DNA of 40,411 nt from Gallionellales bacterium RIFCSPLOWO2_02_FULL_59_110 (GTDB lineage: Bacteria; Pseudomonadota; Gammaproteobacteria; Burkholderiales; Gallionellaceae): contig MGXA01000064.1 of NCBI GenBank assembly GCA_001801215.1, positions 1 to 40,411 of the forward strand, read 5' to 3'. This document shows positions 1-40,411 of this stretch, piece after piece. The position numbers and the translations under genes are program-made. Below the pieces are notes generated by a model. That model saw only the letters and a list, made by a program, of their open reading frames with translations. It was not told where the DNA came from and did not search any database. Position 1 is the stretch's first letter. Each line of letters opens with the position of its first letter.

Positions 1-1
1 C

Positions 2-454
2 CCGCAGCTTGCCGGGCAGCATGTGACGGTGCTGGTCAAGCAGTTGATCGACGTGCGCACCGGCCGCCGCGACAATGACAAGATGCACCCCTTCGCCGCC
101 GAAGAGGTGCTGACTACCGAAGATGTGGCCGATATAGCGGCCTACCTCAACAAGCTGCCGACACCGGCCACCAACAGCCGGGGTGAAGGCAAGCGTCTGG
201 AAAAAGGCAAGGCGCTTTACGTTAAAGACTGCGCAATTTGCCATGGCGACAACGGGGAAGGCAATGACAAGGAGTTCTACCCGATGGTCGCCGCACAGCA
301 TTATCCCTATCTGTTGCGCGAAGCCAGGATTATCCGCGACGGCGTGCGGCGCAACGCCAACATGAAAATGGTCAAAGCCATCGGGCAGTACAGCGAGGAA
401 GACCTGGAAGCGGTCGGCGACTACATGTCGCGTTTGCTTCCGCCCGCGAAGTAG
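2..454 (+). CDS. Diheme c-type cytochrome, 5' end outside window
   Basis: The reading frame is open from the first bases, and the PQLAGQH sequence at its left edge is the C-terminal part of a heme domain, so the true start lies upstream. GTG at 23 is internal. The visible part covers the end of one cytochrome domain (with a KMHPFA Met ligand candidate) and a complete second domain with the heme motif CAICH near position 230 and a downstream NANMKM Met ligand candidate. This two-domain pattern matches the cytochrome c4/c553 family of small periplasmic electron carriers. The partner enzyme is not visible. The gene ends 175 bases before hyfB, so a functional link to the Hyf-like complex is possible but unproven. 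Confidence 0.85.
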   Translation, partial: PQLAGQHVTVLVKQLIDVRTGRRDNDKMHPFAAEEVLTTEDVADIAAYLNKLPTPATNSRGEGKRLEKGKALYVKDCAICHGDNGEGNDKEFYPMVAAQHYPYLLREARIIRDGVRRNANMKMVKAIGQYSEEDLEAVGDYMSRLLPPAK

Positions 455-628
455 TTTTTCTGTTGCGCCAGCACCGCCCCGTACCCGCCGCTCCCATGCG
501 ACGCCGGATTGAACGTGCTCCGCTTGCGGTTTTTCCATGACCGATGTTGAGGCGAACACAGCAGAGGGAGTAGAATTACCGGCTTGCGCAGTTGGGATAA
601 CCTGCAAGGCGGAGAAAAAGCGACCAGG

Positions 629-2638
629 ATGGACATTGCCGGTGTATTGCCGTTGGATATGGCAGGCACGATTATCGTGCTCTGGCTGGCGCTGGGGGTG
701 CTGGGGCTGACGCTACGGGGCAAACCGCATCTCATTGCCAATGCCATTTTTCCCGCTGGCGCGGTCGCCTCGCTGGCGCTTGCCGCCATCGGCTTATGGG
801 CGCTTGGCGCAGCTGCCGATGTTGCAATTCTGCCGCTCGGCCTGCCGGATCTGCCACTGCACCTGCGCCTCGACCCGCTCTCGGCATTCTTCCTGGTTCT
901 GCTGGGCGGCGCATCGTTCGGCGTGTCGCTGTTCGGCGCCGGTTACTTCCGCTCCATGCCGGGAAAGACACTCGGTCTGCTGTGTCTCGAATACCACCTG
1001 TTTCTCGCCGGCATGGCGCTGGTGCTGCTGGCCGACGATGCCTACATGTTCATGGTGGCATGGGAAACCATGGCGCTATCGTCCTATTTCCTGGTTACCA
1101 CCGATCATCGCATTCCCGACATACGCAAGGCGGGTTATCTGTACCTGCTGGTCGCGCATGTCGGCGCGATCGCCATTTTGCTCGGCTTCGGCGTGATGCA
1201 GGGCGGGCAGGGCATCGGCGCCTATACTTTCGACGCGATGCGCGATGCGCATTTGTCCGCATTCTGGTCGTCGGTGGTGTTTCTGCTGGCATTGTTTGGC
1301 TTCGGCGCAAAAGCCGGGCTGTTGCCGCTGCATGTCTGGCTGCCCGAGGCGCACCCGGCTGCGCCCTCGCCGGTTTCCGCGCTGATGAGCGGCATCATGC
1401 TGAAGACGGCGATCTACGGCATATTGCGTTTCACCTTCGACCTGCTGGATATGCAGCAGTGGTGGTGGGGGGTGCTGGCGCTGGCGCTGGGGCTGCTCAC
1501 AGCAGTTTTCGGCGTGATATTTGCCGCCGTGCAGGGCGACATGAAGCGGCTGCTGGCCTATTCTTCCATCGAGAACATCGGGTTGCTGCTGGTGGGCATC
1601 GGCCTGACCATCATCTTTCATGTCTACGGCAAGGATGCGCTGGCGGCCTTGTCGCTTACCGCGATGCTGTACCACAGCCTGAACCACGCTTTCTTCAAGA
1701 GCCTGCTATTTACCGGCACCGGCGCTATCCTGCATGCGACCGGCGAACGCAATATGGGGCGGCTGGGCGGGCTGATCCGCAAGATGCCGTGGGCTGCTTC
1801 GCTGATGCTGATCGGCGTGCTGGCCATCGCCGGGCTGCCGCCATTCAACGGTTTCGTTTCGGAGTGGCTGCTGTTGCAGGCCTTCCTGCTGTCGCCGGGC
1901 TTGCCGAACAGTTATATCAACATGCTGATTCCGGTGGTGGCTGCGGTGATTGCGCTGTCCGCCGCACTGGCGGCCTATGTGATGGTGAAATTCTACGGGA
2001 TCGTCTTTCTCGGCCAGCCGCGCGAGCCGGCGCTGGAACAGGCTCACGATGCCGGCATTTGGGAACGTGCCGGGATGGGCTGGCTGGCGCTCGGATGCGT
2101 GGTGCTCGGGCTGGCGCCAGTTTTCGTGATACGGCAGCTCGATCCGGTCACGCAAATGTTGATCGGGCATGGCCTGGGCAACTCGGCTGGCGGCTGGCTG
2201 TTTCTTACTCCGGTGGATACCGAGCGCGCCAGCTACAGCCCTGTGTACTTCCTGCTGGCGGTGCTGGGCGTGATGCTGGCGACTGCCTTGGCGGTGCGCC
2301 GTTTCTATCACGGGCGGCTGCGCCGTGGCCCGGCCTGGGACTGCGGTTTTCCGGAACAGACCGCGCGCATGCAGGACACCGCCGAGGGCTTCGGCCAACC
2401 GATCCGGCGCATCTTCGAACCGTTCTTCCGCATCGAAAGAGAAGCTCCCAGCGCGTTCGATACGCACCCGCACTACCACGGTCGCAGCGATGACCGCATC
2501 TGGCTGTTTCTATACCTGCCGATCAAACGCATCACCGAGACGCTGTCGTCCTGGGTATCGGTGTTGCAGCATGGGCGCATTCACCTGTACCTGAGCTATA
2601 CCTTCGCGACGCTGATCGTGCTGCTGGCGTTCATGTGA
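629..2638 (+). CDS. hyfB: Hyf-like complex subunit B, proton-pumping NuoL/M/N-type subunit
   Basis: A 669-residue polytopic membrane protein of the proton-translocating antiporter family (complex I NuoL/M/N, Mrp, HyfB/HycC). Many hydrophobic helices are visible, with the family segment GLLPLHVWLPEAHPAAPSPV in the middle and a long C-terminal part ending in another membrane helix. It is expected to form part of the proton path of a membrane-bound complex. I chose ATG 629 because the protein becomes family-like there and GGAGAA lies upstream at 611-616. An in-frame TTG at 584 would add 15 unrelated residues. It is the first gene of hyfB-C-E-F-G-I and overlaps hyfC. No second antiporter (HyfD) and no ferredoxin subunits (HyfA, HyfH) are present. 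Confidence 0.9.
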   Translation: MDIAGVLPLDMAGTIIVLWLALGVLGLTLRGKPHLIANAIFPAGAVASLALAAIGLWALGAAADVAILPLGLPDLPLHLRLDPLSAFFLVLLGGASFGVSLFGAGYFRSMPGKTLGLLCLEYHLFLAGMALVLLADDAYMFMVAWETMALSSYFLVTTDHRIPDIRKAGYLYLLVAHVGAIAILLGFGVMQGGQGIGAYTFDAMRDAHLSAFWSSVVFLLALFGFGAKAGLLPLHVWLPEAHPAAPSPVSALMSGIMLKTAIYGILRFTFDLLDMQQWWWGVLALALGLLTAVFGVIFAAVQGDMKRLLAYSSIENIGLLLVGIGLTIIFHVYGKDALAALSLTAMLYHSLNHAFFKSLLFTGTGAILHATGERNMGRLGGLIRKMPWAASLMLIGVLAIAGLPPFNGFVSEWLLLQAFLLSPGLPNSYINMLIPVVAAVIALSAALAAYVMVKFYGIVFLGQPREPALEQAHDAGIWERAGMGWLALGCVVLGLAPVFVIRQLDPVTQMLIGHGLGNSAGGWLFLTPVDTERASYSPVYFLLAVLGVMLATALAVRRFYHGRLRRGPAWDCGFPEQTARMQDTAEGFGQPIRRIFEPFFRIEREAPSAFDTHPHYHGRSDDRIWLFLYLPIKRITETLSSWVSVLQHGRIHLYLSYTFATLIVLLAFM

Positions 2639-3597
2639 TGGAAAACACCAACCTCGCTCTCGGCATGCTGTTCCAGCTGTTCCAGTCGCTGCTGGTGGTG
2701 CTGCTCGCGCCGCTGCTGATGGGCTGGGTGAGCCAGTGCCGCGCCTGGCTGCAAAACCGTTCCGGTCCTGGCCTGTTGCAGCCCTATCGCATGTTGCGCA
2801 AGCTGTTTCTCAAGGATGCGGTCATTGCTTTTAATGCTTCGCCGTTGTTCCGTGTCACGCCCTACATTCTGTTCGGCTGCATGTGGCTGGCGGCGGCCAT
2901 TATTCCCATCATAGCGGTGGATTTGCCGTTCTCGCCCGCCGCCGACGTGATCGCGCTGGTCGGCGTGTTCGCGCTTGCGCGGGTGTTCATCGCGCTTGCC
3001 GCGATGGATATCGGCACCGCGTTCGGTTCGCTCGGCGCGCGGCGCGAAATGCTGGTGTCGTTTCTCGCCGAGCCGGCCTTGTTGATGGTGCTGTTTACCG
3101 CCTCGCTGATCAGCCATTCGACCCAGTTGCCGAGTATCGTGGGAGCGCTCGCGCATCGCGAATTCGTGCTGTATCCCAGCCTCGCGTTTGCCGCGCTGGC
3201 ATTCGTGATTGTGCTGCTGGCCGAAAACGCGCGCATACCGGTGGACAATCCGAACACGCATCTGGAGCTGACCATGATCCACGAGGCGATGATCCTGGAG
3301 TATTCGGCGCGCCATCTGGCGCTGATCGAATGGGCGGTCAGCCTCAAGCTGTTCGCCTATATTTCCCTCGGCATCGCGCTGTTTATCCCGCACGGCATTG
3401 CCGATGTGGGCAAGTGGGATGCACTGCCGCTGTCCATCGCCGCGCTGCTGGCGAAACTGGTCATGGCCGGCGCCGGGCTGGCCCTGCTCGAAACATTGCT
3501 CGCCAAGGTGCGCATTTTCCGCGCCCCGGAATTTCTGGGCACCGCTTTTCTGCTCGCGGTGCTGGGGCTGTTGATCCACATTCTGTTGGGCGCGTGA
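2638..3597 (+). CDS. hyfC: Hyf-like complex subunit C, NuoH-type membrane subunit
   Basis: A 319-residue integral membrane protein of the NuoH/HycD/HyfC family, the subunit that anchors the peripheral arm to the membrane arm. Family-type segments include the start region with QNRSGPGLLQPYRML, and ENARIPVDNPNTHLELTMIH, whose acidic residues lie in the cytoplasmic loop that faces the small and large subunits. The start ATG overlaps the hyfB stop as TGATG. A GTG three bases earlier is possible but unnecessary. Length is normal for the family. It is translationally coupled to hyfB and followed at 10 bases by hyfE. Confidence 0.92.
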   Translation: MENTNLALGMLFQLFQSLLVVLLAPLLMGWVSQCRAWLQNRSGPGLLQPYRMLRKLFLKDAVIAFNASPLFRVTPYILFGCMWLAAAIIPIIAVDLPFSPAADVIALVGVFALARVFIALAAMDIGTAFGSLGARREMLVSFLAEPALLMVLFTASLISHSTQLPSIVGALAHREFVLYPSLAFAALAFVIVLLAENARIPVDNPNTHLELTMIHEAMILEYSARHLALIEWAVSLKLFAYISLGIALFIPHGIADVGKWDALPLSIAALLAKLVMAGAGLALLETLLAKVRIFRAPEFLGTAFLLAVLGLLIHILLGA

Positions 3598-3607
3598 CGA
3601 GGTCAAG

Positions 3608-4264
3608 ATGAGCTATACCGTCCAGTTTATCAACTTGCTTGCGGCGATCCTGCTGCTGATTTCCTTCGCGATGCTGTCGCAGCGGCGCATCCTGTCGCTG
3701 ATCAACCTGTTTGCCTGGCAGGGGCTGGTGTTGTCGGTCAGCACCTTTGTGGTGGCGTATTCGACGGCGCAGCAGCATTTGTATTTTTCTGCCGCGCTAA
3801 CGCTGCTGCTGAAGGTGCTGGTGTTGCCCTGGCTGCTGCACCGCCTGATCCGCAAGCTCAACGTGAGATGGGACGTGGAAACGCTGATCAACATCCCGGC
3901 CACCATGCTGGCCGGCATCGCGCTGGTGATCTTCGCCTTCAACCTGGCCGCGCCGATTTCGCAACTGGCCGAAGGCATCACGCGCGGGCTGATCGGCATC
4001 GCGCTGGCCAGCGTGCTGCTGTCGCTGCTGATGATGCTCACCCGGCGCAAGGCGGTTACTCAGGTGGTCGGCTTTCTGGCGATGGAAAATGGCCTGTTCT
4101 TCGCCGCCACCAGCGCCACGCACGGCATGCCGCTGGTGGTGGAACTGGGCATCGCGCTCGACGTGCTGGTAGCCACCTTCATTTTCGGCATTTTCTTTTT
4201 CCAGATCCGCGAGACTTTCGACAGCCTGGATATCACCCACATGGAAAAGCTCAAGGATGATTGA
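3608..4264 (+). CDS. hyfE: Hyf-like complex subunit E, membrane protein
   Basis: A 218-residue very hydrophobic protein matching HyfE. The N-terminal half resembles NuoK-like small antiporter-associated subunits (MrpC/NuoK superfamily), with a MLSQRRILSLINLFAWQG segment, and the C-terminal half carries FLAMENGLFFAATSATHGMP, which resembles the NuoK membrane glutamate region. It presumably forms part of the proton channel next to HyfB and HyfF. The stop codon overlaps the start of hyfF by 8 bases, so the two are translationally coupled. Confidence 0.88.
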   Translation: MSYTVQFINLLAAILLLISFAMLSQRRILSLINLFAWQGLVLSVSTFVVAYSTAQQHLYFSAALTLLLKVLVLPWLLHRLIRKLNVRWDVETLINIPATMLAGIALVIFAFNLAAPISQLAEGITRGLIGIALASVLLSLLMMLTRRKAVTQVVGFLAMENGLFFAATSATHGMPLVVELGIALDVLVATFIFGIFFFQIRETFDSLDITHMEKLKDD

Positions 4265-5714
4265 CCTGCAACTTCTCGCGTTGCTGCTCACCCCGCTCTT
4301 GGGAGGCGGGTTGCTGGCCGTGTTCGGCTCGCGCCGCTGGGCGGCAGAGCTGAATGCGCTGATGAGTTTTCTGACCTTCGCCGCTTCGGTGGCGCTGACG
4401 CTGCGCGTGGTCGAAGCCGGGCCGCAGGTCGCGTTCGGGGAGCAATTTTTCATCGACCAGTTCAACGTGTTCCTGGTGGCGCTGACCGCTTTCATCGCGT
4501 TCACCACCTCGCTGTTCTCGCGCCCCTACATGCGCGTCGAACAGGATCACGGCAGGCTCAGCACGCCGATGCTGCACCTGTATTACAGCATGTACCAACT
4601 CTTCACCTTCGCCATGCTGGTGGCGCTGAGCGCCAACAACATGGGTATCGTCTGGGTGGCGATGGAGGCGGCCACGCTGACCACCGTGCTGCTTGTCTCG
4701 TTGTACCGCACCCCGGCCAGCCTCGAAGCGGCGTGGAAATATTTCATCCTGTGCGGCGTGGGTATCGCGCTCGCGCTGTTCGGCACCATCCTTCTGTATT
4801 TCGCCGCCGAGCGCGTGCTCGGCCAGGGCGGCACCGCGCTGTTATGGACGCACCTCAACGAGGTCAAGGGCGAGCTGGAACCCACCGTGCTCAAGTTGGC
4901 GTTCATCTTCCTGCTGGTCGGCTACGGCACCAAAATTGGCCTGGTGCCGCTGCACAGCTGGCTGCCGGACGCCCATGCGGAAGGGCCCACGCCGGTTTCC
5001 GCGGTGCTTTCCGGCCTGCTGTTGAACGTCGCACTGTGCGCGGTGATGCGCAGCAAGGTGCTGGTGGACGGCTCGCTCGGCACGCATTTTGCGGGCAATC
5101 TGATGATGGGTTTCGGCCTGCTCTCGGTGGTGGTCGCCGCGCTGTTCCTGTCGCGGCAGAAGGACATCAAGCGCATGTTCGCCTATTCCTCGATCGAGCA
5201 CATGGGGCTGATCACCTTCGCCTTCGGCATGGGCGGCAAGGTTGCGACCTTCGCGGCGCTGCTGCACATGACCGTGCACTCGCTGACCAAGTCGGCGATC
5301 TTCTTCGCGGTCGGACACGCGGTGCAGAAGGCAGGCACCCAGCAGATGGACAACATCCGCGGCATGTTGCAAATCAGCCCGACGGTCGGCTGGGGGCTGA
5401 TGCTCGGCACTTTCGCTATCCTCGGCATGCCGCCGTTCGGCGTGTTCGCCAGCGAATTTCTCATCATCACCACGGCGATGCACGACTACCCCTGGACCAC
5501 GCCGATCCTGCTCATCGCGCTGGGCATGGCGTTCGCCGCCATTTTCGGCAAGGTGCAGCCCATGGTGTTCGGCGAAACGACGGCGAAACCCTTGCCGCAC
5601 CCGCCCGCGCTGCTGCCGGTGTTCGCGCATTTGCTGCTGGTGCTGATTCTCGGTTTGTATATGCCGCCCTATCTGGCCGACTGGTACCGCCAGGCGGCGG
5701 CTTTGCTGGGATAA
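4257..5714 (+). CDS. hyfF: Hyf-like complex subunit F, proton-pumping NuoL/M/N-type subunit
   Basis: A 485-residue second antiporter-like subunit. The proton_antipo_M core carries VGYGTKIGLVPLHSWLPDAH and EGPTPVSAVLSGLLLN, followed by KDIKRMFAYSSIEHMGL. These include the conserved lysines and the acidic residue of the proton path. Length agrees with HyfF. It overlaps hyfE at its start. After its stop comes a 159-base gap filled by a palindromic repeat before hyfG, the only real interruption of the operon. Having HyfB plus HyfF but no HyfD means two pump modules rather than three. Confidence 0.92.
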   Translation: MIDLQLLALLLTPLLGGGLLAVFGSRRWAAELNALMSFLTFAASVALTLRVVEAGPQVAFGEQFFIDQFNVFLVALTAFIAFTTSLFSRPYMRVEQDHGRLSTPMLHLYYSMYQLFTFAMLVALSANNMGIVWVAMEAATLTTVLLVSLYRTPASLEAAWKYFILCGVGIALALFGTILLYFAAERVLGQGGTALLWTHLNEVKGELEPTVLKLAFIFLLVGYGTKIGLVPLHSWLPDAHAEGPTPVSAVLSGLLLNVALCAVMRSKVLVDGSLGTHFAGNLMMGFGLLSVVVAALFLSRQKDIKRMFAYSSIEHMGLITFAFGMGGKVATFAALLHMTVHSLTKSAIFFAVGHAVQKAGTQQMDNIRGMLQISPTVGWGLMLGTFAILGMPPFGVFASEFLIITTAMHDYPWTTPILLIALGMAFAAIFGKVQPMVFGETTAKPLPHPPALLPVFAHLLLVLILGLYMPPYLADWYRQAAALLG

Positions 5715-5732
5715 ACAATTAAACCAATTTTT

Positions 5733-5845
5733 GCCACAGAGGACACAGAGATGACACAGGGGAATTCAAGGTTTATACATGCCGCATCGATAGGTGGGCA
5801 TCGCTTGCTTTTGCCTTGCTCTGTGATCTCTGTGTCCTCTGTGGC
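5733..5845. repeat. Palindromic intergenic repeat with 20-bp perfect inverted arms
   Basis: Arms at 5733-5752 (gccacagaggacacagagat) and 5826-5845 are exact reverse complements, separated by 73 bases. Such GCCACAGAGGACACAGAG elements are familiar as dispersed intergenic repeats in environmental proteobacteria (from memory, not searched). It separates hyfF from hyfG and could act as an RNA stem that tunes expression of the downstream genes. Confidence 0.8.
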
Positions 5846-5873
5846 TGATATTGTTTTGGTCTTTGAATAGAAA

Positions 5874-7550
5874 ATGCCGATCACCCATCCCAACCTGCAC
5901 TTGAACCGGCTGGACGGCGCGATTCCCGCCTGGCTGGGCGAGATCAGCCCTGATGATTTACTGCCGATCTGTCAGAACGTGTCCGATGGCGGCGGACGGC
6001 TGCTGGCCTTGTGGGGTAGCGATGTGCGCGATCAAGGCAATGGTTTTGCGCTGCATGTCTCGCTGGTCAACGAGGCGGGTCTGATCTGTTTGAGCATGGC
6101 GCTGGATACCGCACAGCCCGTCTATCCGGACATCAGCCGGATATTCCCGGCAGTCGCGCGGATGCAGCGCGCGGCGTACGACCTGCTCGGCATCTATGCG
6201 CAGGAAAGCCAGGATCACCGCAAATGGATACGCCACGGCGCGTGGCACGGCTTTCCGTTGCGCAAGGATTTCGTGAACCATCAGACCCACCCCCATCCCA
6301 ACCTTCCCCCGATGCCCTCTCATCAATCCTCTCCCGCAAGCGGGCGAGGAGGCGAACGAGAAATGCAATCTTCAATCCCCGAAGGGGAAGGGACGATGGC
6401 CCGTTCTCCTGCGGAGAACGTGGATCAACCCCTTGATGCCTATCCGTTCGTGCGGGTCGAAGGGCAGGGGGTGCACGAGATTCCGGTGGGGCCGATCCAT
6501 GCAGGCATCATCGAACCGGGGCACTTCCGTTTTTCTGTGGTCGGCGAGAGGGTGCTGCGCCTCGAGGAACGCCTCGGCTACACGCACAAGGGCATCGAGA
6601 AGCGTTTCGAGAGCCTGACGCTGCAACAGGGTGCGAGACTGGCCGGGCGGGTCAGCGGCGACAGCACCGTCGCTTATGCGTGGGCTTATGCGATGGCAGC
6701 CGAGAGCATCGCCGCCGTGACCCCTCCGGAGCGCGCGCTGTGGCTGCGCGCGCTGCTCCTGGAGCGCGAACGCATCGCCAACCACTTGGGCGATCTCGGC
6801 GATCTCGGCAACGATGTCGCGCTGTCGTTCGGCTTCGCGCAGTTCTGGATATTGAAGGAGCAGGTATTGCGCAACAATGCCGCGCTGTTCGGACACCGTT
6901 ACCTGATGGATAAAATCGTTCCGGGCGGAGTAGCAGTAGACCTGACGGCGTTCGGGAAATCGACGCTGCGCGACGAATGCACCATGCTGGAACGCGAGGT
7001 GCGCGTGCTGCGCGGCATCTATGAAGAACATGCCGGAGTGCAGGATCGCTTCATCGCCACCGGGCGCGTCGAGCCGAAGCTGGCCGCGCAGCTTGGCTTA
7101 TGCGGCCTGGCCGGACGCGCCAGCGCCCAGGCCTGGGATGCGCGCGTGCAGTTTGCCTGCGCCCCCTATGACAGGCTGGACGTGCGCATGGCGACTTACC
7201 GCAACGGAGATGTCGCGGCGCGCGCCATCGTGCGCTTCGACGAGCTGTTCGAATCGCTGCGCCTGCAGCGCGAAATCATGGATCGTCTCGTGCATGGCGA
7301 CGCCGCCACGGAAATGTTGGAAAAACTGCCCGGCAACGGTTTCGGCGTGGGCATGGTGGAAGGCTGGCGCGGCGAGGTGCTGGTGGCGATCCACACCGAT
7401 GCGACCGGTCGCTTCGCACGCGTCCACCCGCACGATCCGTCCTGGCAGAACTGGCCGGTGCTGGAACACGCCATCATGGGCAACATCGTGCCGGATTTCC
7501 CGCTCATCAACAAATCGTTCAACCTCAGCTACTCGGGCCAGGACTTGTAG
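5874..7550 (+). CDS. hyfG: Hyf-like complex large subunit G (NuoC/NuoD fusion) without NiFe cysteines
   Basis: A 558-residue fusion of an N-terminal NuoC-like domain (about residues 1-137) and a NuoD/NiFe large-subunit domain (about 183-558, beginning near YPFVRVEGQGVHEIPVGPIH). In true group 4 hydrogenases the metal site uses an RxCGxC motif and a C-terminal DPCxxC. Here the first is RVSGDS (residues 259-264), and the C-terminus ends NKSFNLSYSGQDL with no cysteine pair. The subunit therefore should not bind a NiFe centre. This fits the Ehr class of hydrogenase-related complexes, whose reaction is not settled. Residues 138-182 are an extra linker created by a repeat insertion. The Shine-Dalgarno sequence before ATG 5874 is weak. 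Confidence 0.9.
   Translation: MPITHPNLHLNRLDGAIPAWLGEISPDDLLPICQNVSDGGGRLLALWGSDVRDQGNGFALHVSLVNEAGLICLSMALDTAQPVYPDISRIFPAVARMQRAAYDLLGIYAQESQDHRKWIRHGAWHGFPLRKDFVNHQTHPHPNLPPMPSHQSSPASGRGGEREMQSSIPEGEGTMARSPAENVDQPLDAYPFVRVEGQGVHEIPVGPIHAGIIEPGHFRFSVVGERVLRLEERLGYTHKGIEKRFESLTLQQGARLAGRVSGDSTVAYAWAYAMAAESIAAVTPPERALWLRALLLERERIANHLGDLGDLGNDVALSFGFAQFWILKEQVLRNNAALFGHRYLMDKIVPGGVAVDLTAFGKSTLRDECTMLEREVRVLRGIYEEHAGVQDRFIATGRVEPKLAAQLGLCGLAGRASAQAWDARVQFACAPYDRLDVRMATYRNGDVAARAIVRFDELFESLRLQREIMDRLVHGDAATEMLEKLPGNGFGVGMVEGWRGEVLVAIHTDATGRFARVHPHDPSWQNWPVLEHAIMGNIVPDFPLINKSFNLSYSGQDL
6285..6421. repeat. Palindromic repeat element inserted in frame inside hyfG
   Basis: This stretch encodes a Pro/Ser/Gly-rich linker unlike the rest of HyfG and looks like an intergenic repeat at the DNA level. 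It is a C-rich tract followed by three short perfect or near-perfect palindromes: ctcccgc-aa-gcgggcgag (6331-6348), cccc-gaa-gggg (6377-6387) and gttctcc-tgc-ggagaac (6403-6419). It adds about 45 codons without a stop and falls exactly between the NuoC-like and NuoD-like domains. The boundaries are estimated from where family-like protein sequence stops and resumes. Confidence 0.7.
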
Positions 7551-7552
7551 CC

Positions 7553-8089
7553 ATGCCTATCTTCCAGATCATCAGGCAGATCGTCAGAACCGGTTTCAAG
7601 ACCGAAGCCCCGCCGTTGCCGGACGAGGCGCTGCGCGCGGAACCGCAGCGGCTGCACGGGGAAATTCTGCGCGCGTTCGGCGGAGCGCTGAGCATCCGCC
7701 AGGTGGATGCGGGCTCGTGCAACGGCTGCGAGCTGGAGATACGCGCGCTCAATAACGCTTACTACAACATCGAAGGATTGGGCATCAAGTTTGTCGCCAG
7801 CCCGCGCCATGCGGACATGCTGCTGGTCACCGGGCCGGTGTCGCGCCACATGGAAACCGCACTCAAGCGCGCCTACGACGCCACCCCTGAGCCAAAACTG
7901 GTAGTCGCGGTCGGCGATTGCGGCTGCGACGGAGGAATATTCGGCGAGAGTTATGCTAGTTGCGGCAAGGTTTCCAGCGTGATTCCGGTGGACGTGGTGG
8001 TGAGCGGCTGCCCGCCTACGCCCGTGGCGATCCTGCAGGGCATCCTCACTGCCGTCAGCGCGCAGAAGGGGACTTCCGCCTCGCCCTGA
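7553..8089 (+). CDS. hyfI: Hyf-like complex small subunit I, NuoB-type 4Fe-4S protein
   Basis: A 178-residue NuoB/HycG/HyfI family protein that carries the proximal 4Fe-4S cluster next to the large subunit. The ligand set is visible: DAGSCNGCE (two cysteines), then a GDCGCDGG segment, then VVSGCPPTP. So the iron-sulfur site appears intact although the partner HyfG lacks its metal site. It starts 2 bases after the hyfG stop and is the last gene of the operon. The next gene, ctaA, is convergent. Confidence 0.92.
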   Translation: MPIFQIIRQIVRTGFKTEAPPLPDEALRAEPQRLHGEILRAFGGALSIRQVDAGSCNGCELEIRALNNAYYNIEGLGIKFVASPRHADMLLVTGPVSRHMETALKRAYDATPEPKLVVAVGDCGCDGGIFGESYASCGKVSSVIPVDVVVSGCPPTPVAILQGILTAVSAQKGTSASP

Positions 8090-8153
8090 CACCCCCAAAA
8101 AACAGTTGTCCGCAGATTACGCAGATTCGCACAGATTTAAAACAGTCAAGCAG

Positions 8154-8190
8154 GTTGGGTTAGGCGCAGTTTTTTGCGCCGTAACCCAAC
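8154..8190. repeat. Hairpin repeat between convergent hyfI and ctaA
   Basis: Arms gttgggttaggcgca (8154-8168) and tgcgccgtaacccaac (8175-8190) pair over 15 bp with a single bulged G and a T-rich loop. It is preceded by a ccgcagattacgcagat-type sequence at 8110-8127 that also looks like a dispersed repeat. Both lie in the 148-base gap between convergent genes, so the hairpin may serve as a terminator for either strand. Confidence 0.65.
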
Positions 8191-8237
8191 AAAAGGCAGA
8201 GTTGGCATGTGCGGCACCCATTCATTGGAAATCAGGT

Positions 8238-9308
8238 TTATCGGGCGAGACGCACTTTGTAGTTCAGCATCGTCAGGAGCAGCACGAGAAGCGCCGCGCC
8301 GCCATTGTGGATTACCGCCAGCGCCAACGGAAAATTCAGGAAGACCGTCAGAACGCCGGTTGCGAATTGCAGCGCGATCCCGGCCAGCAGCCAGCGCGCG
8401 GTCTTTTGCAGCCCGCCGATCCTGGTAGCCTTGAGCGCCAGCCAGACAAGCAATGCGATCACGGCAAAGGCAAACAGGCGGTGCGTCCAGTGAATTGCGG
8501 TCAATGCCGGGAAAGGCAGGTATTCTCCGCCGACGGTCATGCCCAGCTCGCGCCACAGCGCGAAGCCGTGCGCAAAATCCATAGCCGGCAACAGCACACC
8601 CTGGCACAACGGGAAATCAGGGCAGGCCAATGCCGCATAATTGCTGCTGACCCAGCCGCCGAGCGCGATCTGTATCGCCAGCAAAAGGGCCGCCAATATG
8701 GCCGGGAGGCGCAACGCCGTTGCTGCCCGAAACACCGGCGCATGATCGGTCTGGCGCGCGCCGAGCCAGGTCAACAGCGCCAGCAGGAACATGCCCAGCA
8801 ATAAATGAATAGTCACAATGACCGGTTGCAGTTTCAGCGTGACCGTCCATGCGCCGAAAGCGCCTTGCAGGCAGACGAACGCAAGCAGTATCGTGGCAAA
8901 CACCGGCGAGAAACGGGTTTCCTTGCGTCCCGATTTCCACCATCTGCGCCAAGCGCTCACCATGATAGCGATGATCAGCACGCCGATGGCCATCGCCAGG
9001 TAGCGGTGTATCATTTCGATCCACGCCTTGACGACCGTCACCGGGCCGGTCGGCATCGCGGCTTCGGCGGCGCTGATGTCAGCATGTGCCCGTACCGGGT
9101 CGGCCTGCCCGTAGCAGCCCGGCCAATCCGGGCAGCCGAGGCCGGAATCGGTCAGCCGGGTGAATGCGCCGAACATGATGAGGTCGAAGGTCAGGAACAG
9201 CGTAACCCAGACCAACTTGCGGTACTTGTCCGGATTGTCCGACACCCAGACGATAGACAGCGGCAGCATTGCCACCAAAAGCCCGATGACGCCAAGCTGG
9301 ATCAGCAT
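8238..9308 (-). CDS. ctaA: Heme A synthase (COX15/CtaA family)
   Basis: A 356-residue membrane protein with about eight hydrophobic helices, matching the CtaA/COX15 family that oxidises the C8 methyl of heme O to make heme A for cytochrome aa3 oxidases. Family signs are GAFTRLTDSGLGCPDWPGCYG near the N-terminus (an extracytoplasmic cysteine pair and heme region), EMIHRYLA and TIHLLLG histidines in the first half, a second cysteine pair in LACPDFPLCQG, and IHWTHRLFAF plus AVIHNGGAAL in the second half. It stands alone here. It is convergent with hyfI, and a relict island lies upstream of its start. Length is normal. Confidence 0.95.
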   Translation of the reverse strand: MLIQLGVIGLLVAMLPLSIVWVSDNPDKYRKLVWVTLFLTFDLIMFGAFTRLTDSGLGCPDWPGCYGQADPVRAHADISAAEAAMPTGPVTVVKAWIEMIHRYLAMAIGVLIIAIMVSAWRRWWKSGRKETRFSPVFATILLAFVCLQGAFGAWTVTLKLQPVIVTIHLLLGMFLLALLTWLGARQTDHAPVFRAATALRLPAILAALLLAIQIALGGWVSSNYAALACPDFPLCQGVLLPAMDFAHGFALWRELGMTVGGEYLPFPALTAIHWTHRLFAFAVIALLVWLALKATRIGGLQKTARWLLAGIALQFATGVLTVFLNFPLALAVIHNGGAALLVLLLTMLNYKVRLAR

Positions 9309-9484
9309 GATGCGGCTCCCGGAACAGGCAACCGGGCCGGCCTGCCGGCAGGTCGCCGCTCAATTTTAGATGCAGACAATTTCATTTGCTTCGCTTCTCT
9401 AGAGTTCCGCAGCAAGCCGTGTTTGCAGTTGGTGCGCAGACGGCACCCGGAAACGGAATGGCATTCATTCTGCGATAGCTGCCG

Positions 9485-9534
9485 TGAATTGGCGCGCCCG
9501 ACAGGAGTCGAACCTGTGACCCTTGGCTTCGGAA
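9485..9534 (-). repeat. 50-bp duplicate of the tRNA-Arg 3' end (distal att-like site)
   Basis: Positions 9485-9534 are identical to 10604-10653, which covers the CCA end, acceptor 3' strand, T arm, variable region and part of the anticodon arm of the intact tRNA-Arg(CCG). The copy lacks the 5' half, so it cannot be a working tRNA. Such partial tRNA duplications mark the far end of elements that integrated into tRNA genes. No integrase remains between the repeats. Confidence 0.85.
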
Positions 9535-9796
9535 GACTGAAAGTTCACGGGCGTATCTTTTATTATCAATTTCTTACAAGTGTTCGCCGCACTCAAAAGC
9601 GGCCCAAAACAGCTACAGGAGCACTCTAAAAGTGTGAAATTGGTACGGTTTTTACTACAGGCTCCACAGTCTTGCACAGCAAGCCTGTGACACAACTTCG
9701 CACAATAGCATCGCTGTTGTGCCAATCAAACAATTTTCAGTCTGGCACCGCCAGTCCGTGACCGACACCCTCACAAGTGCGCAGCATTTGTGGCTG

Positions 9797-9828
9797 TTGA
9801 ATTATCGCACTGTGTCCATTATAGTGCG
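9797..9828 (+). promoter_or_regulatory. Promoter with embedded dyad before the small Fic-associated gene
   Basis: TTGAAT (9797-9802) and TATAGT (9820-9825) are spaced by 17 bases, a good sigma-70 layout. A perfect dyad, cgcact (9806-9811) with agtgcg (9823-9828), lies between and over these boxes and could bind a repressor. The start would fall near 9832, the ATG itself, so the message may be leaderless. Confidence 0.5.
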
Positions 9829-9831
9829 GTT

Positions 9832-10002
9832 ATGACTCATAAATCACTTCTTGAACACAATCCCCACTTGCGCAATGCGCAGGAATATCAGCGCGCCTTG
9901 CGTGCCTGTGTGCTTTCCTCGATTGCGATTGAAGGTGTCAAAAAAGCGGCGGAACGCGCACTTACACCCGCGCGCAACAAGCAACCTGCCAAAGCCCGCT
10001 AA
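9832..10002 (+). CDS. Small protein with Fic-inhibitory motif, antitoxin-like
   Basis: A 56-residue protein. It contains LSSIAIEG, which fits the (S/T)xxxE(G/N) motif of the inhibitory helix that blocks Fic AMP-transferases. In VbhA or YhfG type antitoxins this helix is a separate small protein. The assignment is inferred from the motif and from the neighbouring fic remnant, which is convergent and overlaps its end by 4 bases. An in-frame ATG at 9790 would add 14 residues, but the promoter at 9797-9825 argues for ATG 9832. The C-terminus is basic. Unlike its neighbour it appears intact. Confidence 0.5.
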   Translation: MTHKSLLEHNPHLRNAQEYQRALRACVLSSIAIEGVKKAAERALTPARNKQPAKAR

Positions 10003-10380
10003 AAGCTGGCATTCACCACTTTCCTGAATATCTCGATCATCGGCGCATAGTCGCGCCCCATGCCTGCGCGCACGGCGGCGAAAATAGGCTTCGCGCTGTT
10101 TGCCCTTGATTGGCGAAAAATTCAACAGCGGCAAGCCCGCCTGCAACGCCATGAGCTGAGAGAGCAAGCGCGACAACCGCCCGTTGCCTTCGCGGAATGG
10201 GTGGATCAGCACTAGCTCGCAATGCGTGATTGCCAAGGCTTCAAGCACGCTCTCCAGGTTATCGAAAGTGCACGGCGTAAATCGCGCCAGTTCCTTCCGC
10301 TCAAACTCCTGCATCAAACGCGGTACTTGCGCCGCCATTGCGAATACAAAACCGCCTTTGCTGATATTCACCTGCCGATA
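9999..10380 (-). pseudogene. Fic-domain protein remnant, 5'-truncated and frameshifted
   Basis: Reading leftward, the sequence begins abruptly with a RQVNISKGGF segment typical of the middle of Fic proteins. It continues to the catalytic motif HPFREGNGRLSR, which fits HxFx(D/E)GNGRxxR, and then to LNFSPIKGKQREAYF. At a run of four T residues near 10090 the frame shifts. The correct C-terminus (FAAVRAGMGRDYAPMIEIF, stop at 9999-10001) continues in another frame. The N-terminal part of the gene is missing and replaced by an unrelated methylase fragment. Fic enzymes transfer AMP to target proteins. This copy should be inactive unless the frameshift is bypassed or is a sequencing error. Confidence 0.8.
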
Positions 10381-10556
10381 TCAGGGTGTGCGAATAGTTT
10401 TGCTTCGCCGTCACCGTTAAGCAACATGTTCAACGTGGCGAGTGAGATCATGTTCTTATCCAGATCAACGCCATAGATGTTCGCATCGTCGATACGCGCA
10501 TCTATCCAATGAGCATCTCGCGCAATGGGTTGATCGCAGAAGTGATACGGTTTTTG
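10371..10556 (-). pseudogene. Fragment of an N6-adenine DNA methylase (HsdM-like)
   Basis: The minus strand encodes a 62-residue open stretch with [20 protein letters not shown] followed by MLLNGDGEAKLF. This resembles the region after motif I of HsdM-type adenine methylases (the GxDxxxxxxxxAxxNxxLHG segment). There is no start, no DPAxGxG motif and no NPPF motif. The frame runs directly into the fic remnant with a stop at 10368-10370. It is a scrap left by rearrangement. The assignment rests on a short segment. Confidence 0.5.
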
Positions 10557-10608
10557 CTACAGGAAATAAACAAGGAGAAAGGCTCTCTGCCTAACTTGTT
10601 GATTGAAT

Positions 10609-10685
10609 TGGCGCGCCCGACAGGAGTCGAACCTGTGACCCTTGGCTTCGGAAACCAATACTCTATCCAACTGAGCTACGGGCGC
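10609..10685 (-). tRNA. tRNA-Arg (anticodon CCG)
   Basis: On the minus strand the 7-bp acceptor GCGCCCG/CGGGCGC, a D arm, an anticodon stem TTGGT/GCCAA around the loop TTCCGAA, and the T arm ACAGG-TTCGACT-CCTGT all fold properly. The anticodon CCG reads the Arg codon CGG. The discriminator is G and CCA is encoded. It is the intact member of the 50-bp duplication and the likely integration site of the relict island to its left. Confidence 0.95.
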
Positions 10686-10794
10686 GTTCTGTGAAGGCGC
10701 GCAGCATAACGTTTTTTGGAAGCATCGTCCACGCCACAGTGCGCAGGAAAAATGCTATCGTGCCGCCTGTAACGATGATAACCGCAAGCGTGCC

Positions 10795-11220
10795 ATGACT
10801 TTCAGCAATCCCGAACCGGAACAAATCCGCCAAATGCTGCAAAACTCGCACAGTGTCGCGGTGGTGGGTTTATCGCCGGAGCCGTCGCGCCCCAGCTTTC
10901 GCGTGGCGAGCGGTTTGCGCGATCTGGGCTATCGCGTTATTCCGGTGCGCCCCATGATTGCAGAGGTTCTCGGCGAAAAAGCCTACCCGGATCTAGAAAG
11001 CCTGCCCGTCCTGCCGGATATCGTGGACGTATTTCGCGCGGCGGAGCATGTGCCCGCTATCGTGGAGAGCTGCATTAAACTTGGCGTCAGGAATCTTTGG
11101 TTGCAAGAGGGCGTCGTGCACGAGGCAGCCGCGCAGCGCGCCAGGCAAGCAGGCATCAATGTAGTGATGGATCGCTGCATGTGGCGCGATGCGCAAAAGT
11201 TCGGCGCGCGCCCCGCATGA
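10795..11220 (+). CDS. CoA-binding domain protein (YccU family)
   Basis: A 141-residue single-domain Rossmann-fold protein of the CoA_binding_2 family (YccU-like), close to the CoA-binding domain of succinyl-CoA synthetase alpha. The N-terminal SVAVVGLSPEPSRPSFRVA is the nucleotide-binding loop, and VDVFRAAEHVPAIVESCIKL and NLWLQEGV are family segments. Its cellular role is not established. It lies beside the tRNA-Arg on the opposite strand, and tag begins 25 bases downstream, so the two are probably cotranscribed. Confidence 0.88.
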   Translation: MTFSNPEPEQIRQMLQNSHSVAVVGLSPEPSRPSFRVASGLRDLGYRVIPVRPMIAEVLGEKAYPDLESLPVLPDIVDVFRAAEHVPAIVESCIKLGVRNLWLQEGVVHEAAAQRARQAGINVVMDRCMWRDAQKFGARPA

Positions 11221-11245
11221 TCGCAACCGGCATGGGCGGGACTTC

Positions 11246-11818
11246 ATGAATAAACCGCGATGCGCCTGGGCCGGCGGCGACGCGCTGTACCGCGCCTATC
11301 ACGACCGCGAATGGGGCGTGCCGCTGCACGACGACCGGGGCCTGTTCGAATTCCTGATCCTTGAAGGCGCGCAGGCCGGCTTGAGCTGGATCACCATTTT
11401 GCGCAAGCGCGAAAATTACCGCGCCGCCTTCGATGGTTTCGATGCGGCGCGCATTGCCCGCTACGGTGCGGATAAAATAGAATCGCTGTTGCAGGATGAG
11501 GGTATCGTGCGCAACCGCCTGAAACTGGAAGCCGCTGTCGTCAACGCGCAAAAATTTCTGGAGGTGCAGGAAGCTGCGGGCAGCTTCGACGCGTTCATCT
11601 GGCAGTTCGTCGATGGCAAGCCCAGGCAGAATGCATGGTGCAGCCCCGCCGATGTGCCTGCCAGCACGCCGCAGTCGGACGCGATGAGCCGGGAATTGAA
11701 GCGGTACGGCTTCAAGTTTGTCGGCACGACGATATGCTACGCCCTGATGCAGGCGACGGGCATGGTTAACGACCATACCGTAGATTGTTTCAGATACAAA
11801 GAGCTAAAAAACAATTAG
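11246..11818 (+). CDS. tag: DNA-3-methyladenine glycosylase I
   Basis: A 190-residue protein matching Tag across its length. It removes 3-methyladenine from alkylated DNA by N-glycosidic cleavage in base-excision repair. Visible features are the N-terminal CAWAGGDALYRAYHDREWG with the zinc-ligand Cys and His, EGAQAGLSWITILRKRENYR, and GFKFVGTTICYALMQATG with VNDH near the end. In E. coli Tag the zinc is held by Cys4, His17, His175 and Cys179. Here the last cysteine is present in DCFRY. I chose ATG 11246 because earlier in-frame codons add 19 residues without similarity. Confidence 0.95.
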   Translation: MNKPRCAWAGGDALYRAYHDREWGVPLHDDRGLFEFLILEGAQAGLSWITILRKRENYRAAFDGFDAARIARYGADKIESLLQDEGIVRNRLKLEAAVVNAQKFLEVQEAAGSFDAFIWQFVDGKPRQNAWCSPADVPASTPQSDAMSRELKRYGFKFVGTTICYALMQATGMVNDHTVDCFRYKELKNN

Positions 11819-11826
11819 CCACATAA

Positions 11827-11859
11827 CCATCCGCTTGCCGGCCGTTTTTTGGCGGACGG
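11827..11859 (+). terminator. Imperfect hairpin between tag and dapF
   Basis: CCATCCGC (11827-11834) can pair with GCGGACGG (11852-11859) with one mismatch around a loop that contains six T residues. It lies just after the tag stop and could end that transcript. The U run is in the loop rather than after the stem, so the call is weak. Confidence 0.3.
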
Positions 11860-11892
11860 GTGGCCCGAATTCGGATTTTTAGGGTTGCCGGA

Positions 11893-12723
11893 ATGATAGT
11901 GAAATTTACCAAGATGCACGGCGCGGGCAACGACTTCGTGGTGCTGGACGGCGTGCGTCAGAAAATAGAATTGCCGCCGGAGCAGTTGCGTTTACTCGCC
12001 GACCGGCATTTCGGCGTGGGCTGCGACCAAATATTGCTGGTGGAAAAGCCGCAACGCGCCGAGGCCGATTTCCGTTACCGCATTTTCAACGCTGACGGCA
12101 ACGAGGTCGAGCAATGCGGCAACGGCGCGCGCTGCTTCGCGCGTTTCGTGTACGACCAGGAGCTCACGCACAAGCGCGAGATCGTGGTGGAAACCAAGGG
12201 CGGGCTGATTTCGCCGCGCCTCGAGGACGACGGGCGCGTCACGGTAAACATGGGAGCGCCGGTGTTCGATCCAGCGCTTGTCCCGTTTGACGGTGGCAGC
12301 GGTGCGGCGAGCGAGCCTTTGGAAGTGGCTGGAGAGGTGCTGGAGATCAGCGCGCTGTCGATGGGCAATCCGCACGCCGTGCAGGTCGTGGAAGATGTCG
12401 AGCACGCGCCGGTGGACAAGCTGGGGCCGCTCATCGAGCGCCACCCGCGCTTCCCCAAGCGCGTCAATGCAGGCTTAATGCAGGTCATGGATCGCCAGCG
12501 CATCCGGTTGCGCGTATATGAACGCGGTTCGGGCGAGACGCTATCGTGCGGCAGCGGCGCGTGCGCGGCGGTGGTGGCGGGCATACGGCGCGGCTTGCTG
12601 GACAGCCCGGTAAGCGTCGTCACGCGCGGCGGCCTGCTGACCGTCGCCTGGAACGGCGTCGGCGCGCCGGTGCTGATGACCGGCCCGGTGATCACGGTAT
12701 TCGAAGGCGAAATAAATTTATAG
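11893..12723 (+). CDS. dapF: Diaminopimelate epimerase
   Basis: A 276-residue cytosolic enzyme that converts LL- to meso-diaminopimelate for lysine and peptidoglycan synthesis. Both catalytic cysteines are in place: [20 protein letters not shown] in the first half and [14 protein letters not shown] in the second. The N-terminus [14 protein letters not shown] is typical. ATG 11893 was chosen because it gives this standard start; the frame stays open 11 codons further upstream. It is followed at 6 bases by the DUF484 gene, giving the dapF-DUF484-xerC order also seen in E. coli. Confidence 0.97.
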
Positions 12724-12729
12724 GGAGCC

Positions 12730-13359
12730 ATGATGAGAGCCGATGATGTCGCACAATATTTGCAGAACAACCCGCAATTCTTCGAAGAGCATATCGAGAC
12801 GCTAACGCAAATTACTCTGCCGCACCCGCACGGCGGGCGCACGGTTTCGTTGAGCGAGCGGCAACTGCTGGCGCTGCGCGAGAAAAACAGAGAGCTGGAG
12901 AAAAAACTGCACGAGCTCATCGAGTTCGCCAAAGACAACGACGCACTGCAACACAAGGTGCATGAATTTGTCGTCGCGCTGTTTGCGGCGCGCGACCTGG
13001 CTACATTGCAGGAAATGATCCCGCATCTGTTGCGTGAAATTTTTGCGGTGCCGCACAGCGCTTTGCGCATGTGGCAGATTAATCCGCCCGGTGCGGAACT
13101 GCTTGCGTTCGCCGATGCGCAGGCGCAGCCGGTCTGCCTGCATCATGCCGCATACGATACCGCCGGCTGGTTCGGCGAGCATGCCGCGCAGCTGCATTCG
13201 TTCGCCTACCTGCCGCTGCACGCGGGCAGCGAGACCATCGGCCTGCTGGTGCTGGCCAGCGAAGACAGGCAGCGCTTCTACCCGGAGATGGGTACGGTAT
13301 TTTTGCAACGCCTCGCCGAGGCGGTGAGCAGCGCATTGCATCCATATCTCGCGCAATGA
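12730..13359 (+). CDS. DUF484 family protein (GAF-like)
   Basis: A 209-residue protein of the DUF484 family. The N-terminal DDVAQYLQNNPQFFEEHIETL is the family signature, followed by a charged helical, probably coiled-coil stretch (about residues 45-75) and a C-terminal GAF-like domain with a LPLHAGSETIGLLVLASED segment. The family sits between dapF and xerC in many proteobacteria. Its function is unknown. GGGAG upstream of ATG 12730 is a good ribosome site. Its stop overlaps the xerC start as ATGA. Confidence 0.9.
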   Translation: MMRADDVAQYLQNNPQFFEEHIETLTQITLPHPHGGRTVSLSERQLLALREKNRELEKKLHELIEFAKDNDALQHKVHEFVVALFAARDLATLQEMIPHLLREIFAVPHSALRMWQINPPGAELLAFADAQAQPVCLHHAAYDTAGWFGEHAAQLHSFAYLPLHAGSETIGLLVLASEDRQRFYPEMGTVFLQRLAEAVSSALHPYLAQ

Positions 13360-14294
13360 CCGATGCCGCCGCGCCTGCCCCGAGTCCGGTCGAAGGGCCT
13401 AACCGGCGATATTTGCAGGGTTACCTGGCATGGCTGCGCAACGAAAAACAATACTCCGCGCTGACCGCCGAGAACTATACGCGCGACCTCAGGCATCTGT
13501 TCGAACTGGCTGGCGCAACGCCGCTGGCCAATCTTAAAATCCATCACATCCGTCGCTTCATCGCGCAACTGCATGGCAAGGGGTTGGGCGGTCGTTCGCT
13601 GGCGCGCATGTTGTCGGCGTGGCGCGGCTTTTTCACCTACCTGATGCGCGATCACGGCCTGGCGGACAACCCCTGCGTCGGCCTGCGCGCGCCCAAATCA
13701 CCGAAAAACCTGCCGCAGGCGCTGTCGCCCGACGAGGCGGCGCGCATGGTCGATCTGCCGGGCGACACGCCGGAAGCGCTGCGCGACAAGGCGATGTTCG
13801 AGCTGTTCTATTCCTCCGGCCTGCGCCTGGCCGAACTGGTCGGCCTCGATCCGCCTCAACTCGATCTGAACGCGGGCGAAGTGCGCGTCACCGGCAAGGG
13901 CAGCAAGACGCGCATCGTGCCGCTCGGGACTTTTGCTGCCACCGCATTGCGGGCCTGGCTGGCGGTGCGCGGTCAACTCGCCAAAGCGGATGAGCCCGCG
14001 CTGTTTGTCGGTCAGCGCGGCACCCGTATTACACCGCGTGTGGTGCAGCTGCGCATGAAGCGGTGGGGCATCAAACAGGGCATCGCCAGCAACGTGCATC
14101 CGCACCTGTTGCGCCATTCGTTCGCCACCCATGTGCTGCAATCCTCCGGCGACCTGCGCGCGGTGCAGGAAATGCTCGGCCACGCCAGCATCTCTACCAC
14201 GCAGGTGTATACGCATCTCGATTTCCAATATCTCAGCAAAATTTACGACGCTGCGCACCCGCGCGCCAAGAAAAAGACCCAAGAAAAAATATGA
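13356..14294 (+). CDS. xerC: Tyrosine recombinase XerC
   Basis: A 312-residue site-specific recombinase that, with XerD, resolves chromosome dimers at dif. The N-terminal SAM-like domain (about 20-105) is followed by the catalytic domain with the Arg in SSGLRLAELVGL, HPHLLRHSFATHVL (H-x-x-R) and the GHASISTTQVYTHLD segment containing the nucleophilic tyrosine. Length and gene position (after dapF-DUF484) support a housekeeping XerC rather than an island integrase. It overlaps its neighbours on both sides by ATGA junctions. Confidence 0.96.
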   Translation: MTDAAAPAPSPVEGPNRRYLQGYLAWLRNEKQYSALTAENYTRDLRHLFELAGATPLANLKIHHIRRFIAQLHGKGLGGRSLARMLSAWRGFFTYLMRDHGLADNPCVGLRAPKSPKNLPQALSPDEAARMVDLPGDTPEALRDKAMFELFYSSGLRLAELVGLDPPQLDLNAGEVRVTGKGSKTRIVPLGTFAATALRAWLAVRGQLAKADEPALFVGQRGTRITPRVVQLRMKRWGIKQGIASNVHPHLLRHSFATHVLQSSGDLRAVQEMLGHASISTTQVYTHLDFQYLSKIYDAAHPRAKKKTQEKI

Positions 14295-15670
14295 CCAGCC
14301 AGAAACCCAGATCGCCCTCCACTCCGCACCGTACAGCGCAAGGCAGCCGGGATTTTCGCAACCGGGTTAAACGCGGCGGCAAGTCGCCAGACAGACAAGA
14401 AAAGGGCGAGCAGAAGAACATTCCGCGCAGCGCGCCGCAACCGTTCACCGGCAATGCCGCTGCGCAACCCGGCATCATCCTCAAGGCGGGGCGCGAGAAG
14501 TCGCTGTTGCGCCGCCATCCTTGGGTGTTCTCCGGCGCGGTCGAACGCGTCGATGGTGCGCCGCAAAATGGAGACACGCTGCCGGTGCGCGACAACGCGG
14601 GCAACTTCCTCGCCTGTGCGGCGTACAACCCGGATTCGCAGATCACCGCGCGCGTCTGGTCGTGGGATGAAGGTGAATCCATCGACGCGGCGTTCTTCCG
14701 CCGCAAGGTCGCCGCCGCACTGGCCGCACGCGATGTGTTCGGCATGCGCCAGGACAGCAGCAACCTGCGCTTGATCCACGCCGAATCTGACGCACTGCCG
14801 GGCTTGATTGTCGACCAGTACGGCAGCACGCTGGTGATGCAGATCGGCAGTGCTGGAGCGGAACGCTGGCGCGACACCCTCGCCGACCTTTTGCAAGATA
14901 TGTGCAATCCGGCGTGCATTTACGAGCGCTCCGATTCAGATTCGCGTGGGCTGGAAGGGCTGGAGCCACGCAACGGCGTGCTGCGCGGTGCGCTGCCGGA
15001 TCGCGTCGAAGTGGTAGAGCACGGCCTGCGTTTCAAAGTGGATGTGGTGGCGGGGCAGAAGACCGGTTTCTTCCTCGACCAGCGCGACAACCGCGCGCTG
15101 ACCGAGACACTGGCAAAAGGCCGCGATGTGCTGAACTGCTTCTGCTACACCGGCGGGTTTTCGTTGTATGCGCTGCGCGGCGGCGCAAAATCGGTGCTGT
15201 CGATCGATGCGTCCGGCGATGCATTGCGCATCGCCGCAGAAAATCTGGCGGCGAATAACCTGGATGCAGCTCGCGCCGAATGGCAGGAGGCAGACGTATT
15301 CCAGGCGCTACGCAAACTGCGCGACCAGGGCCGCTCATTCGACTTCATCATCCTCGACCCGCCCAAGTTCGCCCCCACCGCCGCGTTCGCCGAAAAAGCC
15401 GCGCGCGGCTACAAAGACATCAACCTGCTCGCCTTCAAACTGCTCCGACCGGGCGGCCTGCTCGCCACCTATTCCTGCTCCGGCGGTATCGGCGAAGACC
15501 TGTTCCAGAAAATCGTTGCCGGCGCGGCGCTCGATGCCGGCGTGGACGCGCAGATCGTCCGTTACCTGCATCCCAGCGCCGACCATCCGGTGCTGCTGAG
15601 TTTTCCCGAGGGGGCGTATTTGAAGGGGTTGCTGTTGCGGCTGCTGCCAAGGCTTTCAATCGTGGCGTAA
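14291..15670 (+). CDS. rlmI: Class I rRNA methyltransferase, RlmI-like (23S m5C1962)
   Basis: A 459-residue SAM-dependent methyltransferase. After a basic, disordered-looking N-terminal extension of about 55 residues comes a PUA-like domain (GIILKAGREKSLLRRHPWVF). The methyltransferase domain follows, with VLNCFCYTGGFSLYALRGGA as the SAM site and DFIILDPPKFAP as the catalytic region; a Cys in YSCSGG fits m5C chemistry. RlmI is normally near 396 residues, so the N-terminal tail is extra. ATG 14291 overlaps the xerC stop as ATGA. The end overlaps the convergent SDR-GT2 gene by 15 bases. Confidence 0.88.
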   Translation: MTSQKPRSPSTPHRTAQGSRDFRNRVKRGGKSPDRQEKGEQKNIPRSAPQPFTGNAAAQPGIILKAGREKSLLRRHPWVFSGAVERVDGAPQNGDTLPVRDNAGNFLACAAYNPDSQITARVWSWDEGESIDAAFFRRKVAAALAARDVFGMRQDSSNLRLIHAESDALPGLIVDQYGSTLVMQIGSAGAERWRDTLADLLQDMCNPACIYERSDSDSRGLEGLEPRNGVLRGALPDRVEVVEHGLRFKVDVVAGQKTGFFLDQRDNRALTETLAKGRDVLNCFCYTGGFSLYALRGGAKSVLSIDASGDALRIAAENLAANNLDAARAEWQEADVFQALRKLRDQGRSFDFIILDPPKFAPTAAFAEKAARGYKDINLLAFKLLRPGGLLATYSCSGGIGEDLFQKIVAGAALDAGVDAQIVRYLHPSADHPVLLSFPEGAYLKGLLLRLLPRLSIVA

Positions 15671-17551
15671 TCCGGGGCGGCGCAGCAGGCGGCTCAGCAA
15701 GTAATAAGCGGTGATTGCAACAAAACGCAGCCATACCCCCACAACCACCAAACCCATCAATATGCCGGAATACTGATGCCGGAAAAACTTGCGGTAGAAA
15801 CGGATCATGCCCTTATGCTTGTTCCACTCGACAAAAATCGGCCTGGACTTGCTGCAATATCCCTTGTAATGAACCATTTTCGCATCCGGCACGAAAAGAA
15901 TTTTCCAGCCTTTCTGGCGGAATCTCATGCACCAGTCCAAATCTTCGCAGTGCATGAAGTAGCCTTCGTCCAGCAGTCCGACATCTTCCAGCGCGTCGCG
16001 CCTGGCCAGCATGCATGCGCCCGAGATGGCTTCCACTTCGACGGGATGGTCGGGCAAGGGCTGCTTGTGCAGCATGAAATCGGAAAACAAATTCGGATAG
16101 CGGTCGCCCAACGCGCTGAATCCGAACGCCTTGACGAACGAACGCCAGGGTGTCGGGACGGCGCGTCTGCCCCCGCTTTGTTCGGCGCCGTCGGGGTCGG
16201 TAAGCAACCCGCCGACCATGCCCGTATCGTCCGTACCATGCACCGCCGCAAGAAGAATCGGGATCGCATTTGCTTTCAGGATGCAATCGGGATTCAAGAA
16301 AAGAATATGGTCGCCATCCGCAATCTGCGCACCCAGGTTGCAGGCCGCCGCAAATCCCAGGTTGCGCTCGTTGCAAATTATCCGTACTTCCGGAAAAGCA
16401 TCGCGCAACGCGGCAATGCTGTTATCGGTAGAGGCGTTGTCTACTACGATGATTTGCCCTGCCTGCTGCTGCGCGGACGCAATGCACTCCGGCAGTATTT
16501 TACCGGCGTTGTAATTGACAATCACGACCGAAATATCACAGCTTGCCCCAGAACGCCTCTGCAGATAGGTTATGCCGGGCGGATAGTGCCGCGCTTTGTA
16601 CCAGTCTGTCGTTGCTTGCAGTCCCTGCCGTAAGGTAAATCCGGGTTTCCAGTCCAATTCTTTACGAATGAGGTCGTCGTTGACGCGCAGCGAGCCAAGG
16701 ATGCGCTCGGCCGAATCCGGCTTGCCAAGCAATTGGCCCAACCCGCGCAATACCATCACCGGCAGAGGGAACAATTCGGGAGCCATATCCAGTCCAGCGG
16801 CTATCTGCCGCACCAGTTCCGGAATCGAAACGTCTTCGCCGTCGCGCACCAGATAGGTTTTGCCGGCAGCGGCGGGGTGACTGGCGCAGGCAATCAGCGC
16901 GCCCGTCAGGTTGTCCAGAAAAAGCAGGCTGCGCTTGTTGCGGACACGCGCCAGCGGCAAAGGGATGCCTTTGTCCACAGTTGCCAGCAGCCTGATGAAA
17001 TTCCCTTTCACGCCGGGGCCATACACGAGCGGCGGGCGCACGATCACCACTTCGAGACCGGTTTCCCGCGCAATGCAATGCAGTGCCTGTTCGGCATGCC
17101 ATTTCGAGATGGCATACGCATCCTGCGGGTCGGGTTGGTCGGATTCGGCGAAGGGTTGCATTTCGGTAGTCCGCTCGCCGTTGACCTTGATGGAACTGAC
17201 ATACACGAAGCGCTTCGCCCCGGCTGCGACCGCCTGGCGGGCCAGATTGGCCGTGCCTTGCGTGTTGACCTTGAGAAATTCCGCCAGCGGGTCGGCGGCA
17301 GTATCTTCCATAACATGCACCCGTGCAGCGAGGTGAATCACTACATCCACATCGCGCAGCGCGGGTGCCCAATTAGTCCCGCCATCAATGGTTCCTACCG
17401 GCACTGTTTCTGCCGCAACGGGCAATTGGCAGGGCGAGCGCACGGCCGCCCTGACCCGCCATTCCAGGCGCAGCATTTCATTGCATAGCTGCTGGCCAAC
17501 GAAACCGTTGGCCCCTGTAATCAGTACTGTTTTCTCCGCAGGCTGAATCAT
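15656..17551 (-). CDS. Fusion of a sugar-nucleotide SDR and a family 2 glycosyltransferase
   Basis: A 631-residue protein with two enzymes. Residues 1 to about 325 form an extended SDR of the UDP-hexose epimerase/4-keto-reductase group: the NAD loop is VLITGANGFVG, then YVSSIKVNGE and the YAISKWHAEQ catalytic Tyr/Lys. From about 335 to 600 is a GT2 domain of the rhamnosyltransferase type (SVVIVNYN, IIVVDNASTDNS, LFLNPDC, HCEDLDWCMRF), ending in a C-terminal membrane helix. It probably forms a sugar nucleotide and transfers a sugar in glycan assembly; the sugar is unknown. ATG 17551 has GAGG seven bases upstream. That ribosome site lies in the terminal repeat of the adjacent MITE-like element. 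Confidence 0.85.
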   Translation of the reverse strand: MIQPAEKTVLITGANGFVGQQLCNEMLRLEWRVRAAVRSPCQLPVAAETVPVGTIDGGTNWAPALRDVDVVIHLAARVHVMEDTAADPLAEFLKVNTQGTANLARQAVAAGAKRFVYVSSIKVNGERTTEMQPFAESDQPDPQDAYAISKWHAEQALHCIARETGLEVVIVRPPLVYGPGVKGNFIRLLATVDKGIPLPLARVRNKRSLLFLDNLTGALIACASHPAAAGKTYLVRDGEDVSIPELVRQIAAGLDMAPELFPLPVMVLRGLGQLLGKPDSAERILGSLRVNDDLIRKELDWKPGFTLRQGLQATTDWYKARHYPPGITYLQRRSGASCDISVVIVNYNAGKILPECIASAQQQAGQIIVVDNASTDNSIAALRDAFPEVRIICNERNLGFAAACNLGAQIADGDHILFLNPDCILKANAIPILLAAVHGTDDTGMVGGLLTDPDGAEQSGGRRAVPTPWRSFVKAFGFSALGDRYPNLFSDFMLHKQPLPDHPVEVEAISGACMLARRDALEDVGLLDEGYFMHCEDLDWCMRFRQKGWKILFVPDAKMVHYKGYCSKSRPIFVEWNKHKGMIRFYRKFFRHQYSGILMGLVVVGVWLRFVAITAYYLLSRLLRRPGLRHD

Positions 17552-17843
17552 CCTAGAAACCTCAGTAGACCACTCCACTTGGCACGCATGATGTTGAACA
17601 GACAAATATTTTGTGATTTATCCACGCTCACCTTTGGGGTGGGTCGCTACGGCATGTATTGCGCGCCCCTCGCGGCGCATGGCGGCGTTGCTCCTCCTCG
17701 GAATGGAACGGCCATTCCTCGTCGCACCCGCAAGGGGCAGGCCGTGGCTGTTAAGCCGCCAAGGCGGCAACAGCCACGCTCTCGCGCCTTGCCCTGCGCC
17801 GCGATGAACGCACACTACATGCCGTCCAACTGAGGTTTCTAGG
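17552..17843. mobile_element. MITE-like element with 15-bp terminal inverted repeats and 5-bp target duplication
   Basis: The ends cctagaaacctcagt (17552-17566) and actgaggtttctagg (17829-17843) are perfect inverted repeats. The flanks carry the same five bases ATCAT at 17547-17551 and 17844-17848, which fits a target-site duplication. The 292-base element has no convincing gene. Inside is a strong hairpin (17743-17778: 10-bp outer and 6-bp inner stems with AA loop) and a smaller one around 17699-17717. It would need a transposase encoded elsewhere. Confidence 0.75.
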
Positions 17844-17844
17844 A

Positions 17845-18804
17845 TCATCTGATCAATTCAAGCAGTCTTATGGGTAGCTTCAACGCCAGCAGCAGGGCGT
17901 TGGTATACAGGCCGTTCGTCCTGCACGCCCGGATAATTTCACCATTGAGTTTCAGCCGCGCCAGGTACCCGCTGTTGCTTAGCCCTCCGGAGCGCATGAC
18001 AACGCTGACCTTGTCGAGGAATCTCCAGGTGATTTTCTGTCCGATGCACAATCTGACCAGCATTTCAAAATCGGCCGCAATGCGATAGCCGGTATTGTAC
18101 AAGCCGCCGCGTTCAAGGCAGGTTCTTTTGCAGTAGAACGTCGGGTGCGCAGGCATGACGCCGATCCGCAACAGCCACGCGCTGAGACTCTTAACCCGAT
18201 ATTTCCGCAAGACTTTCTTTGTATCACCCGGATCAACGATATTCAGGCCGGAGAAAACGGCATCGGCATCCGTCGCGCAAAACTCGGTCGCATAATCGCG
18301 CATGACATCGCGGTGGGCGAACAGATCGTCCGCGTTCAACATTCCGACGAAGTCGCCGGAGGCAAGAGTCAATCCCTTGTTCATCGCATCATATATGCCG
18401 CCGTCTTTTTCGCTGACCCAGTAATCGATGGCGTGCTCATATTGCTTCAGTATCGCGGTCGTTCCATCGCTGGAGCCGCCATCGACAACGATGTATTCGA
18501 GGTTGGGATAGGTCTGGTTTATCACGCTTTGAATGGTATCCACGATAGTCGATGCGCCGTTGAACACGACCGTAATGACCGTAATGAGCGGCTGGTCCGG
18601 CAGGGGGTTTTTATAGAGGCCTCTGGTGCGCAGCCCGCCTTCCTCACGGCGTCCCCGGCTTTCGGGCAATTGCAGTCTAGATCGAAATGCGCAATCGGGC
18701 GCATGTTCCAGCGCGGGGGGCGTGCCGGACACAAGCCGCGTGGTCGAATAACGCGCGTCCAGGCAACGCGATTCGGGCGCTTCGTTTTGTTTCAGGATTT
18801 CCAC
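17845..18804 (-). CDS. Family 2 glycosyltransferase
   Basis: A 319-residue GT2 enzyme with a GT-A fold. The catalytic domain begins near residue 73 with ITVITVVFNGASTIVDTIQS, then YIVVDGGSSDGT (nucleotide-sugar site), VSEKDGGIYDAMNKGL and MLNADDLF, whose DD would bind the metal. The first 70 residues have no clear similarity, so a later start is possible, but ATG 18804 overlaps the upstream GT4 gene by 13 bases as other genes in this operon do. The closest look is to WcaA/WcaE-like colanic-acid transferases. The stop codon lies within the target duplication of the MITE-like element. Confidence 0.87.
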   Translation of the reverse strand: MEILKQNEAPESRCLDARYSTTRLVSGTPPALEHAPDCAFRSRLQLPESRGRREEGGLRTRGLYKNPLPDQPLITVITVVFNGASTIVDTIQSVINQTYPNLEYIVVDGGSSDGTTAILKQYEHAIDYWVSEKDGGIYDAMNKGLTLASGDFVGMLNADDLFAHRDVMRDYATEFCATDADAVFSGLNIVDPGDTKKVLRKYRVKSLSAWLLRIGVMPAHPTFYCKRTCLERGGLYNTGYRIAADFEMLVRLCIGQKITWRFLDKVSVVMRSGGLSNSGYLARLKLNGEIIRACRTNGLYTNALLLALKLPIRLLELIR

Positions 18805-19886
18805 GCTTGCTCTTGCCGGATTTTTTCATAGAAAGACAGGGTTTCCAGATAGCATGTTTCCCACGAAAAACACCGGGCCTGCGCATAACCTTTGTCTATC
18901 GTACCGCTGCGGAATTCTGCATTCTCCAGCTTCAGAAGTTGCTCCGCAAACGCATCCCGGCGGATTTCGTCAACCATCAGGCCGGCCTCGCCGCAGGCTT
19001 CCGGGATCGCGGATACATTCGCCGCCACCACCGGGCAGCCCGCCGCCATCGCTTCTATTATCGGGATGCCGAACCCCTCGTAGCCGGATGGATAAAGCAA
19101 GGCATGGGCGCAGTTATACAACAGATTAAGGTGTTCGTTATCGACCACCGGCAGGTGCAGGTGTCTGTCCGGAAGAAGCTGCTGCGCCAGTTCGGCTTCG
19201 CCCGGCTTGAGTTTGCCGCCGCCCGCGCTTACCAGACTATAGCCCGGCAATGCTGCTACAGACTCCAGCGCGAGGCTAAAGTTCTTGTAGGAATCGCGCG
19301 CGCCCACGAAAAGCACAAAAGGGGCGTCCGCAAGAGCGGGCGGCAAAAGCTGCCGGTCTGACGATTCCAGCGGTTTATAGAGTTCCGAAGCGCCCAGATA
19401 GATGACTTGGATCCTGCTCTCGGGTATTCCGGGATAAAATCTCAGCAGGTCGCGCTTCGTGCTTTCAGATATGCAAATAATGCCGTTCGCCGCTCTTGCC
19501 GCAGTTTTTTTTTGCATGGAATGCGCCCATCTCGGTACACCCCGGCGAAATCGTTCATAGGTAAAGTCATATACCGTCACAACATTGGTTGCGTCGGCGC
19601 GCTGCGGCCTCCGGTAGTAGCTGGAGTGATAAAGGAATTGCCCGCTCCCGGCAGCCGGATAGGCAAGGTAACGCGACAACCATAGCGGCAGTTGTCTGTC
19701 GCCAATCAACATGGCCGGGTTGAAATCGAGTTTCTTGCGGAAAATATTTGACGTGGCGCCGGGATGCTCGACGATGTGGATCGAGAGTTTGTCCCTTGTC
19801 ATCCGCCGGAGGAGTTCATACCAATAGACGGATATGCCGCCGGCGCGCTGAAGCGAAAAGATGATGTTGTCCAGAACCAGGTTCAT
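18792..19886 (-). CDS. Family 4 (group 1) glycosyltransferase
   Basis: A 364-residue GT-B fold transferase. The N-terminal domain starts NIIFSLQRAGGISVYWYEL. The C-terminal domain has FVLFVGARDSYKNFSLALES and the donor-binding YPSGYEGFGIPIIEAMAAG, in which EGFGIPIIE is the E-x7-E motif of GT4. It probably transfers a GDP- or UDP-sugar during assembly of the repeat unit at the inner membrane. The acceptor and sugar cannot be told from sequence. It sits between the gmd paralogue (16 bases upstream) and the GT2 gene it overlaps. Confidence 0.9.
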   Translation of the reverse strand: MNLVLDNIIFSLQRAGGISVYWYELLRRMTRDKLSIHIVEHPGATSNIFRKKLDFNPAMLIGDRQLPLWLSRYLAYPAAGSGQFLYHSSYYRRPQRADATNVVTVYDFTYERFRRGVPRWAHSMQKKTAARAANGIICISESTKRDLLRFYPGIPESRIQVIYLGASELYKPLESSDRQLLPPALADAPFVLFVGARDSYKNFSLALESVAALPGYSLVSAGGGKLKPGEAELAQQLLPDRHLHLPVVDNEHLNLLYNCAHALLYPSGYEGFGIPIIEAMAAGCPVVAANVSAIPEACGEAGLMVDEIRRDAFAEQLLKLENAEFRSGTIDKGYAQARCFSWETCYLETLSFYEKIRQEQAWKS

Positions 19887-19902
19887 GTGCGCATCAAACG
19901 GT

Positions 19903-20877
19903 TTACAGGCTTTGTACGGGGGTTTTCCCCTGCTCGGCCTCGATCATGAGCCGAACGACCTCCGGCATGAGATTTTTGGCCTTCCATCCCAGCACGCGTT
20001 CGGCGCGACCCGGATCCGCCCGGCCAACCATTAAATCGGTGGGCCGGAACAATGCCGGGTCGATTTCCACGTGCTCTTTCCACCCCAGGCCCACGCAGGA
20101 AAAGGCTTCTTCGATAAAATCGGACAGCTTGCTGCTTTTCCCGGTCGCGATGACAAAATCGGATGGTTCGGGCTGTTGCAGCATTTGCCACATCGCCCCG
20201 ACATATTCCGGCGCCCAGCCCCAGTCCCTTTCGATGTCCAGATTGCCCAGGCGCAGTTTTTCGGGGCTCCCCGCAGCAATCCGGCAGGCCGCCGAAATAA
20301 TTTTTTTGGTCACGAAACGGGACGGGCGCAGAGGAGATTCGTGGTTAAACAAAATTCCCGTGCATGCGTACAGGTGGTAGGCATCCCGGTAGTTGGCAAC
20401 CTCCCAGAACGCTGCGGCCTTGGCCACGCCGTACGGGCTGCACGGCCTGAATGGGGTGTTTTCGTGGGCAGGCATCCCTTCGGTATTGCCGAAACACTCG
20501 CTGGAGCCGGCGTTATAGAAGCGCACGGCGCGGCCCGTGAAGCGTATGGCTTCGAGCAAATTCAAAGTGCCGGTCGCTATGCTTTCCAGGGTTTCGACCG
20601 GTTGTTCGAAAGACAGGCCGACCGAGCTTTGTCCGGAAAGATTGTAAATCTCGTCCGGCTGGGCTTTGGCGAGAGCCTGAATTACGCTTCTGAAGTCTTG
20701 CAGGTTGACCGATAGCGTCCTGACATGATCGTAAATGCCCAAACGATGCAGATTTGCAAAGGCAGACCCCTGGGCGTCGCGGGCGCCCCCGTAGACGATA
20801 TAGCCTTTTTGCAGGAGCAAACGGGCCAAGTAGCTGCCGTCTTGCCCGGAAACACCACAAATCAGTGCGATTTTCAT
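19903..20877 (-). CDS. GDP-mannose 4,6-dehydratase paralogue (extended SDR)
   Basis: A 324-residue SDR related to GDP-mannose 4,6-dehydratase: NADP loop CGVSGQDGSYLARLLL, YNAGSSECFGN with the catalytic Ser/Glu region, SPYGVAKAAAFW with Tyr-x-x-x-Lys, and [19 protein letters not shown]. It is about 40 residues shorter than the canonical Gmd encoded at 24116-25210 and diverges at the C-terminus. It may be a second dehydratase, a 4-reductase or an epimerase that makes a different GDP-6-deoxyhexose. Its start overlaps the methyltransferase stop as ATGA. Confidence 0.82.
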   Translation of the reverse strand: MKIALICGVSGQDGSYLARLLLQKGYIVYGGARDAQGSAFANLHRLGIYDHVRTLSVNLQDFRSVIQALAKAQPDEIYNLSGQSSVGLSFEQPVETLESIATGTLNLLEAIRFTGRAVRFYNAGSSECFGNTEGMPAHENTPFRPCSPYGVAKAAAFWEVANYRDAYHLYACTGILFNHESPLRPSRFVTKKIISAACRIAAGSPEKLRLGNLDIERDWGWAPEYVGAMWQMLQQPEPSDFVIATGKSSKLSDFIEEAFSCVGLGWKEHVEIDPALFRPTDLMVGRADPGRAERVLGWKAKNLMPEVVRLMIEAEQGKTPVQSL

Positions 20878-21770
20878 TTGTTAACGATTCCATGGTCGGC
20901 GTTTACCAGCGCGTAATGATCCGGAAGCGTACGCGATGGCATTCTGTACTTTACATAAAGCGCTATCGGATAGGCCAGGCGCCCGGTCAATAAATTAAAT
21001 CGCCGCGCATTTACAGGCTGGTCCGTGAGCATGTGGATGCCATGCGCAGAATGAAATTTCAGCCCCAATCGTTCGGCAATGCACAGCATGGTTTGCGCTT
21101 GATAAAACGAAATATGCTGGCCTGTATCGAAGGCGTAGTACCACCAGTCGTCAGCCGGAGGGGGGTCGCCATAAAGCTCGGTAGAGAAAACCAGGGTGCG
21201 CGATCCGTGATTCTCCATGACTTCAGCGATAAACGCGAGCGGGTCGTGCACGTGCTCCATGACTTCGAAAGCAGTCAGCGCCTTGAATGGCGCATTTGCC
21301 TTGTCCGCTTCGAATCCCCTCGCGAGCAAGTTCTGGCAGTATTTGTCGCTCCAATAGAAATCGAATCCGAAATCCCGCATGAGTCGCGTCAACATGCCGT
21401 AACCGCCGGCCACGTCCAGATAGACGTCCCCGGCATCGTGTTCGAAATAAAGCAGCGCCGCCAGCTTGGCAGCGATGGAAAGATTCCTCCGGATCAGCCC
21501 CGTATCGGCTACCGCAATGGCATCGCTATACGCCTCATCCAGCCAATACGGTTCTTCGGTTTGCAGCAGGCCGCAGCGGGGACAGCGATAGTAGGAGACC
21601 TGGTGTTTACGCAACAAGGTTGCCGAAAACGCATGGCTCATTGTCGAACTGCATACCGGGCACTGCGCCGTACCCGGATTGCCGTCCACGGGGTGCCTGG
21701 GCGGCTTTGCTTTGGCAATTCCGGCAAGTGGCGGAGCGGCGTCATCCGGTCGCAGGTTCGCGTTCAGCAT
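20874..21770 (-). CDS. SAM-dependent methyltransferase with N-terminal zinc ribbon
   Basis: A 298-residue class I methyltransferase. An N-terminal zinc ribbon has two cysteine pairs (CPVC and CPRCG, about residues 37-65), followed by a Rossmann SAM domain with VYLDVAGGYGMLTRLM and the FEVMEHVHDP segment typical of Methyltransf_23 family enzymes. Proteins of this layout in polysaccharide clusters often methylate a sugar or sugar nucleotide. The substrate is unknown. It overlaps wzx by 7 bases upstream and the gmd paralogue by 4 bases downstream. Confidence 0.82.
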   Translation of the reverse strand: MLNANLRPDDAAPPLAGIAKAKPPRHPVDGNPGTAQCPVCSSTMSHAFSATLLRKHQVSYYRCPRCGLLQTEEPYWLDEAYSDAIAVADTGLIRRNLSIAAKLAALLYFEHDAGDVYLDVAGGYGMLTRLMRDFGFDFYWSDKYCQNLLARGFEADKANAPFKALTAFEVMEHVHDPLAFIAEVMENHGSRTLVFSTELYGDPPPADDWWYYAFDTGQHISFYQAQTMLCIAERLGLKFHSAHGIHMLTDQPVNARRFNLLTGRLAYPIALYVKYRMPSRTLPDHYALVNADHGIVNK

Positions 21771-23119
21771 AAATTCCGCCAGCTCTTGTAATCGAGAATA
21801 AAAAAGATCGATCTGGTTTTCATCCAGAACATGCCGCGAGTTTTGCGATGGATAAAGTCAAAAATATACGTTGCCACCACCAGCGAAATTACAGTGGCCA
21901 TTGCGGCGCCCTCGATCCCATACGCCGGAATCATGACATAGTTCAAACCCAATTTAACCAGTATGCCCAGCAAGGCCATCAGGAAGGCAATGCGCTGAAG
22001 GTTTTCGTTCAAGTACCATTGCCCGCACGCAACCCAGAGAAAAACAAAAATGCCGCCCCAGATATGTATCGAAAGCGTTCCCGCAGCCTGGATGTAGTTT
22101 GCGCCGAATAACAAATTGATTATCCATCCGGAAAAAATTGTCGTGGGTATCGCGATTGCCAGCGATATTCCGACCATGAGATTGTAAAGTCGCTGCAAGC
22201 GGCGCAGATATAAAGCTTCTTCGAGCTGTTTGGCAGCAATGACTGAAGGAAACACGGAGCTGACTACTGCCACCGGTATGAAATACCAAACCTCGCTGAT
22301 TCTTGCTGCCGCAGAAAATAATCCGACTTCCTTGTCCCCCAGCATTTGCCCGATCATGATCTGATCGATGCGCATGTAAATCATGATGGCGAGGCCGGAC
22401 AATATCAGCGGCCAGCCGTCTTTCAGCAATTCCACAGCAACCTCCGCCCGGAAGCGCCATTTCCGGATGTCCTGGCGATTGATACGGTAAGCGGCCAGTA
22501 GAAAGATTGCCGAAAGCGCGGTTTCGACCGATCCCGCCCAGACAAAAGCAATGAGCGGCGCTTCGATCAGCAGGAGAGCGATTTTGGCAACTGTTGCAAT
22601 GGCAAATGCGCCGTTCACCGCAATGACGGTAAATTTAGACTGCACTTTTGCCTGGAAATAAAAATCGATGACGTTGATCGACAGAAAAACATAGCCCGCA
22701 GCCGAGATCGCCACCAGCCATAACGTGAACGTTTCACCGCTGCGTGCAATGGAAATGGCGGCGATAGCCATTATCAGCATACACAGGCTGGCGGCCAGTT
22801 TTAATGCAAAAGCGCTGCCCAATAATTCATTTTGCCGGGCGGGATTTTTTACCAGTTCTCGGACGACGACGTTGTCCAAACCCAGCGCGGCAAACGCCCC
22901 GAACAGCGCGGCGAACGCGATGGCGAAATTCCACAATCCGTATTGTTCCGGGCCCAGGTAACGCGCGATCCAGACACTGACAATCAGCCCCGCGCCCATG
23001 CGCAGGATTTTGTCGGCGAACAACCAGCCGGTATTGCCGATGATCGCCTGGAGGCCGTGGCGGCTTTCTAGCCTTGCGCGAATAAAGCCTGGCAGGAGTT
23101 TGACCCAGGAGGCGTTCAT
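21764..23119 (-). CDS. wzx: Polysaccharide flippase (Wzx/MOP superfamily)
   Basis: A 451-residue membrane protein with about 12-14 hydrophobic helices, matching the Wzx/polysaccharide transporter branch of the MOP superfamily. It starts with FADKILRMGAGLIVSVWIAR and has YLGPEQYGLWNFA, a typical N-terminal segment of the family. It should flip lipid-linked glycan units across the inner membrane. I chose ATG 23119, which overlaps the fcl stop as TAATG. The frame stays open for 106 codons upstream, but that part is shadow sequence of fcl. No wzy polymerase is seen in this window. Confidence 0.87.
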   Translation of the reverse strand: MNASWVKLLPGFIRARLESRHGLQAIIGNTGWLFADKILRMGAGLIVSVWIARYLGPEQYGLWNFAIAFAALFGAFAALGLDNVVVRELVKNPARQNELLGSAFALKLAASLCMLIMAIAAISIARSGETFTLWLVAISAAGYVFLSINVIDFYFQAKVQSKFTVIAVNGAFAIATVAKIALLLIEAPLIAFVWAGSVETALSAIFLLAAYRINRQDIRKWRFRAEVAVELLKDGWPLILSGLAIMIYMRIDQIMIGQMLGDKEVGLFSAAARISEVWYFIPVAVVSSVFPSVIAAKQLEEALYLRRLQRLYNLMVGISLAIAIPTTIFSGWIINLLFGANYIQAAGTLSIHIWGGIFVFLWVACGQWYLNENLQRIAFLMALLGILVKLGLNYVMIPAYGIEGAAMATVISLVVATYIFDFIHRKTRGMFWMKTRSIFFILDYKSWRNLC

Positions 23120-24099
23120 TAATGTTGGTTGGGCAGGCCTTCGGGGTTTTCTTCCAGGTAAGCCCGGTAGGCGCCCGCGATACCCTCGCGCAGTTTCGTG
23201 CTGGCCCGCCAACCCATTTGTTCCAGCTTGCCCACATCCAGCAGCTTGCGCATCGTCCCGTCCGGTTTGGATGCGTCGAAAACAAGTTGGCCGGTAAATC
23301 CAACCACATCCCTGACCAGTTCGGCCAGCTCGCGGATGCTCAGATCTTCTCCGCAACCGATATTCACCAGCGGGGGTTGAACGTCGCCGAACAACGCTTG
23401 CAGTTTTTCCCCGGGCTGTTCCAGCAGATAGACGCACGCCCCGGCCATGTCGTCGCTATGCAGAAATTCGCGGCGCGGCGTGCCGGAGCCCCATACCACG
23501 GCCTGGCTGTCGCCGCGCTGTTTGGCTTCGTGCATCTTGCGCATCAGCGCGGGCAGGACATGCGAGTTGGCAAGGTCGTAGTTGTCGCCCGGCCCATACA
23601 GATTGGTCGGCATGGCCGCGATATATTGCGTGCCGTACTGGCGGTTGTATGACCAGCACATCTCGATGCCGGCGATCTTGGCCAGCGCATAAGGCCGGTT
23701 GGTCGGCTCCAGCGGCCCGGTCAGCAGATATTCTTCCCTGATCGGCTGCGGGCAGTCCTTCGGATAGATGCAGGATGAACCGAGGAACAACAGGCGTTTG
23801 ACATGGCCGCGCCAGGCCTCGTGGATGACGTTGGTCTGGATCGCCAGGTTCTGCCGGATGAATTCTGCCGGGTAGGTGTTGTTGGCGTGGATTCCGCCCA
23901 CCTTGGCGGCGGCGAGCAGGACGTATTCGGGTTTTTCCGCTTCAAACAGGTCGCGCACCGCAGCCTGCTCGGTCAAATCCAGTTCGGCGTGGGTGCGGGT
24001 GACCAGATTATGATAGCCACCGGCTTGCAATCGACGCATCAGTGCGGAGCCGACCAGGCCGCGATGGCCGACAACGTAAATCCTGCTGTCCCGTTCCAT
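23119..24099 (-). CDS. fcl: GDP-L-fucose synthase
   Basis: A 326-residue SDR matching Fcl/WcaG, which epimerises and reduces GDP-4-keto-6-deoxy-D-mannose to GDP-L-fucose. Key segments are the NADP loop [29 protein letters not shown] with the active-site Ser and Cys, and [12 protein letters not shown] with catalytic Tyr/Lys. A family His lies further on in [15 protein letters not shown] 24099 follows the gmd stop by 16 bases but has no clear ribosome site. The earlier in-frame ATG at 24147 overlaps gmd and adds 16 unrelated residues. Confidence 0.95.
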
Positions 24100-24115
24100 G
24101 AAGGTAAGAGGCGAA

Positions 24116-25210
24116 TTATTCGTGATAGTCCATGGCCTTGTAGCCATGCTTCTTGACCAGCTCGTCGCGTTCGGCGGCCTTCAAGTCCTCGCGCACCATT
24201 TCGCTGACCAGTTCATCGAAGGTAATTTTGGGCGTCCAGCCAAGCTTGTTTCTGGCCTTGCTGGCATCGCCCAGCAGCGTCTCCACCTCGGTGGGACGGA
24301 AATAGCGCGGATCGACGGCGACGATGCATTTGCCGGACGCGTCGAAACCCTTCTCCTCCACGCCCTCGCCGCGCCAGACGATGGCTATGCCGAGTTCCAC
24401 GGCCGCAGCGTTCACGAAATCGCGCACGCTGTATTGTACGCCGGTGGCGATGACGAAATCTTCCGGGTGATCCTGTTGCAGCATCAGCCACTGCATTTCG
24501 ACGTAGTCCTTGGCATGCCCCCAATCGCGCAACGCGTTCAGGTTGCCGAGATAGAGGCATCCCTGCAGGCCGAGCTTGATGCGCGCCAGCGCGCGCGTGA
24601 TTTTGCGCGTGACGAAGGTTTCGCCGCGTATCGGCGACTCGTGGTTGAACAGGATGCCGTTGCAGGCGTACATGCCGTATGCCTCGCGGTAATTGACGGT
24701 GATCCAGTAGGCGTAGAGCTTGGCTACGGCGTAGGGACTGCGCGGGTAGAACGGCGTGGTTTCCTTTTGCGGGGTTTCCTGCACCAGCCCGTACAGCTCG
24801 GAAGTGGAAGCCTGGTAGAAACGGGTTTTCTTTTCCATGCCGAGGATGCGGATCGCTTCCAGGACACGCAGCGCGCCCAGCGCATCGGAGTTGGCCGTGT
24901 ATTCCGGTTCCTCGAACGATACCGCGACATGGCTCTGCGCCGCAAGATTGTATATCTCGTGCGGCTGCACTTTCTGGATGATATGCGTCAGGCTGGAAGA
25001 GTCGGTCATATCGCCGTGGTGCAGGAAGAACGGCAGGCCTTTTTCATGCGTATCGTGGAACAGGTGATCGATGCGCGCGGTGTTGAACAGGGAGCTGCGG
25101 CGTTTGATGCCGTGCACCTCATAGCCCTTGTCCAGCAACAGCTCGGCGAGGTATGCGCCGTCCTGGCCGGTTATGCCGGTGATTAGTGCAATCTTTTTTA
25201 CTTGACTCAT
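24116..25210 (-). CDS. gmd: GDP-mannose 4,6-dehydratase
   Basis: A 364-residue extended SDR that converts GDP-D-mannose to GDP-4-keto-6-deoxy-D-mannose, the first step to GDP-fucose. The cofactor loop is [19 protein letters not shown]. Then come [17 protein letters not shown] with the catalytic Thr/Glu, and [18 protein letters not shown] with Tyr/Lys. Length is standard. AAGGAGAT seven bases before ATG 25210 is an excellent ribosome site, so it is probably the first enzyme gene of the cluster transcript, 73 bases downstream of the EPS regulator. Confidence 0.96.
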
Positions 25211-25283
25211 TCAATATCTCCTTTTCGCGCAGCTATCTGCCGAAATTGTCTTTTAAGCGGAAATAACCGCACGAACCCGTGGC

Positions 25284-25631
25284 TCAATCATGGCTGTTCT
25301 CCAGCACGCCATTTTGTTCCGCTTCGAGTTTCAACTCTTCGATCTCCGCACGCAACCGTTCATATTCATGCATCTTGATTTGAAGGAATTCCACCGTCAT
25401 GCGCGCTTTTTGTTCGATGCCTTGCGGCGTAAGCAAATAGGCATACGCCAGTTTGTTGCCGCTGTTGCGGAAATTGTTGACCTTCAGGCAGCCCTTTTCG
25501 ATCAGCGCGTTGAGGCAGAAATTAATCTTGCCGAGGCTGACACCCAGCCGTTTCGCCAAATTTCTTCGGGAAAGACCGGGATTGTGTTCCAGTGTTTTGA
25601 GCAGGCTGTAACTGGTGGTATCGTAGAGCAT
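25284..25631 (-). CDS. MarR-family EPS-associated transcriptional regulator
   Basis: A 115-residue winged-helix protein: SYSLLKTLEHNPGLSRRNLA then KRLGVSLGKINFCLNALIEKG forms the DNA-binding domain, with a C-terminal helix rich in Glu/Leu that may dimerise. It matches the MarR-like regulators found beside exopolysaccharide clusters (EPS-associated family). It is the first gene of this strand before gmd and is likely to control the cluster. ATG 25631 is chosen because upstream in-frame codons add 20 residues without family character; the ribosome site is weak. Confidence 0.82.
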   Translation of the reverse strand: MLYDTTSYSLLKTLEHNPGLSRRNLAKRLGVSLGKINFCLNALIEKGCLKVNNFRNSGNKLAYAYLLTPQGIEQKARMTVEFLQIKMHEYERLRAEIEELKLEAEQNGVLENSHD

Positions 25632-25714
25632 GAATATGTGTTCAATGGGTGAACGGGCAGCATTACAACAGCCGCAGCCCTTGACTGTCAAGAGATCGCG
25701 GCGGTCTGCTCCGG

Positions 25715-27115
25715 TTAATCCTCCGGGTTCTCCAGCCCCAGTTCCTGTATTTTGCGCGTCAGCGTATTGCGGCCGATGCCGAGCAGGGCGGCCGCTTCGA
25801 TGCGCCGTCCGGCGGTGTGGTGCAGGGCCAGTTGCAGCAGGGTGCGCTCGAACTGCGCGGCAAACGTGCCCATGATGCGCTCATCACCCCGTTGCAGCGC
25901 CAGTGCCGCTTGTTGCGCCAGAGCCGCGCACCAGTCGCCACCCTCCTGCGTCGCGATTGCCGCTGCATCGCCGCGCCATTCCGGCGGCAGGTCGGCCACT
26001 TCAATCACCTGCGACGGCGTCATCACGGTCAGCCAATGGCACAGATTTTCCAGTTGCCGCACATTGCCGGGGAATTCCTGCGCGCCGAGATGCAGCAGCG
26101 CAGGCTCGCTGAATCGCTTTTGCTCCACGTTCAATTCGCGCGCGCTTTTCTGCAAGAAGCATTTTGCCAGCAACGGAATGTCACCGCGCCGTTCGCGCAA
26201 CGGCGGCAGGCGCAAGCGGATCACGTTCAGCCGGTGGAACAGGTCTTCGCGGAACAGCCCCTGCTTGACGCGTTCGTCGAGATTCTGGTGCGTCGCGGCG
26301 ATGATGCGTACGTTGGCCTTGACCGTCTGATGGCCACCGACACGATAGAAGTTGCCGTCCGACAGCACGCGCAGCAGGCGGGTTTGTAATTCGGCAGGCA
26401 TGTCGCCGATTTCGTCGAGAAATAGTGTGCCGCCTTCCGCCTGTTCGAAGCGGCCCTGCCGAGCCGTTGCCGCGCCGGTGAACGCACCGCGCTCGTGGCC
26501 GAACAGCTCCGATTCGAGCAGGTCTTTGGGGATCGCGGCAGTGTTGATGGCGATGAACGGCTTGCCGGCGCGCGGGCTGTGGCGATGCAACGCGTGCGCC
26601 ACCAGTTCCTTGCCGGTGCCGGATTCGCCGTTGATCAGTACGGTCGCATGGGATTGCGCCAGCCTGCCGATGGCGCGGAATACCTCCTGCATGGCGGGTG
26701 CCTGGCCCAAGATGTCGCTGGCTGCAACTCCCTGCGCCTCCCCCGATTTGTGCAGGCTGTGTTCCAGCGCGCGCCGGATCAGTTCCACCGCGTGATTGAT
26801 GTCGAACGGCTTGGGCAGATATTCGAACGCGCCGCTCTGGAATGAGGAGACCGCGCTTTCCAGGTCGGAATAAGCGGTCATGATAATGGCCGGCACGAGG
26901 GGATGGCGCTGATGCAACGCGTGCAGAAAATCCAGCCCGGAACTGCCGGGCATGCGGATATCGCTGACCACCACCTGCGGCGTATCATGGCTCAACATAC
27001 GCAGTGCATCGTCCGCCGTGGCGAAGCTTTTGAACGCAATGTCTTCGCGCGCCAGAGCTTTTTCCAGCACCCAGCGTATCGATTTATCGTCGTCGATGAT
27101 CCAGACAGGTTTCAT
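25715..27115 (-). CDS. ntrC: Nitrogen regulation response regulator NtrC
   Basis: A 466-residue sigma-54 activator. The receiver domain (about 1-120) has IIDDDKS and the phosphorylated Asp in VVSDIRMPG. The AAA+ domain carries Walker A GESGTGKE, the sigma-54 contact loop GAFTGA and Walker B LFLDEIGD. The C-terminal Fis-type helix-turn-helix is AAALLGIGRNTLTRKIQEL. It should activate glnA and other nitrogen genes after phosphorylation by NtrB. ATG 27115 is preferred over ATG 27124 because AAAGG lies about 8 bases before it but only 3 before the earlier codon. Confidence 0.96.
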   Translation of the reverse strand: MKPVWIIDDDKSIRWVLEKALAREDIAFKSFATADDALRMLSHDTPQVVVSDIRMPGSSGLDFLHALHQRHPLVPAIIMTAYSDLESAVSSFQSGAFEYLPKPFDINHAVELIRRALEHSLHKSGEAQGVAASDILGQAPAMQEVFRAIGRLAQSHATVLINGESGTGKELVAHALHRHSPRAGKPFIAINTAAIPKDLLESELFGHERGAFTGAATARQGRFEQAEGGTLFLDEIGDMPAELQTRLLRVLSDGNFYRVGGHQTVKANVRIIAATHQNLDERVKQGLFREDLFHRLNVIRLRLPPLRERRGDIPLLAKCFLQKSARELNVEQKRFSEPALLHLGAQEFPGNVRQLENLCHWLTVMTPSQVIEVADLPPEWRGDAAAIATQEGGDWCAALAQQAALALQRGDERIMGTFAAQFERTLLQLALHHTAGRRIEAAALLGIGRNTLTRKIQELGLENPED

Positions 27116-27138
27116 TTCATTCACCTTTAGTTGCTTTT

Positions 27139-27221
27139 GTAGCCTGGATGCAGGCCAAAGGCCGGAATCCGGGTGTTCGCGGGATGCCTCCCCGGATTCC
27201 GCCGCGCTTCATCCGGGCTAC
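27139..27221. repeat. REP-like inverted repeat between ntrB and ntrC
   Basis: Sequence from gtagcctggatgcaggcc (27139) through ggaatccggg to ccccggattcc and atccgggctac (ending 27221) forms an imperfect inverted repeat. GTAGCC(C/T)GGATG...GGAATCCGGG elements are common dispersed repeats in proteobacteria (from memory). It may stabilise or uncouple expression of the two regulator genes. Confidence 0.7.
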
Positions 27222-27245
27222 CTATTTGGTTTTGTCCATGCCGGC

Positions 27246-28310
27246 TTATGGAAGAGGAAGCATCACGGTAAAACACGTGCGTCCCGGTTCGCTGTCGAAT
27301 TCTATCGAACCGCGATGCTGGCTGACGAAATCCTGTGCCAGCGTCAGCCCCAGCCCGTGGCCATCGGCGCGCCCCGACACCAGCGGGTAGAAAATCTTGT
27401 CTTGCAGTTCCGGCGGGATGCCGGGGCCGTTGTCGATGATCTGCACCATCACCGCGAGGCGGTGGCGGCGCTTGGCCAGCGTCACCTGCCGCGCGATGCG
27501 GGTGCGCAGGACGATGGTGCCGCTTCCCTGCATCGCCTGCGCGGCATTGCGCACGATGTTGAGCATGGCCTGGATCAACTGTTCCTTGTCGCCGATCAGC
27601 GCGGGCAGGCTGATGTCGTAGTCGCGATGTATTTCCAGGCTCTCGGGCATTTCTGCCAACACTACGCTGCGCACTCGCTCCAGCGCTTCGTGGATGTTGA
27701 GCGCGCTGTAATGCGCAGCGTTTTGCGGAGAAAGCAGTTTCTCCATCAACATGCGCAGCCGATCCGCCTCCTGCACGATAACCTGGGTGTACTCGCGCAA
27801 GGCCGGTTTATCCAGTTCCTGCTCGAGCAATTGCGCCGCGCCGCGTATGCCGCCGAGCGGGTTCTTGATCTCGTGCGCGAGGTTGCGCAGCAGCAGTCGG
27901 TTGGCCTGCGTCTGATCCAGCATCTGCTCTTCGCGCGCCAGCTTGAGCGGCCGGTCCATCGGGTGAAATTCCAGCAGCAGGTATTGGCCGTTCAATTGCA
28001 CCGGTGTGGCGGCGCAGCGCAAATGCAACTTGCCGTGCGCGTGCGTGCCCAGCGTCAGATCGTGCTCGATATAACTGGCGTTGTCCCGGATCGCGTGCTG
28101 CAGCGCATTGGCCAGCTGCCCGGTATCCGTAAATGCCTGCTGCACCGGCAGCCCGAACAGGTTTTTGCCGCTCACGTCGAACAAATGCTCCGCAGCGGGA
28201 TTGATATAAACAATGCGCGACTCTTCATCCAGCAGGAGAACCGCTGTGGCGAGGTGTTCGGGCGTGAGGTTTGAAGGATCAGGCATACCTTCTTGCGCAG
28301 CAGGAAACAT
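27246..28310 (-). CDS. ntrB: Nitrogen regulation sensor histidine kinase NtrB
   Basis: A 354-residue soluble histidine kinase. An N-terminal PAS domain (ATAVLLLDEESRIVYINPAA) is followed by the phospho-acceptor helix NLAHEIKNPLGGIRGAAQLL and the ATPase domain with N box NIVRNAAQAM, G1 IIDNGPGIP and GRADGHGLGLTLAQ. It phosphorylates or dephosphorylates NtrC under control of a PII protein. There is no membrane segment, as expected. The start could also be ATG 28286, eight codons later; neither has a well-spaced ribosome site. Confidence 0.95.
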   Translation of the reverse strand: MFPAAQEGMPDPSNLTPEHLATAVLLLDEESRIVYINPAAEHLFDVSGKNLFGLPVQQAFTDTGQLANALQHAIRDNASYIEHDLTLGTHAHGKLHLRCAATPVQLNGQYLLLEFHPMDRPLKLAREEQMLDQTQANRLLLRNLAHEIKNPLGGIRGAAQLLEQELDKPALREYTQVIVQEADRLRMLMEKLLSPQNAAHYSALNIHEALERVRSVVLAEMPESLEIHRDYDISLPALIGDKEQLIQAMLNIVRNAAQAMQGSGTIVLRTRIARQVTLAKRRHRLAVMVQIIDNGPGIPPELQDKIFYPLVSGRADGHGLGLTLAQDFVSQHRGSIEFDSEPGRTCFTVMLPLP

Positions 28311-28325
28311 GCCAGATGGAGAATT

Positions 28326-28784
28326 CTATTTGATTTTTGATAGCTCGATTTTGAGCGCTTCGACGTTCCTGCTGTGCAAATCGACCTGTTCTTTCAGCGC
28401 GTTGATTTTTTCTTCGTACTTGGCCACATTGCGGTAGGTTTTGCCATCTTTGCCTACGAAGACTTCGGGGGTTTCTTCGCCCGCTTTCAGGTTCTGCATG
28501 GCCTCTCCGAGCAGCTTTTCTTCCATGCTCAATTCGTCCTGCAATATCTTGCGCCGAGTATCGTCACGGTTTTTCTGCGTTGCGCCATCTACAGCCGGAA
28601 AATCCGCTGGGGTACGCGCCGGCGGCATCATGGTGGGCAGCGGTTCCAGAACGATCTTTTTGCCGCCCTTGATCGGCGTGCTGGAATAAGTGACATGGCC
28701 ATCTGCGTCGATAGACTTGTAGATATCCGCATGCGCCAGCGCCGGACAGAGGATCAACATCGCAAGCAAGCAACACAGCTTCAT
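28326..28784 (-). CDS. DUF4124 domain protein with signal peptide
   Basis: A 152-residue exported protein. The N-terminus KLCCLLAMLILCPALAHA is a signal peptide, followed directly by a DUF4124 domain (IYKSIDADGHVTYSSTPIKG) and a C-terminal charged, probably coiled-coil region (about 85-152, rich in Glu/Lys/Leu). The function is unknown. It lies between glnA and ntrB, a position it also seems to hold in related betaproteobacteria. The start at 28784 is chosen for the signal peptide; 28 codons upstream in frame have no such character. Short direct repeats of agtatagggca lie just upstream near 28811-28835. Confidence 0.85.
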   Translation of the reverse strand: MKLCCLLAMLILCPALAHADIYKSIDADGHVTYSSTPIKGGKKIVLEPLPTMMPPARTPADFPAVDGATQKNRDDTRRKILQDELSMEEKLLGEAMQNLKAGEETPEVFVGKDGKTYRNVAKYEEKINALKEQVDLHSRNVEALKIELSKIK

Positions 28785-28870
28785 TTTCGTTCTCCCGCAT
28801 AGTGTCCATGCCAAGTATAGGGCAAGTATAGGGCAAGCATCGGGCTCAGACAAACATTTGCAGTTCAATG

Positions 28871-28896
28871 CAAAACGGGGCTTGCGCCCCGTTTTG
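28871..28896 (-). terminator. Strong intrinsic terminator after glnA
   Basis: An 11-bp perfect stem, caaaacggggc (28871-28881) with gccccgttttg (28886-28896), closes on a 4-base loop 28 bases after the glnA stop. The stem is GC-rich at its top with A and T tracts at its base, so it can work in either direction. It should separate glnA from the downstream regulator genes. Confidence 0.75.
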
Positions 28897-28923
28897 TCAT
28901 CCTGCCCTGCAATGAAGGAAGAA

Positions 28924-30339
28924 TCAGATGCTGTAATACATGTCGAACTCGACCGGATGCGTGGTCATGCGGATGCGGTTGACCTCCTCCATCTTCAGCG
29001 TGATGAAGGCATCGATGAAATCGCTGGAGAACACGCCGCCACGGGTCAGGAATTCGCGATCCTTGTCGAGGTGGGCAAGCGCTTCGTCCAGCGAGGCGCA
29101 CACGGTCGGGATCTTTGCGTCCTCTTCCGGCGGCAGGTCGTACAGGTTCTTGTCGGCCGGGTCGCCGGGGTGAATCTTGTTCTGGATGCCATCCAGGCCG
29201 GCCATCATCAGGGCCGCAAAACACAGGTACGGGTTCGCGGTCGGATCCGGGAAGCGGGTCTCGATGCGGCGCGCCTTGTCGCTGGCCACATGCGGGATGC
29301 GGATCGACGCGGAGCGGTTCTTCGCCGAATAGGCCAGTTTGACCGGCGCCTCGTAGTGCGGAACCAGACGCTTGTATGAGTTGGTGCCGGGGTTGGTGAT
29401 CGCGTTCAGCGCCTTGGCGTGCTTGATGATGCCGCCGATGTAGTACAGCGCGGTCTCGGACAGGCCTGCATAGCCGTTGCCCGCGAACAGGTTCTTGCCG
29501 TCCTTCCAGATGGACTGGTGCACGTGCATACCGGAACCGTTGTCGCCGACGATGGGTTTGGGCATGAAGGTCGCGGTCTTGCCGTACTGGTGCGCGACGT
29601 TGTGCACTACGTACTTCAGCACCTGGGTCTGGTCGGCGCGACGCACCAGCGTGTTGAACTTGGTGCCGATTTCGCATTGCCCGGCGGTCGCCACTTCGTG
29701 GTGATGCACTTCGACCTCGATGCCGATGTCTTCCAGCGCCAGGCACATTGCGGCGCGGATGTCGTTCAGGCTATCGACCGGCGGAACCGGGAAATAACCG
29801 CCCTTCACCATCGGGCGGTGCCCGGTATTGCCGCCGTCGAATTTTTCGCCGGTCGCCCAGGCGGCCTCTTCGGAATTAATCTTCAGCGAGCAGCCGGACA
29901 TATCGACATGCCAGTTCACCGAGTCGAAAATGAAGAATTCCGGCTCCGGGCCAAAATAGGCGGTATCGCCGATGCCGCTGGATTTAAGATAGGCCTCGGC
30001 GCGCTTCGCGATGGAGCGCGGGTCGCGGTCATAACCCTTGCCGTCGGTCGGTTCGATCACGTCGCAGGTGATCACCAGAGTGTTCTCATCCATGAACGGA
30101 TCGAGGTAGGCCGTCGCCGGATCCGGCATCAACAGCATGTCCGATGCCTGGATGCCTTTCCATCCGGAGATGGACGAACCATCGAATGCATGGCCGTCCT
30201 CGAACTTGTCCAGGCCGACATACTTGGCCGGCACGCCGACATGCTGCTCCTTGCCGCGCGTATCGGTAAAACGGAAATCCACGAACTTTACGTCGTGATC
30301 CTTGATCATTTTCAATACATCATTGGCCGACATCGACAT
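28924..30339 (-). CDS. glnA: Glutamine synthetase type I
   Basis: A 471-residue dodecameric enzyme that joins ammonia to glutamate using ATP. Key parts are DGSSISGWK near residue 50, [13 protein letters not shown] with metal-binding glutamates, the [15 protein letters not shown] segment and [10 protein letters not shown]. The last contains the tyrosine that adenylyltransferase GlnE modifies, so the GS-I beta type of regulation is expected. GGGAG lies 8 bases before ATG 30339. Control appears nitrogen-dependent: a sigma-54 promoter lies 86 bases upstream and an NtrC-type dyad about 330 bases upstream. Confidence 0.98.
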
Positions 30340-30424
30340 AGTTTTCTCCCACAAGAATACGAAAAATAAAAAATCAAACCACCGGTGAAACAGAAATCCG
30401 GAACACAAAAGCAAATACCCTCTT

Positions 30425-30440
30425 CGCACGAAGTGTGCCA
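30425..30440 (-). promoter_or_regulatory. Sigma-54 promoter of glnA
   Basis: On the minus strand the sequence TGGCACACTTCGTGCG has the obligatory GG-N10-GC of sigma-54 promoters and matches TGGCACRNNNNTTGCW at all fixed -24 positions; the -12 part (GTGCG for TTGCW) is weaker. Transcription would begin near 30414, about 75 bases before the start codon. Confidence 0.65.
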
Positions 30441-30670
30441 ACCCGCATGTGCGGCATGCGGCCATTGGGCGCATTTAGAAGCGGTGGAAGCTCTCCATTC
30501 CTGATGAGCTTGCCGCACCGAGAACGGCCCAAAACAGCCCTTGGGCAAGCTCGGCGCAAACGCTGCATAGAGTTGGGCGCCGCTTTCGAGTGCATCATGG
30601 CTATTGTGCCATAAGCCCATCATTTGGCGCACAAAATATTTGCACCAAAAGCGGGCGCAATGATCTGTTT

Positions 30671-30689
30671 ACGCACTAATTTTGTGCGT
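30671..30689 (-). promoter_or_regulatory. NtrC-type enhancer site upstream of glnA
   Basis: ACGCAC-taatttt-GTGCGT is a perfect dyad with 6-bp arms and the GCAC-N7-GTGC spacing of NtrC sites. It lies about 240 bases upstream of the sigma-54 promoter, partly over the end of the cation efflux gene. Further imperfect GCAC half-sites occur at 30625-30660 (for example ttgcacc with ggcgcaa), suggesting a cluster. Confidence 0.55.
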
Positions 30690-31869
30690 GATTGCGATAA
30701 ACCTGAATGGTACGGAATAGCTCGTTATCGCGCACCAGTTCGTCGCAACGTGTCTGCAATGCCTCGGCATCTGCGGTATCTTGTTGATTGCCCGTGAGAT
30801 ATAGCTCAACTTCCACTTTGCCGCCCAGATAGTGCAGCACTACGCGCTTGGCCGCCAGGGTAGAATCTCCCAGCCGTTCTGCGAGTTGCGCCAGCAGGCT
30901 GTCGCGATCCGGCAAATGTGCGTTCGGCCTGCCTTGCATGTCGTCCTCCGGATCGATATGCACCAACACGTCCATCACGTGATGCCGATTCAGCACGGCC
31001 TGCCGCGCCGATTCGGCGATGTAATGACCTTCAGACACGCTGATCCGGGGATCGACCAGGATATGCGCATCGACCAGCGCGTTATCGGCCATCTTGCGCG
31101 TGCGCAAATCATGCAGACCGCGCACACCGCTGGTGTCGATCAGGGTTTGCCGGATTGCCCCGACAGTTTTTTCGTCCAGCCCGGTATCGATCAATTCCGC
31201 CAATGCTTCCAAAGCAAGCCTGAAACCCATGCGCGCGATCATCATGCCCACGACCGCTGCGGCCATCAGATCGAGAAAGGCAAAGCCGAGCAAGTTGCCG
31301 CCGATGCCGGCCAGCACCACCAGCGAAGAGGCGGCATCGGAGCGCGAGTGCCAGGCGTTCGCAGCCAGCAATTGCGAGCGCACCCGTATCGCAACTGCCA
31401 TCAGGTAGCGAAACAGCCCTTCCTTGGCGAACAGCGTGAGCAGCGCGACCCAGAAGGTGGCCGGGTGAACCTGCTGGAGCTCTTCCGGGTGTTGCAGGCG
31501 CATTCCGGCGGTGACGAGCAGGATGATACCGAGGGTGGCCAGCGCCGAGCCGAGCAGCAAAGTTGCTGCGGTTTCGAAACGCGCATGGCCGTACGGGTGG
31601 TCGGCATCGGCATGGCGGTTGCCCTGCCGGTTCGCAATCAGCACCAGAAAATCCGACAGCAGATCGGAAAGGGAATGCAGGCCGTCGGCAAGCAGCGCCT
31701 GAGACCTGCCGAAATAACCCACTACCAGTTGCAACACGGTCAGCAGCAGGTTAATCGATACGCTCACCCACGTGCATTTTTGCGCGGCGGCAAAGCGTTC
31801 CGCATTGACGCGCCCCTCATCCTGGATGGAGCCGAGGGCATCGCGCGATGCGTGAGTATGATTTTTCAT
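30676..31869 (-). CDS. Cation diffusion facilitator family transporter
   Basis: A 397-residue CDF metal/proton antiporter of the inner membrane. Six helices are expected. ALLADGLHSLSDLLSDFLVL carries the first metal site Asp/His/Asp residues, HPYGHARFE is a family loop and AANAWHSRSDAASSLVVL carries the second H-x3-D pair. The C-terminal cytoplasmic ferredoxin-like domain (about 225-397) has HIDPEDD and is longer than in FieF. Likely substrates are Zn, Fe or Mn; sequence alone does not decide. The start ATG 31869 removes 14 upstream codons without family character. Confidence 0.9.
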   Translation of the reverse strand: MKNHTHASRDALGSIQDEGRVNAERFAAAQKCTWVSVSINLLLTVLQLVVGYFGRSQALLADGLHSLSDLLSDFLVLIANRQGNRHADADHPYGHARFETAATLLLGSALATLGIILLVTAGMRLQHPEELQQVHPATFWVALLTLFAKEGLFRYLMAVAIRVRSQLLAANAWHSRSDAASSLVVLAGIGGNLLGFAFLDLMAAAVVGMMIARMGFRLALEALAELIDTGLDEKTVGAIRQTLIDTSGVRGLHDLRTRKMADNALVDAHILVDPRISVSEGHYIAESARQAVLNRHHVMDVLVHIDPEDDMQGRPNAHLPDRDSLLAQLAERLGDSTLAAKRVVLHYLGGKVEVELYLTGNQQDTADAEALQTRCDELVRDNELFRTIQVYRNHAQN

Positions 31870-31978
31870 GTCAGTTGAGCTAGTATGCGCCTGTGCCGAG
31901 CAGCATAACATTTATCGTCGTATATAAGCGGGGGCGCAGGATGCAGCGCACCAGTATTCATTTAAGGACATAAGAAAT

Positions 31979-32431
31979 ATGGGAAAAATTACCGCTATTC
32001 TGGAGGCGGCGCAACAGCGTGCCGAAGAAATGAATCTGCCCTATGAAGGCGCGCTGCTTCCGGGCGAAGCCTATGAGATTCTGCAATCCGCGCCCGGCGC
32101 CAAACTGGTAGACGTGCGCACCCGCGCCGAACTGGACTGGGTGGGGCGCATATCCGGCGCCGTGGAAATCGAATGGGCAAACTATCCCGGCATGAAACCC
32201 AACCCGCATTTCATCGCCCAGCTCGAACAGCAAATGGATAAAGAAGCCTTGACGATATTCATCTGCCGCAGCGGAGTGCGCTCGCACCACGCCGCCGCAG
32301 CCGCCACCCAGGCAGGTTACAGCGACTGTTACAACGTGCTGGAAGGTTTCGAAGGCGACAAAGGCGGTGACGGGCACCGCAATACTATCGGCGGGTGGCG
32401 CGTGGCCGGGTTGCCGTGGGAGCAGGGCTAA
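31979..32431 (+). CDS. Rhodanese-like sulfurtransferase domain protein
   Basis: A 150-residue single rhodanese domain. Residues KLVDVRTRAELDWVGRISGA are the N-terminal rhodanese signature, and IFICRSGVRSHHAA contains the active-site Cys in a CRSGVRS loop. It probably carries persulfide sulfur in the cytoplasm. No signal peptide is seen. It stands alone, divergent from the cation transporter, and marks the last ordinary gene before the accessory region begins. Confidence 0.9.
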   Translation: MGKITAILEAAQQRAEEMNLPYEGALLPGEAYEILQSAPGAKLVDVRTRAELDWVGRISGAVEIEWANYPGMKPNPHFIAQLEQQMDKEALTIFICRSGVRSHHAAAAATQAGYSDCYNVLEGFEGDKGGDGHRNTIGGWRVAGLPWEQG

Positions 32432-32458
32432 TCACGGCAGCTTGAAGCAGTAAACCTG

Positions 32459-32632
32459 AAAACGGTCGCTCACGACCTTCAGGTCTAGACCCGGAGCGAT
32501 CATCAGTCGATGTACCCGGAGTGGCTGGTTCTCGGCCTGCGGACGGTGGCATCCAGACTGTCTTATGACCGGTATGTGGTCAAAACGGACTGTCGCTCCA
32601 TTATGGCTGAATTGACTATGAGCGACCGTTTT
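32459..32632. repeat. Inverted repeat with 14-bp perfect arms
   Basis: aaaacggtcgctca (32459-32472) and tgagcgaccgtttt (32619-32632) are exact inverted copies around 146 bases. A degenerate third copy (aaaacggactgtcgctcc) lies at 32582-32599. No gene is visible inside. It sits at the boundary between the rhodanese gene and the retron and may be a relict of a small mobile element. Confidence 0.6.
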
Positions 32633-32730
32633 GTGGCATGCAGTTACAGTAATTGCTACAGACCCAATCAAGTTACGCGTTGCCTGACCTCTTCTGCCTA
32701 CCCCTTATTGATTATTGAAATTAGCCAAGC

Positions 32731-32753
32731 AATATTCACCCACGGTGAATATT
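32731..32753. promoter_or_regulatory. Operator-like palindrome next to the retron promoter
   Basis: aatattcacc-cac-ggtgaatatt is a perfect 10-bp inverted repeat with a 3-base centre. It ends two bases before the -35 box of the predicted promoter. Its size and symmetry are those of operators bound by dimeric XRE-family regulators, and such a regulator is encoded downstream at 33391-33693. Confidence 0.6.
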
Positions 32754-32755
32754 TA

Positions 32756-32784
32756 TTGACATCGAGCGTAGTTCCTGTTCCAAT
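32756..32784 (+). promoter_or_regulatory. Sigma-70 promoter for the retron operon
   Basis: TTGACA (32756-32761) is a consensus -35 box and TCCAAT (32779-32784), 17 bases on, is a 4-of-6 match to the -10 box. Transcription would start near 32791 and cover the candidate ncRNA and the three downstream genes. Confidence 0.5.
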
Positions 32785-32906
32785 GCTCACAGGCCGAGTG
32801 TTACCGCTTGGGTTGTTCTTTAAGAGTGTGATTCCTTCTTCCACAAAAGCAGAAGCCAGTTAAGTGACTTCGTTTATGCGAAGTCGCCTTGCTGTTCCAG
32901 CAGCGA

Positions 32907-33077
32907 GGCCAAATTGTCAGGCACCGGGCGCTGTCGTATGGCACGCGCAACGACCGAAGGTGATGTACTAAGTGTCAGCAACATGGGGACTTAGATGCCT
33001 TAGAACTGGTGATGGGCTTGTAGTATCGGGTTGGCTCCTTCCGGCTGATGCCTTGTGGGGACTTGGGCAATTTCGCC
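32907..33077 (+). ncRNA. Candidate retron msr-msd RNA
   Basis: The stretch before the first retron gene has no protein-coding signal on the plus strand but is rich in hairpins. Positions 32907-32918 (ggccaaattgtc) pair with 33066-33077 (ggcaatttcgcc) over 12 positions with one C-C mismatch and one G-T pair, the place and form expected for the a1/a2 stem. Inside are stems gtcgt/acgac (32933-32954) and ctaagt/acttag (32968-32994). Two further hairpins lie just before it (32866-32885 and around 32890-32904), so the real 5' end might be further left. The branching G and msd limits are not identified. Confidence 0.45.
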
Positions 33078-33095
33078 CGGATTGAAGGAGTTAAC

Positions 33096-33332
33096 ATGCA
33101 GCAACATTCTTTAGAGAACTGCATCCGCACGCTTGAAAAGCTGCGTGATGTGTATCACAGCCAACTCGATGCAAGTGTTCTGGCTGAATTGGAAGCCGTG
33201 ATCTCTGGCCTCAAAAAGGTCATTGATCACAAGGAAAGCGAAGTGCAGCTCGGCAATTTGGGCTTGCGCGCAATCCAGGCAATCTCTCTTGTTATTAGCC
33301 TTGTGAGCAATCTCAAGGATTTAATGAAGTGA
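33096..33332 (+). CDS. Small retron-associated protein of unknown function
   Basis: A 78-residue protein with a good ribosome site (GGAG, 8 bases before ATG 33096). It looks all-helical: an N-terminal heptad-like region (LENCIRTLEKLRDVYHSQLD and on to about residue 48) and a C-terminal hydrophobic or amphipathic helix (LRAIQAISLVISLVSNLKD). I do not recognise the family. As first gene of the retron operon it is a candidate effector, perhaps acting at the membrane through the C-terminal helix, or an RNA/DNA-binding accessory. The assignment as effector is inference from position. Confidence 0.7.
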   Translation: MQQHSLENCIRTLEKLRDVYHSQLDASVLAELEAVISGLKKVIDHKESEVQLGNLGLRAIQAISLVISLVSNLKDLMK

Positions 33333-33390
33333 TTCAATGCAGCCAACGAATGCGGCAAGCCCATTCATTTTTTTGATTACTGGTTACAAC

Positions 33391-33693
33391 ATGAACATTG
33401 GTAGCGCAATTCAAATGTGTCGAGCAAAACGTCGCTTATCTCAAGCGGAGGTGGCTCGTCGCGCCGAGTGTTCGGTGTCTTACCTCTCAATGCTGGAAAA
33501 CTCCCAGCGTGACCCAACCCTTTCAACTGTCACCAAAATAGCGCAGGCTTTAAATATGCCTGTAGAAATGCTATTTTTTCTGGGCGCTGAAAAAGGTGAA
33601 CTAGCCGGAATCGACAAGCAATTAGCTGGTCAGCTTGCAATGGCAGCATTGGAACTTCTCAATGACCCCACCCCTGCTGAAGCCCAAGTATGA
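33391..33693 (+). CDS. XRE-family helix-turn-helix regulator of the retron
   Basis: A 100-residue protein with an N-terminal XRE/Cro domain: IGSAIQMCRAKRRLSQAEVA, then RRAECSVSYLSMLENSQRDP and TLSTVTKIAQALNMPVEMLF. The C-terminal 40 residues are acidic and may mediate dimer or partner contact. ATG 33391 starts the domain in the usual way; the in-frame ATG 33337 would add 18 residues, and neither has a clear ribosome site. Its end overlaps the reverse transcriptase start by 32 bases, so the two are coupled. It may repress the operon at the palindrome 32731-32753 or be part of the toxin-antitoxin logic of the retron. Confidence 0.85.
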   Translation: MNIGSAIQMCRAKRRLSQAEVARRAECSVSYLSMLENSQRDPTLSTVTKIAQALNMPVEMLFFLGAEKGELAGIDKQLAGQLAMAALELLNDPTPAEAQV

Positions 33694-34624
33694 TCTAAAA
33701 CCGATCCGCGATATTTCTGCGCTTGCGCTCTCATTGGGTATGCCGGAAAAATTATTAATCGACGTTGCCGCCCAAGCGGACACCTTGTATCGTAAAGCCA
33801 AGCCAATAGTAAAACCTGATGGCTCCATTCGCCGGCCATTTGACGCATTACCTCCGCTTAAACCCATACAGCGCCGTATCAAAGATAGAATTCTCAAGCG
33901 CGTTGAATTCCCAGAATATCTGACAGGAAGCCTAGCGGGGCGTGATTACCGCACCAATGCTGCGATGCACGCAGGGGCAAAAATTGTAATCTGTGAGGAC
34001 GTTGAGGGCTTCTTTCCCTCCACCAAGCGGGAGAGGGTTATGGATATTTGGCTAAATTTCTTTCGCTTCTCGGAAGACGTAGCCAACCTGCTTACCAGCC
34101 TGACGACCAAGGAAGGTGAGTTGCCACAAGGCGCCATCACGAGTTCATACTTGGCGAACCTTGCTTTCTGGAATCAAGAACCACGATTACAAGCCAAGCT
34201 GGCGAAGAGGGAAGTTGTTTACTCACGATACGTTGATGACATAGCAGTCTCGTCAAAACAAACCCTGACCAAAGAGGAGCAAACCGCACTCATTGCGCAA
34301 ATATATGGAATGCTGAAACGACAAGGATATAAAGCCAAGCGACGCAAGCATGAAACATTTACCAGTGGACGGAGAATGCTTACAACCAAGCTAATGGTAA
34401 ATCGCAAGCCAGCGCTTCAGACCAAGGAGCGGCAGAATATTCGTGCTGCCGTTCACGCACTGGAACAGCGGATCGCATCCGGGGAAAGAGGTTTGGGAAT
34501 TAAAACAGAGTTAAACCGTGCGACCAGTCGAGTAGGTCGCCTTGGAACACTTCACCCTACAGAAGCAAAGCCGCTCAAATTGAGGCTTAGCCACGTTCGT
34601 CATTTGACGAACAACCGCATGTAG
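33662..34624 (+). CDS. Retron reverse transcriptase
   Basis: A 320-residue RNA-directed DNA polymerase. Motifs in order: KPDGSIRRPF and PLKPIQRRI (fingers, residues 51-73), the retron-specific NAxxH as NAAMH (99-103), motif A ICEDVEGFF with catalytic Asp 113, LPQG (154-157), and motif C YVDD (190-193). A thumb segment TTKLMVN (241-247) stands where retrons have VTG. No maturase, endonuclease or protease domain is present, so a group II intron or DGR enzyme is unlikely. It would copy the msd part of the neighbouring RNA into branched msDNA. Codon use and AT content differ from the core genes. Confidence 0.9.
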   Translation: MTPPLLKPKYDLKPIRDISALALSLGMPEKLLIDVAAQADTLYRKAKPIVKPDGSIRRPFDALPPLKPIQRRIKDRILKRVEFPEYLTGSLAGRDYRTNAAMHAGAKIVICEDVEGFFPSTKRERVMDIWLNFFRFSEDVANLLTSLTTKEGELPQGAITSSYLANLAFWNQEPRLQAKLAKREVVYSRYVDDIAVSSKQTLTKEEQTALIAQIYGMLKRQGYKAKRRKHETFTSGRRMLTTKLMVNRKPALQTKERQNIRAAVHALEQRIASGERGLGIKTELNRATSRVGRLGTLHPTEAKPLKLRLSHVRHLTNNRM

Positions 34625-34667
34625 CTGGAGCCTTGGGCTGTGCTGCGTGCCAACTTTTTGCTTGCTG

Positions 34668-34976
34668 TTAATGCGAATGCGTTTTGAGATACTGATCGCA
34701 ACGATCAGCGGCAACAAACTGCAGAATCGCCTTCACGTCGTCGGAACATGATTTGAACACTAGACGGCTCAATACGTCGGGGCCATGTTGAAGAATCAAC
34801 ACCCCGACGAGACCGTCGATGAATGACTGGGTAGCTTCAACGCCAGAGAAATCGAGAACGACCTCTGTGCCTTGAGCCAAGGCGATCTCAATCTCATCCC
34901 TGACCGGAGCTGCACTTAACCGGGGGCCGACAAGCCGACCGTGGGCATATTGGCTCAGTACAATTTTAGTATTCAT
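34668..34976 (-). CDS. STAS-like domain protein (DUF4325)
   Basis: A 102-residue protein resembling the STAS-like DUF4325 family: N-terminal KIVLSQYAHGRLVGPR, then GTEVVLDFSGVEATQSFIDG, a STAS-type strand and loop with the serine in the place where anti-sigma antagonists are phosphorylated, and a helical C-terminus. ATG 34976 lies 8 bases after the toxin-like gene, so it is the third gene of that operon. An in-frame TTG at 34988 is less likely. Its role with a toxin-antitoxin pair is unknown. It converges with the reverse transcriptase gene. Confidence 0.7.
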   Translation of the reverse strand: MNTKIVLSQYAHGRLVGPRLSAAPVRDEIEIALAQGTEVVLDFSGVEATQSFIDGLVGVLILQHGPDVLSRLVFKSCSDDVKAILQFVAADRCDQYLKTHSH

Positions 34977-34984
34977 GCAACATA

Positions 34985-35389
34985 TCAAAGCTTCACCTGC
35001 TCAAACATTCCCTTGCCGCTAAAATTCCATTTAACCTTAAACGCAGCACCGCCTTGGATACCACCAGCCTGCTCGATAATGCGTGGCCACCATTTAACAA
35101 GATTGTGAGCCTTCTCCCAGAACTTGTGATCCTTCCAAGACTTATCCAAGAAAAAAACCAGCAAACCAGCTCTGCGCAACGCCTCACGCTCCAAGCCTTT
35201 GTTTAGATTGTCGTGCGTAACAACGATCCAACCTTCCTCGTTCGACAAGCTCTTGATCCAATCAACGTCTGGCGTATCGGTAGCAAAACGATCTTTCAGG
35301 TGAAGTACAACGTGATTTTCTGGCTTAGAAAGTTCTCGCAACGCATGCGCGAGAGCTGGGGGAAGGTTATTGTCAACGAAGAATTTCAC
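34985..35389 (-). CDS. PIN-like toxin, VapC45/DUF5615 type
   Basis: A 134-residue protein with the short PIN-like fold of DUF5615: FFVDNNLPPALAHAL at the N-terminus (Asp 6), DTPDVDWIKSL, and IVVTHDNLNKG with a second acidic cluster. These would hold the metal of an RNase. The partner upstream is a DUF433-type antitoxin, matching the VapB45-VapC45 layout of Mycobacterium tuberculosis. The start overlaps the antitoxin stop as ATGA. Targets are unknown. Confidence 0.75.
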   Translation of the reverse strand: MKFFVDNNLPPALAHALRELSKPENHVVLHLKDRFATDTPDVDWIKSLSNEEGWIVVTHDNLNKGLEREALRRAGLLVFFLDKSWKDHKFWEKAHNLVKWWPRIIEQAGGIQGGAAFKVKWNFSGKGMFEQVKL

Positions 35390-36072
35390 GCCGCCAATCG
35401 TTCTTCAAAGCGAACCGCCGCCTCTACCGCGCTTAAGGGTACCTCGTACAGCTTGGCTACATATTGCTTGCTTTCCTCAGCCTTGAAAGCGTCATAAAGA
35501 ATAGATGTCCTGACACTTCCATTCGTAACAATGGGTTTGCCAAAAGCAATAGTCGGATCAAGCACAATGGCCTTGCTGCGTACTACCGGATACCAGCAGG
35601 ATGCCAGTTCATCACGCCCGAATTCAATACCGCGATATAGCGATGGCTCAATGATTTTAGTAAATGCGTATTGCCTTTTAGCCAGATCGAGCAACTGTGT
35701 TTCGCCAGCTTCTTCCAGCGCAGTGGCAAAAATACTCCGCCCGTCTGTTTGAAAACGCTTGCAAGTAAAAGGGTAGGGGTGATCAAATAATTCACGCGCA
35801 TGCTGGCTTGCAAGGCGAATGGTTTGCAAGCTAACACCATACTTACGGAATGCTTGAACGAAACGAACCTCCAGCAAATCGTGAAAGCTAATTCCCTCGA
35901 TCTCTGATTCAGCCAGCTCAGTCTGCCAAAGAGGGGCGCTGTTCACTCGCTCTTCTGAACCACGCGCCTTGTAGACGTGACCCTTCAACCAACGGCGCAG
36001 GTCTTGCGCAGGCGCATTGGTCAGTTTCGCTGCTTCTTGAAAGGTATAGAGGCCAATTCCGATCAAATTCAT
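35386..36072 (-). CDS. DUF433-type antitoxin, VapB45-like
   Basis: A 228-residue protein with two parts. The N-terminal GLYTFQEAAKLTNAPAQDLR followed by RWLKGHVYKA is a MerR-like winged-helix reading head. The C-terminal region (VVRSKAIVLDPTIAFGKPIV then a SVRTSILYDAFKAEES helix) is the DUF433 domain that binds the PIN-like toxin. It is translated just before the toxin, as usual for antitoxins, and probably represses its own promoter. Confidence 0.78.
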   Translation of the reverse strand: MNLIGIGLYTFQEAAKLTNAPAQDLRRWLKGHVYKARGSEERVNSAPLWQTELAESEIEGISFHDLLEVRFVQAFRKYGVSLQTIRLASQHARELFDHPYPFTCKRFQTDGRSIFATALEEAGETQLLDLAKRQYAFTKIIEPSLYRGIEFGRDELASCWYPVVRSKAIVLDPTIAFGKPIVTNGSVRTSILYDAFKAEESKQYVAKLYEVPLSAVEAAVRFEERLAA

Positions 36073-36102
36073 TTAGCCCCCCGTTTAATCTGAATCAATA
36101 AA

Positions 36103-36116
36103 CCACCGAGCGGTGG
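36103..36116 (-). promoter_or_regulatory. Palindrome in the leader of the toxin-antitoxin operon
   Basis: ccaccg-ag-cggtgg is a perfect dyad 31 bases upstream of the antitoxin start. Further upstream on the minus strand, TTGATT and TAAAAT with an 18-base spacer (about 36129-36158) could be the promoter. The palindrome would then lie in the first transcribed bases, as an operator or a short hairpin. Confidence 0.4.
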
Positions 36117-36176
36117 GTGTGGGTGCTCATTTTACAGACAAGCCCCCCTGTCAATCAAGCAATCAAGCGCACTGCC

Positions 36177-37301
36177 TTATGCTGTAGCTGCGAACACCTG
36201 CGCCAGCAGTGCGTTGAAGGTGGCTTGCGCCTTGGCCTTGGCGGCAGACTGTTGGGATTGGATGCTAATAACATCGCTGCAACGCTGTTCGAACAATTCT
36301 TGCAAGGCCAACGGCGGCAAGGGAATTGGTAGGTTCCGCAAGATTTCGAGGTTAATGTTTTTCTGCGCGGCCTGCGGTGCATTAGCTTCGAGGGTGGGTT
36401 GTAGAAAGCCGAGCCATGCCTGCACATAGGCTGTGCGAACTTGCTCTCCCGGTAAAAATCCCACTACGCTATCCGGGAAACACGCATCAAATTCCAACAC
36501 CCCAGTTTTTGCGATATTGGCCGCGATTGTGATGCACAGCGTTCCTCGCTTCCATAGCCTGCTTTGAGCAAGCCCTGCCTCGGAATAGGTGGCGGTGTAG
36601 CCCGTAATTCTGCCGCCTGAGTTGGACACATCCCCCGTTTGAATAAAAGGATACGGGCCGTCATAAAGTTCTTTGGCATCTCTTGGGCGATTTCGTGAAC
36701 GCCCTCTATCCAGAACACCGACCGCACCAAATAAACTGGTAGGCCATCCCTTCGGATTCGTCGCCGGATCGCCGAATAAGTCGAGAAACAGGGCGGGGAT
36801 AAGTTCGGCGGCTTTTTTCTCGGCATCACGCCTCAGTTTTACGATACCCTCGGCACGGGAAAGCAGATCGACAATGCGGCGTTGCTCGTCGAGAGGCGGA
36901 ACGGCTACATGCGTCGATTCAAAATCACTACGGACGACATGCTTCATTGTTGAACCATGCGTCTTCGCTGTCAGTTCCGATAAAGCGGTCTTCAACGCAA
37001 AGAACAGATAGTCGGGGTCGATTCCCTGCTTTGGCAGCACTTTGAATATGTGCTGGTTCAAAACCCCGCGTGGCCCTGCCCAACGGTAAACGTCTAATGT
37101 GGCACTCCACGAAACCAACAAATCGCCGGGTTCGACAATAAGTTCTGACTTGACCTGACGGGCGGTGTAGTTGAACTTTTCCCCGCTGCCTGTCAGGTTT
37201 TGGATGCGGATTATTGGAAGGCCATCGTTCTCCCAATCAGTGGGCTTAAATGCAGCCCCATTGATGAACTGGGCTGTTTCGCCTAATGCCATCAAGCTCA
37301 C
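36177..37301 (-). CDS. hsdS: Type I restriction-modification specificity subunit
   Basis: A 374-residue HsdS with two target recognition domains. TRD1 spans about residues 1-125 (LPIIRIQNLTG, GDLLVSWSATL). It is followed by the central conserved helix region VPPLDEQRRIVDLLSRAEGI. TRD2 covers about 180-325 (PFIQTGDVSNSGGRITGY, GTLCITIAANI) and then the distal conserved region IPLPPLALQELFEQRCSDVI. It sets the DNA target of the methylase and nuclease. The start overlaps hsdM as ATGA. It is slightly short for the family, but both halves look complete. Confidence 0.92.
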   Translation of the reverse strand: MSLMALGETAQFINGAAFKPTDWENDGLPIIRIQNLTGSGEKFNYTARQVKSELIVEPGDLLVSWSATLDVYRWAGPRGVLNQHIFKVLPKQGIDPDYLFFALKTALSELTAKTHGSTMKHVVRSDFESTHVAVPPLDEQRRIVDLLSRAEGIVKLRRDAEKKAAELIPALFLDLFGDPATNPKGWPTSLFGAVGVLDRGRSRNRPRDAKELYDGPYPFIQTGDVSNSGGRITGYTATYSEAGLAQSRLWKRGTLCITIAANIAKTGVLEFDACFPDSVVGFLPGEQVRTAYVQAWLGFLQPTLEANAPQAAQKNINLEILRNLPIPLPPLALQELFEQRCSDVISIQSQQSAAKAKAQATFNALLAQVFAATA

Positions 37302-38923
37302 GCAATCTGCTCCGCCAACACTACCCGCAACGCCTCAACCTCTTCTGTAATCTCAACCTCAATCGCCGCGAGTTCATCCAGCAGTTCGCGCGGGTCACGG
37401 TGCGCGATGGCGATCTGGTTCATCGGACGGTAGCGTCCGGCGGAAAGATTGAAGTCGTTAGTGCGGATGGTCGCGGCATCGGCAAACCACCATTTCGACT
37501 TCCACTCGGCCTCGGGATCACGAGCCTGCCAATCGGCGTAGAGAGTTCCCCGATTGCGATATGCCTCCACAAGTCCCGGCAAGTCGTCGGCTTCGATGGC
37601 GGTGTCGTGGTTGGCATCAAGTTTGAAGCCGTCGTTATCGGCATGGAGAAACAGCACTCTGTCGGTGCTGCCGCCCTTGCGGAAAAATAACACCGAAGTC
37701 TTGACTCCGGCATACGGTTGGAACACGCCGCCGGGCAGCGACAGCACGGCCTCGACGCGGTTGTTTTCGATGAGTTGGCGGCGCAGCTCCTTGTGCGCGC
37801 CGGTGGCGCCAAACAGTACGCCCTCGGGGACGATCACACCACAGCGGCCATCATCGAGCAGGCAGTCCATCATGTATTTGATGAACAGCAGTTCGGTGGC
37901 GGTGCTATTGCCGATTTTGACATCATCGACGATGCGATCCTTATCCACGCGCCCCGCAAACGGCGGATTGGCGGCGACGACGTGATAGCCCTCGGGCAAT
38001 CCGAGTTCGCGCTTTCTTTCGGCGTCCAGCGTGGTGGTGAGTACATTGCGCTGGTAGATGCGCACGTCGGGCAGGCCGCGTAGCGTGAGGTTCATGGTGG
38101 CCAGGCGCACCATCTTCGGGTCAACGTCGTTGCCGAAAAAAGTTTGCTCCTGCAACACGCGCCATTTTGCGGCGGAAAGCGCATTGCCGTTGCCGCGCGG
38201 GATTTGCTTACCGTCTAACTCGACGCTCTCGATGCCATCCGGGGTGGAGTTGGCGAGCTTGATGTGGTCGAGAATGGCGGCAATAAAACCCGCTGTGCCC
38301 GCTGCCGGGTCATAACAGGTTTCGCCGATCTTCGGGTCGAGCATGGCGACAATGACGCGGATGATGTGGCGCGGGGAACGGAACTGGCCGAGTTCGCCAG
38401 CGGTCTTGATGCGTTTCAGCAGATATTCAAACAGGTCGCCCTTGGTGTCGGCATCATGCTCATCCAGACGCAGGTTATCCACCTTGCCGACAATTTGCGT
38501 CAATACCACCGGCTCATCGATGACCAGACGCGCACCGTCCATGAAGTTGGTGGCGCTCTTGCTGGCGACTTCGGCATAGAAGGGAAACACCTCGTCGCGC
38601 ATGAAACGGGCAAGGTTCTCGCCGGACAGCGCGCGCGCCCATTGCGACCAGCGGAAGCGCTCGCGCGGGATGGTGTCGCCACCGCCTAGTGCTACGGCGT
38701 TGAGTGGGTTACGCAACTTCCAGTCGCCGCCGTAGATGCTGGCCACCGTTTTCTTCATCAGCCGGGCGCGGGCTTGTGCTTGGGTGTCCAGCCCATCGGC
38801 GAGATAGAAGAAAAACAGGAAAGCAAGTTGTTCGGTGTTCGAGACAGGATCGGGATAGCCGCCACCAAAAAGGTAGTTGCTGATGTCGTCTATGTCTTGG
38901 CGGAGTTGCGGGGTGAGTGACAT
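37298..38923 (-). CDS. hsdM: Type I restriction-modification N6-adenine methyltransferase
   Basis: A 541-residue HsdM. The N-terminal helical domain starts LRQDIDDISNYLFGGGYPDP. The methylase domain has motif I YDPAAGTAGFIAAIL and motif IV VAANPPF for adenine N6 transfer, and LPGGVFQPYAGVKTSVLFF is a typical later segment. With HsdS it methylates the host copies of the target. It lies 9 bases after hsdR. It is a complete gene, unlike the methylase scrap at 10371-10556. Confidence 0.96.
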   Translation of the reverse strand: MSLTPQLRQDIDDISNYLFGGGYPDPVSNTEQLAFLFFFYLADGLDTQAQARARLMKKTVASIYGGDWKLRNPLNAVALGGGDTIPRERFRWSQWARALSGENLARFMRDEVFPFYAEVASKSATNFMDGARLVIDEPVVLTQIVGKVDNLRLDEHDADTKGDLFEYLLKRIKTAGELGQFRSPRHIIRVIVAMLDPKIGETCYDPAAGTAGFIAAILDHIKLANSTPDGIESVELDGKQIPRGNGNALSAAKWRVLQEQTFFGNDVDPKMVRLATMNLTLRGLPDVRIYQRNVLTTTLDAERKRELGLPEGYHVVAANPPFAGRVDKDRIVDDVKIGNSTATELLFIKYMMDCLLDDGRCGVIVPEGVLFGATGAHKELRRQLIENNRVEAVLSLPGGVFQPYAGVKTSVLFFRKGGSTDRVLFLHADNDGFKLDANHDTAIEADDLPGLVEAYRNRGTLYADWQARDPEAEWKSKWWFADAATIRTNDFNLSAGRYRPMNQIAIAHRDPRELLDELAAIEVEITEEVEALRVVLAEQIA

Positions 38924-38932
38924 AGGGCGGGA

Positions 38933-40411
38933 TTAGTGGGTGCTGGGTTGCTCGCCATAGACGGACTGCGAGAGGTTGGCGATAACGCCGGATAATGATT
39001 CTTCGCCGCCAAAGAGTTCGGCTGCCTTGCGGCGGCCACCTTGTAGGCTGAAGGGCGGGAATTCGAGATGGTCGAGGGTGAAGTCGTCGAACTGGTCGGC
39101 ATTTTGGCGGATTTGCGCTTCGACATCGTGCAGCCAGCGTTCCTGATCGGGGGTGAAATCGTGGCTCACCAGCCAGCCCTCGAAGCGGGCACCGAGTTCA
39201 TTGGCTTTTTCCTCTGACGCTTCGAGAAAGACAAAATTACCGGCGTCATCCATCGTCACCCAGGCGCGGGTGGTGGGGTCGATGTAATCGTCCTGATCGA
39301 CGGTGACGAGCGTGCGCGGATTCTGGTAGGGACGCGGCTTGGGTTCCATCACCTTGCCGCCTTCGCCATAGCCGTCTACGCCTTCATGTGTTGCGACTAC
39401 GCCTACAAAATCGAACAGGGTGAAGACGGGCTTGCCTGGCGATTTGCGCGTACCCCGGCCCAGCATCTGGCGATAGAGTGTGACCGATTTGGTGTAGCGG
39501 GCAAAGATGAGGTTGACGACTTCCGGGCAGTCGAAACCGGTGTCGAGCATGTTCACCGACACCAGCACCTGCGGGAATTTTTCTTTCTTGAAGCGGCGGA
39601 TGCGCGCCATTGCGTCGGTGGTATCTTCGCCCTGTCCCACACCGGAGACAACGTAATCGGCGTATTTAATTTCCGGCGAAGGTTTCAAGTGGGCGAATTC
39701 ATTGTCTATCAGCGTCGCCAGCGTTTCGGCGTGGCGCTTGGTGACGGCAAAAACGATGGTCTTGCCGATCATGGGTTTGCGCAGATAACCATTGGCATCG
39801 TTAAAGCCTTCATCCATCACCTTGCGGAATTCGCGCACGATGGCCTGATTGCGCGCGGGAATGGTGAATTTGCGTTCCAGCACATTGGGGTCGATGAGGA
39901 TATGTGCCAGCGGCGGTTTGAGGTTGGCGGCTGCAACGAAAGCGTCTTCGAGTTCCTTGCGGGTCTTCGGATCAAGCACTTCCCACTGGATGTCGTCGCG
40001 CAGAATTTTGATGCCGTCGGCGGTGGCGGTCTTGACCGTCTGGGCTTTGTAGATTTGGTAGCCGACCAGATAGCCTTCGTCGATGGCGCGTTTGAGCGTG
40101 TAGGCAAAGGTGGGCTTGTCCACGCCGAAAAAGCGCAGGGTGTCGCGCACGAAGGCGGTTTCTTCATCAGGCGTTCCGTCTTCATTTGGCGGCTTGACGC
40201 AGGGCGTGGCGGTCAGGCCGATCTGGATGCCGTCGAAGTGCTCCAGCACCTTGCGCCACTTGCCGTAAATGCTGCGGTGGCATTCGTCGGTGATGATGAG
40301 ATCGAAATAGCCGGATGAATACTCGTGGTAGATGTTCACCATCGACTGCAAGGTGGTGATGGTGATGCGCTGCTCGTCCTGAAACCGCCGACCGGCGCGC
40401 AGCACATAACA
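38933..40411 (-). CDS. hsdR: Type I restriction endonuclease subunit R, N-terminus outside window
   Basis: The frame is open to the right edge, so the true start lies beyond the window; ATG 40405 is internal. The visible 490 residues are the motor and C-terminal part: helicase motif II TDECHRSIYG, motif III GLTATP, later motifs VNMLDTGFDCPEV and YRQMLGRGTRKSPGK. The nuclease domain and Walker A would be upstream. HsdR translocates and cuts unmodified DNA. It is the first gene of hsdR-hsdM-hsdS. Confidence 0.93.
   Translation of the reverse strand, partial: CYVLRAGRRFQDEQRITITTLQSMVNIYHEYSSGYFDLIITDECHRSIYGKWRKVLEHFDGIQIGLTATPCVKPPNEDGTPDEETAFVRDTLRFFGVDKPTFAYTLKRAIDEGYLVGYQIYKAQTVKTATADGIKILRDDIQWEVLDPKTRKELEDAFVAAANLKPPLAHILIDPNVLERKFTIPARNQAIVREFRKVMDEGFNDANGYLRKPMIGKTIVFAVTKRHAETLATLIDNEFAHLKPSPEIKYADYVVSGVGQGEDTTDAMARIRRFKKEKFPQVLVSVNMLDTGFDCPEVVNLIFARYTKSVTLYRQMLGRGTRKSPGKPVFTLFDFVGVVATHEGVDGYGEGGKVMEPKPRPYQNPRTLVTVDQDDYIDPTTRAWVTMDDAGNFVFLEASEEKANELGARFEGWLVSHDFTPDQERWLHDVEAQIRQNADQFDDFTLDHLEFPPFSLQGGRRKAAELFGGEESLSGVIANLSQSVYGEQPSTH

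Follow-up and report, generated by a model that had tools for sequence, protein, structure and literature searches.

A type VI retron operon with a structured leader that carries a putative boxB-boxA element and a locus-matched direct repeat

The closest described relatives of the locus analyzed here are the type VI retrons, which reportedly form part of the retron type scheme of Mestre et al. 2020. As modeled in PADLOC, these systems comprise three protein families which are the same, and in the same order, as those of the present operon, with no difference at the protein level. The protein part of the system therefore is already known, and the leader anatomy is the new part: no study of the type VI effector mechanism and no description of type VI leaders was found in the openly licensed literature that was searched. 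Retron Eco1 (Ec86) resembles the locus in having an a1/a2 basal stem, a related reverse transcriptase (RT; 2e-15) and the motif TCTGA at both ends of its msd, but it possesses a different effector and a shorter repeat that is not kept in a relative. In ribosomal RNA leaders, boxB, boxA and boxC constitute an antitermination signal according to the available part of PMC10250234. Among defense RTs, the RNAs of DRT10 carry elements A and A' that are identical to each other even though their letters change, and the downstream copy, A', re-aligns the cDNA end so that tandem repeats are generated (PMC12632851, available part). In DRT2, flanking ACA motifs accompany a unit of ~120 bp in concatemeric cDNA (PMC12039810, available part).

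The window, which is the whole 40,411-nucleotide stretch of DNA that was analyzed, carries the operon on the plus strand between positions 32731 and 34624 in the order operator, promoter, structured leader, small protein (SP) gene, XRE gene and RT gene (Table 1). The preliminary description had listed a hairpin-rich leader, a 78-residue protein as the first gene, an XRE protein and an RT with NAAMH and YVDD motifs, all of which were found. The XRE open frame extends over 33337-33693, and the gene more likely is the segment for 100 aa given in Table 1 because homologues start at the internal ATG (MNIG...). The XRE and RT genes share 32 bases. No clear Shine-Dalgarno sequence is present in the 58 bases (33333-33390) that separate SP from the probable start of XRE; the gap at the same place in locus L024, the plasmid copy of Pseudomonas sp. 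BYT-1, is comparable at 53 bases. Just 5' of the operon, an inverted repeat with perfect 14-base arms (AAAACGGTCGCTCA plus complement, 32459-32472 and 32619-32632) was discerned by eye; the arms are ~160 bases apart and resemble the termini of a very small mobile element. Downstream, the minus-strand cluster of three genes looks like a toxin-antitoxin pair plus an extra gene. Beyond it on the minus strand are genes for type I restriction S and M subunits, and then a 490-aa frame which reaches the end of the window and probably encodes the type I restriction R subunit.

Table 1. Positions in the window of the operon features and of the neighboring gene cluster.
Feature	Position	Strand	Basis
Operator-like palindrome AATATTCACCCACGGTGAATATT, probable XRE site	32731..32753		direct reading
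Putative promoter: TTGACA 32756-32761, 17-base spacer, TCCAAT 32779-32784	32756..32784	+	direct reading
Stem I, boxB-like hairpin at RNA 5' end	32794..32811	+	covariation
boxA GTTCTTTAAGA	32815..32825	+	exact match to GYTCTTTAANA, published consensus (PMC5725501, available part)
a1, outer basal stem 5' strand	32829..32838	+	pairs with 33084-33093
b1, inner basal stem 5' strand	32840..32846	+	pairs with b2
Two msr-like hairpins (32864-32887; 32888-32907)	32864..32907	+	minimum-energy fold; similar in close group by eye
Direct repeat A, TGGGGACTT	32984..32992	+	fixed-window repeat search
b2, inner basal stem 3' strand, overlaps start of A'	33053..33059	+	pairs with b1
Direct repeat A', TGGGGACTT	33056..33064	+	72 nt after A
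Hairpin between A' and a2	33063..33080	+	minimum-energy fold
a2, outer basal stem 3' strand, contains Shine-Dalgarno of SP	33084..33093	+	a1 pairing
SP, small helical protein, candidate effector	33096..33332	+	78 aa; PADLOC SP_VI 2.5e-30
XRE-family protein	33391..33693	+	100 aa; PADLOC HTH_VI 3.1e-25; Pfam HTH_3 1.4e-13
Retron reverse transcriptase	33662..34624	+	320 aa; PADLOC RT_VI 6.8e-73, best among 69 families
DUF433/HTH_66 gene, PIN-like gene, DUF4325 (STAS-like) gene	34668-36072	minus	three-gene cluster

Judged from its sequence, the operon is a member of a known, little-studied kind, the type VI retron, because SP, XRE and RT all match the PADLOC type VI models, as the preliminary description had surmised. 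The SP_VI small protein and the HTH_VI protein lie 5' of the RT in one operon, and comparison and folding revealed an upstream structured non-coding RNA with a basal a1/a2 stem. The RT scored 243.4 bits with RT_VI, with RT_V close behind at 232.5 bits, and its nearest solved relatives by sequence were the RTs of retron Ec86 (2e-15) and retron-Kva2 (1.1e-13). A grouping with group II intron enzymes is not borne out because profile matches of the RT were far weaker for models of group II introns and DRTs than for retron RT models. The NAxxH and YxDD motifs of retron RTs both are present in the protein. NAxxH had been put forward as a hallmark of these enzymes, which holds for the window RT but not universally, as the motif was aligned in 51 of 73 clade loci. 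Another typical, though not defining, retron RT motif is VTG. At this position (about residues 239-246 of P0003) the window RT has TTK; PADLOC does not require VTG, which is present in 6/39 type VI clusters. The position is mostly xTK in relatives of the window, and VNN, VHN or VTG in others.

Related loci were gathered by RT patterns from whole genomes (23), plasmids (5), genome contigs (best 80 of 176) and viral contigs (20), a set which is not a census; a first scan of genomes with a single RT as query had found no relatives. In 68 of the 80 genome-contig loci (the best 80 of 176), genes for SP and HTH lie 5' of the RT gene. Among the other 12, three (L076, L104 and L105) start at a contig end or close to one, L094 contains an HTH without an SP match, and further loci come from a sister group. 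Removal of nine duplicates and of L041, which lacks a start codon, from 83 loci with an SP match gave 73 leaders that formed 57 clusters at 80% RT identity and 39 clusters at 60%. With an SP profile (E 1e-4), SP was detected in 5/369 genomes of the window's class, in each case beside an RT_VI match. Two further genomes (G348 and G103) have an RT of the type VI clade and no SP by this profile; the divergent SP of G348 was recognized in locus L008 by a broader profile. Thus, the expectation that SP and XRE would be conserved beside this RT was borne out. The RT tree, which did not include DGR enzymes, placed the 39 clusters together with L010, L076 and L107, in which neither SP nor HTH was detected, in one clade with support of 100/93, so that the window RT falls among other SP-HTH-RT systems.

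The nearest RT clade to that of type VI (100/92) consists of six RTs (L027, L028, L096, L102, L106 and L108). It is associated with small hydrophobic proteins other than SP, and there is no HTH match. The sequence GTCTGGCA occurs twice in L027 and GTCTGGCAA twice in L028, and p 0.05 was reached in 1/6 of these loci in the fixed-window repeat test described below. A cold-shock gene, which is a feature of type V retrons, also is carried by L028. Loci L002-L005 had been considered as a type VI subgroup, which was rejected as the RT tree places them elsewhere. They form an RT lineage of their own, in which an XRE gene is accompanied by a basic hydrophobic peptide of 54-56 aa in the place of SP; their RTs are strongly matched by PADLOC RT_VI despite the separation in the tree, and the repeat test attained p 0.05 in 1/4.

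The SP protein is 68-85 aa in length in the 39 clusters (median 79). No convincing relatives were found in Pfam, PHROGs or solved structures (best structure E 0.021, by sequence search). The preliminary description ascribed a hydrophobic C-terminal helix to SP: the hydrophobic stretch is real but modest, with a best 19-residue Kyte-Doolittle mean of 1.61 in the window protein. On the same 19-residue scale the peak averages 1.45 over the 39 clusters and attains at least 1.6 in 13 of them, and in most clusters the stretch is under the level of a clear transmembrane segment. The amphipathic moment of the C-terminus averages 0.51 over the 39 clusters. Taken together, the hydrophobic peak and the amphipathic moment are more consistent with a helix that lies on the membrane surface than with a clear transmembrane helix. 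We consider SP a likely membrane-active effector, and the earlier suggestion that it is the effector remains a good guess.

The upstream region of the operon begins with the putative XRE operator. The consensus TTSACTNNNAGTSAA was matched with at most one mismatch in 50/73 leaders compared to 0.41% of shuffles. The window's site, TTCACCCACGGTGAA, deviates at two positions, one in each half, with symmetry retained; the site in the window chosen as best by script is a different one, also with two mismatches. A promoter layout like that of the window was apparent in most leaders inspected. At the 5' end of the RNA, all seven pairs of stem I changed on both sides in an alignment of 41 sequences, with 98.6% of cells paired versus 27-43% in slid controls. 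Two of the 43 candidates for this set, L085 and L100, were dropped because their boxA match is away from the stem. The boxA consensus is situated 3' of this hairpin. When the best match in each whole leader was scored, boxA was exact in 31/73 leaders (0.14% of shuffles), contained one mismatch in 16 more (3.7% of shuffles) and was missing at this threshold from 26; at least three of the one-mismatch matches (L073, L085 and L100) are away from stem I. A hairpin followed by GYTCTTTAANA thus is common to the window leader and to the rRNA boxB-boxA signal and boxA-regulated genes (PMC5725501, available part), whereas the window element is located in a retron leader and any role of Nus factors is putative, judged from the motif. 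No retron tied to boxA or antitermination was found among the matches listed in openly licensed literature, and a search of the window's assembly for 16S produced no match. By eye, the leaders of L028 and L096 in the sister clade also display a hairpin and then an exact boxA match; therefore the element may predate type VI.

The leader from 32829 to 33098 folds with a predicted minimum energy of -104.2 kcal/mol (z -3.33), and none of 200 shuffles was as stable. Rfam yielded no match within 32000-35200 up to E 5. The outer basal stem in the window pairs a1 (UGAUUCCUUC) with a2 (GAAGGAGUUA) at -15.1 kcal/mol (p 0.012 against shuffles and 0.018 against other loci), and the same stem appears in the minimum-energy fold of the leader. 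The a1-a2 pairing was assessed in the 55 of 73 loci with a usable boxA anchor, the other 18 being left out. The best contiguous helix in the resulting 28 clusters averaged -11.2 kcal/mol compared to -8.0 when a1 was shuffled and -8.4 when it was taken from other clusters (Fisher p 8.5e-10 and 2.1e-7, respectively), and p was 0.05 or below singly in 10/28 and 8/28. A looser duplex test, in which long internal loops were permitted, gave a weaker result over 28 clusters (Fisher p 7.5e-4, five at or below 0.05). Support for the inner stem b1-b2 came from 25 clusters taken together (Fisher p 3.6e-5 and 5.5e-5; singly in 6/25 and 7/25), and the stem was non-significant for the window by itself (p 0.196 and 0.122). 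The test windows were chosen after the leaders had been viewed; identical windows were used for the shuffles and other-locus controls. A stem of at least five pairs follows A' in 40/51 loci versus 36% of shuffles. Inspection by eye had suggested a third stem, Z, between core and pre-SP stretch; it was unsupported over 39 clusters and was dropped (mean -11.6 compared to -10.9 for shuffles, Fisher p 0.17, and -11.0 for other loci, Fisher p 0.37).

Occlusion of the SP ribosome site is predicted as a consequence of the fold in most clusters. The mean unpaired probability of the Shine-Dalgarno sequence was 0.29 versus 0.41 when the upstream sequence was shuffled; the site was less open than its control in 27/39 clusters (p 0.0024) and not so in 12/39. 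For the window the corresponding values were 0.00 and 0.30. On the basis of these features we propose, as a reading that we consider evenly poised between right and wrong, a type VI retron whose RNA also gates the effector gene through XRE autorepression, boxA read-through, a fold that holds back SP, and release by phage. Transcription would begin beside the XRE operator, and the XRE protein would autorepress the operon. The boxB-boxA-like 5' element, as its motif suggests, would carry RNA polymerase through the ~300-nt untranslated structured leader without Rho termination. The RNA would fold as the retron template, and this fold and the bound RT would cover the ribosome site of SP, which would be poorly translated because the 3' strand of the basal stem contains its Shine-Dalgarno sequence. 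A phage that destroyed the RT-DNA, removed the RT or lifted XRE repression would cause SP to rise and the cell to stop. The proposal presumes RT-DNA production, SP toxicity, translational gating and a phage trigger, and we infer a role in phage defense for the window system.

The gene order and association are equally expected if the locus is a canonical tripartite retron in which direct binding to the RT-RNA-DNA complex keeps SP (or XRE) inactive, and a complex of retron RT, RNA and RT-DNA is described as sequestering a toxic effector in the available part of PMC12548924. The overlap of a2 with the Shine-Dalgarno sequence then would be a mere consequence of tight packing and XRE a plain autorepressor, against which stand an a1-a2 complementarity and a low Shine-Dalgarno accessibility that both go beyond controls; we judge this arrangement to be somewhat unlikely. 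A palindromic operator ahead of a small gene and then an XRE gene also is the layout of toxin-antitoxin operons, one of which is boxA-regulated (PMC5725501, available part), yet that XRE neutralizes SP and represses the promoter while RT and RNA sense phage and upset the balance seems improbable given that SP never occurred without the RT (5/5 genomes with an SP profile match) and that small hydrophobic proteins accompany the sister RT clade without an XRE match.

The leader also carries the direct repeat. The repeat test used fixed windows 5' of SP, which reached from -150 to -93 for A and from -60 to -25 for A'. A match score of at least 8 was attained in 29/39 clusters, whereas shuffles attained it in 4.2% and pairings across clusters in 6.5%; with clustering at 80% the values were 43/57 versus 4.2% and 9.2%. 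Across loci, A is about 7-10 nt in length and the distance to A' is 61-102 nt. The repeats differ between lineages while the two copies match within a locus, as the 43 positive clusters have 33 distinct repeat sequences, for example TGGGGACGTG (L029), ACGGGGCTTC (L035), TCGACTGG (L062), GTGGGCACAG (L069) and ACGGCGGG (L084). When nearest relatives with different repeats were compared, a locus's own copies matched better than swapped copies in 39/41 pairs and equally in two. The fixed-window test (29/39) is the main evidence because this sign test was conditioned on loci scoring at least 7. The possibility that A and A' might compete for a shared complementary sequence was rejected, since 0/29 clusters, with 1.66 expected, have a 7-mer complement at another place in the leader or at the start of SP. 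In the leaders of L067 and L077, the variable region 5' of A exhibits by eye long arrays of short tandem repeats of 8 and 16 bases.

The copies lie near the part of the leader that probably serves as the template for DNA synthesis, and A/A' may be where reverse transcription ends or restarts. Tentatively, the copies could be the two ends of the RT-DNA, corresponding to initiation and termination and unrelated to re-priming, a possibility that we regard as real if on the doubtful side. In Eco1, TCTGA is found at each end of an 86-nt stretch directly 5' of a2 (L134, 600-605 and 680-685). This stretch, whose start we take to be the exact start of the Eco1 msd, has the length that is in the name Ec86. 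Only TGA is in register in a 70%-identical Eco1 relative (TCTGAA, TATGAC); as this relative is without the match, a repeat at the msd ends is unsupported as a general retron rule. Moreover, the type VI inner stem strand b2 is just before A', so A' would lie outside the template.

In a second reading, the cDNA 3' end copied from A would re-anneal at A', immediately 3' of the inner basal stem, and be extended once more, producing tandem units equal to the A-A' distance (about 60-100 nt); alternatively, the same DNA end would pair with A' on new transcripts and direct an RNase H cut just 5' of the toxin's Shine-Dalgarno sequence. We consider this pair of conjectures to be unlikely. If re-priming is true, tandem-repeat DNA would arise as in DRT10 and DRT2 from other RNAs; if the antisense version is true, the retron DNA would be the guard of its own toxin. 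The A-B-A' pattern, identical within each RNA, is found in 29/39 clusters, and the likeness to DRT10 resides in matched repeats kept identical despite varying letters. In DRT10, however, A spans 2-4 nt, units are about 9 nt long and a B of 20 nt abolished repeat addition (PMC12632851, available part), compared to an A of about 7-10 nt here. As a 20-nt insert stops DRT10 repeats, the 61-102-nt type VI unit would represent a different regime that is nearer the 120 bp of DRT2. DRT10 also is protein-primed whereas the window RT is in the retron clade, and membership of DRT10 is not claimed. In DRT2 the units are multiples of three with an open frame (PMC12039810, available part), unlike the A-A' distances; therefore an endless reading frame of the DRT2 kind is unlikely.

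In the available part of PMC8989520, the mechanism by which retrons terminate precisely is called not yet understood and the term 'direct repeat' is not used. The A/A' match in 29/39 clusters offers a concrete candidate for the site where the RT stops or restarts. If true, the role considered for A/A' would tie retrons to the repeat-making defense RTs, and through boxA, Nus-factor control would be extended to the leader of a defense system.
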